This document shows positions 1 through 44,412 of a stretch of DNA of 44,412 nucleotides, in pieces. Every line of letters starts with the position of its first letter. Position 1 is the stretch's first letter. The stretch is taken from positions 1 to 44,412 of the forward strand of contig JALHRK010000012.1 of assembly GCA_022841505.1 (NCBI GenBank). The letters run 5' to 3'. This stretch comes from Saprospiraceae bacterium. Its GTDB lineage: Bacteria > Bacteroidota > Bacteroidia > Chitinophagales > Saprospiraceae. Under the pieces are notes generated by a model that saw only the letters and a list, made by a program, of their open reading frames with translations, was not told the origin of the DNA and did no database searches. Made by a program: the position numbers and the translations under genes.

Positions 1-17
1 CGAAAAATAAACGACGA

Positions 18-473
18 ATGAAAATTCTGATGGTATGTCTGGGCAATATTTGCCGCTCGCCTTTGGCTGAGGGAATTCTGAAAGCAAAAATCAAGGAGCG
101 GGGATTGGACTGGGAGGTAGATTCTGCGGGCACAGGGGGCTGGCACACCGGGGAACAACCGGATCCGCGATCTATACAAACCGCCCGGCGCCACGGCATT
201 GATATTACCGATCAGAGCGCGCGGAAACTCCGGCCTGATGATTTGAAAAATTTTGATTTGATTTTGGCCATGGATGAATCCAATCGCAGCGATATTTTGA
301 GATTGGCAGGCAACGAAGCGCAACGCCTCAAAGTAGAAATGATCATGAATTTCCTGAACCCCCTTTCCGATCAGGATGTGCCGGACCCATATTGGGATGA
401 CCATGGGTTTGAAGCGGTTTTTCAAATGCTGGATGGGGCTTGTGAGGCGTTGATTGAAAAATACCAGATTTGA
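18..473 (+). CDS. Low-molecular-weight protein-tyrosine phosphatase
   Basis: Cytosolic phosphatase of the LMW-PTP family, which removes phosphate from phosphotyrosine or small phosphoesters through a cysteinyl-phosphate intermediate. The N-terminus carries the P-loop CLGNICRS, with nucleophile Cys7 and Arg13 (C-x5-R). The general-acid loop appears near residue 120 as VPDPYW. The length of 151 residues is normal for the family, and the ATG sits just ahead of the P-loop where the family usually begins. Only 17 bases precede it, so operon membership to the left cannot be judged. The physiological substrate is unknown; no tyrosine kinase or capsule genes are nearby, so a link to exopolysaccharide control is not supported here. 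Confidence 0.93.
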   Translation: MKILMVCLGNICRSPLAEGILKAKIKERGLDWEVDSAGTGGWHTGEQPDPRSIQTARRHGIDITDQSARKLRPDDLKNFDLILAMDESNRSDILRLAGNEAQRLKVEMIMNFLNPLSDQDVPDPYWDDHGFEAVFQMLDGACEALIEKYQI

Positions 474-477
474 CACC

Positions 478-600
478 GCTGGCGCGACGGCTCCGCCTCG
501 TGCCTGTTATTCGTCGGGCTCCGCCCGGCCTTGTACAAGCCAGCCAGAGGCTGGCAAATACGACACGCGAGGCGGAGCCATCACGCGAGCAGTACGATAA
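478..600. repeat. Intergenic cluster of nested GC-rich hairpins
   Basis: Three inverted repeats occupy the gap between the phosphatase and phosphotransferase genes. The outer pair is GGCTCCGCCTCG at 489-500 against CGAGGCGGAGCC at 568-579. Inside lie a CGGGC/GCCCG hairpin at about 514-528 and a perfect GCCAGCC/GGCTGGC hairpin at 539-555. The words GGCTCCGCCTCG and CGGGCT-C-CGCCCGG recur in the tandem array at 10409-10670, so this is a dispersed family of short palindromic repeats. A transcript through it would fold strongly and could act as a terminator or an RNA stabiliser. Confidence 0.7.
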
Positions 601-609
601 AAGTGACCT

Positions 610-1689
610 ATGCAAACACCAAAAAAATGGATAGACCGCCCCCAGGAAGTGCGCAGCGAAGACGCCCTCGATCTGGCGGTAATCCGGGAATTTCTTCGCC
701 CGCATTTGCCCGATCTGAGCGGCGAACTGCGCCTGCAACAGTTCCGGGGCGGCGCGTCCAACCTCACCTACCTGCTCCAATTCGACAACGCGGAATACAT
801 CCTCCGCTGTCCGCCGAAAGGCGCTAAAGCCAAAAGCGCGCACGATATGGGCCGGGAATTCCGGATCATGGAGCAATTAAAGCCCGTGTATCCCTACGTG
901 CCGGAAATGATTGCTTTTTGTGAAGACACCGCCCTGATTGGCCGGGAGTTTTATGTCATGGAAAAACTCAGCGGCATCATTCCGCGCGCCAATTTGCCCA
1001 AAGACCTGAACCTGTCGCGGGAGCAAACCCGGGAATTGTGTTTGAATGTGTTAGACAAGCTTATTGAATTGCATCAAATTGACCCTGAACAAGCGGGTTT
1101 GCTGCAATTTGGCAAGGGAGCGGGGTACGCCCAACGGCAAATTGCAGGTTGGTCAGATCGCTACCGGAAAGCCAAAACCTGGAATGTACCTGCCGCCCGC
1201 AACATTATGGATTGGCTTGCCGCCAATATTCCGGAAACCGAACGCACCTGTTTTATCCACAATGATTTCCGGTTTGACAATGTCGTGCTCGATGCGGAAG
1301 ACCCCATGCAAGTGATCGGGGTTTTGGATTGGGAAATGGCAACGGTGGGCGACCCTTTGATGGACCTGGGCAATTCTTTGGCTTATTGGGTACAGGCCGA
1401 CGATGATTTTGTCCACAAAATGCTGCGCCGCCAGCCCACCCACTTGCCCGGCATGCTGACCCGGAAGGAAGTGGTGGCCTATTATTGCGACAAGATGGGC
1501 TTTCGCGCCGAAGATTTTACTTTTTATGAGGTTTATGGGCTGTTTCGGCTTGCCGTGATTGTGCAGCAGATTTATTACCGCTACCACCACCGGCAGACGC
1601 GCAACAAAGCCTACCGGCATTTCTGGTTCTTAGCCAACTACCTGTGCTGGCGTTGTAAACGGGTCATTGCCCAAGCTAATCGAAATTAA
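610..1689 (+). CDS. Phosphotransferase family protein (APH/choline kinase fold, ACAD10-like)
   Basis: Soluble kinase-like enzyme of 359 residues, of the aminoglycoside-phosphotransferase superfamily branch seen next to acyl-CoA metabolism genes and fused in eukaryotic ACAD10/11. The catalytic loop is HNDFRFDN (His217, Asp219, Asn224, matching HxDx4N), and the metal-binding Asp is in GVLDWEMATVGDP (Asp240). The N-terminal lobe has the RGGASNLTYLL nucleotide-binding strand. Family members are thought to phosphorylate small hydroxylated molecules, including hydroxyacyl-CoA derivatives; the substrate here cannot be read from sequence. Antibiotic resistance is unlikely for this subgroup. Its 3' end overlaps the convergent sugar kinase gene by 14 bases. 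Confidence 0.88.
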   Translation: MQTPKKWIDRPQEVRSEDALDLAVIREFLRPHLPDLSGELRLQQFRGGASNLTYLLQFDNAEYILRCPPKGAKAKSAHDMGREFRIMEQLKPVYPYVPEMIAFCEDTALIGREFYVMEKLSGIIPRANLPKDLNLSREQTRELCLNVLDKLIELHQIDPEQAGLLQFGKGAGYAQRQIAGWSDRYRKAKTWNVPAARNIMDWLAANIPETERTCFIHNDFRFDNVVLDAEDPMQVIGVLDWEMATVGDPLMDLGNSLAYWVQADDDFVHKMLRRQPTHLPGMLTRKEVVAYYCDKMGFRAEDFTFYEVYGLFRLAVIVQQIYYRYHHRQTRNKAYRHFWFLANYLCWRCKRVIAQANRN

Positions 1690-2587
1690 CCAATCGGGCA
1701 AACTGAAGGATGCGCGCGCTGATTTCCTGCTCCGTCAGCGTTTTCAGGCGCTCAATGCTGAACGCTTCCACACAGAAAGAAGCCATGGCTGAACCATGAA
1801 TCACAGCACGTTTCATATTTTCAAAAGAAGTATCCTGCGTTTTTGTCAGGTAGCCCATAAATCCGCCTGCAAAGGTGTCCCCTGCGCCGGTAGGATCCAC
1901 AATTTCTTCCAAAGGCAAGGCCGGTGCAAAAAACACCTGATCGCCTTCAAACAACAACGCGCCGTGTTCTCCTTTTTTAATCACCAAAAAGCGTGGCCCC
2001 ATAGCGTGGATGGCCCTCGCAGCCCGAACCAAAGAGTATTCGCCGGATAGTTGGCGGGCTTCTTCGTCGTTGATAATGAGGATATCTATCATTTTCAGCA
2101 CCGTCAGCAAGCCGTCCATTGCCGAGTTCATCCAGAAATTCATGGTGTCCAAAGCGATGAGCTTCGGGCGCTGGTGCATTTGTTCGATGACCTTTTGCTG
2201 TACGCTGGGCGTCAGGTTGCCCAGCATCAAAAACGGGACATTTTTATAGGATTCGGGTAAAATGGGGTCGAAATCGGCTAAGACGTTCAACTGCGTCTCC
2301 AGCGTATCCCGCTCGTTCATGTTGTTGCGATAGCGTCCGGCCCAGAAAAAAGACTTTTCTCCTTTGCGGATTTGTAGCCCCTGCAAATCAACACCCCTCG
2401 ACTGCAGGTAGCCCAATTCTTCCGTCGGAAAATCATCTCCAACCACCGAAACGATGCGGATGTCCCGGGTAAAATAGGAAGCTGCCAGGGCGATGTAGGT
2501 GGCGGCTCCGCCAACGACTTTTTCCGCCCTGCCGCCCGGCGTCTCAATATCATCGAACGCGACAGTGCCAACGGTTAACAAACTCAT
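1676..2587 (-). CDS. PfkB-family carbohydrate kinase
   Basis: ATP-dependent sugar or nucleoside kinase of the ribokinase/PfkB family, cytosolic, 303 residues. The signature DPTGAGDTFAGGF near residue 231 supplies the anion hole and catalytic base (Asp237). The N-terminal SLLTVGTVAFDDIETP and GGAATYIALAASYF segments are the substrate-binding half. The start chosen is the ATG opening MSLLTVGTVAFD, because the family begins with this strand; the frame stays open about 47 codons further upstream, but that stretch is basic and low in similarity. No sugar transporter or pathway partner is adjacent, so the substrate is open. It is divergent from tRNA-Asn and convergent with the phosphotransferase gene. 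Confidence 0.9.
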   Translation of the reverse strand: MSLLTVGTVAFDDIETPGGRAEKVVGGAATYIALAASYFTRDIRIVSVVGDDFPTEELGYLQSRGVDLQGLQIRKGEKSFFWAGRYRNNMNERDTLETQLNVLADFDPILPESYKNVPFLMLGNLTPSVQQKVIEQMHQRPKLIALDTMNFWMNSAMDGLLTVLKMIDILIINDEEARQLSGEYSLVRAARAIHAMGPRFLVIKKGEHGALLFEGDQVFFAPALPLEEIVDPTGAGDTFAGGFMGYLTKTQDTSFENMKRAVIHGSAMASFCVEAFSIERLKTLTEQEISARILQFARLVNFD

Positions 2588-2659
2588 AATCCTAACAAGT
2601 TGATTTTCAGCAGCAATTTTTTTATTGTTGCCTCTTTTGAAAAAAATATCGCGCAAAGA

Positions 2660-2690
2660 TTGCGCTTTTAATTGGATCGTAATAAATTTG
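2660..2690 (+). promoter_or_regulatory. Probable promoter of tRNA-Asn
   Basis: TAAATTTG at 2683-2690 fits the Bacteroidetes -7 consensus TAnnTTTG, and TTG at 2660-2662 lies 20 bases upstream, near the expected -33 spacing. Predicted transcription would begin about 35 bases before the mature tRNA. The motif match is seen; promoter function is inferred. Confidence 0.45.
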
Positions 2691-2731
2691 CGCTCGCCTT
2701 TTGAAGAATGGGCGAAATCAACCTTCAAAAA

Positions 2732-2805
2732 GCCTCCTTAGCTCAGCCGGTTAGAGCGGCGGACTGTTAATCCGTAGGTCCTAGGTTCAAGTCCTAGAGG
2801 AGGCG
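2732..2805 (+). tRNA. tRNA-Asn (anticodon GTT)
   Basis: A complete cloverleaf can be drawn. The acceptor stem is GCCTCCT with AGGAGGC, the D arm GCTC...GAGC encloses AGCCGGTTA, and the anticodon stem GCGGA/TCCGT carries loop CTGTTAA with anticodon GTT. The T arm is CTAGG-TTCAAGT-CCTAG. The discriminator is G. CCA is not fully encoded (the 3' flank reads CAAAA), so it must be added by nucleotidyltransferase. A terminator follows directly, suggesting a single-tRNA transcript. Confidence 0.97.
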
Positions 2806-2806
2806 C

Positions 2807-2846
2807 AAAAAAGCTCCGACAGCGTGTCGGGGCTTTTTCTTTTTTG
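2807..2846 (+). terminator. Intrinsic terminator after tRNA-Asn
   Basis: Stem AAAAAGCtCCGACA / TGTCGGgGCTTTTT with loop GCG, running into TTTTTCTTTTTT. It begins directly at the 3' end of the tRNA and is a textbook factor-independent terminator on the plus strand. Confidence 0.9.
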
Positions 2847-3115
2847 GATAAAATGGGGGATTAACACCTTCCCCCCTTGACAAGCGTCCAAATCTTCCCT
2901 AACTTTCGAGTTTCTTAGTCTCTTACAGCTTTCCCCGGAAACCATTTCGTAACCTTTTCGAGCGTTCAGGCGTTACTGTTAATTGGCGTCTTTCGCATGG
3001 AAGGGGTTCTATTTTTTGTGTATTGCTGGTCTTTCCTCCTTTGTTCGGCAGCGGACAAGGCAAGCATACCAGCAAAAGACGTTCTCTAATCGTTGTTAAA
3101 AAAGTAGAGTAAGCG
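2847..3115 (+). promoter_or_regulatory. Leader of the DUF4175 gene with a nested hairpin
   Basis: No gene is seen in this gap. It should hold the promoter of the following large gene. A TATTTTTTG run at 3010-3018 is a loose match to TAnnTTTG, with TTG at 2983-2985. Downstream, TGCTGGT at 3024-3030 pairs with ACCAGCA at 3068-3074, enclosing a second stem (CCTTTGT with ACAAGG), so the leader RNA would fold into a two-tier hairpin about 40 bases before the start codon. The pairing is seen; a regulatory role is inference. Confidence 0.35.
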
Positions 3116-6100
3116 ATGGCAATGCATGATAACTACCGCCTGTTAATTGAGAAGCTAGACCAGTTCATTCGCAAGTATTACATCAATCAGCTCATTCGTG
3201 GGGCGCTGTACAGCGTTGCGCTTATTTTGGTTTTATTCCTCGGGCTGAACTTCCTTGAACACTATTTCTATTTCCATGCAGGCACCCGTAAGGTGCTTTT
3301 TTATTCTTTTATCGGCGTCAGTGCGTTGTCGCTGGGCTATTGGGTGGTCTTGCCTCTGTTGCATTATTTCCGGCTCGGGAGCGTTATTTCGCACGAGCGG
3401 GCTGCGGCCATTGTTGGCGACCATTTCTCCGGAGTAAAAGACAAACTGCTGAACGTGCTGCAATTGCGCCAGCAAGCCGAACAAGTTGACCAAAAAGACC
3501 TGATTTTGGCGAGTATTGATCAAAAATCGGAAGAAATCAAGCCGGTTCCGTTCATAGCGGCGATCAATTTATCCCAAAATAAAAAATACCTGCGTTATGC
3601 CCTGCCTCCCCTGATGCTGCTCATCGTGCTGCTGTTTGCGGCGCCAAGCCTCATCAAAGACAGCACAGCGCGCCTCATCAGCGGCAAAGAATTTGAAAGA
3701 CCGGCGCCATTCCGGTTCAAAATAGACAAAGACGACCTGTCGGTGATGCAGTTCGGCGATTACCAGCTCGACGTAGCCATTGAGGGCGAACAGTTGCCAA
3801 ACGAGGTGTTCATTGACGTAGACAACTACACCTACCGCCTGACGAAAGAAGCGCCAGATCGCTTCGTCTACCGGTTCAGCAATGTTCAGAAAGACCTGGA
3901 GTTTGAATTGTCGGCAGCCACGGTGCGCTCAGAAGCATACACCCTCGACGTGCTGGAAAAACCGAACATCCTGGGCTTTGAGGTGAAGTTGGATTACCCG
4001 GCCTACACCGGGCGCAGAGACGAAAGCCTGAACAGCGTCGGTGATTTTGTCATTCCGGAAGGCACCAATATTGACTGGGTCTTTAATGCCCTGCACACGG
4101 ACGATATCCAAATTGCTTTTTCCGGCGACCAGCTTCGCAAGCAGCAGGTCAAGCGTTTTTCGGACGACCTCTTTACGTTCAAAAAGCGCGCGGCAAAAGA
4201 CGAAGCCTATAAAGTATTCATTTCCAATGCACGGCTGCCCAATGCAGATTCGGTGAGCTATACCATCACGGTCATTCCCGATTTGTATCCGAATATTTCG
4301 GTTGAAAAATTCCAGGACAGCACCGACCGCAAGTTGCTGTTTTTTGCTGGCGAAGCTTCGGACGATTACGGTCTTACTGCCCTGACGTTTAACTACAGCA
4401 TCAAGCGCTCGGGCGGCCAGCCGGGCAATCTGAATACGGTGGTGGTAAAAAAACCGGAAACGAAAGACATCCGCTACGATTATTCCTTCGACGCCACCAA
4501 CCTCGACCTGAAACCAGGCGACGAAGTCACGTATTATTTTGAAACCTTCGACAACGACGGCGTCAATGGCCGCAAGTCGGCGCGTACCAACCTGATGCTC
4601 CTTTCCATCCCAACGGTGGAAGAATTCAAGCAGATGGCCGAGCAGAACGACCAGCAGATCAAAGACAACCTGAAAAAAGCGCTCGAAGAATCGCGCAAAA
4701 TTCAGGAAGACATGAAAAAAATGCGGGAAAAACTCCTGCAGGAAAAAGACTTAGACTGGAAAAGCCGCAAGGAATTAGAAAAAATGCTGGATCGCCAGAA
4801 GGAATTAGAAAAACAAATTGACCAGGCCAAACAGTCTTTTGAAGAAAATAAGAAAAACCAGGAGCAATTCAGCGAAACCGATCAGAAGATCGCTGAGAAG
4901 CAGGAGCAACTTCAGGAACTCTTCGAGCAGGTGATGAGCGAAGAAATGAAGGAACTCATGGAGCAAATCGAAGAAATGCTTCAGGAGTTGGAAAAAGACG
5001 GTGCGCTGGAAATGATGGAAGACTTCCAGTTTGAAGACGAGGATATGGAAAAAGAACTCGACCGGATGCTGGAAATGTTCAAACAACTCGAACTGGAACA
5101 GGAACTCAATGAAGCCATTGATGAGTTGAATAAATTGGCAGAAGAGCAGAAGGAACTGAGTGAAAAGACCGAGGGGGAGAAAGAATCGCAGGAGGAACTG
5201 AAAAAGGAGCAGGAGGAAATCAACGAGAAGTTTGAGAAGCTCGAAGAGAAGATGGAGGACATCGAAAAGAAAAACGAAGAGTTAGAGTCTCCAAAGGAGA
5301 TGGAAGAGAAGAAAGAGGGGATGGAGGACATCAAAAAAGACCTCAACGACAGCGAACAGCAATTACAGCAGAAACAGAATAAAAAAGCATCCAAGGCTCA
5401 GAAAAGCGCTTCTGATAAGATGAAAGAGATGGCCAACAAAATGGCCATGGAAATGCAGTCGGGCGAAATGGAGCAGATGGAAGAAGACATGAAAGCGCTG
5501 CGCCAGTTGCTGGAAAACTTAGTTGGCCTGTCTTTCGACCAGGAAGACCTGATCAAAAACTTCTCTGCGGTAGAAATAAATACGCCGAAATACGTAGCCC
5601 TCGTGCAGGAGCAGTTCAAACTCCAGGACGATTTCCGCTTAGTGGAAGACAGCCTTCAGGCCCTGAGCAAGCGCGTATTCCAGATTGAATCTTTTGTGAC
5701 CGAAAAGGTATCCGACATCAAAGGAAACATGCGCGAATCGCTGAAAGAACTGGAAGAACGGCAGAAACTACAGGCCGGCGAACACCAGCAGCGCGGCATG
5801 AAAAACATCAACGACCTGGCGCTTATGCTCAGCGAGGTGATGAACCAGATGCAGCAGCAGATGTCGAGCATGATGTCGGGCGACCAGATGTGTACCAATC
5901 CGAACCCGAACGGCAAAGGCGGCAAAAAACCTTCCGATAAAATGTCGCAAGGGCAGCAGGAGCTGAACGAGCAGATGAAAAAAATGAAAGACGGCCTGCA
6001 AAAAGGAAAAGGCGGGTCGAGCAAAGAATTTGCACAAATGGCTGCCAAACAAGCCGCGCTGCGCAAAGCACTGCGCGAAAAGCAGCAGGAGTTGCAGAAA

Positions 6101-6442
6101 AAAGGCCAGGGCAGCAAAGAGTTGCAGGACATTATGGATCAAATGGACAAGGTTGAAATTGATTTGGTCAACAAAAGGCTGAACAACGAAACCCTCAAAC
6201 GCCAGGAGGAGATCATGAGCCGCCTGCTGGAACACGAAAAAGCGGAACGCGAACGCGGGCTCGATGAGCAGCGCAAAGCGGAAACCGCCACTCAAAAAGA
6301 GCGCAAAATGCCGCCCTCACTCGAAGAATACATCAAAAAACGCGAAGCAGAGATCGAACAGTACAAAACGGTCTCGCCTGCCCTGAAACCCTACTACAAG
6401 CAATTGGTGGAAGATTACTTTAAAACATTGAAAGCCAAATAA
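3116..6442 (+). CDS. DUF4175-type large membrane and coiled-coil protein
   Basis: Inner-membrane protein of 1108 residues. Three hydrophobic segments near the N-terminus (about residues 25-48, 60-83 and 160-180) anchor it, followed by a beta-rich, probably periplasmic region (about 190-500). A long, highly charged coiled coil (about 505-800, dominated by E, K, Q and M) comes next, then further helical Met/Gln-rich segments (about 870-1040) including a Gly/Asn/Pro-rich break. The architecture and the downstream ATPase-ybeY order match the DUF4175 family of Bacteroidetes, whose function I do not know. The start ATG follows a run ending GTAGAGTAAGCG. Coiled-coil composition explains the many spurious reverse-strand reading frames here. 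A scaffold or tension-bearing envelope role is only a guess. Confidence 0.85.
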   Translation: MAMHDNYRLLIEKLDQFIRKYYINQLIRGALYSVALILVLFLGLNFLEHYFYFHAGTRKVLFYSFIGVSALSLGYWVVLPLLHYFRLGSVISHERAAAIVGDHFSGVKDKLLNVLQLRQQAEQVDQKDLILASIDQKSEEIKPVPFIAAINLSQNKKYLRYALPPLMLLIVLLFAAPSLIKDSTARLISGKEFERPAPFRFKIDKDDLSVMQFGDYQLDVAIEGEQLPNEVFIDVDNYTYRLTKEAPDRFVYRFSNVQKDLEFELSAATVRSEAYTLDVLEKPNILGFEVKLDYPAYTGRRDESLNSVGDFVIPEGTNIDWVFNALHTDDIQIAFSGDQLRKQQVKRFSDDLFTFKKRAAKDEAYKVFISNARLPNADSVSYTITVIPDLYPNISVEKFQDSTDRKLLFFAGEASDDYGLTALTFNYSIKRSGGQPGNLNTVVVKKPETKDIRYDYSFDATNLDLKPGDEVTYYFETFDNDGVNGRKSARTNLMLLSIPTVEEFKQMAEQNDQQIKDNLKKALEESRKIQEDMKKMREKLLQEKDLDWKSRKELEKMLDRQKELEKQIDQAKQSFEENKKNQEQFSETDQKIAEKQEQLQELFEQVMSEEMKELMEQIEEMLQELEKDGALEMMEDFQFEDEDMEKELDRMLEMFKQLELEQELNEAIDELNKLAEEQKELSEKTEGEKESQEELKKEQEEINEKFEKLEEKMEDIEKKNEELESPKEMEEKKEGMEDIKKDLNDSEQQLQQKQNKKASKAQKSASDKMKEMANKMAMEMQSGEMEQMEEDMKALRQLLENLVGLSFDQEDLIKNFSAVEINTPKYVALVQEQFKLQDDFRLVEDSLQALSKRVFQIESFVTEKVSDIKGNMRESLKELEERQKLQAGEHQQRGMKNINDLALMLSEVMNQMQQQMSSMMSGDQMCTNPNPNGKGGKKPSDKMSQGQQELNEQMKKMKDGLQKGKGGSSKEFAQMAAKQAALRKALREKQQELQKKGQGSKELQDIMDQMDKVEIDLVNKRLNNETLKRQEEIMSRLLEHEKAERERGLDEQRKAETATQKERKMPPSLEEYIKKREAEIEQYKTVSPALKPYYKQLVEDYFKTLKAK

Positions 6443-6566
6443 AAAGTGACTTCTCAGTAGCATGGTCGTCGGAATGCCCGGATTGTCAAAAGAGGTAAAA
6501 TGAATACCTTACAGAGTATTGAACAATTATTATTTCTTCAACCGGAACACACAACTTAACCGAGGG

Positions 6567-6980
6567 ATGAAATCAAATACACTACAAGCTGTCGTTCTTG
6601 AACTGCCTTCCAGACCCGGAAGTATCAGCACAATTGAATCGTGGGTTACGCGCATGGCAGAACGCTACCGCATCAGCCCTGACGTACACGGCAACATTTT
6701 GGTCAGTGTTACAGAAGCCGTCAACAACGCCATCATTCACGGCAACAACGGGGATGAATCGAAACTGGTTCAGGTACACCTGAAAAAACAAAATAATCAG
6801 ATCGCGGTGCGCGTTTCCGACCAGGGCTGCGGCTTCGATCATTGCAAACTGCCGGATCCGACTGCTCCGGAAAACATTCTGACCCTCGGGGGCAGGGGTG
6901 TTTTCCTGATGAAAAGGCTTTGCGACGACATCAGTTTTGAAGACAACGGCAGAACTGTGGAAATGCATTTTAAGATTTGA
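6567..6980 (+). CDS. Anti-sigma-factor-type ATP-binding protein (RsbW/SpoIIAB-like HATPase)
   Basis: Cytosolic GHKL-fold ATPase of 137 residues resembling serine-protein kinases that act on anti-anti-sigma factors. N box: SVTEAVNNAIIHGNN, with the Glu-Asn pair that holds Mg-ATP. G1 box: VRVSDQGCGFD. G2/lid: LGGRGVFLMKRLCDD. The start used is ATG at 6567 (MKSNTLQAVV), preceded by CGAGGG; a TTG 16 codons upstream is less likely. It sits between the DUF4175 gene (124 bases) and ybeY (41 bases). No STAS-domain partner is visible in the window, so the target is unknown. Family assignment is strong; the specific role in sigma-factor control is inferred from the fold. Confidence 0.87.
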   Translation: MKSNTLQAVVLELPSRPGSISTIESWVTRMAERYRISPDVHGNILVSVTEAVNNAIIHGNNGDESKLVQVHLKKQNNQIAVRVSDQGCGFDHCKLPDPTAPENILTLGGRGVFLMKRLCDDISFEDNGRTVEMHFKI

Positions 6981-6985
6981 AATGT

Positions 6986-7021
6986 CAGATTTTAGACATT
7001 AGATTTTAGACATCAGACTAC
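6986..7021. repeat. Heptamer tandem array before ybeY
   Basis: Five consecutive 7-mers of the type YAGAYWW read CAGATTT, TAGACAT, TAGATTT, TAGACAT, CAGACTA, giving an exact 14-base period over the first four. The array ends one base before the ybeY ATG. Similar arrays lie at 17929-17977 and 23887-23942. Confidence 0.85.
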
Positions 7022-7504
7022 ATGCCTGCATCAATTGGCGATCACGGGGAGATAGATTGGAACGAAGAGGCGGATTATCCCGTCAACTTCTTTTCGGAAG
7101 ATATTGAATTTGAATTGCCGGATGAAGCGCGCACCCGCGCTTGGATTATTCAGGCGCTCGCGCAGGAAGGCAAATCGCCTGCTGCAATCAACTACATTTT
7201 TACCAGCGATGCCTATCTGCACCGCATGAATGTGGAGTATCTGGATCACGATACCCTCACCGATGTCATTACCTTTCCGTATTCGGAATCCGACGAAATC
7301 GAAGGCGATGTTTTCATCAGCATTGACCGGATCCGGGACAATGCCCTACAATTCGGCGCAGCGTTTGACGTGGAATTGCGCCGGGTGATGGCGCATGGGG
7401 CGCTGCATCTTTGTGGGTATTTGGATAAAACACCGGAAGACAAACAGCGCATGTCTGCCAAAGAAGACGAAGCTATCCGACTTTGGCCGGAAATGTCCGA
7501 TTAA
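7022..7504 (+). CDS. ybeY: YbeY endoribonuclease (rRNA maturation factor)
   Basis: Single-strand-specific metallo-endoribonuclease needed for 16S rRNA 3' processing and ribosome quality control, 160 residues, cytosolic. The N-terminal VNFFSEDIEF and the central LTDVITFPY and EIEGDVFISID strands are family hallmarks. The zinc motif reads HGALHLCGYLD: His125 and His129 are present, but the third ligand position, His in E. coli (HGxLHLxGYDH), is Asp135. From memory, Bacteroidetes YbeY proteins commonly show GY-x-DK here, so this looks lineage-typical rather than inactivating. The ATG at 7022 is directly preceded by the heptamer array, with no usual ribosome-binding sequence. The order after DUF4175 and the small ATPase is common in the phylum. 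Confidence 0.93.
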   Translation: MPASIGDHGEIDWNEEADYPVNFFSEDIEFELPDEARTRAWIIQALAQEGKSPAAINYIFTSDAYLHRMNVEYLDHDTLTDVITFPYSESDEIEGDVFISIDRIRDNALQFGAAFDVELRRVMAHGALHLCGYLDKTPEDKQRMSAKEDEAIRLWPEMSD

Positions 7505-7521
7505 ATGACCCCATGTTTGCG

Positions 7522-7529
7522 TATCTTTG
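7522..7529 (+). promoter_or_regulatory. Promoter -7 box before the LptF/LptG-type permease
   Basis: TATCTTTG is an exact TAnnTTTG match 19 bases before the permease start codon. Transcription would start about 7 bases downstream, leaving a very short leader. No convincing -33 TTTG is seen at the usual spacing. Confidence 0.45.
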
Positions 7530-7547
7530 TACGCAATACTGCTGAAT

Positions 7548-8639
7548 ATGCTCAAGAAGCTCGACTGGTACATTATCCGAAACTTCCTTTCTACCTTTTT
7601 TTTCACGGCTTTGATCTTTACGATGATTGCCGTGTCCATAGATTTTAGTGAAAAAGTAGAAAAATTCGTCGAGGAACCGATCACCAAAAAGGAGATCCTG
7701 CTCGACTACTACCCAGGCTTCATCCTGTTCATTGACGGCTTGCTTTGGCCATTGTTTGCCCTGATCTCCGTCATCTTTTTTACCTCCCGGATGGCGTTCA
7801 ACTCCGAAATCATTTCCATTTTTAATGCGGGCGTCAGCTTCAACCGGCTCATGCGGCCCTACCTTGCCGGCGCGGGGCTCATTGCTTTTTTGCACCTGGC
7901 GGGCAACCATTTTTTCATCCCGCAGGTCACCGAGCGAAAATTGGACATTGAGGGGCAGTATTTGGAAAAGAACAAGCGCAAAAAGGAAAAAAGCTCCGAT
8001 TTTCATTTTTTCATTTCACCGGATACTAAAATCTACATCGGCATTTTTAGCCGCCAGGATACCAGTGCGCAGCATTTCCGGATCGAGCATTTCAAAGACA
8101 ATAAAATGGTCTCTGTGCTCAAGGCAGCCCGCGCACAGTGGATCGGGCCGCCTAATAAATGGCGCCTGATCAACTATGAAATCCGAAATTTTGACGGGGA
8201 TAAAGAAACCTTGATTTCCAATCGAAAAGACCAAAAAGACACTACGTTCAATTTTGCGCCTTCCGATTTTCTGGAAGCGACAGAAGTCCACACCAGCATG
8301 ACGACGCCCGAACTGATGCGCTATTTAGCCAAGCAGCGCGAGCGCGGGGTGGGGAATGCGCAACGCTACGAAGTAGAATTGCAACGGCGCACTGCCGAAC
8401 CCTTTTCCATCTTCATCCTCACGCTGATCGGCATGGCGGTTGCCGCGCGGAAAGTTCGGGGTGGAATGGGCCTGCATTTGGCCATTGGCATCGCGATCGG
8501 CGCCATTTTCGTGTTTATCTCGCGCTTTGCCATTGTGTTTGCCTCGGGCAATATCATTCCGGTTTTGCTGGGCATCTGGCTGCCCAATATTATATTTGCT
8601 ATCCCGGCTTTTTACCTCATTCGCAACGCACAAAAATAA
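7548..8639 (+). CDS. LptF/LptG (YjgP/YjgQ) family permease
   Basis: Inner-membrane permease subunit of 363 residues of the lipopolysaccharide export complex, which with the LptB ATPase extracts LPS and pushes it onto the LptC-LptA bridge. Three N-terminal transmembrane helices (about residues 9-31, 55-80, 97-120), a large periplasmic beta-jellyroll region (about 125-270) and three C-terminal helices (about 285-360, including IFILTLIGMAVAARKVRGG) give the canonical layout. Bacteroidetes genomes usually carry two paralogues, and I cannot decide between LptF and LptG. The start chosen is ATG at 7548 (MLKKLDWYIIRNF), which fits family N-termini; an in-frame start 7 codons upstream overlaps the promoter box. 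Confidence 0.9.
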   Translation: MLKKLDWYIIRNFLSTFFFTALIFTMIAVSIDFSEKVEKFVEEPITKKEILLDYYPGFILFIDGLLWPLFALISVIFFTSRMAFNSEIISIFNAGVSFNRLMRPYLAGAGLIAFLHLAGNHFFIPQVTERKLDIEGQYLEKNKRKKEKSSDFHFFISPDTKIYIGIFSRQDTSAQHFRIEHFKDNKMVSVLKAARAQWIGPPNKWRLINYEIRNFDGDKETLISNRKDQKDTTFNFAPSDFLEATEVHTSMTTPELMRYLAKQRERGVGNAQRYEVELQRRTAEPFSIFILTLIGMAVAARKVRGGMGLHLAIGIAIGAIFVFISRFAIVFASGNIIPVLLGIWLPNIIFAIPAFYLIRNAQK

Positions 8640-8645
8640 AGACGC

Positions 8646-9254
8646 ATGGTTCCCGAGGCCGCACGGCTGCATCTTTCCAACGACGAACGCCTTCGACCTT
8701 TAGTGGCCGCCATACAACCGGCTGCTTCGCAAAGTGCCGGCGATTTATATGCCGAATTGGTAGAATCCATCATTTACCAGCAGTTGTCCATCAAAGCGGC
8801 AGCCACCATCCACAAGCGCTTCCTGGGTTTGTTTCCGGAAGGCTACCCCGTCCCCGAAGCTTTGGTGAAGTTGGATACGGAGTTGCTGCGCGGAGTGGGG
8901 CTTTCTTATCAAAAAGCCAATTACGTGCGCAATGTGGCGGAGTTTTTTATGGCTGAAAACCTAATTGGGTACAATTGGGATGAGCACGAAGACGAAGAAA
9001 TCCTTCGGCGCCTCACACAAATCAAAGGCGTAGGCCGCTGGACAGTGGAAATGATCCTGATGTTCACCCTGAAACGGCCAGATGTATTCCCGATGGACGA
9101 CCTCGGGGTGCAAAATTCAATGATCAAATTGTACGGGCTGACGGAAACCGGGAAAGCGCTCCGGCAACGCATGACAGCAATCGCAGAGACCTGGCGCCCT
9201 TATCGGTCCTGGGCCTGCGTGTATTTGTGGCGTTGGAAGGACGCCGGGAAATGA
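8646..9254 (+). CDS. DNA-3-methyladenine glycosylase II (AlkA-like, HhH-GPD)
   Basis: Base-excision repair glycosylase removing alkylated purines from DNA, 202 residues. The helix-hairpin-helix LTQIKGVGRWTVEMILM (about residues 120-136) is followed by FPMDDLGVQ, where Asp152 matches the catalytic Asp238 of E. coli AlkA (LPDD). The N-terminal ESIIYQQLSIKAA helix is also typical. It is shorter than E. coli AlkA because the N-terminal non-catalytic domain is absent, as in many bacterial single-domain homologues. The start lies 6 bases after the permease stop, so the two genes are probably cotranscribed by proximity rather than function. The adjacent DUF3127 gene also has a DNA-related look. Confidence 0.92.
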   Translation: MVPEAARLHLSNDERLRPLVAAIQPAASQSAGDLYAELVESIIYQQLSIKAAATIHKRFLGLFPEGYPVPEALVKLDTELLRGVGLSYQKANYVRNVAEFFMAENLIGYNWDEHEDEEILRRLTQIKGVGRWTVEMILMFTLKRPDVFPMDDLGVQNSMIKLYGLTETGKALRQRMTAIAETWRPYRSWACVYLWRWKDAGK

Positions 9255-9330
9255 CTTTCATACGTCCGATTTGGTTTTCAAAGCTTAACTTTATCCATCT
9301 AAATCATCATTCACAAAAAATAATACAGTC

Positions 9331-9711
9331 ATGTCATTTGAAGTGGAAGGCAAATTGATTAAAAAGTACGAAACCGAAAGCAAATCTGAAAAATTTCAGG
9401 CGCGGGAATTCGTCATTGAAGTAGCAAGTGGTAACTACCCCGAATTCGTCAAATTTCAATTGACGCAGGACCGCTGTTCCCTGATAGATGCCTTTTCGGA
9501 AGGCGAGCAGATGAAAGTGCATTTCGACCTGCGTGGCCGCGAGTGGCAGGGCAAATATTTCACCAACCTGAATGCCTGGCGGGTAGAAAAAGTGTCGCAG
9601 GGCGCCGCTGAAGCACCGGCTGCTGCAACGGGCGATGGCGCCTTCCCAAGCGCAAGCGATGAGCCGAGTTATTCTGCCGCTGCGGGCAGCGACGATGACC
9701 TGCCGTTCTAA
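9331..9711 (+). CDS. DUF3127 protein with an SSB-like C-terminal tail
   Basis: Soluble protein of 126 residues. The first about 90 residues (FEVEGKLIKKYE..., EFVIEVASG, VKFQLTQDRC, MKVHFDLRGREW, YFTNLNAWRVEKV) are a predicted OB-fold-like strand set and match the DUF3127 family. A low-complexity Ala/Ser/Gly linker follows, and the protein ends DDDLPF. That ending mirrors the acidic DDDIPF tip by which single-stranded-DNA-binding protein recruits repair proteins. The seen similarity supports a role at single-stranded nucleic acid; binding itself is inferred. It may share a transcript with the AlkA-like gene 76 bases upstream. Family call is firm, function is not. Confidence 0.85.
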   Translation: MSFEVEGKLIKKYETESKSEKFQAREFVIEVASGNYPEFVKFQLTQDRCSLIDAFSEGEQMKVHFDLRGREWQGKYFTNLNAWRVEKVSQGAAEAPAAATGDGAFPSASDEPSYSAAAGSDDDLPF

Positions 9712-9786
9712 GATACGCGTTGATACGCATCACATCAGGAATTTCGTTATCCCTGTGGATCTTTCAATAACCTGAACCCATTTGCT

Positions 9787-10326
9787 ATGACGAAATTCTT
9801 GTTGTTTATCACCTTACTTTTTCCCACAGCGCAGGCTTCCGCTCAACTGCTGTCGGGAGCGGGTGCGCGCTGGAGTGATTCCTTCCGCGAATGGGTTATC
9901 TACGCCGGTGAGGATGAGGGTGACCTGCGCCTGCGCTGGCAGGATGCCAGCAAATGGGACGAATGGGAGTACAACATCGCCGGATTAAGTGGCGCCATCA
10001 AAATCAAGTGGCCCAACGACCCCGGCGAGTGGGAAATCCGTAGCAATGAGGGAGAAATCGTCAGCGCTAAAATCCTCTGGAACAACAATTTCCGGGAGTG
10101 GCGCATTTCCGATAACGACATCCAACTCACCCTGACTTGCCGCTACAACAGCACCTGGGACGAGTGGGAAGTGCAAGGCAATTATGGGAATATGGAAATC
10201 TACACGGCGTTCACCGGCGACCCAAGGGATTGGGTGGTCATTGACGAATTAGACAAAGACGTGCCCGCCGCCATGCGCATCGCCATTTTGTTTATTGTGC
10301 TTTATCACAGCAGCCCACGGTATTGA
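9787..10326 (+). CDS. Secreted Trp-rich repeat protein, function unknown
   Basis: 179 residues with an N-terminal signal peptide (TKFLLFITLLFPTAQASAQ, cut after AQA or ASA), so exported. The mature part is built from about six units of 22-24 residues, each opening with an aromatic residue, then D/N, then E/D-W and a short beta-strand ending in G: RWSDSFREW, RWQDASKWDEW, KWPNDPGEW, LWNNNFREW, RYNSTWDEW, AFTGDPRDW. The regular Trp pairs suggest a beta-meander or small propeller. A hydrophobic helix (AAMRIAILFIVL) closes the protein. I do not recognise a named family. It is followed by a repeat array and stands alone in its transcriptional context. Confidence 0.75.
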   Translation: MTKFLLFITLLFPTAQASAQLLSGAGARWSDSFREWVIYAGEDEGDLRLRWQDASKWDEWEYNIAGLSGAIKIKWPNDPGEWEIRSNEGEIVSAKILWNNNFREWRISDNDIQLTLTCRYNSTWDEWEVQGNYGNMEIYTAFTGDPRDWVVIDELDKDVPAAMRIAILFIVLYHSSPRY

Positions 10327-10376
10327 GGCTTGCGCTGAGGCGGTAGCTGAGCTGGCGGCTGAGCGACTTGTACTGA

Positions 10377-10670
10377 GCGAAGTCGAAGTAAGTCGAAGTC
10401 AAGTCGAAGCTCCGCCTCGGGTGTACTATTCCACCGGGCTTTGCCCGATTTTGAGGCCTGCCAGCTAAAGCAGGCGACCACCAGTCTTGCTCGCGCGTAG
10501 GCTCCGCCTCGCGTGTACTATTCCGCCGGGCTTCGCCCGGTTTTAGGGGCTGCCCGCTAAAGCAGGCGACCGCCAGTCTTGCTCGCGCGTAGGCTCCGCC
10601 TCGCGTGTACTATTCCGCCGGGCTTTGCCCGATTTTAGGGTCTGCCGGCTAAAGCAGGCGGCCACGAACA
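10377..10670. repeat. 92-bp tandem repeat array of palindromic units
   Basis: The 504-base gap 10327-10830 has no gene. Units starting GCTCCGCCTCG at 10409, 10501 and 10593 are spaced exactly 92 bases apart; the third is cut short at about 10670. Each contains a perfect CCGGGCTTCGCCCGG-type hairpin and a GCTAAAGCAGGCG segment. A run of AAGTCGAAGT-like 10-mers (about 10377-10410) precedes them. The words recur in the hairpin cluster at 478-600. The remaining 10671-10830 looks like the promoter region of the next gene, with no clear TAnnTTTG box. Confidence 0.85.
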
Positions 10671-10830
10671 CTTCAGTTTTTCACAAAAAGGCCCACAATT
10701 GTGTTAATTGTTCGGACATTTTCGGACATCTGCTTCCTCCTGCGCGGAATCTTCACTTTTTTCAAATAAAATAGCAGAAAAAACGCGGCGTAAGCTTTTC
10801 CATAATGGCTAACACACAATCCTGCGGCCC

Positions 10831-11958
10831 ATGAAAAAATTCTTACAGGAATATTTCTACTATACCCGACGCGAGCGCAACGGCGCGTTTGCATTGGTCG
10901 TGCTTTGCATTCTGTTGGTACTAACACCCAAATTATACCCATTTTTTATACCCCAACAAAAGGCAGCGGATACAAGCGCACTTCGGGAAGCGGCGGAAAG
11001 AATCGCGCTATCTGCCGGAAGCGAAGAAGAAAACTACCGGGCTGGCAGCAAAAAACCGGCGGGGAAATTGTTCAATTTTGATCCCAATACCGCAGGTATT
11101 GAAACCTTTGTGCAGCTGGGTTTGTCGGCGCGGACGGCGCAAACCATCCTCAAATACCGGTCTAAAGGCGGCAAATTTTTCAAAAGCGAAGATTTTAAAA
11201 AAATATACGCCCTGCGCGAAGCCGATTACCTGCGTTTGGCGCCGTACATCCGGATCGGAGAGCAACAGGAATACGAGCGGGATCAACGGGTTTCCTACAC
11301 TGAGGAAAATACACCCCTTGCCGAACCGTTTGATTTTGATCCCAATACTGCAGACGAAGCAACTTTGCGAAAATTAGGTATTTCGGAGAAAGTAGCCCGG
11401 GTCATCCTCAATTACCGGGAAAAAGGCGGGCGCTTCCGCAAAAAAGAAGATTTGGCCAAAATATACAGCCTGCCCGAAGCCGATTATCAACGCCTTGAGC
11501 CTTTTATCCGGATTGACCTTGGCCAGCCCGCCGCCAAAACTGCTCAACCGATGGCAGCGGCTGCCGTCCTGATTGACATCAACAAAGCAAGCGCTGAAGA
11601 CTGGCAGCGCCTGCGGGGCGTCGGCGCAACGACCGCCGGGCGCATCGTTGCTTACCGCGAAAAATTAGGCGGTTTTGCCTCGGTGGAACAAGTCGGGGAA
11701 ACGTTTGGCCTGCCCGACAGCACTTTCCAGCACATCAAATCCCAATTGGATTTTTCGCCCATTTTTAAACCCTTGGCGGTGAATGCAGCAGGCATTGACG
11801 AATTAGACGCCCATCCTTATCTTTCCCGCAAAGAAGCAACCGCCCTGGCTGCCTATCGCGCCAACCACGGGGATTTTAAAAATTTTGAGGACGTAAAAAA
11901 AGTGAAAGCACTCAGTTCGAAAACTTTGGAGAAAATAAAGCCGTACCTTGAATACTGA
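10831..11958 (+). CDS. Helix-hairpin-helix protein, ComEA-like, membrane-anchored
   Basis: 375 residues. A short basic N-terminus precedes one transmembrane helix (GAFALVVLCILLVLTPKLYPFF, about residues 19-40), so the body is probably periplasmic. Four helix-hairpin-helix repeats follow, opening FNFDPNTAGIETF, FDFDPNTADEATL, IDINKASAEDWQRL and VNAAGIDELDA, the first three with GLSARTA/GISEKVA/GVGATTA turns. ComEA binds incoming double-stranded DNA in natural transformation with one HhH pair; proteins with several such repeats are common in Bacteroidetes and are annotated by domain only. No comEC or pilus genes lie nearby, so a DNA-uptake role is possible but unproven. ATG at 10831 follows CCTGCGGCCC. 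Confidence 0.85.
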   Translation: MKKFLQEYFYYTRRERNGAFALVVLCILLVLTPKLYPFFIPQQKAADTSALREAAERIALSAGSEEENYRAGSKKPAGKLFNFDPNTAGIETFVQLGLSARTAQTILKYRSKGGKFFKSEDFKKIYALREADYLRLAPYIRIGEQQEYERDQRVSYTEENTPLAEPFDFDPNTADEATLRKLGISEKVARVILNYREKGGRFRKKEDLAKIYSLPEADYQRLEPFIRIDLGQPAAKTAQPMAAAAVLIDINKASAEDWQRLRGVGATTAGRIVAYREKLGGFASVEQVGETFGLPDSTFQHIKSQLDFSPIFKPLAVNAAGIDELDAHPYLSRKEATALAAYRANHGDFKNFEDVKKVKALSSKTLEKIKPYLEY

Positions 11959-11984
11959 GCTATCAGCAAATTCTTCAGGCGGGC

Positions 11985-12107
11985 GTGTCTTTTTTTAGAG
12001 TTCGAGAGCAAGGCGTGTGAAGCTCCCAAAAACGAGAGTTTACTCGCGTAAATGACCGGTTTTGGGAGCTTCGCACAACGCAGCTATCGGGCTCTAAAAA
12101 AAGACAC
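11985..12107. repeat. Large hairpin repeat element, copy A
   Basis: The outer stem GTGTCTTTTTTTAGAG (11985-12000) is the exact complement of CTCTAAAAAAAGACAC (12092-12107). Inside lie a second stem (GAAGCTCCCAAAA / TTTTGGGAGCTTC) and a tip hairpin GTTTAC-TCGC-GTAAAT. The core words (TTCGAGAGCAAGGC, GAGTTTACT, GTAAATGACCG, AACGCAGCTATCG) recur at 17775-17894 (inverted) and 24620-24742. It lies between convergent genes and can terminate from either side. Confidence 0.9.
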
Positions 12108-12115
12108 AAAGAATA

Positions 12116-12140
12116 GCCGCCCTCTCCGGAAGAGGGCGGC
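12116..12140 (-). terminator. Terminator hairpin after the lipoprotein gene
   Basis: GCCGCCCTCT pairs with AGAGGGCGGC around a CCGGA loop. On the minus strand it is followed by TATTCTTTGTGTCTTTTTTT, so transcripts from the sigma-factor operon probably end here. The left T-run is shared with repeat element copy A. Confidence 0.65.
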
Positions 12141-12207
12141 TCGCAAATAAAATGAAGGAAAACAGTGTGTAATAACACTTAACTTATATCAAGAGAGAAA
12201 AATGTAT

Positions 12208-13152
12208 TTACAGTTCATCCAGCAATTCCGCAAAAATGGCTGGCGTCGTCCCAATCGGCTGAAGTGGAATCGGAATTCCGGTTCCTTCCAGCGTTGTTTC
12301 CGCGTACCCTAAGAAGTGGTTTTGCTCTTTTGCAGAAATACTCAGCAGCGTAACGGAATGTCCAATCGGAATAAACGTGGAGCAAAATTGCCGCTCCGAA
12401 GCACTCCATTCCAGCTCTACGATGCTGTTTTTCTGCTGAAAAACAGCAAAAGTGGCCGTATTCGTCTCATCAAAACCCTCTGGCAGCATGATGCAAAACG
12501 TCGTTTCGGTGGCCGGGCCAGCGGGAAGGTATTGTCCGCAGGCAAACCAACCGGTTGCGGAAGTCTCCCATTGCCAGCTTGTTATCCATTGTTGGCTTTG
12601 GGCGTCAAAAACTTCATTTGGCAACACTTCCGTTTGCTCGTTTATATCTAACCACAAGGTTCTGCCCTCCTGATCGCTGATGCCCCGGAAAAGCCGGGCT
12701 TGTTCATCGGCAGCCAGTCGGGGAATGTCAAACCGCAATTTTGCGGCGGGCGAAACTTTCAGTTGAACATCATTCCTCATCACCGAGATATGAACAGCGC
12801 CGAGGTGTTCAAACAAATCATGAAGTGTTGTGGTCCCCATCCGGTTGGCCACCCAGGTTCCTTTTTTGAACGCCTGGCTGAGTTGCACTTCAACCACCCC
12901 TTCTACGGGGTCGCCGCTCAATGTGGTAAATGCTCCGGCGGGAATGAATAAATGGACGCCCTGCGTGCTGCTAAGGGTTGTATCCTGGTTCGTAGAAACC
13001 TGAAAAGTTTGTGCAGCAGGCTGGATGTCCTGAAATAATGCATTAAAAGCGCTGTTGGTGAGCGCGGGCGTGTCGGGCAAAAATACGTCTACCTCCTTCA
13101 CACAGGAAGACAGGCTACAAACAGCGATCAGCACAGCGAAAATTTTCCTCAT
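12208..13152 (-). CDS. Lipoprotein of the ECF sigma operon, function unknown
   Basis: 314 residues with a lipoprotein signal peptide (RKIFAVLIAVCSLSSC, lipidated Cys17), so anchored to the envelope. The mature part has a segment GVHLFIPAGAFTTLSGDPVEGVVEVQL that resembles strands in Bacteroidetes surface lipoproteins in which a beta domain processes a tethered chain, but I recognise no named family. It ends in a strand-rich region with PIGHSVTLLSISAKE. The third gene of the minus-strand set, 69 bases after the barrel protein, it may be the outer-face partner of that protein in signalling. Function is open. Confidence 0.75.
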   Translation of the reverse strand: MRKIFAVLIAVCSLSSCVKEVDVFLPDTPALTNSAFNALFQDIQPAAQTFQVSTNQDTTLSSTQGVHLFIPAGAFTTLSGDPVEGVVEVQLSQAFKKGTWVANRMGTTTLHDLFEHLGAVHISVMRNDVQLKVSPAAKLRFDIPRLAADEQARLFRGISDQEGRTLWLDINEQTEVLPNEVFDAQSQQWITSWQWETSATGWFACGQYLPAGPATETTFCIMLPEGFDETNTATFAVFQQKNSIVELEWSASERQFCSTFIPIGHSVTLLSISAKEQNHFLGYAETTLEGTGIPIPLQPIGTTPAIFAELLDEL

Positions 13153-13221
13153 TCCCTTAACCTTGTTTAAAAGGGAAGATACCGGACATGGGCATTGTGC
13201 TGCCTGAATGACGTTTTTTCT

Positions 13222-14550
13222 TTACAAACGTTTGCGGATGCCGATGGAAGCGCCCAACAGCCAGTATTTCTGGCTGACCGGGAATTCGGGTTTGGTAAAC
13301 GAATCGAGGTAATAACTCAGGTGCGGCTCGAAAAGGATGTGGAAATCGGGCTTCCATTTATAGGCCAGTCCGGCGCTGATGAACCACGCCGTTTCCAACC
13401 GTTTTTTGAACGCCGGATAAGCGTCGGCACGGTTATAGGAGAAACTAACAGGAGTGAGGTCTTCTGGCGACAGGAAAGCGCCTTTCTGTTGGAAAAGCAG
13501 GTTGATGCGAACCCCCGCGCTCAGCAAAAGATCGAATTTTGGTTTCCGCAGATCGAATCCAACCGCAAGCGGAATTTCTACGATCTGGTATTGGTTGGGC
13601 GTGACAATCCGGCGGGTACCGCTGACGTAAGTCGTGTCCGTGCGGACAATTTGGCCGTTGTCGTCATAGGTATTGACAATGGTAATGCGGACTTCGCTTT
13701 CATTCAGGTAATCGAACGCTTCTGTGATCTGGGTATAATTAATGCCCGCCCTGGCAGCAAGGCCAAAGTCAGATACGGCCGTCAACCGTACGCCTGCTCC
13801 AAAAGTATGGCGACTTTTTTCTGTGTTTTCGCGCTGCTCCTTATAGCCTTCGTATTCAGAATCAAGGGCCTCCAGATTGCGGAAAGCAAAACCCGAAGAC
13901 AAGGTCACATCTACATAATGGTACCAGTTTCCGGGAGAAAAGCGCGCGCACTTGGGGTCTGGTGGGAAAAGACCTTTCAGCAATTCTTTGTCTTCGAAGG
14001 TCACCGGTTCCAATGCCAAAGCCGGCAACATAGAAGCAGTTTTTATGGTTGTAGCTGTTTCTGTCTCCTGATCGTGCACGCTTTCTGATTGCGCTGCGGA
14101 CAACGATTCCTGAGGCGCAATCACTGTTGGGTTGGACTCCGAATCAGCCGGCAATACCTCTGCCTGATCGGCAATTTGAGTGAAAGCAGGCGGAACGAAA
14201 GATTTGGATGATTTTTTTTGTTGTGTAATTTCAGCAACGGCTGATCTGTTTTCTGCTGTAAATGCCTCCAGCGCCGGTTCAGCAGGGATGATGGAAGCAG
14301 CAGGTTTTTCGGGTGTCATTGGAATGGGGAAACTTTGGATGCTCACGACGGATGCATCCCGGGGCCAAACCGCATAAAGCGCCAGTGCGCCAATAGCCGT
14401 TAGAGGCAGAAGCCATAAAGCGATTAAGCGACGACGGGGCTTTACGCTGCGGCTTCGCTCGATCGCATCCCAGAGATGCATAGGCGCATCCTGCCCGTGG
14501 TTCTCAAGACGGGTACGAAACAGATCATCAATCGGATGTCGGCGGTTCAT
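13222..14550 (-). CDS. Membrane-anchored protein with C-terminal outer-membrane beta-barrel, putative anti-sigma
   Basis: 442 residues in three parts. Residues 1-41 (PIDDLFRTRLENHGQDAPMHLW) form a short acidic-then-basic cytoplasmic segment of the kind seen in small Bacteroidetes anti-sigma-like proteins. Residues 42-62 (LIALWLLPLTAIGALALYAVW) are a transmembrane helix. A Ser/Ala/Glu-rich linker of about 125 residues follows, then from about residue 195 a set of amphipathic beta strands ending LLGASIGIRKRL, typical of a PorT-like outer-membrane barrel. A single chain could thus touch cytoplasm, inner membrane, periplasm and outer membrane. The start codon overlaps the sigma-factor stop (ATGA), implying translational coupling. 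The anti-sigma role is inferred from position and layout, not from a recognised zinc or ASD motif. Confidence 0.75.
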   Translation of the reverse strand: MNRRHPIDDLFRTRLENHGQDAPMHLWDAIERSRSVKPRRRLIALWLLPLTAIGALALYAVWPRDASVVSIQSFPIPMTPEKPAASIIPAEPALEAFTAENRSAVAEITQQKKSSKSFVPPAFTQIADQAEVLPADSESNPTVIAPQESLSAAQSESVHDQETETATTIKTASMLPALALEPVTFEDKELLKGLFPPDPKCARFSPGNWYHYVDVTLSSGFAFRNLEALDSEYEGYKEQRENTEKSRHTFGAGVRLTAVSDFGLAARAGINYTQITEAFDYLNESEVRITIVNTYDDNGQIVRTDTTYVSGTRRIVTPNQYQIVEIPLAVGFDLRKPKFDLLLSAGVRINLLFQQKGAFLSPEDLTPVSFSYNRADAYPAFKKRLETAWFISAGLAYKWKPDFHILFEPHLSYYLDSFTKPEFPVSQKYWLLGASIGIRKRL

Positions 14551-15083
14551 ACAGCTATTTTTTGTAGTGCTTCGATTCGGGCCTGCAATTGTTTTCTGGC
14601 TTTCACCAATTGCGAGCGCGAAGTGCTTTCCTGAATATTGAGCAGGTCGGCAATTTCTTTATGACTGTAGCCTTCAATGGCGTACAAATTAAACACAACG
14701 CGGTAGCCTTCGGGCAATTCCGCAATCAATTGCAACAATTCTTCTTCATTCAATTGCGCATATACAGACGGCTCCATCGGCGATTCGGGCAAGTATTCTA
14801 TGCCGATATACTCATTCTGGAAGCTCTTTTTGGCGTATTGTTTCAATGCAGTATTGATGACAATCCGCCGGATCCAGCCCTCAAAGGATCCTTTGAAGCT
14901 AAAATCGGCTACGTGATCGAACACCTTGATGAAAGCTTCCTGCAAAAGATCTTCGGCTTCCATGTGGTGGCGGGCATAGCGTTGGCATACCACCATCATC
15001 TTTCCGGCATAGCGTCGGAAAACTTCCCGCTGACAGTCGCGGTTTTCCTCAATGCAGCCTTTGATAAGATCGGCCTCTGACAC
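14547..15083 (-). CDS. ECF (sigma-24 type) RNA polymerase sigma factor
   Basis: 178 residues. Region 2 (AEDLLQEAFIKVFDHVADFSFKGSFEGWIRRIVINTAL, about residues 42-80) binds core polymerase and the -10 element. Region 4 (LIAELPEGYRVVFNLYAIEGYSHKEIADLLNIQESTSRSQLVKARKQL, about residues 117-165) has the -35-reading helix-turn-helix. It is first in a minus-strand set with the barrel protein and lipoprotein, so it probably directs a stimulon controlled by envelope state. The ATG gives MSEADLIKGC, standard for this subfamily. A minus-strand terminator hairpin lies about 150 bases upstream of it. No FecR-type anti-sigma or SusC/D genes adjoin. Confidence 0.93.
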   Translation of the reverse strand: MSEADLIKGCIEENRDCQREVFRRYAGKMMVVCQRYARHHMEAEDLLQEAFIKVFDHVADFSFKGSFEGWIRRIVINTALKQYAKKSFQNEYIGIEYLPESPMEPSVYAQLNEEELLQLIAELPEGYRVVFNLYAIEGYSHKEIADLLNIQESTSRSQLVKARKQLQARIEALQKIAV

Positions 15084-15230
15084 GCGCTTGTATTACCTGA
15101 TAATGTAGATGCTATATTAAACGCAAGTGCTGCTTGCTTCATTTGCCGAACAATATAATTATTTCTGGTTTGGAATTCCCCATCCGGCAGGTTAAAATCA
15201 ATTTCTGTCGCCCGGCTGTTATTCCAAAAC

Positions 15231-15259
15231 AAAAAGCCGGCTTCCAAAACGAAGCCGGC
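15231..15259 (-). terminator. Orphan minus-strand intrinsic terminator upstream of the sigma gene
   Basis: GCCGGCTTC at 15236-15244 pairs with GAAGCCGGC at 15251-15259, loop CAAAAC; on the minus strand it runs into TTTTTGTTTTGG. It is a strong terminator, yet no annotated minus-strand gene ends before it. The 354-base gap 15084-15437 otherwise holds the TonB-receptor promoter box and no clear coding gene. Confidence 0.75.
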
Positions 15260-15405
15260 AAATACATCTTATTCCTGTTGAAGTCATTTTCACGTGGTAG
15301 AGTCTTTTAATTTCGATTTCGCTGCTTTTAACCCCCAAATCTTTTTATCAAGCGTTACTTTCGCGTGCTGTATTGGCACACACAAAACTCCAGAGGCCCG
15401 CTGTT

Positions 15406-15413
15406 TATCTTTG
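15406..15413 (+). promoter_or_regulatory. Promoter -7 box before the TonB-dependent receptor
   Basis: TATCTTTG, an exact TAnnTTTG match, lies 25 bases before the chosen start codon at 15438. It supports that start over an in-frame ATG at 15294, which would place the promoter inside the gene. No good -33 TTTG is seen. Confidence 0.45.
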
Positions 15414-15437
15414 AACGTTCCTACAAAATTCATCATC

Positions 15438-17771
15438 ATGACGATACGAATTACGCTATTGCTTTTGTTGTCAGGGAGTTGCTTTGCCGTTTCGGCACAG
15501 GAGCCCGCACTGAAACAGACCCTGCGCGGCAAGGTATTGGATGCAGACACCCGCCAGCCCCTTGTTGGCGCCACGGTATCCCTGCTGTCCACCAATATGG
15601 GCGCCACAACCGATACTTCCGGGGCTTATCGCATCACTGGCACACCGGTAGGGCGCTATCAGCTTCAGGTCAGTTATGTGGGTTATGCCTCGCAAACCAT
15701 TCCCGAAGTGCTGGTTGAGTCCGGAAAAGAAACCGTTTTAGACCTCGAATTGCAGGAACAGGTTGAAGAAATCGGGACGGTGGTGGTGCGCGCTGCGAGA
15801 AGCGATGCAGCGGTCGCCTGCCCTACGGTGCGCAGCCTTTCCGTAGAAGAAACCCTCCGTTTCCCGGCTACTTTTTACGACCCGGCCCGGCTCGCAGCCA
15901 CTTTTGCGGGAGTTGTGAACGACAACGACCAGGCAAACGGGTTGTCGGTTCGTGGGAATTCGCCCAACGGCGCAATCTGGCGGCTTGAAGGCTTAGACAT
16001 TGTCAATCCCAACCACACACCCAATGCAGGTACGTTCAGCGATCGAACGACGCAAAACAGCGGCGGCGTTAATATCCTCAGCGCGCAGTTGCTTGATTTG
16101 ACCCATTTTTATGCCGGACCTTTCCCGGCCGGGTTTGGCAATGCGCTCTCCGGCGTTATGGATACGCGGCTCAGAAAAGGCAATAGCCAACAACGGGAAT
16201 TCACCGGACAAGCCAGCCTGATCGGACTGGATCTGGCTGCCGAAGGGCCATTTTCGCGAGATTCAGAAGCGTCCTATTTAGTCAATTACCGTTATTCGAC
16301 CATCGGATTGCTTAGCGCGATGGGCCTCGACCTCGGAGATGAGGCGATCCGGTTTCAGGATTTATCGTTCAATTTAGTTTTTCCAGGCAGTAAAGGCGCC
16401 CAATTCACCCTTTTCGGTGTGGGGGGGCAAAGTGAAAATATTTTCAAAACAGAACGGGATTCTACCCTTTGGGAATTTCAAAAAGACCGCTACGACATCA
16501 TTTTTGAGTCGCAAACCGGTATTCTGGGTGCTACCTTCACGCTCCCCGTCGGAACCGGTGGATTGTGGCATACGGCTTTGGGGTATTCCATCCTCGACAG
16601 CCGCCGCTTTGGCGACCGCTTAGATGCCAACTATCAGCCCATAAGAGAAGAAGAAGACGTTTCCGTTCAGCAAAAACTATCCATTCATAGTTTTTACAAC
16701 CAAAAATTCAATGCGCGGTCGAGGCTGCGCGCAGGGTTGTTGGCGACCCGCCAAAACTACGATTTGCTGGCCGTTCAGGCGTTCGATGAAGTGGTGGCCG
16801 AAGGAGCCGGCGGGGGTTGGTGGATTCAGCCTTATGCCAACTGGCAACAACAGTGGCGCCGGTTGACGCTCAATGCCGGACTGCAGGCTTCCTGGTTTAC
16901 TTTCAATGAAACGGGCGCCATAGAACCGCGTTTATCGTTGGAGTGGAAACCAACGGAGCATCAACACCTCAGCATCGCCTACGGCCTGCACAGTCAGTTG
17001 CAGGCGCCTCAGTTGTATTTTGCGGTTGCTGCGCCCCAGGAAAATCGCGACCTGGCTGCTACCAAAGCGCACCATCTTGCGCTGAGCTATCGCCGCGATG
17101 TCACCGAAGCGCTATATTACCGGGTGGAATTGTACCATCAGGATCTGTTCGATGTGCCGGTTAGTGCGACGGCATTTAATACCTTTTCCACGCTCAACCT
17201 CACGGAAGGCACGGTGGAGGAAGCCTTGGTCAATTCGGGCAGCGGCAGGAACTACGGGGCAGAAATTACGGTTCAGCAGCGCTTTGTGCGCAGTTTGTAT
17301 TACTTGATCAATGCAACCTGGTACACGGCGCGATACAAAGGAAGCGACCTGGTTGAGCGGCGCTCGCGTTTCGATGGTGCTTACGCCGCCAATGCCACGA
17401 TTGGCAAAGAATGGGAGCGCAAGCCCCGGAACGGCAAAACCGGAGCCTGGGGCGCGAATGTTCGGGCAATCCTGTCGGGCGGGCTTCGGGACACGCCCAT
17501 TGATGAAGCCGCCTCCGCAGCCCTTGAACGCACGATTTACCAAACGGAACGCGCGTTTGAACTGAAACTGCGCGATTACTTCCGGGTAGACCTCCGGGTA
17601 TATTACCGCCGGAACGGCGCAAACAGCAGCAGCACCCTGGCGCTGGACATCCAGAATGCGAGCAACCAGCAAAACGTGGCGTTCAGCTATTACGACGCCC
17701 AGAAAAAACAGGTGGTGGAGAAGTATCAGTTGGGGTTGATTCCCGTACTCAGCTACCGGATTGCCTTTTAA
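15438..17771 (+). CDS. TonB-dependent receptor with N-terminal carboxypeptidase-like domain
   Basis: Outer-membrane gated transporter of 777 residues. A signal peptide (TIRITLLLLLSGSCFAVSAQ) precedes a carboxypeptidase-D regulatory-like domain (LRGKVLDADTRQPLVGATVSLL..., about residues 28-115), then the plug (about 125-240, with LSVRGNSPNGAIWRLEGLDIVNPNH) and a beta-barrel ending in GLIPVLSYRIAF with terminal Phe. It is a lone receptor without a SusD partner, so its substrate (siderophore, metal complex or peptide) cannot be told. It uses TonB-ExbBD energy. The start was chosen because it begins the signal peptide and follows the TATCTTTG box. Repeat element copy B begins 4 bases after its stop. 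Confidence 0.92.
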   Translation: MTIRITLLLLLSGSCFAVSAQEPALKQTLRGKVLDADTRQPLVGATVSLLSTNMGATTDTSGAYRITGTPVGRYQLQVSYVGYASQTIPEVLVESGKETVLDLELQEQVEEIGTVVVRAARSDAAVACPTVRSLSVEETLRFPATFYDPARLAATFAGVVNDNDQANGLSVRGNSPNGAIWRLEGLDIVNPNHTPNAGTFSDRTTQNSGGVNILSAQLLDLTHFYAGPFPAGFGNALSGVMDTRLRKGNSQQREFTGQASLIGLDLAAEGPFSRDSEASYLVNYRYSTIGLLSAMGLDLGDEAIRFQDLSFNLVFPGSKGAQFTLFGVGGQSENIFKTERDSTLWEFQKDRYDIIFESQTGILGATFTLPVGTGGLWHTALGYSILDSRRFGDRLDANYQPIREEEDVSVQQKLSIHSFYNQKFNARSRLRAGLLATRQNYDLLAVQAFDEVVAEGAGGGWWIQPYANWQQQWRRLTLNAGLQASWFTFNETGAIEPRLSLEWKPTEHQHLSIAYGLHSQLQAPQLYFAVAAPQENRDLAATKAHHLALSYRRDVTEALYYRVELYHQDLFDVPVSATAFNTFSTLNLTEGTVEEALVNSGSGRNYGAEITVQQRFVRSLYYLINATWYTARYKGSDLVERRSRFDGAYAANATIGKEWERKPRNGKTGAWGANVRAILSGGLRDTPIDEAASAALERTIYQTERAFELKLRDYFRVDLRVYYRRNGANSSSTLALDIQNASNQQNVAFSYYDAQKKQVVEKYQLGLIPVLSYRIAF

Positions 17772-17774
17772 GGT

Positions 17775-17894
17775 GAGTATGTTTTATAGCTCGATAGCTG
17801 CGTTATGTTTGGCCCCAAAATCGGTCATTTACGCAAGTAAACTCCCGTTTTTGGGGCCAAACATGCCTTGCTCTCGAACTCTAAAAACATACTC
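17775..17894. repeat. Large hairpin repeat element, copy B (inverted)
   Basis: The same core as copies A and C but in opposite orientation. The outer arms are GAGTATGTTTT (17775-17785) and AAAACATACTC (17884-17894), different in sequence from the arms of the other copies yet fully complementary to each other. The second stem is TTTGGCCCCAAAA / TTTTTGGGGCCAAA. It starts immediately after the TonB-receptor stop and probably terminates that transcript. Confidence 0.9.
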
Positions 17895-17919
17895 AGAGCT
17901 AAATATCAGATAGCTGCCC

Positions 17920-17927
17920 TATCTTTG
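17920..17927 (+). promoter_or_regulatory. Promoter -7 box before metF
   Basis: TATCTTTG matches TAnnTTTG exactly, 62 bases before the metF start. The heptamer array that follows would therefore lie in the 5' leader of the metF messenger. Confidence 0.45.
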
Positions 17928-17928
17928 T

Positions 17929-17977
17929 TATCTGAAATCTAATGTCTTATATCTAATATCTGAAATCTAATATCTTC
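17929..17977. repeat. Heptamer tandem array before metF
   Basis: Seven uninterrupted 7-mers: TATCTGA, AATCTAA, TGTCTTA, TATCTAA, TATCTGA, AATCTAA, TATCTTC. They are the reverse complement of the TTAGATA type found before ybeY and the dadA-like gene. The array ends 12 bases before the metF ATG. Confidence 0.88.
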
Positions 17978-17989
17978 ATTGACACACAC

Positions 17990-18946
17990 ATGAAAGTCAC
18001 AGAATATTTTGAAAAGGCCGCAGGCCGGACGCTCATTTCTTTTGAAGTTTTACCGCCGCTCAAAGGTGGCCGGATGCAGGCTATTTTTGATACGCTCGAT
18101 CCGCTGATGGAATTCAAACCGCCGTTCATTGACGTGACCTACCACCGGGAAGAATTTGTGTACAACAAGCGCGACAGTGGATATTATGAAAAAACAGCCA
18201 TCCGCAAGCGCCCGGGAACCGTCGGTATTTGCGCAGCCATCATGCATCGTTACGGCGTGGATGCCGTGCCGCACCTGATTTGTGGCGGCTTTTCCAAAGA
18301 GGATACCGAAAATGCGCTCATTGACCTCAACTTCCTGAACATCAAAAACGTGCTGGCCATCCGGGGCGATGCGCGCAAGTTTGAGGGGCAGTTCGTTCCC
18401 GAAGAAGGGGGAAACCACTATGCGCTTGACCTCGTGAAACAGATCGCGGATATGAACCAGGGCCGCTATTTGGATGACAACATCGAAAATGGCGAACGGA
18501 CAGATTTTTGCATCGGCATCGCCGGGTACCCGGAGAAACATTTTGAAGCGCCCAACCTCGATCTGGATATGAATTTCACCAAACAAAAGATAGAAGCAGG
18601 CGCGCAATACATTGTCACACAGATGTTTTTCGACAATGCCAAATATTTCGAATATGTGAAAAAGTGCCGGGAAGCAGGCATTACGGCGCCGATCGTGCCC
18701 GGGTTAAAGCCAATCACCAAACAGTACCAACTCAGCTCCATTCCGCGCATGTTTTACATTGATCTTCCGGAAGACCTTGTCAAATCTGTGCTTGCCGCAA
18801 AAGGGCCCGAACAGATTACGCAGGCCGGCATCGAATGGTGTATCCAACAATCAAAAGAACTGAAAGCGGCGGGCGTGCCTTGCCTGCACTACTACACGAT
18901 GGGCGACGTGGCCACGATCCGAAAAATTGCAGAATCCGTTTATTAA
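17990..18946 (+). CDS. metF: Methylenetetrahydrofolate reductase
   Basis: Flavoenzyme of 318 residues that reduces 5,10-methylene-THF to 5-methyl-THF, the methyl donor for methionine synthesis. Family features are the opening ISFEVLPPLKGG (with the conserved Glu that acts in catalysis), FIDVTYH, the LICGGFSKEDTENALIDL and LNIKNVLAIRGDA strands of the TIM barrel, GIAGYPEKHFEAPN and AQYIVTQMFFDNAKYFEYV. Length is slightly above the 296 residues of E. coli MetF. The ATG follows the heptamer array. The aldehyde dehydrogenase starts 9 bases after its stop, so the two are probably cotranscribed, though a metabolic link is not obvious. Confidence 0.95.
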   Translation: MKVTEYFEKAAGRTLISFEVLPPLKGGRMQAIFDTLDPLMEFKPPFIDVTYHREEFVYNKRDSGYYEKTAIRKRPGTVGICAAIMHRYGVDAVPHLICGGFSKEDTENALIDLNFLNIKNVLAIRGDARKFEGQFVPEEGGNHYALDLVKQIADMNQGRYLDDNIENGERTDFCIGIAGYPEKHFEAPNLDLDMNFTKQKIEAGAQYIVTQMFFDNAKYFEYVKKCREAGITAPIVPGLKPITKQYQLSSIPRMFYIDLPEDLVKSVLAAKGPEQITQAGIEWCIQQSKELKAAGVPCLHYYTMGDVATIRKIAESVY

Positions 18947-18955
18947 GCGTTCAAG

Positions 18956-20404
18956 ATGGAACACCAGATCCAAAATTACATCGGCGGCGATTGGCATGCG
19001 GCTCAATCCGGCGCATATTTAGACAACTACCAACCGGCAACCGGCAAGGTCTATTCCCGCCTGCCCGATTCGGATGCGCGCGATGTGGAATTGGCCGTGG
19101 AAGCTGCCCGGAAAGCCTTGCCGCACTGGTCTAAATGCGGCGCACAGGAGCGTTTTCAGATTCTGATGCGGGTAGCCGACCTGATCGAACGCGACATAGA
19201 AAGCTTTGCCAGCGCGGAAAGCGCCGACTCCGGCAAAGCACGCACTTTGGCGCGGACGGTGGATATTCCGAGGGCAATTGCCAATTTTCGATTTTTTGCA
19301 ACCGCCATCCTGCACTTCAGTTCGGAAGCGCACCCCATGGAAGGGGAAGCGGTGAATTTCACCCTTCGGCAACCATTGGGCATTGTGGGTTGCATCTCCC
19401 CCTGGAACCTGCCACTCTACCTGTTTACCTGGAAAATAGCGCCGGCCCTGGCCACCGGCAATTGCGTCATCGCCAAACCGTCTGAATTGACGCCTATGAC
19501 CGCTTACTTGCTGACAAAAGTCTGCGCGGAAGCGGGGCTGCCCGCGGGCGTGCTCAACATCCTGCACGGGCTGGGCGGCAAAGTTGGGCAAGCCATCGTA
19601 GAGCATCCGGAAATTAAAGCCATTTCGTTTACCGGCGGTACGGCCACCGGGCGCAGCATCGCGCAAACGGCGGCGCCCATGTTCAAAAAACTGTCGCTCG
19701 AACTGGGCGGCAAAAACCCGGTGCTAATTTTCGCGGACGCGCCGTTTGAAGAAATGCTGAACACGACCGTCCGTTCTTCTTTTGCCAATAACGGCCAGAT
19801 TTGCCTTTGTGGCTCGCGCATTTATATCCAACGGCCGATTTACGAGCAGTTCCGCGAAGCATTTGTGGCGCGGGTGAAGGCCCTGCGCGTCGGCGATCCG
19901 GAAGCTCCGGATACAAACCAGGGGGCCTTGGTTTCGCAACAACACTTAGAAAAAGTGGCCGGTTATATCCGCCTTGCTCAGGAAGAAGGCGGTAAAATCC
20001 TTTGCGGAGGTCAACGAGTGGAAATGCCCGGCGAACTGGCAGGCGGCTATTATTTGCAACCCACGGTGATTGAAGGCTTGCCCATCGGATGCCGCACCAA
20101 CCAGGAAGAAATATTCGGGCCGGTGGTCACCATCGCGCCTTTCGATACCGAAGAAGAAGGTTTGGCTTTCGCCAATGGCACCAATTACGGCCTTGCTGCC
20201 ACCGTGTGGACCAACGACCTGATGCGCGCGCACCGCGTGGCGGAGCAGCTCCATTTCGGGATTGTCTGGATCAACTGCTGGATGTTGCGCGACCTGCGCA
20301 CCCCTTTCGGCGGGGTTCGCCAGTCCGGGGTTGGCCGGGAAGGCGGTTTGGAGGCGTTGCGGTTTTTTACAGAACCTAAAAACGTATGTATCCGCTACTG
20401 GTAG
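18956..20404 (+). CDS. Aldehyde dehydrogenase, ALDH8A1-like (2-aminomuconic semialdehyde type)
   Basis: NAD-dependent aldehyde dehydrogenase of 482 residues. Catalytic Cys283 lies in SSFANNGQICLCGSR and the general base Glu249 in LSLELGGKNP; their 34-residue spacing is canonical. GCISPWNLPLYLFTWKIAPAL and ITFTGGT-like SFTGGTATGRSIA form the NAD site. The CLCGSRIYIQ segment is most like ALDH8A1/2-hydroxymuconic or 2-aminomuconic semialdehyde dehydrogenases of kynurenine and catechol meta-cleavage routes. No other kynurenine gene is visible here, so substrate is a family-based inference. It ends one base from the convergent NTF2-like gene stop, leaving no room for a separate terminator. Confidence 0.92.
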   Translation: MEHQIQNYIGGDWHAAQSGAYLDNYQPATGKVYSRLPDSDARDVELAVEAARKALPHWSKCGAQERFQILMRVADLIERDIESFASAESADSGKARTLARTVDIPRAIANFRFFATAILHFSSEAHPMEGEAVNFTLRQPLGIVGCISPWNLPLYLFTWKIAPALATGNCVIAKPSELTPMTAYLLTKVCAEAGLPAGVLNILHGLGGKVGQAIVEHPEIKAISFTGGTATGRSIAQTAAPMFKKLSLELGGKNPVLIFADAPFEEMLNTTVRSSFANNGQICLCGSRIYIQRPIYEQFREAFVARVKALRVGDPEAPDTNQGALVSQQHLEKVAGYIRLAQEEGGKILCGGQRVEMPGELAGGYYLQPTVIEGLPIGCRTNQEEIFGPVVTIAPFDTEEEGLAFANGTNYGLAATVWTNDLMRAHRVAEQLHFGIVWINCWMLRDLRTPFGGVRQSGVGREGGLEALRFFTEPKNVCIRYW

Positions 20405-20405
20405 C

Positions 20406-20807
20406 CTAACCGCTTACCAATTTCAACCACAACGGCAAATTGTAATACGTTGTCACCCGGCAAATTTTCCCGTTTTTCACTTCCAAAAAAGCTCCGGCGG
20501 GCAGCACGTAGGATTGGCCGTGCGCCGGTGGCATGCCTTCGTCGCCTTTTTTGTAAATGCCGTGTACGACAAATTCCGCCGCGATGCGTTCTCCCGTGTC
20601 ATTGCTCATGAAGACCAGATCGTGGAGGGTTTCTTCGTAAGATTCGTCCATTTGTTGCAGAAACTGCGTGTACAATTCCTGTCCGATCCGCACTTCGCCC
20701 TGGTTGACTTCGTGGCGAATTTCGGGGTCAACCAAAGCGATCATACCCGCCCAGTTTTTTTGGTTAAACGCAGCGTAATATTGTTTTACAATTTCCAGAG
20801 ATTGCAT
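20406..20807 (-). CDS. NTF2-like/SnoaL-type protein
   Basis: 133-residue soluble protein of the NTF2-like cone fold, in the ketosteroid-isomerase/SnoaL-like group. Recognisable parts are the opening LEIVKQYYAAFNQKNWAGMIALVDPEIRHEVNQGEVRIG and the closing strands AAEFVVHGIYKKGDEG..., GAFLEVKNGKICRVTTYYNL. Such proteins serve as isomerases, hydrolases or ligand binders, and the substrate cannot be read from sequence. The ATG at 20807 (MQSLEIVKQ) was chosen over one 17 codons upstream, because the fold starts there. Confidence 0.85.
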   Translation of the reverse strand: MQSLEIVKQYYAAFNQKNWAGMIALVDPEIRHEVNQGEVRIGQELYTQFLQQMDESYEETLHDLVFMSNDTGERIAAEFVVHGIYKKGDEGMPPAHGQSYVLPAGAFLEVKNGKICRVTTYYNLPLWLKLVSG

Positions 20808-20975
20808 TCGACAGAAGAATTTTAGATTGTTTTTGACAAGAGATTTTGCAGAAAACAACCAACTTAGGAATAAGTTAAAATCAGAGCATGTTCAAATTCC
20901 ATGGCAGCACTTTTAGCTTAATCCACGTCTCTAAAATGATGTTTATACCTTTCCCTATCTAAACATGGTTGATGT

Positions 20976-21707
20976 ATGAAAAAAGAATTGCTCTTCTGCT
21001 TTGTTTTCATGGCAGCCATCCCCCTCGTTTCCGCGCAAAGCACTTGCCTGATCGGGTTACACGGCGGGGTAACTCAAAGTAAATATGTAACACCAGGCGG
21101 ACTCAGCCAACCTTTTCACCGCCAGGAGTCATTTTTCACCGCCAATGCTGGCATAAGCCTGCAGCAGGATTTTAAAGAGAAATTTTACTGGCAAACGGCT
21201 TTACACTATGTAGAATTCGGTGATCGGGTAAAAACAACGGAGGATTTAAGATGGCCAAGTGAATACGATGTTAATGGTGATTATGTACGCGATCCTGCTT
21301 TGCCGCACCGCATACGATATCAGCAAAAAACCGATTATGTAACCTTGCGGGCAGGGGCGGGGTATTACCTCTTGCGAACGGAAAAATTCGGACTTGGGGT
21401 GATGCCTTTTGCGGAAGCCGGATTTTTTATTAAAAACAAAAACGAACAGCAGCTCCTATACGATGATGGCAAAATAGATTTCAACTCCGGCGGTGGATAT
21501 TATGGGGACTCAGCGTTCCGCAACGTAAATGCGTCCGTAGGTCTTGCTCTCAGCTTTCAGGCAAAGGTCGCTTCGAAATTTGATGTTTTTCTTGCCCCGG
21601 ATGCTTCCTATCAATTGCTGTCGGCGACTGTTGAAAATGGCTCCAATGCCAGTACGCGCCGCTATTTTGTAGTTGGGCTGAATGCCGGCGTTTTTTATCG
21701 GCTTTGA
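20976..21707 (+). CDS. Outer-membrane beta-barrel protein, paralogue 1
   Basis: 243 residues with a signal peptide (KKELLFCFVFMAAIPLVSAQ), then alternating amphipathic strands ending in AGVFYRL, the profile of a small (about 8-strand) PorT/OmpW-like outer-membrane barrel. Landmark segments shared with the next gene are LIGLHGGVTQS, QDFKEKFYWQT, YVRDPALPHR, YQQKTDY, LRAGAGYYLLRTEKFGLGVMPFAEAGFFIKNK and SKFDVFLAPDASYQLL. Function is unknown; such barrels often serve as ligand-binding or structural surface proteins. It is the first of a tandem pair on the plus strand, without an obvious TAnnTTTG box. Confidence 0.82.
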   Translation: MKKELLFCFVFMAAIPLVSAQSTCLIGLHGGVTQSKYVTPGGLSQPFHRQESFFTANAGISLQQDFKEKFYWQTALHYVEFGDRVKTTEDLRWPSEYDVNGDYVRDPALPHRIRYQQKTDYVTLRAGAGYYLLRTEKFGLGVMPFAEAGFFIKNKNEQQLLYDDGKIDFNSGGGYYGDSAFRNVNASVGLALSFQAKVASKFDVFLAPDASYQLLSATVENGSNASTRRYFVVGLNAGVFYRL

Positions 21708-21848
21708 TGACTGGTGCTTGAGCGGACATCGTGCTGCCCGGGAATAAGTTAAATTTTGTTAAAACCAATTTTACCATGCAGCGAAATGCACTTTTCCCAG
21801 CTTATACTGAAAACGTCTAATTCTTTCCCACCTAAACAAAATGAATGT

Positions 21849-22580
21849 ATGAAAAAAGAATTGCTCTTTTCCCTTTGTTTCCTTGCAGGAACCACCCTGC
21901 TTTCCGCGCAAAGCAATTGCCTGATGGGTTTACACGGCGGGGTCACCCAAAGTCAATATATAAGACCGGACGGAGCCCACCGAGCTTTTAGCAACCGGGA
22001 GCCATTATTCAGCGCCAATGTTGGCATAAGCCTGCGACAGGATTTTAAAGAGAAATTTTACTGGCAAACGACTTTACAGTATCTACAATTCGGTCAGCGG
22101 GTAGTGGTGGAGGATAATTTAATGTGGGGCAGTGAACACGACGGGAGCGGGGGTTATGTACGCGATCCTGCTTTGCCGCACCGCATGGAGTACCAGCAAA
22201 AAACCGACTATCTAACTTTGCGGGCAGGATTGGGGTATTACCTCTTACGCACGGAAAAATTCGGACTTGGGGTGATGCCTTTTGCGGAAGCCGGATTTTT
22301 TATAAAAAACAAAGACGAGCAACGGCTCGTATACGATAATGGTAATGTAGATTCCAGCTCCGGACTTGATTATTATGGCGAGCGTGAGTTTCGGAAAGTA
22401 AACGCCTCAGCAGGTCTTGCCCTCAGCTTTCAGGCAAAGGTGGCTTCAAAGTTTGATGTTTTTCTAGCCCCGGATGCTTCCTATCAATTGCTGGCGGCGA
22501 CTGTTGGCAATGGTGACAATAGCGATACACGCCGTTATTTTGCAATGGGGCTGAATGCGGGCGTTTTTTATCGGCTGTAA
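21849..22580 (+). CDS. Outer-membrane beta-barrel protein, paralogue 2
   Basis: Also 243 residues, with signal peptide KKELLFSLCFLAGTTLLSAQ and the same strand pattern as the gene before it. Differences cluster in predicted loops (for example QYIRPDGAHRAFSNREPLF for KYVTPGGLSQPFHRQESFF, and EDNLMWGSEHDGSGGYV for TEDLRWPSEYDVNGDYV), while strands are nearly unchanged, as expected for surface-exposed loop divergence. ATG at 21849 was chosen because it matches the paralogue start and opens the signal peptide; an in-frame start 31 codons upstream lies in the duplicated leader. It converges with the dadA-like gene. Confidence 0.82.
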   Translation: MKKELLFSLCFLAGTTLLSAQSNCLMGLHGGVTQSQYIRPDGAHRAFSNREPLFSANVGISLRQDFKEKFYWQTTLQYLQFGQRVVVEDNLMWGSEHDGSGGYVRDPALPHRMEYQQKTDYLTLRAGLGYYLLRTEKFGLGVMPFAEAGFFIKNKDEQRLVYDNGNVDSSSGLDYYGEREFRKVNASAGLALSFQAKVASKFDVFLAPDASYQLLAATVGNGDNSDTRRYFAMGLNAGVFYRL

Positions 22581-22583
22581 TGC

Positions 22584-22637
22584 GTTTGAGGTGGGGTGGT
22601 GCTTTAGCTCCGGCGCTCGTACCGCCCCACCTCAAAC
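22584..22637. terminator. Inverted repeat between barrel paralogue 2 and the dadA-like gene
   Basis: GTTTGAGGTGGGG (22584-22596) is complementary to CCCCACCTCAAAC (22625-22637). The right arm lies inside the last codons of the dadA-like gene, whose stop codon falls in the loop. It can act as a shared terminator for the convergent genes, although no T-run follows on either strand. Confidence 0.55.
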
Positions 22638-23878
22638 AACCCCATCCCAACCGAAGGCGCTTTACCCATCATCATTTCCGAAATCAATTTCCCGGTAGCC
22701 GGCGCTAAGCTCAGGCCCATCATGGCGTGGCCGGTAGCGACGCTGAGGTTGTCGTGCCCATGCGAGCGGCCAATATAAGGCAGGCCGTCGGGTGAACAAG
22801 GGCGCAGACCGTGCCAGATGTTCGGCTCCCGGGGCATTTCTACCGCGTAGCCGTTGAAATATTGGGGAATGGCTTTGACGATGCCCCGCACCCGGTTCAA
22901 GTTGATGGTTTCGTTCAGGCCTCCGATTTCCATGGTGCCGCCAAAACGGATCAATTGATCGGCCATCGGCGTTATAGCCACGCGGGCTTCCGTCAAAATG
23001 GAGGGAAAACGCAGACGCTGGCCTTCGCGTTGCGGCAAGGTGAAACTGTAGCCTTTCCCTGCCTGAATGGGCAGGTTTAGCCGGAGCGCCCGTCCCAGGT
23101 TTTGCGACCAGGCGCCGGTGGCCAACAGCAGTTCATCTACAGGCAGGCTTTGTGCTTGTCCGTTCCGGCTTATTTTCAATTGGGTGATGCGTTTGTTTCT
23201 GAATTCAAAATCGAGTACGGTGGTTTCGGTCAGGATTTCAACGCCAGCTCCAATCAGGTATTCCCGCATTTGCTGCATGAACGCGTTGGGGTGCAGGTGG
23301 GCGTCGCCGGGGTAGTACACAGCTCCCGCCACTTCGGGTTTAATTTCCGGCTCCAGGGCGTTCAGGGCTGCTTTCGACAATACCCGGGCCTCGATGCCCA
23401 GCGCGTTGGCCTGTTCCGCGACAGCGGCCTCTTCGGCCAAGGTGTGCTCCGATTTGCAGAGCATCATCAAACCTTTTTCTTCAAAAGAAAATTGAAATCC
23501 GGGTTGTTGTGCGAGCTCGTGGTAAAGGGATTTGCTCAGCAGACTCAGGTCGCGCAGCGCAGGGGCGGCTGCCGTCACGCGTTTTTGGGTGGCAGCCCGG
23601 TAGAATTCCCAGCCCCAACTGAAAAGTTCCCAACTGAGCCTGGGTTTTACAAAAAACGGACTTTCGGCATTGAACATCCAGCGAATGCCTTGTTCGATCA
23701 TACCCGGCGCGGCTAAAGGAATAAAATGGCTGGGGACGATCATGCCGGCGTTGCCAAACGAGCAGCCGTCCGCGACAGCGTTGCGCTCAATCAAAGTAAC
23801 GGAGCAGTTCTCCTGCACCAGGTAATACGCAGAACAAAGGCCGATGACGCCGCCGCCAATGATGGTGATGTGTGGCAT
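22604..23878 (-). CDS. FAD-dependent D-amino-acid dehydrogenase-like oxidoreductase (DadA family)
   Basis: 424 residues. The N-terminal Rossmann motif IGGGVIGLCSAYYL binds FAD, SFGNAGMIVPSHFIPLAAPG is the DadA-type flavin segment, and the C-terminal WHGLRPCSPDGLPYIGRS...NLSVATGHAMMGLSLAPATGKLISEM closes the FAD site. Known relatives oxidise D-amino acids (DadA) or cis-4-hydroxy-D-proline, feeding electrons to the respiratory chain. No racemase or hydroxyproline epimerase gene is adjacent, so the substrate is unresolved. The ATG gives MPHITIIGGG, the expected start. A heptamer array lies 8 bases upstream. Confidence 0.9.
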   Translation of the reverse strand: MPHITIIGGGVIGLCSAYYLVQENCSVTLIERNAVADGCSFGNAGMIVPSHFIPLAAPGMIEQGIRWMFNAESPFFVKPRLSWELFSWGWEFYRAATQKRVTAAAPALRDLSLLSKSLYHELAQQPGFQFSFEEKGLMMLCKSEHTLAEEAAVAEQANALGIEARVLSKAALNALEPEIKPEVAGAVYYPGDAHLHPNAFMQQMREYLIGAGVEILTETTVLDFEFRNKRITQLKISRNGQAQSLPVDELLLATGAWSQNLGRALRLNLPIQAGKGYSFTLPQREGQRLRFPSILTEARVAITPMADQLIRFGGTMEIGGLNETINLNRVRGIVKAIPQYFNGYAVEMPREPNIWHGLRPCSPDGLPYIGRSHGHDNLSVATGHAMMGLSLAPATGKLISEMMMGKAPSVGMGLFEVGRYERRS

Positions 23879-23886
23879 TATTTTAT

Positions 23887-23942
23887 TTAGAGGTTAGATG
23901 TCAGACGTTAGATATTAGATTTAAGACATTAGACTTTAGAAA
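23887..23942. repeat. Heptamer tandem array before the dadA-like gene
   Basis: Eight uninterrupted 7-mers: TTAGAGG, TTAGATG, TCAGACG, TTAGATA, TTAGATT, TAAGACA, TTAGACT, TTAGAAA. On the minus strand this is the 5' leader of the dadA-like gene, ending 8 bases from its start codon. It is the same family as the arrays at 6986-7021 and 17929-17977. Confidence 0.9.
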
Positions 23943-24091
23943 TGGGATTGCCAAACAAACTCTAATGCCTCAGCAGGGGTGCAAAAAACGCAAGTTTTCG
24001 TATATTTCGCTGCAGCCGGCCTGTTGAATTGGTCAATTGGCTAACCAAAACGACGGCTTTTTTGTTAGCAGATAAATGTTTAATCAATAAA

Positions 24092-24586
24092 ATGGCAGAC
24101 GACCCAAACAAAGCACTCTGGAACATTCTCGAAACCGTAACCGACCCGGAAATCCCGGTTCTTACCGTTGTAGACCTGGGGATTGTCCGCAATGCCGTTG
24201 TTCACGAGGACGGATCGGCAGAAATCGTCATTACCCCGACCTATTCGGGCTGCCCCGCCATGAATACCATCGAGGTGAACATCCGGGCGGCGCTTCAGGA
24301 TCATGGATACAACCAGGTGAAAGTAACCACCGTACTCAGCCCGGCCTGGACAACGGATTGGCTGTTGGATTCCGCAAGGGAAAAATTGCGGGAATACGGC
24401 ATTGCGCCACCCGAAGCGCAAAGTATGGATAAAATGGCGCTTTTTCAGGAGGTGCGGGAAGTGCCCTGCCCGCGCTGCGGCTCTAAGCACACGCAAATGA
24501 TCAGTCAGTTTGGGTCAACAGCCTGCAAATCAATGTACCGTTGTAAGGATTGCCTGGAACCTTTCGATTATTTTAAATGCCACTGA
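24092..24586 (+). CDS. paaD: PaaD-like protein (phenylacetyl-CoA epoxidase assembly, DUF59/MIP18 fold)
   Basis: 164 residues. The N-terminal DUF59 domain (ILETVTDPEIPVLTVVDLGIVRNA, VITPTYSGCPAMNTIE) is followed by VTTVLSPAWTTDWL and a C-terminal zinc ribbon (CPRCGS ... CKSMYRCKDC ... CH). This combination defines PaaD, thought to help assemble the iron centre or Fe-S cluster of the PaaABCE multicomponent epoxidase in aerobic phenylacetate breakdown. No paaA, B, C or E is present in the window, so it is either an orphan or serves genes elsewhere. ATG at 24092 (MADDPNKALW) fits family starts better than an upstream in-frame start 21 codons earlier. Confidence 0.9.
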   Translation: MADDPNKALWNILETVTDPEIPVLTVVDLGIVRNAVVHEDGSAEIVITPTYSGCPAMNTIEVNIRAALQDHGYNQVKVTTVLSPAWTTDWLLDSAREKLREYGIAPPEAQSMDKMALFQEVREVPCPRCGSKHTQMISQFGSTACKSMYRCKDCLEPFDYFKCH

Positions 24587-24619
24587 TTCTGATTCTTGCC
24601 CCTCCATTTTGTCAGTCGC

Positions 24620-24742
24620 GTGTCTGAGTTTTAGAGTTCGAGAGCAAGGCATGCGAAGGACCCAAAAGCGGGAGTTTACTTACGTAAATGACCGATTTTG
24701 GGGCCGAGCATAACGCAGCTATCGGACTATAAAATCAGACAC
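24620..24742. repeat. Large hairpin repeat element, copy C
   Basis: Same orientation as copy A. The outer arms are GTGTCTGA-G-TTTTA (24620-24633) and TAAAATCAGACAC (24730-24742), complementary apart from one extra G. The core carries TTCGAGAGCAAGGC, GAGTTTACT, CGTAAATGACCG and AACGCAGCTATCGGACT. It lies between the convergent paaD-like and M16 peptidase genes and ends 3 bases from the peptidase stop. Confidence 0.9.
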
Positions 24743-24745
24743 GAA

Positions 24746-27607
24746 CTAATGACCAAAAGCTTCTTCAATACTCAGCTCCGTCACCTCGCCAATTGAATTC
24801 AGGTAGTTGAAATCCAAAGCTTTGCGCTCGCCCATGACTAAAAAAGTAAAAGCACGTCCTTTAACGTATTGTTCGTGGAAAGCCGAAAGGTCGGAAGCGG
24901 TGCTTTTCGACATCTTTTCGTAGACTTCCTGCTGGAGGTCGTGCTGAAAACCGAGATCCCGGGCAGCGCGTGCGTCCCAATAGAGTCGGGAAGGGTGCGT
25001 CCGTTCACTTTCGATGCGTTTCAGGATGGAAGCCCGGGCCTGTTCGATCTGGGGCTCCACCACCGGCATCTCCTCGATGATGCTGCGCAATGCGGGCAAG
25101 GCATCGGTGAGCTTGTCGGGTTGGGTGCCCACATACGCCTGCAGGTAGTGGGCGCGGTTGTGGCGGTTGGGCGACGTGTAGTAGGCATACGTATGATAAG
25201 CCAGCGCTTTGGATTCCCGGATTTCCTGGAAAACAATGGAAGAAAGCCCGAATCCAAAGTATTCATTGTACAAATCGAGGAGCCGGTATTCTTCCAGGTT
25301 GAAGCTGGGCGTACCCTTGGACAGGAATAGCAAATCGGTCTGCACAATCGGAAAATCAAGAAAAATCACCTGGTTTTGATGGGTATCCAGCTCTGAAAAC
25401 ACCTGGGAAGGGAGCGGCTTGCGCAACGTCGCCTGCACAGGGTGGTGCTTTTGCAGCAATCCGGCTACGGCTTCAGCCGCACGCGGGCCGTAGTAATAAA
25501 TCCGGTGTTCGTAGCTGCGCAAACCCTGCATGAGTCCCGTCAGGTCGTCCGGACGGATGGCTTTGAGTTCCGCTTCCGACATACGCCAGCGGAAAGGCGA
25601 ATTGCTGCCATAACGCGCATAGCTGGCCAAGGCTTCCCGGAGGATGACATTGCGGTCCTGCTTTGCATTGAGGCGCTTGACAAGTACGTCAGAAATCACA
25701 TTTTCCAGCACTTGTTCGTCGCCCCGGAGCTGCGACAGCAGGTATTCCAGCAATTCGATGCCCGCTTCCAGCGACTCGTCCAGTCCACTAATAGTAATGA
25801 AGGAACGGTCGTCGTAAACGGTGACGTCGAGGCTCAGGCCTAAGCGGTACCATTCTTTCTGAAGCGCCTGTGCGGAGTACTTCCCTGCGCCGAGGTAGGG
25901 CAGGTAGGTAAAAGCCAGCGACAGGCGCCGGTCGCTGAGGCGGCCCATCTCAAAAATATAATCTATGCGAAAAAGGGAATTGTCTTTATTGGCAACGTAG
26001 TCTAATTCGATGCCGCTCGATAGTTTCAATTGCTGAATGGCGCTGTAATCTGCAAACAGGGGCTTCAGGCTTGGGGTTTGTTGGGATAAAAAATTCTGCG
26101 CGAAATCCGACACGGCATCCCGGTTTAGCTCCACGGGGGTAATGACGGGCTTTTCAACCTTGATCACATTGGGGTCTGCGCCCTGGCGTTTGTAGACGAC
26201 AGCAAAATTATCCATGCGCAGGTTTTCCTGCACAAAAGCCATCAACTGGTCTTTCGTCACGGTTCTGAGCCACTCGGTATGGTGCGCATATTCCTTCCAG
26301 GGAACCCCCAGAACGAACGCAGCAGTCATCGCCGAAACCCGCCCGCGGTTGCTTTCGTAATTTTTTATTTCCGTAAGGGATTGATTCCGGACCACCGCTT
26401 CCAGCATCCAGTCTTCAAATTCGCCTTTTTTGAGCCGCTCTATTTCGCCCAGCAACAGCGCTTCCACTTCTTCGAGGGTTTGCTCTTCCCGGGGTTTGCC
26501 GTGCAGGCCAAAAGCCGAATAATCTTCGTAGTACCAGGCCCAGGCGTCGGCTTCCAGGACTTTTTGCTGCTGGTTCAGATTAAGGTCGAGCAACCCCGCC
26601 TGTTCGTTGTGCAGAATGTCCCAAACCATGGGCAGGAGCAGCTGATCCTGCGATTTGCTGCCGCCAAAACGCCAGCCGATTTCCACCCAGGGGGATTCTA
26701 ATCCCCAGACTTCGCGGCGTTGCGGAGTGGTGATTTTTTCCTGTTCGTTGAAGCGGAATGCCGGAATTTCTTTGGGCTGGTAATCGCCAAAATAGCGCTC
26801 GGCGATCTCCACCGCTTTATCCGGATCGAAGTCGCCGGCCAGCACGATCGCCATATTATTGGGCACGTAATAGGTCTGAAAATACCACTGAATGTTGTGG
26901 TGCGACGGGTTACGCAAGTGCTGCGCCGAGCCGATGGTCGTTTGCGTGCCGTAAGGGTGATCCGGAAACAACAACCCGCGCAGGGTGTTACCGACTTTGC
27001 GGAAATCGCGGTCCTGTCCGATGTTGAATTCTTCGTAAACCGTTTCCAGTTCGGTATGGAAAAGGCGCAGCGCCATCATCCGGAACCGCTCCGATTCCAG
27101 GTACATCCAGCGCTCCAGTTCGTTCCCTGGAATGTCGTTGACGTAGACCGTTTGATCCACCCAGGTGTAGGCGTTGGTGTCTTCCGCGCCAAGCGCAGTC
27201 ACCAATTTATCGTATTCGTTGGGCGCTGCAAGCCGGGCCGCTTCATTCGACAAGGTGTCAATTTGCGCGTAAATTGCTTTGCGTTCCGCTTCATCGGTGG
27301 TTTGGCGGTGGCGTTCGTACAGCTCGGCGATGTCTGCCAGCAGCACTTTTTCCCGCTCCCAGTCGGTGGTTCCGATTTTGCTGGTTCCTTTAAACAGCAT
27401 GTGCTCCATGTAGTGCGCCAGGCCGGTAGTTTCGGCGGGGTCATGTTTGGAACCTGCCCGCACCGCGATGTTGCTAAATACGCGGGGCTCGTGCGGGTTC
27501 ACGCTCATGAACAGGCGCATGCCGTTGGAAAGGGTATATTCCTTGACCTGAATGGGGTCGGTGGCGGATGTTTGATAACTGTACTTTCGGGTAAGCAGGT
27601 CGTTCAT
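24746..27607 (-). CDS. M16 family zinc metallopeptidase (pitrilysin/insulinase type)
   Basis: 953 residues with two tandem M16 halves. The first carries the inverted zinc motif HYMEH (His65, Glu68, His69); the third ligand is in ELETVYEEF, most likely Glu193 by spacing from Glu186. The second half (about residues 500-950) lacks such a motif and would form the closing bowl. M16 peptidases degrade small peptides or unfolded segments inside a clamshell chamber. No signal peptide is seen after the chosen start, MNDLLTRKYSYQ, so the enzyme is probably cytosolic. The frame is open 52 codons further upstream, but that stretch spans the TACCTTTG promoter box and is excluded. The middle linker region is intact. 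Confidence 0.9.
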   Translation of the reverse strand: MNDLLTRKYSYQTSATDPIQVKEYTLSNGMRLFMSVNPHEPRVFSNIAVRAGSKHDPAETTGLAHYMEHMLFKGTSKIGTTDWEREKVLLADIAELYERHRQTTDEAERKAIYAQIDTLSNEAARLAAPNEYDKLVTALGAEDTNAYTWVDQTVYVNDIPGNELERWMYLESERFRMMALRLFHTELETVYEEFNIGQDRDFRKVGNTLRGLLFPDHPYGTQTTIGSAQHLRNPSHHNIQWYFQTYYVPNNMAIVLAGDFDPDKAVEIAERYFGDYQPKEIPAFRFNEQEKITTPQRREVWGLESPWVEIGWRFGGSKSQDQLLLPMVWDILHNEQAGLLDLNLNQQQKVLEADAWAWYYEDYSAFGLHGKPREEQTLEEVEALLLGEIERLKKGEFEDWMLEAVVRNQSLTEIKNYESNRGRVSAMTAAFVLGVPWKEYAHHTEWLRTVTKDQLMAFVQENLRMDNFAVVYKRQGADPNVIKVEKPVITPVELNRDAVSDFAQNFLSQQTPSLKPLFADYSAIQQLKLSSGIELDYVANKDNSLFRIDYIFEMGRLSDRRLSLAFTYLPYLGAGKYSAQALQKEWYRLGLSLDVTVYDDRSFITISGLDESLEAGIELLEYLLSQLRGDEQVLENVISDVLVKRLNAKQDRNVILREALASYARYGSNSPFRWRMSEAELKAIRPDDLTGLMQGLRSYEHRIYYYGPRAAEAVAGLLQKHHPVQATLRKPLPSQVFSELDTHQNQVIFLDFPIVQTDLLFLSKGTPSFNLEEYRLLDLYNEYFGFGLSSIVFQEIRESKALAYHTYAYYTSPNRHNRAHYLQAYVGTQPDKLTDALPALRSIIEEMPVVEPQIEQARASILKRIESERTHPSRLYWDARAARDLGFQHDLQQEVYEKMSKSTASDLSAFHEQYVKGRAFTFLVMGERKALDFNYLNSIGEVTELSIEEAFGH

Positions 27608-27679
27608 ATTACTATTACTTCGGTCGTTTTTTGTGAGATGGATCGGGCCGTGGCATAGAATTACAGCCCGGTCAATTGA

Positions 27680-27687
27680 CAAAGGTA
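27680..27687 (-). promoter_or_regulatory. Promoter -7 box of the M16 peptidase gene
   Basis: TACCTTTG on the minus strand (CAAAGGTA on plus) matches TAnnTTTG, 72 bases before the chosen start codon. It supports starting the peptidase at 27607. Confidence 0.45.
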
Positions 27688-27732
27688 ACAATGTAGAAGA
27701 AGAAAGGGTTGGAATGGGTATAACTGTTTGCC

Positions 27733-28404
27733 CTACCCCACCACCCGATTCACCAAAATCCAATTACTCCCCGCATCAATTACCACCGCATCCGGGAAAA
27801 TTTTGCGGAAAGCCGCATCAAAAAAGGTTTGCGATTTTTGCTTATCGCCTTCGGAATAAGACAAGCGGTTGTAGAGCAGAATCCCCTGCGGGGAGAGCAT
27901 GCGTTGAAGGTCAGCGAGAAAATCCAGGGTTTCAAAGTCTTCGGGGATGATGTCGTCTAAAAAAACATCCATGCAGATCAGGTCGTATTGCGTTTCGCAT
28001 TGCGCAGCAAAATCGAAAGCATCGGCGGTAATCAGTTCGATGGGGGAGGCGATGTCCGAAAGGGTATATTTGTTGGCTAAGTACAAGACTTCTTCGTCAA
28101 TTTCTACGGCCGTGTAGTTGAAGCGGCAGTCAAAAACCTTTTCCAGCATATAGGGGATGCTGCCTAAGCCAAAGCCGAGGATCAGCACGTCGCTGACGGG
28201 TTGGCTTTTGATCTCCAACTGCTGGAAAGCCCTGCGGAAATTGGTGTACAGGTCGGCAAAAGAATAGACCGCGTTTGCGGTATTCAGTTGGTAGCGTCCC
28301 TTCACCAAACTCACGCTGAGGTACGGGTTCAATTCGCTTGACGTACTTTCGAGGTGTTGTTCGAAAAGGTAACTCAGCCAGAATTTCCATTGGGGCGGCT
28401 TCAT
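27733..28404 (-). CDS. Spermidine-synthase-like SAM-dependent methyltransferase fold protein
   Basis: 223 residues. A class I SAM-binding fold: motif I VLILGFGLGSIPYML, acidic strand end YTAVEIDEEVL, then LITADAFDFA and YDLICMDVFLDDIIPEDF. The DVFLDD stretch and overall layout resemble spermidine synthases, but the length is short and the polyamine-binding N-terminal domain is reduced to SVSLVKGRYQLNTANAVYSFAD. It may methylate or transfer aminopropyl groups; the substrate is unknown. The start MKPPQWKF overlaps the stop of the GlmU-like gene as ATGA, so the pair is translationally coupled. Confidence 0.8.
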   Translation of the reverse strand: MKPPQWKFWLSYLFEQHLESTSSELNPYLSVSLVKGRYQLNTANAVYSFADLYTNFRRAFQQLEIKSQPVSDVLILGFGLGSIPYMLEKVFDCRFNYTAVEIDEEVLYLANKYTLSDIASPIELITADAFDFAAQCETQYDLICMDVFLDDIIPEDFETLDFLADLQRMLSPQGILLYNRLSYSEGDKQKSQTFFDAAFRKIFPDAVVIDAGSNWILVNRVVG

Positions 28405-29615
28405 GTTCCCGGCTCGTTTTCCCAACTCCGCTGGTTTGCGGTGTCTTCGAGAATGCGCAGCAGGATGAGCCGCTCATCGGTATCGAACTCAACTTCCCGG
28501 CGCGTCATCACCCGTTCCACCATATCGAAAGCTTTTTCGCTGCGGTAGGTTTCAAGCGCGCCGTTGTCGCACCAGCTGAAGGAAGGAATGTGCTTGGGTG
28601 GGAAACCGCTGCCGAAAATATTGGCGCAAACACCCACCACTGTTCCCGTATTGAACATGGTGTTGATGCCGCTTTTGGAATGGTCGCCCATGATCAGTCC
28701 GCAGAATTGCAGGCCAGTGGATTGAAATACGTTGTCTTCGTAGTTCCAGATTTTTACTTCGTCGTAGGTATTGCGCAGGTTGGAAACGTTGGTGCTCGCT
28801 CCGAGGTTGCACCATTCTCCGAGGATCGAATTGCCGAGGTAGCCCCCGTGGCCTTTGTTCGAGTTGGCCTGGAGAACCGAATTGTTGACCTCGCCGCCGA
28901 CCCGGCAGCCGGGGCCAATGGTGGTCGCGCCGTAAATTTTTGCCCCCATTTTCAACACCGCGCCCTCGCATAGGGCAAAACCGCCCCGAATGAGGCAGCC
29001 TTCCATCACTTCCGTGTCTTTACCAATGTAAATGGGGCCATTGGTCGCGTTCAGCACCGAACATTCCACCCGGGCGCCCGGCTCCACAAAAATCCGTTCT
29101 TTGCCGAGCAACTGGTTGGTTGGACTGATGGGTTCGGATACCCGACCTTTGGTGATCAGGTCGAAATCCTCTTCCAGGGCTAAGTGATTGAGGCGAAAAA
29201 TATCCCACAAATGGTTGATTTTCAAAAAGGACGTGTCTTCCAGGTCTATGCCTTTCAGATTATGGATGTCCTCGTCGCGCATCAGGCGTTCGATTTGTTT
29301 GTCGTCCATCCGGGCGGCAATCAGTTCGCCATTGTGCAGGTAAGCTTCGTTGGGTTCCATCTGCCGCATCAGCCGGCAAAGCTGGTCGGAAGGCAGGGCA
29401 GAAGCATTTACCAAAAAATTATCCTGTTCGTACTCAATAGGATAGCGGTCGGCTAAGTAATCCTGCGTGATGTAGGAAACCGTGCCGCCCATCATGCGTT
29501 CCCATTTTTCCCGGATGGTCAGGATGCCAATGCGCAAGTTGGCCACAGGCCTGGTGTACGTCAGCGGCAGCAGGCGCTCCCGCACCTCGTTGTCGAACAG
29601 GATGACGTTGGTCAT
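28401..29615 (-). CDS. GlmU-like bifunctional sugar-1-phosphate nucleotidyl/acetyltransferase (Bacteroidetes type)
   Basis: 404 residues. The C-terminal half (about residues 180-340) is a left-handed beta-helix of hexapeptide repeats (IYIGKDTEVMEGCLIRGGFALCEGA, GATTIGPGCRVGGEV, GNSILGEWCNLGAST), the acetyltransferase fold. The N-terminal half (VILFDNEVRERLLPLTYTRPVANLRIGILTIREKWE) resembles nucleotidyltransferases but lacks the classical GxGTRM loop, as in the alternative GlmU family TIGR03991 of Bacteroidetes. It probably makes UDP-GlcNAc or a related precursor for peptidoglycan and LPS. It is coupled to the following methyltransferase-like gene. Family call is good; the exact reaction is not proven by sequence. 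Confidence 0.85.
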   Translation of the reverse strand: MTNVILFDNEVRERLLPLTYTRPVANLRIGILTIREKWERMMGGTVSYITQDYLADRYPIEYEQDNFLVNASALPSDQLCRLMRQMEPNEAYLHNGELIAARMDDKQIERLMRDEDIHNLKGIDLEDTSFLKINHLWDIFRLNHLALEEDFDLITKGRVSEPISPTNQLLGKERIFVEPGARVECSVLNATNGPIYIGKDTEVMEGCLIRGGFALCEGAVLKMGAKIYGATTIGPGCRVGGEVNNSVLQANSNKGHGGYLGNSILGEWCNLGASTNVSNLRNTYDEVKIWNYEDNVFQSTGLQFCGLIMGDHSKSGINTMFNTGTVVGVCANIFGSGFPPKHIPSFSWCDNGALETYRSEKAFDMVERVMTRREVEFDTDERLILLRILEDTANQRSWENEPGT

Positions 29616-29716
29616 AGTCGTTGTTTTCGTGGGTGCTCAAAGTTGTGCCACAAAATAAAGAAAAAAAGCGCATTTCGTCAGTGCCTTGGCGCTAAATCGT
29701 ATAACCCGAAAACGCA

Positions 29717-29746
29717 AAGCCCCGACCTTGGTAAAGACCGGGGCTT
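29717..29746 (-). terminator. Terminator after the L31 gene
   Basis: AAGCCCCG at 29717-29724 pairs with CGGGGCTT at 29739-29746 (inner bases GACC/GGTC-like add a little). On the minus strand it is followed by TGCGTTTTCGGG, a weak T-run. It lies 26 bases after the L31 stop and before the GlmU-like gene's upstream region. Confidence 0.6.
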
Positions 29747-29772
29747 CGTGCCCTGAGAAACATAAGCGCCGC

Positions 29773-30027
29773 TTAAGCTTCTTTCTTGGCGTATTTCTTA
29801 TTGAACTTGTCAATACGACCAGCCGTATCTACGAACTTCATCTTACCGGTGAAGAACGGGTGGGAGAAGCTGGAAATTTCCATTTTAACCAATGGATATT
29901 CTTTTCCGTCTTCCCAAACGATGGTATCTCTCGTATTGGCGCAGCTGCGTGTTACAAAGGTTTCTTCAGAAGAGATGTCTTTGAACACAACCAACCTATA
30001 GTTTTCCGGATGGAGACCTTTTTTCAT
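29773..30027 (-). CDS. rpmE2: 50S ribosomal protein L31 type B
   Basis: 84 residues: [32 protein letters not shown]..., [26 protein letters not shown]. It has the L31 core but only a single Cys, not the CxxC...C set of the zinc-binding form, so it is the zinc-independent type B. L31 bridges the large and small ribosomal subunits. The start codon was set at [10 protein letters not shown] because the family starts there; the longer open frame reads through the promoter. A TATCTTTG box lies 32 bases upstream. Confidence 0.95.
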
Positions 30028-30058
30028 GGCAAAAAAATTTCTTTTTCTAATTGGACGG

Positions 30059-30090
30059 CAAAGATAAGCGCCTTTCCCCGCAAAAACCAA
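30059..30090 (-). promoter_or_regulatory. Promoter of the L31 gene
   Basis: Minus-strand TATCTTTG (30066-30059) with TTG at 30090-30088, 21 bases upstream, fits the Bacteroidetes -33/-7 pair. The start codon is 32 bases downstream. Confidence 0.6.
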
Positions 30091-30191
30091 GTTTTGAACA
30101 AAATCTTTTTTCGGATGTGACCTTTTTTAGTTTATTCGTCGAAGAATCCGAACATTTTTATAAAAATTCTGTTCAGCTTCAATAAATCGCA

Positions 30192-30199
30192 TACATTTG
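30192..30199 (+). promoter_or_regulatory. Promoter -7 box before the small membrane protein
   Basis: TACATTTG matches TAnnTTTG, 115 bases before the small gene at 30314. No good -33 box is seen. The 286-base gap 30028-30313 otherwise holds only the L31 promoter and AT-rich sequence. Confidence 0.4.
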
Positions 30200-30313
30200 C
30201 AATCAAATTCTGATTTAAGGTCAAATTATTAACAAATATTCTTTCAGCCTGGCGTTTATGGCACAATTATGAATTGCCGGGTTGATCAAACAACAATAAA
30301 AACATTATTTCCA

Positions 30314-30490
30314 ATGGAAATTTCAAAATCTCTTTTCGTTCTTTGGTTGGCCCTCGGCCTCATCAGTGGTATTGGTTTTGGTTTGGCAATCAGCAGCATG
30401 GCAGTCGGTTTGCCGATTGGCCTGGTTCTGAGCCTGCTGACCGGTATCGTGTTTGAACGCGTTAAAGAATTCAACGGCTGGGCGAAGTAA
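30314..30490 (+). CDS. Small two-helix membrane protein, function unknown
   Basis: 58 residues, MEISKSLFVLWLALGLIS..., with two adjoining hydrophobic helices (about residues 6-26 and 29-49) rich in Gly and Ser, and a short charged tail (ERVKEFNGWAK). ATG at 30314 was chosen, because the upstream extension MNCRVDQTTIKTLFP is polar and unlike a membrane-protein start. Its stop lies 6 bases from the convergent flavin reductase stop. I recognise no family. The consistent hydrophobic periodicity and a promoter box upstream support a real gene. Confidence 0.6.
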   Translation: MEISKSLFVLWLALGLISGIGFGLAISSMAVGLPIGLVLSLLTGIVFERVKEFNGWAK

Positions 30491-30496
30491 GTTCGC

Positions 30497-31120
30497 TTAG
30501 TGCTTAGTCACTTTTGCATAGGGAAACGCTGCCAGTGGCGTTACATCATGGTAACATTCCAGGCCTGAGATGCAGACGCCAGCTACCCGATCAAGCGCTA
30601 CCTGCCCATTTTCCTGAATCGCCTGTTCTGCAACATACAGGTGTTCGATCTGGCCAATCACCATGATGGTCTTATTCAGGTCAATCGGAATTTCCTGCAC
30701 GAAGCGCATGCCAATTTTTACCCGGCTTTCCTGTACGAAAGGTGCAGGAAAGCCATCGAGCCATTCGGCATTGAGCCCGCAGGCGTCGAACTCAGAAGTC
30801 AGCGGATCGAATTTTGCTGACGTAGCATGCGCCTTTTCCACAAAATCGCGGTGGATGTGGTTGATGGTATAATAACCGTTTTGCCGGATATTTTTGTAGG
30901 TATGCCCCTGCTCACCCACCACCGGCCGCTGGATGAAAGCCAGCAAAGCCGGATCTGCACCAAGGTGTACCACCGAACTGAAAATGGCTACGTTGGTCAC
31001 CCCGCTATCCGAAACGGTTCCGATCAGGTTGGCGGGTTTATAACCACTCACGGAATTGACCAGGTTGGCCCGGTAAAAACGCTCGAGTTCCTGAATGGCT
31101 GACCGGGTAAAATGCTTCAT
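30497..31120 (-). CDS. Flavin reductase-like FMN-binding split-barrel protein
   Basis: 207 residues of the flavin reductase domain family, which binds FMN and passes electrons from NAD(P)H to flavin, often for a partner oxygenase. Key segments are YKPANLIGTVSDSGVTNVAIFSSVVHLGADPALLAFIQRP (flavin loop) and TYKNIRQNGYYTINHI. The C-terminal half (IGMRFVQEIPIDLN..., VALDRVAGVCISGLECYHDV) is typical of the YhcN/DIM6-type subgroup. No monooxygenase gene is adjacent, so the partner is unknown. Confidence 0.87.
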   Translation of the reverse strand: MKHFTRSAIQELERFYRANLVNSVSGYKPANLIGTVSDSGVTNVAIFSSVVHLGADPALLAFIQRPVVGEQGHTYKNIRQNGYYTINHIHRDFVEKAHATSAKFDPLTSEFDACGLNAEWLDGFPAPFVQESRVKIGMRFVQEIPIDLNKTIMVIGQIEHLYVAEQAIQENGQVALDRVAGVCISGLECYHDVTPLAAFPYAKVTKH

Positions 31121-31169
31121 CGCTGATTGTTTTTACCACCGAACAAAAGACTTGGGAGATGGTTGCGCA

Positions 31170-31910
31170 TCACAACTTCGCAATCACCTGCATCAATTCC
31201 GCTTTTTTTGACCTTGAAACGGGCAATGAGCGCTTGTTGCGCATCACGATTTCGCCGCCATCCGTCCGCACAATTTTTTCAATGTGCTTCAAATTGATCA
31301 AAAACGAGTTGTGCGCCCGGAAAAACAACGGGTTGTTGAGCAATTCTTCCACTTCGCGCAAGGATTTGGAGACAATGACCGGCTTGGGCTGCGTTGCTAA
31401 GTGGAAAGACACGTAACTCCCGTCCGATTCGCAGAATAAAATATCGGCAGTTTCCACAAACAACAATTCGGCGCCCACGGGCAGAGCGATGCGCTCTGGT
31501 ACCGGGCTGCTGCGGAGGTATTGTACCGCTTCAAATTGTGCAGCCTTCGGAATTGGTGTGTGTTTGGCTTTTTCCACGGCGCGGATCAACTCTTCGCGGT
31601 CAACCGGTTTTAATAAATAATCCAACGCATTGAATTTGAATGCTTTGACGGCATATTGGTCGTAGGCGGTTGTAAAAATCAGCTTAAAATCAACCGGCGC
31701 GCATTGCCGCAGCAGGTCAAATCCATTGAGCACGGGCATTTCGATGTCTAAAAAAACCAAATCGGGGCGACTGTTCCGAATGGCTTCCAGCGCGCTTTCC
31801 GCATCGTTAAAAATACCGCTCACCTGCACAGCCGGGCAATATTTTTCCAGCAGCACACGCAACACATCCGTGCAGTAAGATTCGTCGTCAATGAGGAAGG
31901 TTTTGAGCAT
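31170..31910 (-). CDS. LytTR-type response regulator
   Basis: 246 residues. The receiver domain (about 1-120) has acidic pocket Asp8-Asp9, phosphoacceptor Asp55 (LVFLDIEMP), Thr81 and Lys101 (LLKPVD). The C-terminal LytTR DNA-binding domain (about 140-246) shows LPVGAELLFVETADILFCESDGSYVSF and FFRAHNSFLINLKHIEKIVRTDGGEIVMRNKRSLPVSRSKK. It pairs with the histidine kinase 81 bases upstream, most likely regulating genes nearby. Three 14-mer repeats sit directly ahead of its start codon, so expression from the kinase transcript or from that leader is possible. Confidence 0.95.
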   Translation of the reverse strand: MLKTFLIDDESYCTDVLRVLLEKYCPAVQVSGIFNDAESALEAIRNSRPDLVFLDIEMPVLNGFDLLRQCAPVDFKLIFTTAYDQYAVKAFKFNALDYLLKPVDREELIRAVEKAKHTPIPKAAQFEAVQYLRSSPVPERIALPVGAELLFVETADILFCESDGSYVSFHLATQPKPVIVSKSLREVEELLNNPLFFRAHNSFLINLKHIEKIVRTDGGEIVMRNKRSLPVSRSKKAELMQVIAKL

Positions 31911-31959
31911 GGTGAATGGTTATTTGTTATTGGTTATTTGTTACTGGTTATTGGTGACT
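31911..31959. repeat. Heptamer (14-bp) tandem array before the LytTR regulator
   Basis: Three 14-mers on the plus strand, GGTTATTTGTTATT (31918), GGTTATTTGTTACT (31932) and GGTTATTGGTGACT (31946), each two 7-mers. On the minus strand the leader reads AATAACC/AATAACA units ending ATTCACC directly before the ATG. The period is 7, as in the TTAGATA arrays, but with a different word. Confidence 0.85.
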
Positions 31960-31991
31960 GTGAAGGTTAAAGTAGAAAGGTTAAAGGGGCG

Positions 31992-34814
31992 TCATCCAGA
32001 TAATCGGATTGTTACCTTCGTTCCGGTCGGGGATCCATCCGTAGCATACAAGTCTTCGATCATCGCATTGGCATTTACGCCATACAATTCGCTGATCAAT
32101 TCCATCCGTTCGGCGGTTACTTGCAGGCCGTGCGATTTTTGGGTGACGGCAGATTTGCTTTTCAGCTCCATGGCCCGGTTTCTTCCGACGCCGTTGTCTT
32201 CCACCACAACGCATAAACCCTCAGCCTGGCCAAAGACCCGCACCGTTAGTTTTCCTTTGTCTTTTTTATGCATCAGCCCATGCCAGATCGCATTTTCCAC
32301 ATACGGCTGAATGAGCAGTGGCGGCAGTTCTATCTGCTCAGGGTGCACTTCCGGGCTGACAGAAATTTCATAGTCGAAGCGGTTGCCGAAGCGCATGGCC
32401 TCCATTTCAAGGTAAAGCCGCAATGCCTCCAGCTCACGGTCTAAGGGTACCCGGTCAGATCGGGAATTATCCAGGATCAGGCGAATGAGGCGCGAAAACT
32501 TGGTCAGGTAAACGGAGGCTTCGTCGGGTTCGTTCACCAAAATAAAGCGGTTGATGGAACTGAGGCAGTTGAATACGAAATGCGGGTTCATTTGCGCCCG
32601 CAGCGCCGCCATTTCCACTTTGGCGATGCGCCGGTTAAAATCGGTTTTTAAAGCTTCCTCCCGGCGAATTTGCCCGATCCGGTAGCGCCAGAGCAGGTAC
32701 AACAGGCTCAACAGAGACAAACCCGCCAGGATTCTGAACCATACCGTTTGCCAGAAAGGCGGACGGATGTTTATGTGCAGCCGCAAACCCGGCGCATTCC
32801 ATCCCCCTTCTCTACCCGATTTTACTTCAAAAAAATAATCTCCCGGCGGCACATTGGTAAAAGCAGCCCGGTGGAGTTTCCCGTTGTCAATCCAGTCTTC
32901 CTGAAAACCGGCAAGGCGGTAAGCGTATCGGTTTTTTTCTGGTTGTGAAAAATTTGCGGAAGCAAATTCAAAGACGAAAAAATTTTGTTGCCAGCTCAGC
33001 TCGATGGTCTTTAAAAAACCGGGACTGGGCAAATGGTCGGGTTCTTTTTCAAAAACCTTGAACGAGGTGAGCAAAATCCGGGCGTCTGTTTTGGCCTTCA
33101 GCACCGAATCAGGGCTAAAAACGGTAAATCCCTCTACGCCACCGAGCATGATTTCGCCTTTACGGTTGCAGGCAATCGGCGCATCAATGAGTTCATCCCG
33201 CAGCCCGCTGCTTTGGCCGAAGGTGCGCACTTGCAGGGTTTTCGCATCTACCCGGGCTAAGCCTTTAGGCGTTCCCACCCAAATATGCCCCGCCAGGTCT
33301 TTTTGTACGCTGATGACCTGGTTGGAAGGCAACCCGTTTTGGGTGTTCAGCGTCAGAAAAGCTTCGTTTTCAGGTGCGTTGTAATCAAACCGCGATACCC
33401 CCCCCGGGTCAGTCGCAACCCAGAGATAACCCTGGCCGTCGCGACAGATCGAATTGACGATGAATGCGCCCAGTGTGCGTTCCGGATTGCTTTCTTCGCG
33501 TTGGTAAATGCTAAAGCGCCCGGTTTTTTCATCGTATCGGAATAACCCGTAATCCTGCGAGCCAATCCATACCGTTTGGCGCTGCAGATCGGCGAACACG
33601 CACGAAAGGTTGCGCCCGATAAAACCTTCCGCTTCGGCCGGTTTCCACCAGGTTTGCTGAGCGGTGCGCCATACCCAAAGCCCCGCATCGTCTGTGGCAA
33701 ACCACAAATTGCCGTGGCTGTCCTCCGCCATATCCTGGAAAATAGACGCCGATCCGGGGTTGGGCATATGTTTGGGAATGGCCACTGGACTCAACTTCAA
33801 GGTTCGGGGATCCAGTAAAAACAGCTGATTCCCGGCGCCAACCCAAATGCGGCGGCGGCTGTCTTCAACCAACAGCGCTGCAACGCCGGGCAGGGCAAGG
33901 GTTCGGATTATTTTTCCGCGCTCCATCACAAAAAGCTGTTGTCCCTCCAGGTTATTGGCGTATTGCAGGCCATTGTCGGCTTCGATGAGTCGGTAAAACG
34001 GGTAGGCTTCGGGGTCGGGTGTGCTGGTCGCAACCCGGTCAAACCGAAAATGCTGTAAATCCGGATCGAAGCAGCGCAGGCCATCCTGACCGCCAAGCCA
34101 GACGAGGCCGGTCGGATCCCGGTGAACCACGCTGTCGGGGATTTCGGAATAAACTTTCGGATCCTGGTGGAAAGAGAAAGTCAACGTTCCTGTATGAAAA
34201 CTGAACGTGCCGAGGTTGGTGTACAGCCATAACTCCTGCGCCGATTTCCGTTCAAGCCGGTAAATAGTTTTGTATCCGGCAGTTGCTTTTTCCGGTAAGG
34301 CCTTTTCTGCAAAAGCTTTCCAGGGGAAGGTGCGGAACTTCGTGGAATCCCGGGTATTGAAAAGCGTCAGGTCGCGGTTGTCGCAACACAGCCATAAGCG
34401 GTCGTGGGTGTCGGGCAGCAGGTCGGTGACCAACGAATTGGGAAGGGACTGGTCCTCCCGGCCGGTATTCCGCCAGGTTTTGAACCGTTCGGTGCGGGGA
34501 TCGTAGCGGTTGAGGCCGTTTCGGGTGGCGATCCACAGAAAGCCCGCACCGTCCTGTTCGAGGTCAGTAATGATTTCGTGGCAAACCGTTCGATCGGGTT
34601 GCCGTGCATCAGGCAGGTATTGGCGGAAAGCGTACCCGTCGAACCGGTTCAGGCCATACGTTGTGCCGACCCACAAATAACCTGCCTGGTCGCGTAAAAT
34701 GGATTGAACCTTGTTGTCGCTAAGCCCGTCCCGTTCGGTGAAATGCTGGTAGAACGGGAGGTGTTGCGCCTGTGCAGCGAAGCCAGATAACAGGAAAAGC
34801 AGCAACAGGCGCAT
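31992..34814 (-). CDS. Two-component sensor with beta-propeller periplasmic domain and LytS-type histidine kinase
   Basis: 940 residues. A signal peptide (RLLLLFLLSGFAAQAQ) exports a seven-bladed two-component regulator propeller repeat domain (about 25-600; blades open with segments like GYLWVGTTYGLNRFD), then a Y_Y_Y domain (about 610-690), one transmembrane helix (TVWFRILAGLSLLSLLYLLWRY, about 695-715), then a LytS/YehU-type kinase core. The phosphoacceptor is His745 in MNPHFVFNCLSSINRF; the ATPase N box is LLIQPYVENAIWHG. It senses a periplasmic ligand, often a carbohydrate, and phosphorylates the neighbouring LytTR regulator. The ligand cannot be told from sequence. Confidence 0.93.
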   Translation of the reverse strand: MRLLLLFLLSGFAAQAQHLPFYQHFTERDGLSDNKVQSILRDQAGYLWVGTTYGLNRFDGYAFRQYLPDARQPDRTVCHEIITDLEQDGAGFLWIATRNGLNRYDPRTERFKTWRNTGREDQSLPNSLVTDLLPDTHDRLWLCCDNRDLTLFNTRDSTKFRTFPWKAFAEKALPEKATAGYKTIYRLERKSAQELWLYTNLGTFSFHTGTLTFSFHQDPKVYSEIPDSVVHRDPTGLVWLGGQDGLRCFDPDLQHFRFDRVATSTPDPEAYPFYRLIEADNGLQYANNLEGQQLFVMERGKIIRTLALPGVAALLVEDSRRRIWVGAGNQLFLLDPRTLKLSPVAIPKHMPNPGSASIFQDMAEDSHGNLWFATDDAGLWVWRTAQQTWWKPAEAEGFIGRNLSCVFADLQRQTVWIGSQDYGLFRYDEKTGRFSIYQREESNPERTLGAFIVNSICRDGQGYLWVATDPGGVSRFDYNAPENEAFLTLNTQNGLPSNQVISVQKDLAGHIWVGTPKGLARVDAKTLQVRTFGQSSGLRDELIDAPIACNRKGEIMLGGVEGFTVFSPDSVLKAKTDARILLTSFKVFEKEPDHLPSPGFLKTIELSWQQNFFVFEFASANFSQPEKNRYAYRLAGFQEDWIDNGKLHRAAFTNVPPGDYFFEVKSGREGGWNAPGLRLHINIRPPFWQTVWFRILAGLSLLSLLYLLWRYRIGQIRREEALKTDFNRRIAKVEMAALRAQMNPHFVFNCLSSINRFILVNEPDEASVYLTKFSRLIRLILDNSRSDRVPLDRELEALRLYLEMEAMRFGNRFDYEISVSPEVHPEQIELPPLLIQPYVENAIWHGLMHKKDKGKLTVRVFGQAEGLCVVVEDNGVGRNRAMELKSKSAVTQKSHGLQVTAERMELISELYGVNANAMIEDLYATDGSPTGTKVTIRLSG

Positions 34815-34853
34815 GCACTTATTTTTTATTGGACAGATAGCCTGCCAAGGTAA

Positions 34854-35372
34854 TCATTCCGTATCAAATTTCCCTTCGGTGATGCGCACGACGGTGTTGC
34901 CGTTGTCGCTGGTGAGCGTGCCTTCAAAAGTGCCCTCCAGGTCCATTTCACTCAGTTTTGTGAAGCGGATGGTAAAACTCTCCCCCGCTGCGTTATTCAC
35001 CGCCAGCAAACGGATATCGAAAGGGTCTGTGGTGTTGGGATTCACGTATTGTACGGCCCACTTGACCGGGTCGTTTTGGTTGGTAATGGTATACGTGCCC
35101 GGCTGTTGAATATCGTACAGAGCAATGTTGAACGGCTGGGACTTATCCGGCTTCATTTCACCGGCGACAATGGTTGTACCCTTTGGATAGCCCTTGGGAT
35201 TGTATGCGCCAAAAACGTCGGTGCATTCTACCAGCTTGCCGTCCACTTTCATTGTCAGGAATGGCCCGCTGGCAGTTGCAACGGTTTTGGCTTCGCCCCC
35301 GGCTTGCGGTTCGGAAGCTTTGTTGCCACAAGCCACCGCCAGCAGCAAAAACATAAAAGTTATTGACCTCAT
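34854..35372 (-). CDS. Lipoprotein, function unknown
   Basis: 172 residues with a lipoprotein signal (RSITFMFLLLAVAC, Cys15). The mature part resembles other Bacteroidetes lipoproteins with a calycin-like strand set: MKVDGKLVECTDVFGAYNP, IALYDIQQPGTYTITN, FTIRFTKLSEMDLEGTFEGTL. Probably in the loose DUF6252 group, from memory. It lies between the DUF3592-like gene and the sensor kinase, on the same strand, so it may be cotranscribed and could present a ligand to the propeller sensor. Function is not established. Confidence 0.7.
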   Translation of the reverse strand: MRSITFMFLLLAVACGNKASEPQAGGEAKTVATASGPFLTMKVDGKLVECTDVFGAYNPKGYPKGTTIVAGEMKPDKSQPFNIALYDIQQPGTYTITNQNDPVKWAVQYVNPNTTDPFDIRLLAVNNAAGESFTIRFTKLSEMDLEGTFEGTLTSDNGNTVVRITEGKFDTE

Positions 35373-35392
35373 TGTGTATAAATTTTAGGTGT

Positions 35393-35839
35393 TTATACTT
35401 TCCCCCGAATGCCGATCGACATCATGTAGATCGCAAAAAGCGACAGCAGGGTATTCATCAGAATCATTTGAATGCCAAACAAATAGGCATCTTCCGGTTT
35501 GCCTTTGGCAAAAACCACCGGCACGCGTTCGTGCAAATCGTATTGGGTGAAGGTGAAAAAAGTAGCTGCACTGCTGCGCCCTTCGAGGGAATCGGTAGCG
35601 CCTGCTGCAACCGGGTACCGAAAAACTGGTCGGCGGGCACGCCGCTTGCCTTTGCGGACACCTGTACTTTCCATCTGCACGGAAGGACTATTCCTGCCTG
35701 CCAGAAACCCGGAAATTCGGCCCTCAACCACCTCGCCGGTTGCGCGGTACCAGACCGTTTTGACCGTAGTCCCGCCAAAAACATACAGCAGGAACCCCCC
35801 AAGCCCAAGGAAGGCCAATCGGAAAAATAATTTCGTCAT
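35393..35839 (-). CDS. DUF3592-like membrane protein
   Basis: 148 residues with a hydrophobic helix near each end (about 7-27 and 117-142) and a beta-rich middle: ATGEVVEGRISGFLAG, RARRPVFRYPVAAG, FTQYDLHERVPVVFAKGKPEDAYL. This is the layout of DUF3592 proteins, whose function is unknown. The start codon overlaps the stop of the beta-helix gene (ATGA). Confidence 0.7.
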   Translation of the reverse strand: MTKLFFRLAFLGLGGFLLYVFGGTTVKTVWYRATGEVVEGRISGFLAGRNSPSVQMESTGVRKGKRRARRPVFRYPVAAGATDSLEGRSSAATFFTFTQYDLHERVPVVFAKGKPEDAYLFGIQMILMNTLLSLFAIYMMSIGIRGKV

Positions 35840-37500
35840 TTGATGATGATTGGTGTGTGAACAAAGCCTTCAATTCCTAAGAAATACTGTCCTGCTGGCA
35901 GGTCGCCCACGTAGAAACGGCTGTCCAAACCCGTTTTAACACAGGCGCCGTTCGCCGGGTAAAGGTTCCATTGCGCAGAAGCAGGCAGGTTGTGGATTTG
36001 CACCCATTCCGATGTCGGGTTGGGAAAAATTTCCCATTCGGGCCGTTGCAGCGAAGGATTCCAGATAGAAGTTGCGCCGCCTTCTGCACCCGTGCCAATG
36101 GTTCCGGCGGGCGGGGGCACTTGCAGGGCGGCGCCATTGCCGAATTCATCCGCGCCCAGGTCAATCGCGCCGCTTCGGGGCTGGCCATCGTAGTCGCTTG
36201 TTGGCGCCGAAGCCGTTTGACCGGCGTCAATGGCAGCGCTGCCGCTCGTCAAGTGAAACTGGGCATTGAGTTGCGGATTGGTTTCCAAACTTTGCGCATC
36301 AAAACCCAGTTGCGATTTCCACTGTGCAAAGGTGCGTGCCGGCCAGTTTACCCCATCATCAAAACTGGCAACCCCGGTTGTTTTATGGTAAATATTTCGG
36401 TTGATCAGGTTGTTTCCGGTGAGCGCGCCTTCCCGGAGTTGCACGGTGTAGTCTTCATCGCCCGTACCGCTTTGGTCAACAAACAGGTTGTTGAAAACCT
36501 GGATGTTGAAGTTGGCTGGGGTCAGGGTAGTCGTTTCGCTCACATAAATTTCTCCTCGGGCAATCATCAGCGGCGCATGGTAAAGGGGAGAAGCCGTCAC
36601 GACCGTATTGTTGTAGGCGGCACAGTCTTTTGCGGCAAAAAAGCCGATTCCTGCGCCGCCCGTGGTCACCACCAAATTGTTGAACGCAGTGCTGTTGAGG
36701 CACTCGTAGTAGTTGGGGTTGGCGTTGGTATCGAAAAAATCGGCGTCGGTGTAGAAGCCAAGCAGGATGCCCGCTTCGCCAGCGTTCATGATCAGGTTGC
36801 CCTCGATCACGCAGTTGGCCGCGCCGCCTTTGGCGTAAACGGCGGAAGTGGACGTGTGGTGGATATAGCAATTTTGAACCAGCATGCCGTCGCCGTTCAC
36901 GTTGTCAATACCTTCTGCGTTGGGGCCGCCGTTCGCTTCCGAGTTGGAAGGTCCGATTCCGGAATTGTAGAGTTCGCAACTGATGATTTGGATTCCATCA
37001 CAGCCGGGTTTGATTTTGATGCAATCGCGCCCCGTGTCGTGGATTTTGCAATTGCGCAGCGTAATGTTGCTGGCGCCGCGGCGCTCATTGGCGGGAAGCC
37101 CCCATTCCCAGTTGGTTTCAAAGCTGACGCCGTAGTAGTATCCGCCTTTGATTTCCAGATTTTCCAGCACGCCGCCCGTCACATCCGGTTCGTTGTACCA
37201 GATGCAGGAAGCAACGTCTTCGATGTTGAGCGGGGCAGTAATAATGGCCCACTCGCCGGGATAAGACCGGATGGTTAAATTGCTTTTGGGAATACGGATT
37301 TCATTGGAAGGGTAGGTTCCGTTGCGCAGCTCGATGACATCGCCCGGATTGGCCCGGTCAATGGCTTCGGGGATGGTTTTTAGCGGTTGCGCCAAGGTGC
37401 CGGCGTTGTTGTCGTTGCCGGAGGGCGAAACGTAAATGGTAGCCGCAAAGGCCGGCAAAAACCCGATGGTCAGGAAAAAGAGAAGGAATGACTTTTGCAT
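35836..37500 (-). CDS. T9SS-secreted parallel beta-helix protein (polysaccharide lyase-like)
   Basis: 554 residues. A signal peptide (QKSFLLFFLTIGFLPAFA) leads into a right-handed beta-helix (about 20-420), opening ATIYVSPSGNDNNAGTLAQPLKTIPEAIDRANPGDVIELRNGTY, the pattern of pectate-lyase-like and chondroitinase B-like proteins. The last about 80 residues (EIFPNPTSEWVQIHNLPA ... LPAGQYFLGIEGFVHTPIIIK) are a type A T9SS sorting domain. It probably acts outside the cell on polysaccharide; the catalytic residues could not be assigned. It is first in a minus-strand set with the lipoprotein, kinase and regulator, so it may be a target as well as a neighbour. Confidence 0.85.
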   Translation of the reverse strand: MQKSFLLFFLTIGFLPAFAATIYVSPSGNDNNAGTLAQPLKTIPEAIDRANPGDVIELRNGTYPSNEIRIPKSNLTIRSYPGEWAIITAPLNIEDVASCIWYNEPDVTGGVLENLEIKGGYYYGVSFETNWEWGLPANERRGASNITLRNCKIHDTGRDCIKIKPGCDGIQIISCELYNSGIGPSNSEANGGPNAEGIDNVNGDGMLVQNCYIHHTSTSAVYAKGGAANCVIEGNLIMNAGEAGILLGFYTDADFFDTNANPNYYECLNSTAFNNLVVTTGGAGIGFFAAKDCAAYNNTVVTASPLYHAPLMIARGEIYVSETTTLTPANFNIQVFNNLFVDQSGTGDEDYTVQLREGALTGNNLINRNIYHKTTGVASFDDGVNWPARTFAQWKSQLGFDAQSLETNPQLNAQFHLTSGSAAIDAGQTASAPTSDYDGQPRSGAIDLGADEFGNGAALQVPPPAGTIGTGAEGGATSIWNPSLQRPEWEIFPNPTSEWVQIHNLPASAQWNLYPANGACVKTGLDSRFYVGDLPAGQYFLGIEGFVHTPIIIK

Positions 37501-37686
37501 GATCGGTTGATTTGATGCAAAAGTGAGGGCGTTCTCTCTTTTATGTTATGTTGGGTTTGTGAATGGGGGTTTTGAGTTTGTGGGTGGTTATTCCACCAAC
37601 GTACCCCTCTGATGCCGCCTCTGTGATTCTGCCTGTGGGAGTGGAATTTTGCTCTTATTATAATCTTGAAAAATGGCTTATATAAG

Positions 37687-38058
37687 TTAACGCTTTATGG
37701 GCAATTTCCTGATTCTTATGCTATTTTCCTCGATAATCACAATTGCTCCACTTGCCAATTCCTTTTCCAAAACCGGCAAATTAGATTCAATCAAATTGAA
37801 TAAAATCTTTGCACTTAATTGTTCTAAACGGAATAGGATGACGGATGGTCTATCATTCTGGTTTAAGGCAAGTAGGGTGCCAAAGTCCGTGTCATGAGTA
37901 AGAATTACCTCGCCAGATTGTTCGGCGAATTTCAGTATAACCGAGTCATCTGTGTTAACGTATCCTATTTCTACAACATGGCGAGCAGGGTATTCCAACT
38001 GATTTAAAAGGATCACAAGGGAAGGCGGTAAATTCTCATCCAGCAAAAAGGACAACAT
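37687..38058 (-). CDS. DUF5615 PIN-like toxin
   Basis: 123 residues of the PIN-like DUF5615 family, the probable ribonuclease half of a type II toxin-antitoxin pair. Motifs seen: FLLDENLPPSL (first acidic residue of the PIN site), EIGYVNTDDSVILKFAEQSGEVILTHDTDFG (the HDTDF signature) and RPSVILFRLEQLSA. The start used is ATG at 38058 (MLSFLLDENL), one base after the antitoxin stop (TGAGATG). Toxin and antitoxin are thus one transcript. Activity is inferred from family. Confidence 0.87.
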   Translation of the reverse strand: MLSFLLDENLPPSLVILLNQLEYPARHVVEIGYVNTDDSVILKFAEQSGEVILTHDTDFGTLLALNQNDRPSVILFRLEQLSAKILFNLIESNLPVLEKELASGAIVIIEENSIRIRKLPIKR

Positions 38059-38059
38059 C

Positions 38060-38305
38060 TCAGGAAGCTTTTTGGAGCGGAATATAACGCCCACTCAACA
38101 TCGTGGCTGCAAAAGAAAGCGCTTCCTGAATATCTTCCTTAGTTATCCAGTAAAATTCCTTTACAAAATCATCCGTACTCATGCCGCTTGCAAGGTAAGC
38201 CAATACTGTATCTACAGGAATACGTGTGCCTTTGATGCAAGGCTTTCCTGCGCACCGTTCCTGGTTAACGCTTATCCTTGGAAAATCAGGGAAAATCAAT
38301 TCCAT
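38060..38305 (-). CDS. DUF433 antitoxin
   Basis: 81 residues of the DUF433 family: ISVNQERCAGKPCIKGTRIPVDTVLAYLASGMSTDDFVKEFYWITKEDIQEALSFAA, a helix-turn-helix-like DNA-binding protein that is the usual partner of DUF5615 toxins. It precedes the toxin in a two-gene operon. A 17-bp palindrome sits just ahead of it, a natural site for autoregulation. Confidence 0.9.
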   Translation of the reverse strand: MELIFPDFPRISVNQERCAGKPCIKGTRIPVDTVLAYLASGMSTDDFVKEFYWITKEDIQEALSFAATMLSGRYIPLQKAS

Positions 38306-38326
38306 ATGGCCAATAATTTGAAATAT

Positions 38327-38354
38327 AAAGCATCACATGCTTTGTACAAAAGTA
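38327..38354 (-). promoter_or_regulatory. Promoter and palindromic operator of the toxin-antitoxin pair
   Basis: Minus-strand TACTTTTG (38354-38347) fits TAnnTTTG. Directly downstream lies the perfect inverted repeat AAAGCA-TCACA-TGCTTT (38327-38343), overlapping the expected transcription start. A palindrome here is typical of antitoxin-bound operators. No good -33 box was found. Confidence 0.5.
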
Positions 38355-38422
38355 TGGATTTTTTGTCAATATTTCGCTAGTTGTTTATAAAGTGATAATC
38401 GCGCCCTTTCTTATGTTTCTAT

Positions 38423-40759
38423 CTACCGCACCACCACCACATCCCCCGTATACCTTACCGTCACCCCATCCACAAACATAATTTCGGCCACCCAAACAAA
38501 GGCGCCCGGGGAAACCGGTTTTCCCCGAAAGTCCCCGTCCCAGCCGGCGCTTTCCTGATTGGGCGGGAAGTTTTCGGCTTTAAAAACGTGTTCGCCCCAG
38601 CGCGACCAGATGTTGAACGAGCGGACTTCCTGCGCTTCGGGGCCGGCAAAAACCGTGAAGCGGTCGTTGATGCCGTCGCTGTTGGGGCTGAAAGAATTGG
38701 GCACATAGACGTCGCGCTGCGCGATCACCCGAACGGTGATGCTGTCAACAGTGGCGCACCCGCCGGGCGCGACCACATGCAGCGTGTAAGTAGTGGTGTG
38801 ATAGGGCGTGGCTTTGGGCTCCGGGCAATCGGTGCAGGAAAGTCCGGTGGGCGGCGACCAGATAAAGGTGTCCAATGGCGTGCTTTGCGAAACGTCGAGG
38901 AAGACGCTCTCCGCCAGCAGTACGTTCAGGTTGGGGCCCAATTCGATTACAGGAATTAGCGGAGTGGCCAAGTTGCCGTCCACGGAGGTAATGCAGCCGT
39001 TGGCATCCCGAATGGTCAGGGTTTGCGGTCCGGGAGAAAGGCCCGTAAACGCAGAAATGGTGTCGAAATCACTGCCTGAAATTGCAAATTCATAAGGCGG
39101 CGTGCCGCCCGTAAAGAGGCTCGCCAGCGCGGCGCCTGTGTTGAAGCCATCGCAGCCCGGATCAACAAAATCAACCTCCAGCACCAGTTCGGGCGGGCTG
39201 TTCAGCGTTTGAGAAAGAACCAATTCGCAGTTTTTCGCGTCGCTGATTGTGACGGAGTGGACGCCCACCGGCAGGTTGCTGATGGTTGCCGTTTGGCCGC
39301 CGCTGCTCCATTGGTACGTGTACGGCGGCGTGCCTCCGGAAGGAAACGCGCTGATGCTGCCGTCCGATCCGTCAAAGCAGGAAACCTGGACGCCATTCAG
39401 GGTTGGAGCTAACAACTCCCCGGAGAGTGCCGTCGGTTCTGCCAGGTCTCCAAACAGGATGACATCGTTCCCAAAATTATCCGTTATCGTAATAAAATAA
39501 GTGCCAACAGGCAGGTTATTGATAGTCTCTTCAACATCCAATGCCGCAATGCCCCCGACGCCATTGGGCGTGCCTGCGCCAATTCTTTCCCAACTATAAT
39601 TAAAAGGCGGCGTTCCGTTTTCTACCGTAAAATGCAGTTGCCCGCTCGCCTGCCCTCTGCACAAAACCGAATCGAAACGGAGCTGGCCAATGATTTCGCA
39701 CTCAATGACCTGTAGCGTCAGGTTGATGGTGCTGTCGCAACCGTTGGGGGTCTCCAGACCAACCTGAAACTGGCCGGAGTCGAAAAACGGTTGGTCGCCT
39801 ACGTAGATGCTGTCGCCTTCGCAAATCAGCAAGTCTAAGTTCGTCGTTGCAGCGGGCAGTACGGTGACGGTCAAAAAGATGGCACTGTCGCAGCCTTCTG
39901 TCCCGGCGAGGTGGAATTCGTATTGCCCGGGATCACAGATCGTTGTGTTGGCGCCGACCCAGCACTGGCTTTCGCAAAGCACCGTATCAATAAAGACCGG
40001 CGCTATGCTCTGTACGACAATGGTTTGGCATACAGGTGGTGCGGTATCGCAAACGTTAGAAGCAGTCGCGCAGAGGTTGTACGTGCCATTTGTGGTCCAC
40101 ACTCTTTGGAGGATGCTGTCCTGTTGCCCGGAAATGGGCGCTCCGTTGACCGTCCAGCTGAACATAGTTGCGCCGGAAGGAGGACTTAGGTGGTATTCCG
40201 TAATGGTGTTCCGGCAAACAATGTCATCGCCGGAAAGCACGCCCGAAGTTTCCAACGCGCCAACTGCCGTTGTGCCTTGCAGTACCTCGATGGTGTAATT
40301 GCAAACGTCGCCGGCGCTGCCGTCCATGACAAAAAAGTAATACTGGCCGATGACTAAGGGGACGGTATTGTTGAATATTGCCGTTTCGTTGTTCGCAATA
40401 TCCGTATCGCAATTCGACACCAACTGGAAAGTCTGACAATTTAAACTTTGGTAAATGCCGACTTCCAACCCCTGATTCATCTGGCAGTTAAAGGCGCGGA
40501 CGCTGAGTTGCAGGTTGACGCTGCCCGCAATGAACCCGATCCATTGCATGTGGTGGATCTGTGTGGTGCAAAATCCCGAAGGCGCTTGTCCCTGTTGCGG
40601 GTCGTCGTTGATGCCCGTGAAGCCGTCAATGTCGCAGATGATGCAGGCCTGGTTGCAAAAAGAAGTCATTTCCGGATTGGCGCCACAAGGCTGGGGCTGA
40701 GCCTGGAGTACCAACAGGAAAGGAAAGATCAAGAGCGCTGTAAGCGTAATTTTTTTCAT
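38423..40759 (-). CDS. T9SS type B cargo with SprB repeats and CHU_C domain
   Basis: 778 residues. Signal peptide KKITLTALLIFPFLLVLQAQ; the mature protein opens with Cys-rich segments (CNQACIICDIDGFTG), then PKD/Ig-like stretches, SprB-type repeats (SCFDGSDGSISAFPSGGTPPYTYQWSSGG, about residue 460 on, and further GGTPPY copies), and ends with the gliding-motility-associated C-terminal domain (DVYVPNSFSPNSDGINDRF ... FNIWSRWGEHVF ... GKPVSPGAFVWVAEIMF). That domain is the type B sorting signal for T9SS and surface attachment. It is probably an adhesin or surface scaffold. The start ATG at 40759 opens the signal peptide. Confidence 0.9.
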   Translation of the reverse strand: MKKITLTALLIFPFLLVLQAQPQPCGANPEMTSFCNQACIICDIDGFTGINDDPQQGQAPSGFCTTQIHHMQWIGFIAGSVNLQLSVRAFNCQMNQGLEVGIYQSLNCQTFQLVSNCDTDIANNETAIFNNTVPLVIGQYYFFVMDGSAGDVCNYTIEVLQGTTAVGALETSGVLSGDDIVCRNTITEYHLSPPSGATMFSWTVNGAPISGQQDSILQRVWTTNGTYNLCATASNVCDTAPPVCQTIVVQSIAPVFIDTVLCESQCWVGANTTICDPGQYEFHLAGTEGCDSAIFLTVTVLPAATTNLDLLICEGDSIYVGDQPFFDSGQFQVGLETPNGCDSTINLTLQVIECEIIGQLRFDSVLCRGQASGQLHFTVENGTPPFNYSWERIGAGTPNGVGGIAALDVEETINNLPVGTYFITITDNFGNDVILFGDLAEPTALSGELLAPTLNGVQVSCFDGSDGSISAFPSGGTPPYTYQWSSGGQTATISNLPVGVHSVTISDAKNCELVLSQTLNSPPELVLEVDFVDPGCDGFNTGAALASLFTGGTPPYEFAISGSDFDTISAFTGLSPGPQTLTIRDANGCITSVDGNLATPLIPVIELGPNLNVLLAESVFLDVSQSTPLDTFIWSPPTGLSCTDCPEPKATPYHTTTYTLHVVAPGGCATVDSITVRVIAQRDVYVPNSFSPNSDGINDRFTVFAGPEAQEVRSFNIWSRWGEHVFKAENFPPNQESAGWDGDFRGKPVSPGAFVWVAEIMFVDGVTVRYTGDVVVVR

Positions 40760-40887
40760 AACTGGCATGTCGTCACTTTGTAAAGGCCGCAATTCGCAAA
40801 ATCCTGCGGGTCGCGATAAATATACGCCCTTGAAGTGATTAGACGCGATGAATTTTCCAGTATGTCACTACGCTTACAGCCTTCTCC

Positions 40888-43785
40888 TTACTGCAACACC
40901 ACGCGTTTCACCATGCCCGCTGTGTTTTCAGAATGCACCCGGAGGAAATAAATACCCCGTGGGCAGTCCGACAAATCAAAACGCACCACCGGCGATTCGA
41001 TGCTGTTTACCGTTTCGCTTTTGATCAATACTCCTTTTGTGTCGCGTATTTCAAGGACTGCTTTTTGATGGCCATAAGCGCTGAGGTCAACGGATAGCTG
41101 GCCGGTGGTGGGGTTAGGGAAGATGCTGAAATCTGGTTGGTATGCTTGCAGGGGCAAATGATCATTTGCCCGTACGGGGGGGGGGGACAAATGATTATTT
41201 GCCCTTACAAAATCCCATCCATCCGCCGGAGTAGCCAGGCTACTCACCCCACCCGTGATACCCACATTGGCAAAAGTGGCGGTCACCGTGCTGTTGAGCT
41301 GATAATTGGTTGCCACCAAACCCATTTCCACACAATTCGCCATGTTGATCGTAGCGGCCATCACCTGGATCCATTGGATGCCATTGGAGGAGGTATAGCC
41401 AGTGAATTGATTACCCTGGCGCACTAAGCGCAGCCAAAAGCGATTGAGCGCCGAAGATTGCTGCGGATAAGCCTGCGCATTGGTCGTGTACCGCGCCTCA
41501 CGCCGGGAAAGGTTGCTGTTCCGGTTGGTCATCAACTGTATTTTTTTGGCGCCAGCGCTGTTGTTTTCGCGCATAACCAAGCCTGCCCAGCCGAAACTAT
41601 TTCCCGAAATGCTGACTACCTGTGTGGTAATGCTGCCGTCGCCACAAAGCTGCTGTTGCGCAAAAGCCATGGCATCACTCGTGAAAGGGTTGGCATAGTA
41701 ACAGTTCGTGCTGGTAAGGGTAAACTGCTGTTTCAAGGTGTTAAAGCTGACTTCATTGCCATTGGCACAATTAATGCCATTGGGCTGCTGGCTGAAATCG
41801 CAGGGCAAACCAGTGACCACAACCTGACCGGTACAGGTGGCACTATTGCCATTGATGTCGGTTATGGTAGCCGTTACCGGAATGGTTTGTCCAAGCTGTT
41901 CACAAGTGATTACAGCTGGTGTGAGTACGATATTTTGTACGCCACAATTGTCGCTGGCTTCTACCAGATCATCAGGGTCCAGCGTGAATTGATCCTGCCC
42001 GTTGAACGTTAAGGTTTGATTGAAGCAAAGGGTAGACGGCGGTGTATTGTCTAACTTGGTCACTGGGAACGTACACGATGTTGTCAAACCATTCACGTCC
42101 GTTGCGGTGAGTGTGATGGTGAGGTTACCCGAGCTGGAAACAATGGTACCTGCCGTGGGCGATTGGGTCACGTTGGACACCCCGCAGTTATCGCTGGCCG
42201 CAGCAAGGCTGGTGTAGTTTGGAAGCGGGGCGGAGCAGTTTGGGCCGAGGATCAGGGTTTGCAACGGCGGGCAGGTAATGGTTGGAGGGGTATTGTCTGT
42301 TTTTTGCACCATAAAAGTGCAGGACGCAGGAAAATTACTCTTGTTTTTTACCGTAAGGGTCACTTCTATTGGGCCGGCGCCGCTAACTGGAGTCCCCGGA
42401 AGCGGAGATTGGAGGATGGACGAGATGCCACAGTTTTCCGTAATACCAACTAAATCCCGGTAATCGGGGAGTACGGCGTTACAGGCTCCATCCAAAACAA
42501 GCGTTTGCATCGGTGGGCAAACCAGCTCCGGCGGGGTATCGTCTACCACGACAACTAAAGCTAAGCACGAGACACTGGCGGTATTATTGCCATTAATGGC
42601 GGTTACGCTCACAATGTTATTCCCGATATCGCTACAATCAAATAGGGTCTGGCTAAGCGTAATGGCACTGATGCCTTCACAAGTAGGGGTGATTTGCGAC
42701 AGTACATTGTCGGGAATGATGACGGCAAAATTGCCTTCATTCAAAGTGACCGTATGATTCCCGCAAAAAATGGAAAATACGGTAGGCGTACCGGTGCAGG
42801 AATAAGCAATACTCCCGGCGATTGGCGAAAAATTTGTTCCGCCCGGTGTCATGTTAAACTGTGAAGCGAGCGTTGTATTGACAAAACTCCCCCCTCCGCC
42901 ACCGCCACCGCTGAAACCTCCGCCACCACCTCCGCTAAAGCCACCGCCACCGCCTGCACTTCCACCAGTGATCAGGCCACCAAGCAATGCACCGCCGCCA
43001 CCGCCAAATCCAAAGCCGCCTTTCATAAATACAGAACTGCTAAAAAAGGAACAGTTTGCGTTACTTCCCCCTGCCCCTCCCGTTACCAGTCCGGCTTGTC
43101 CGCCCAAAATCTCAGCTCCGCCAAGGCATTCCAGGTTGCCTCCTCTGGAAAACCTGCCTCCGCCACCACCGGCAGAATAAGCGCTGCCGCCGCCGGCGCC
43201 ATTGGTTCCACCTACCCCGGGGCCTGTCGTAGCCGAACCATTTCCCCCGGCTTGAGTCGCCCTGCCACCCTGCCCCGGTTTATGATCAACACAAATGCCT
43301 GCAAAAACACCCTGGTAAGCGCCGCCACCGCCACCAGCTACCAACAGCAGGTTGAATTCATTGCTGCCGGGGAGTCGAAGCAATACCGCCGAACCACCAC
43401 CGCCACCACCACCGCCTACTGCTACGCCCACTATTTCGCTTGTGAGCGGGGATTCTCCGGTTTCTCCGACAACGAACCGGATGGTTGAGCAAGGAGGGAT
43501 TTCATTGGGGCCCTGACCTACCGGGAACACTGCGGTAACGGTTGCGCCTGAGCCACCCGGTGCAGAACATCCCACACCACCCTGGACAAAAACGCTTCCT
43601 CCTGTTCCCCCTTGAGCTTCAAAGCTAATGCTCGTAATTCCGGCAGGAACGATGAAATCCTCGAATGATCCGGAATAATTTATAACCTGACCGGACGCTG
43701 TTGTATTCAAATAAGGCTGTGCGGACGATTGAAAAACGCCGCTCAAAGCCAAAAGTGCGGAGAAGAATAAGGAATGATAGTTCAT
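40888..43785 (-). CDS. T9SS type A cargo: Gly-rich, HYR-like repeats and lectin-like domain
   Basis: 965 residues. Signal peptide (NYHSLFFSALLALSGVFQSSAQ), then a very Gly-rich region (about 100-300), three HYR-like repeats opening DDTPPELVCPP, DNTPPTITCPP and DNTPPSTLCF (about 415-660), a concanavalin/DUF1349-like domain (about 700-840), and a type A sorting domain (FSIFPNPTTGQLSVDLSAYGHQ ... PRGIYFLRVHSE..., last about 80 residues). The linker just before the sorting domain (about residues 855-880) contains a repeat insertion with G11 (C11 on the coding strand). Probably an extracellular adhesin. The adjacent AraC-type regulator may control it. Confidence 0.88.
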   Translation of the reverse strand: MNYHSLFFSALLALSGVFQSSAQPYLNTTASGQVINYSGSFEDFIVPAGITSISFEAQGGTGGSVFVQGGVGCSAPGGSGATVTAVFPVGQGPNEIPPCSTIRFVVGETGESPLTSEIVGVAVGGGGGGGGSAVLLRLPGSNEFNLLLVAGGGGGAYQGVFAGICVDHKPGQGGRATQAGGNGSATTGPGVGGTNGAGGGSAYSAGGGGGRFSRGGNLECLGGAEILGGQAGLVTGGAGGSNANCSFFSSSVFMKGGFGFGGGGGALLGGLITGGSAGGGGGFSGGGGGGFSGGGGGGGSFVNTTLASQFNMTPGGTNFSPIAGSIAYSCTGTPTVFSIFCGNHTVTLNEGNFAVIIPDNVLSQITPTCEGISAITLSQTLFDCSDIGNNIVSVTAINGNNTASVSCLALVVVVDDTPPELVCPPMQTLVLDGACNAVLPDYRDLVGITENCGISSILQSPLPGTPVSGAGPIEVTLTVKNKSNFPASCTFMVQKTDNTPPTITCPPLQTLILGPNCSAPLPNYTSLAAASDNCGVSNVTQSPTAGTIVSSSGNLTITLTATDVNGLTTSCTFPVTKLDNTPPSTLCFNQTLTFNGQDQFTLDPDDLVEASDNCGVQNIVLTPAVITCEQLGQTIPVTATITDINGNSATCTGQVVVTGLPCDFSQQPNGINCANGNEVSFNTLKQQFTLTSTNCYYANPFTSDAMAFAQQQLCGDGSITTQVVSISGNSFGWAGLVMRENNSAGAKKIQLMTNRNSNLSRREARYTTNAQAYPQQSSALNRFWLRLVRQGNQFTGYTSSNGIQWIQVMAATINMANCVEMGLVATNYQLNSTVTATFANVGITGGVSSLATPADGWDFVRANNHLSPPPVRANDHLPLQAYQPDFSIFPNPTTGQLSVDLSAYGHQKAVLEIRDTKGVLIKSETVNSIESPVVRFDLSDCPRGIYFLRVHSENTAGMVKRVVLQ
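41152..41204. repeat. Palindromic repeat pair and G11 tract inside the cargo gene
   Basis: GGGCAAATGATCATTTGCCC (41152-41171) is a perfect 20-bp palindrome; a degenerate second copy GGACAAATGATTATTTGCCC lies at 41185-41204. Between them are GTAC and eleven consecutive G (41176-41186). The insert keeps frame, encoding RANNHLSPPPVRANDHLPLQ just before the T9SS domain. The palindrome type is known as a dispersed intergenic repeat in several bacterial phyla, from memory. Confidence 0.9.
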
Positions 43786-43909
43786 ATTGCTTGCAAGGTT
43801 AATGGAAAATACAAATCAGTCTGGTCTAAAGGCTATCCTGAATATTGCCGATGCCAGACAGGGCAAAGGTGTGCCCAAAGCAAGTCCGAACAGGTGGAAA
43901 ATCCGGTTT

Positions 43910-43971
43910 AAGAAGTGGATAGACTAACCAGGAGGTGGATTATTTAACGAAGGAGGTGGATTGGATAACGA
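43910..43971. repeat. Three direct repeats of about 21 bp before the cargo gene
   Basis: Units AGAAGTGGATAGACTAACC (43911), GGAGGTGGATTATTTAACGA (43931) and GGAGGTGGATTGGATAACGA (43952) are spaced 20 and 21 bases. They lie between the AraC-type regulator stop (43973) and the cargo start (43785), 125-186 bases upstream of the latter. Spacing near 21 bp suits tandem half-sites bound by AraC proteins. Confidence 0.75.
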
Positions 43972-43972
43972 A

Positions 43973-44412
43973 TCATTGTTTTCTGAAGGAACTGGGCGGT
44001 CCCCCGTATTCTTCCGCAAAGACCCGGCTAAAGTATTTGGGGTCGTTGAACCCGGTTTCGTAGGCAATTTCTGATATGCTCAATTCGCTGGCGCCGAGTA
44101 GTTCCATGGCGCGGCGCAAACGCATTTTTCGGATAAAAAGAGAGATCGGCATGCCTGTTAAAGCGTTGATTTTTAAGTTCAAATTGGTATGACCCATGCC
44201 CATCTTGCGGCAAATATCCTGCGGAGTCAATTCTGGGTTACTAAGTTCAGCAGTTACAACGGCGCGCAATTTTTGAAGAAAAGCGTCTTCAGCGGAATGG
44301 CCGATGGATGAAGCAGCCGTGGTTTCACCAATCGCTGTGGCTTTGTAGCGGGCTTGAAGCTTGTCCCGCAACTGAATAAGGTTGTCGAGGATCACCAAAA
44401 GCTCTTCCTGAT
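43973..44412 (-). CDS. AraC-type regulator C-terminal part (probably hybrid two-component), cut by window edge
   Basis: The frame runs off the right edge, so only about 146 residues are seen. The AraC HTH domain (about the last 100 residues) is complete: DICRKMGMGHTNLNLKINALTGMPISLFIRKMRLRRAMELLGASELSISEIAYETGFNDPKYFSRVFAEEYGGPPSSFRKQ. The linker before it (EELLVILDNLIQLRDKLQARY) is typical of proteins in which a receiver domain precedes the AraC output, as in hybrid two-component systems of Bacteroidetes. The N-terminal sensing part lies outside the window. It may regulate the adjacent cargo gene through the direct repeats. Confidence 0.88.
   Translation of the reverse strand, partial: QEELLVILDNLIQLRDKLQARYKATAIGETTAASSIGHSAEDAFLQKLRAVVTAELSNPELTPQDICRKMGMGHTNLNLKINALTGMPISLFIRKMRLRRAMELLGASELSISEIAYETGFNDPKYFSRVFAEEYGGPPSSFRKQ

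Follow-up and report, generated by a model that had tools for sequence, protein, structure and literature searches.

In the FecR/FecA system an inner-membrane anti-sigma factor connects an outer-membrane barrel with an ECF sigma factor, and RseA, itself an inner-membrane protein, is freed by proteolysis. The closest described systems, for which the literature is cited here throughout from excerpts, join an anti-sigma part and a barrel in one chain. In Bacteroides thetaiotaomicron, Dma2 comprises an anti-sigma part, a transmembrane (TM) helix, a disordered tether and a barrel; the adjacent gene encodes the sigma factor Das2, assigned to ECF21, and das2 goes up on deletion of dma2 (PMC13088901). 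In Phocaeicola vulgatus, M0N98_03760-61 encode an ECF sigma factor followed by an anti-sigma factor that is predicted to span the periplasm and to carry a C-terminal barrel, a pair that has been likened to one of B. fragilis. This anti-sigma factor controls genes that protect against antibacterial toxins; its disruption raises the regulon, toxin attack induces it, and envelope stress has been suggested as the signal (PMC9308784). In a 2026 paper the P. vulgatus protein is described as spanning all five compartments, and stress at the outer membrane is put forward (PMC13114119).

Class I anti-sigma domains have a mean length of 101 residues and four helices, and one is found near just 6% of Bacteroidetes ECF factors. 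The sigma4 and sigma2 surfaces of ECF factors that anti-sigma factors bind are those that otherwise bind -35 DNA and the beta' clamp; in RseA, D11 contacts R149 and R178 of RpoE, and helix 4 contacts sigma2 (PMC7406223). CnrY, of class II, grips the sigma factor with two helices, of which the first lies on sigma4 and the second on sigma2 (PMC7406223, PMC4598750).

The locus described here lies in a window of 44,412 nucleotides, by which we mean the whole stretch of DNA that was analysed. It shares with Dma1/Das1 and Dma2/Das2 the domain order, the adjacent sigma gene and a small operon with a further gene, although it belongs to another Bacteroidota family, the likeness is one of architecture, judged by description, and the third gene encodes a lipoprotein without a Pfam match in place of the DUF4943 or NigD protein of the Dma systems (PMC13088901). 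EcfO/Reo of B. fragilis and M0N98_03760-61 likewise consist of a sigma factor followed by a spanning barrel anti-sigma factor and have lipoproteins in the regulon, but these are NigD proteins, unlike the window lipoprotein (PMC9308784, PMC13114119). The 442-residue window protein has an N-terminus that contacts the sigma factor according to co-variation, a single TM helix, a long disordered tether and a modelled barrel, and an ECF gene is adjacent. Since this architecture has been published for Bacteroides and Phocaeicola, the window system is a further member of the Dma (Reo) type and not a new layout. We consider it quite probable that the pair is a sigma/anti-sigma system of this type, with a motif clamp, tether, barrel and release step, an autoregulated operon and a lipoprotein under its control.

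The layout, the barrel model, the pairing with sigma genes, the co-variation, the promoter conservation and the lipoprotein linkage were obtained by computation. The work would extend the Dma type beyond gut Bacteroidales, and it adds the sigma interface, the occurrence of the motif in several families, two further builds (split and tandem), the promoter and a putative lipoprotein target. FecR and FecA are two proteins, whereas the window system holds both parts in one chain. No FecR or TonB-receptor domain was found in this protein by Pfam or among the NCBIfam matches listed; membership of the FecR family was rejected for want of a FecR match in either collection, and the preliminary description was right that the layout resembles the FecR/TonB-receptor system without being one.

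Gene order, protein architecture and occurrence

The sigma ORF matches Sigma70_r2 and Sigma70_r4_2, both above cut-off, in a Pfam run that took in seven window proteins; against NCBIfam, among the 25 of 103 rows listed, the superfamily model alone is above cut-off. The features of the locus are collected in Table 1, and the ORF coordinates confirm that the sigma stop and the start of the 442-residue ORF share the four bases ATGA, as the preliminary description had stated. That description had also divided the protein into a short cytoplasmic segment, one TM helix, a disordered linker of about 125 residues and a C-terminal barrel. Hydropathy and an AlphaFold2 model (31-row alignment, whole-chain pTM 0.54, helices at residues 6-15, 24-35 and 41-61) agree with this order. 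The disorder of the linker holds, most of residues 81-204 having a pLDDT below 50, while its length is corrected to about 140 residues (62-204). The barrel (205-442) is modelled confidently, mostly at a pLDDT of at least 90, and is OmpA-like, as was foreseen in outline for the C-terminal half.

Table 1. Coordinates of the features of the locus, with the basis of each assignment
Feature	Positions	Strand	Basis
Das-like ECF sigma factor of 178 aa, starting with GTG	14547-15083	-	ORF list; Pfam domains
Putative anti-sigma/barrel protein, 442 aa	13222-14550	-	ORF, relatives' loci, AlphaFold2 model
Putative anti-sigma motif, residues 1-35	14446-14550	-	helices 6-15 and 24-35 modelled; couplings with permutation null
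Inner-membrane TM helix, residues 41-61	14368-14430	-	hydropathy and model
Periplasmic tether, residues 62-204, mostly disordered, includes Cys201	13939-14367	-	pLDDT, relatives, cysteine count
Predicted outer-membrane beta-barrel, OmpA-like, residues 205-442	13225-13938	-	model, structural matches
Lipoprotein, 314 aa	12208-13152	-	recurrent operon partner, likely regulon member; own promoter site
Promoter site P1, upstream of sigma gene	15298-15327	-	PWM 24.6
Promoter site P2, just ahead of sigma start	15106-15135	-	PWM 16.7
Promoter site P3, just ahead of lipoprotein	13176-13205	-	PWM 23.1

The best structural alignments of the barrel are with 8-stranded OmpA-type barrels (for OmpA, Z 17.4, rmsd 2.6 and 166 aligned residues), in a list that OmpA-like rows lead and from which the absence of other barrel types is uninformative. 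The 50 Foldseek entries taken from among the matches listed are membrane barrels throughout, one of them designed, and the model places the domain, by its fold, presumably in the outer membrane. In 105 proteins with a strong, complete match to the barrel HMM, the tether from TM end to barrel start measures 120-261 residues (median 169), its ends being drawn from hydropathy and HMM and accurate to perhaps ten residues. Cys201 (13948-13950), the sole cysteine of the window protein, lies at the junction of tether and barrel; a junction cysteine is found in 91 of these 105 relatives, and 74 have exactly one cysteine C-terminal of the TM helix. Soon after the TM helix lies the sequence FPIP (residues 74-77, 14320-14331), of which FP(I) recurs in many alignment rows and which could be a protease or binding site.

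Upstream, a divergent gene (15294-17771) encodes a protein of receptor-like length that contains a carboxypeptidase-regulatory-like domain and matches the SusC/RagA model in part and below cut-off (57 of 368 bits); its listed start overlaps P1, and the true start is probably nearer 15438. Two genes next to each other, at 20976-21707 and 21756-22580, match the outer-membrane barrel family PF13568, the first of them below its cut-off.

Of 150 Saprospiraceae genomes sampled, 124 have a match to the 442-residue protein and 26 do not. A sigma ORF lies directly upstream in all 31 loci compared (the window's own, one paralogue and 29 relatives), with the 4-base overlap in 27 when translation is assumed to start at the Met closest to the sigma stop. 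A scan of genome contigs with the window protein matched one record, from the Saprospiraceae (L032). The genome searches by protein or motif were run within the Bacteroidota; of 395 genomes drawn from the phylum, 113 match the full-length profile and 282 do not. The N-terminal profile A2 was matched in 106/120, 111/117, 56/92, 97/98 and 97/101 genomes of five further families, which were chosen for matches already shown in the phylum-wide search, so that the six samples from outside the Saprospiraceae are not random. The E cut-off was 0.001, or 0.01 in the 92-genome family, where several matches are to the TM part only; kinship labels put this family outside the window's class.

Pairing was counted on loci that were never fetched by the sigma gene. 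A sigma ORF stands just upstream of 402 of the 409 motif ORFs, and in 25 of 30 loci of the 92-genome family; the conserved pairing with ECF genes on which the preliminary description depended is thereby found both in close relatives and more widely. All seven motif ORFs without a sigma ORF (L240, L243, L247, L250, L251, L062 and L161) were kept in the total. L240, L243, L247 and L250 are probably false, because the match begins at profile position 15 or later and covers mainly the TM part. L062 (422 aa) and L161 are apparently genuine motif proteins, with the sigma gene absent upstream in the DNA examined; the genome of L062 carries another copy with a sigma gene (L009).

The two-helix motif and its predicted contact with the sigma factor

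In the anti-sigma part, where the preliminary description had recognised no motif, there is a two-helix unit of about 35 residues that is widespread across families and sigma-adjacent in the proportion given above. Neither Pfam nor the NCBIfam matches listed include an anti-sigma domain for the 442-residue protein, and the N-terminal motif profile matched no anti-sigma chain among PDB sequences, a search that a short motif can escape. The predicted contact residues are D8 and F11 in helix 1 and Q20, P23, W27 and I30 in the loop and helix 2, with W27 being W in 369 of 384 sequences.

Co-variation was computed by mean-field DCA on 384 distinct adjacent pairs (172 sigma and 45 motif columns, with an effective number of sequences of about 327 at 80%). 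The top inter-protein coupling, between sigma R163 and motif D8, is 4.76, against 4.43 for the best intra-sigma coupling at a separation of at least 5. It is followed by V31-Q20 (3.02), L159-D8 (2.14), E44-P23 (2.08) and R15-S35 (1.74) and, at lower rank, by Q48-I30, V31-H18, L116-F11, L47-L26 and I52-I30. The maximum in 60 permutations within sigma clusters was 2.62, and 13 couplings above 1.3 were observed against a null mean of 2.0 and a null maximum of 4. Restricted to the 209 pairs of the fused class, the analysis gives 3.44 for V31-Q20 and 3.21 for R163-D8, compared with 2.63 for the top intra-sigma coupling. It is this co-variation that supports the contact between cytoplasmic part and sigma factor considered in the preliminary description.

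The residues found at the R163-D8 position are R-D in 287 of the 384 pairs, K-E in 45, R-E in 30 and K-D in 4: a D partner goes nearly always with sigma R, and an E partner more often with the shorter K. The pair (R-D or K-E) is, to judge by these exchanges, a salt bridge. Among the 13 couplings above 1.3, three connect helix 1 with sigma4 and seven connect the loop or helix 2 with sigma2 and its N-terminal flank, which suggests that helix 1 points mainly toward sigma4 and helix 2 mainly toward sigma2; K161-A22, V58-L10 and I144-S33 fall outside this division. R163 aligns without gaps in its helix to an arginine of AlgU (6in7). By the end coordinates of the match to 1or7, it corresponds to RpoE R178, provided that the chain has three extra N-terminal residues, which we take to be the case. 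The RseA D11-R178 contact is then the counterpart of D8-R163, and contact with both sigma4 and sigma2 is likewise the pattern described for class I factors (PMC7406223). The motif also resembles CnrY in having two helices that address sigma4 and then sigma2 (from the model and co-variation, with 10 of 13 couplings in agreement), but CnrY works with a periplasmic metal sensor, CnrX, and the window protein with a barrel (PMC7406223, PMC4598750). The proposed D8/R163 interface is specified at the level of residues and can be addressed by one charge swap.

Fused, split and tandem builds and possible routes of the signal

The ORFs of the 384 pairs fall into two groups by length, short (fewer than 330 residues after the motif) and long: 75 are complete and short, 204 are long and 105 are cut at the end of the locus. 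The barrel HMM matches 175 of the 204 long ORFs and none of the 75 short ones. Behind 55 of the short forms lies another ORF, with a signal-peptide-like start by hydropathy in 52 cases; 28 of these ORFs are complete. Ten of the 28 were compared with Pfam: seven score above cut-off for a family of outer-membrane barrels, one scores below cut-off and two match nothing. As barrel families stand behind short ORFs, the module also exists with its barrel encoded separately, by an adjacent gene. In the split class the periplasmic tails measure 159-230 residues (median 190, n = 72), and L050, L053, L091, L109 and L299 are examples with the motif, the TM helix, a long tail and no barrel. The existence of a fused and a split version speaks for a joint function of barrel and anti-sigma part. 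No split form was met in the excerpts of the Dma/Reo literature, which were chosen for other features of these systems.

In a tandem build, found in 11 of 402 ORFs from two families (L018, L038, L039, L150, L152, L156, L219, L221, L329, L338 and L346), two to four copies of the motif precede the TM helix. Copies were counted by HMM, after a loose regular expression had given implausible counts and been rejected, and for the fourth copy of L038 the basis is a weak hit together with reading by eye. D8 of the TM-proximal copy and sigma R163 are kept in all 11 cases; by reading, D and W are kept in every copy of L038 and L221, and are not kept in one copy of L338 or in the copies of L156. Multivalent sigma binding is possible. 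In the excerpts covered, whose scope does not include the founding 2024 Dma paper, no published description of the tandem form or of the promoter treated below was found.

The motif may constitute a phylum-wide anti-sigma module, in fused, split and tandem builds that all convey the condition of the outer membrane to the transcription machinery, filling the gap left by class I. Since most tandem copies retain the contact residues, one tethered protein could perhaps hold several sigma factors; we regard this generalisation as evenly poised between right and wrong. Such a module is a candidate regulator for the numerous ECF factors of Bacteroidota without a class I anti-sigma domain nearby.

For the window locus, the N-terminal motif would clamp the ECF sigma factor with helix 1 on sigma4 and helix 2 and the preceding loop on sigma2. 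The sigma factor would be held inactive, because the clamped surfaces are those that bind -35 DNA and the beta' clamp. Through the TM helix and the tether, about 140 residues long, the complex would be linked to a barrel of the 8-stranded type in the outer membrane, and a change in that membrane would free the sigma factor to transcribe its own operon and the lipoprotein gene through the shared promoter. Leaving the trigger step aside, we hold this Dma-type explanation to be a likely one. The trigger that we prefer, though tentatively and at somewhat less than even confidence, is disturbed outer-membrane assembly, which would remove the anti-sigma factor, probably by proteolysis, because the barrel would be a client of that assembly. 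A client model, in which persistence of the anti-sigma factor depends on assembly of the barrel, would on reasoning suit fused and split forms alike.

The sigma factor might instead be freed without proteolysis, as the preliminary description envisaged, by a pull or change of shape of the barrel that the linker relays to the TM helix and motif. The fused tether does have a floor in length, and the tails of the split class are just as long, with a minimum of 159, as a spanning constraint predicts. Yet a disordered chain of 120-261 residues would be slack and transmit force poorly unless stretched, its length varies twofold, and the split-class tail has no covalent join to a barrel, so that this direct route seems unlikely; the excerpts of the Dma/Reo literature contained no published test of release without proteolysis. 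Comparison of the natural fused and split forms can discriminate between two signal routes, a covalent tether and barrel contact. It is doubtful, if slightly less so, that release follows when a glycan, peptide or toxin binds to the outer loops of the barrel, as the Dma2 authors propose in the text available, where a glycan at the surface is hypothesised. A receptor may adjoin the locus, given the carboxypeptidase-regulatory domain and partial SusC/RagA match of the gene at 15294-17771.

The 442-residue protein could also be no anti-sigma factor at all and simply an outer-membrane protein with a TM segment that shares the operon, which would explain why Pfam, NCBIfam and the PDB profile search gave no anti-sigma match. 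This reading was rejected on the co-variation and its permutation test; adjacency in 402 of 409 cases and the published experiments on the same architecture, as excerpted (PMC13088901, PMC9308784), also speak against it, and we think it very improbable.

The predicted shared promoter and the lipoprotein

The lipobox cysteine, Cys17, is invariant in the 27 alignment rows of the lipoprotein, which is matched in 67 of 120 family genomes, in some to part of the protein. Its model has a mean pLDDT of 90.2, and comparison with the PDB gave no match at an E of 0.001 or better. When loci were fetched by the lipoprotein alone, a Dma-type barrel ORF stood directly upstream in 23 of the best 30, the window's own and a same-genus locus included, which marks the lipoprotein as a recurrent partner.

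A common promoter, ARGCARC-N16-G-N2-TCT, lies ahead of the sigma gene and of the lipoprotein gene. At L003, the locus from the same genus, three sites with almost identical spacing score 25.7 (P1), 18.6 (P2) and 20.8 (P3). ARGCAGC occurs upstream of 55 of 87 sigma genes in the family, against a mean of 2.8 and a maximum of 6 in 50 Markov-resampled sets, and upstream of 20 of 297 outside it; the promoter core is a family trait. In 46 aligned sites, where the second element was not selected for, G is found at +23 in 35, and T, C and T at +26 to +28 in 38, 38 and 37. The PWM was built from sigma upstream regions, so its sites in 57 of 86 such regions are partly circular, whereas the lipoprotein sites are independent of the training set. 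Six of seven relocated lipoprotein genes, lying away from a Dma gene, have a site of at least 15 within 140 bases upstream, the seventh (L448) having none at score 15. For adjacent lipoproteins, 20 of the 23 were scanned (L422, L431 and L438 were left out), and 11 have a site of at least 15 within 260 bases and 9 do not. Elsewhere in the family loci the matrix gave 26 hits in 630,334 positions.

From the shared sites, their conservation and the lipoprotein linkage, it is very likely that the lipoprotein is a direct target and the sigma operon autoregulated. This supplies a first target and a promoter motif for a Dma-type system. The motif is not among the B. thetaiotaomicron promoter motifs compared, as far as the excerpts give them. 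In the 7.5-Mb window genome, a first pattern gave 16 hits against 10 for the reversed control, and a strict pattern 10 against 3, three of the ten being within 2.2 kb at the locus. One further site in the window scores at least 15 (30534, minus strand, 15.5). Promoter-like sites also precede genes for large, apparently secreted proteins at L452 (C2), L458 (C67), L463 (C190) and L470 (C104) of the same genome, which are candidate members of the regulon.
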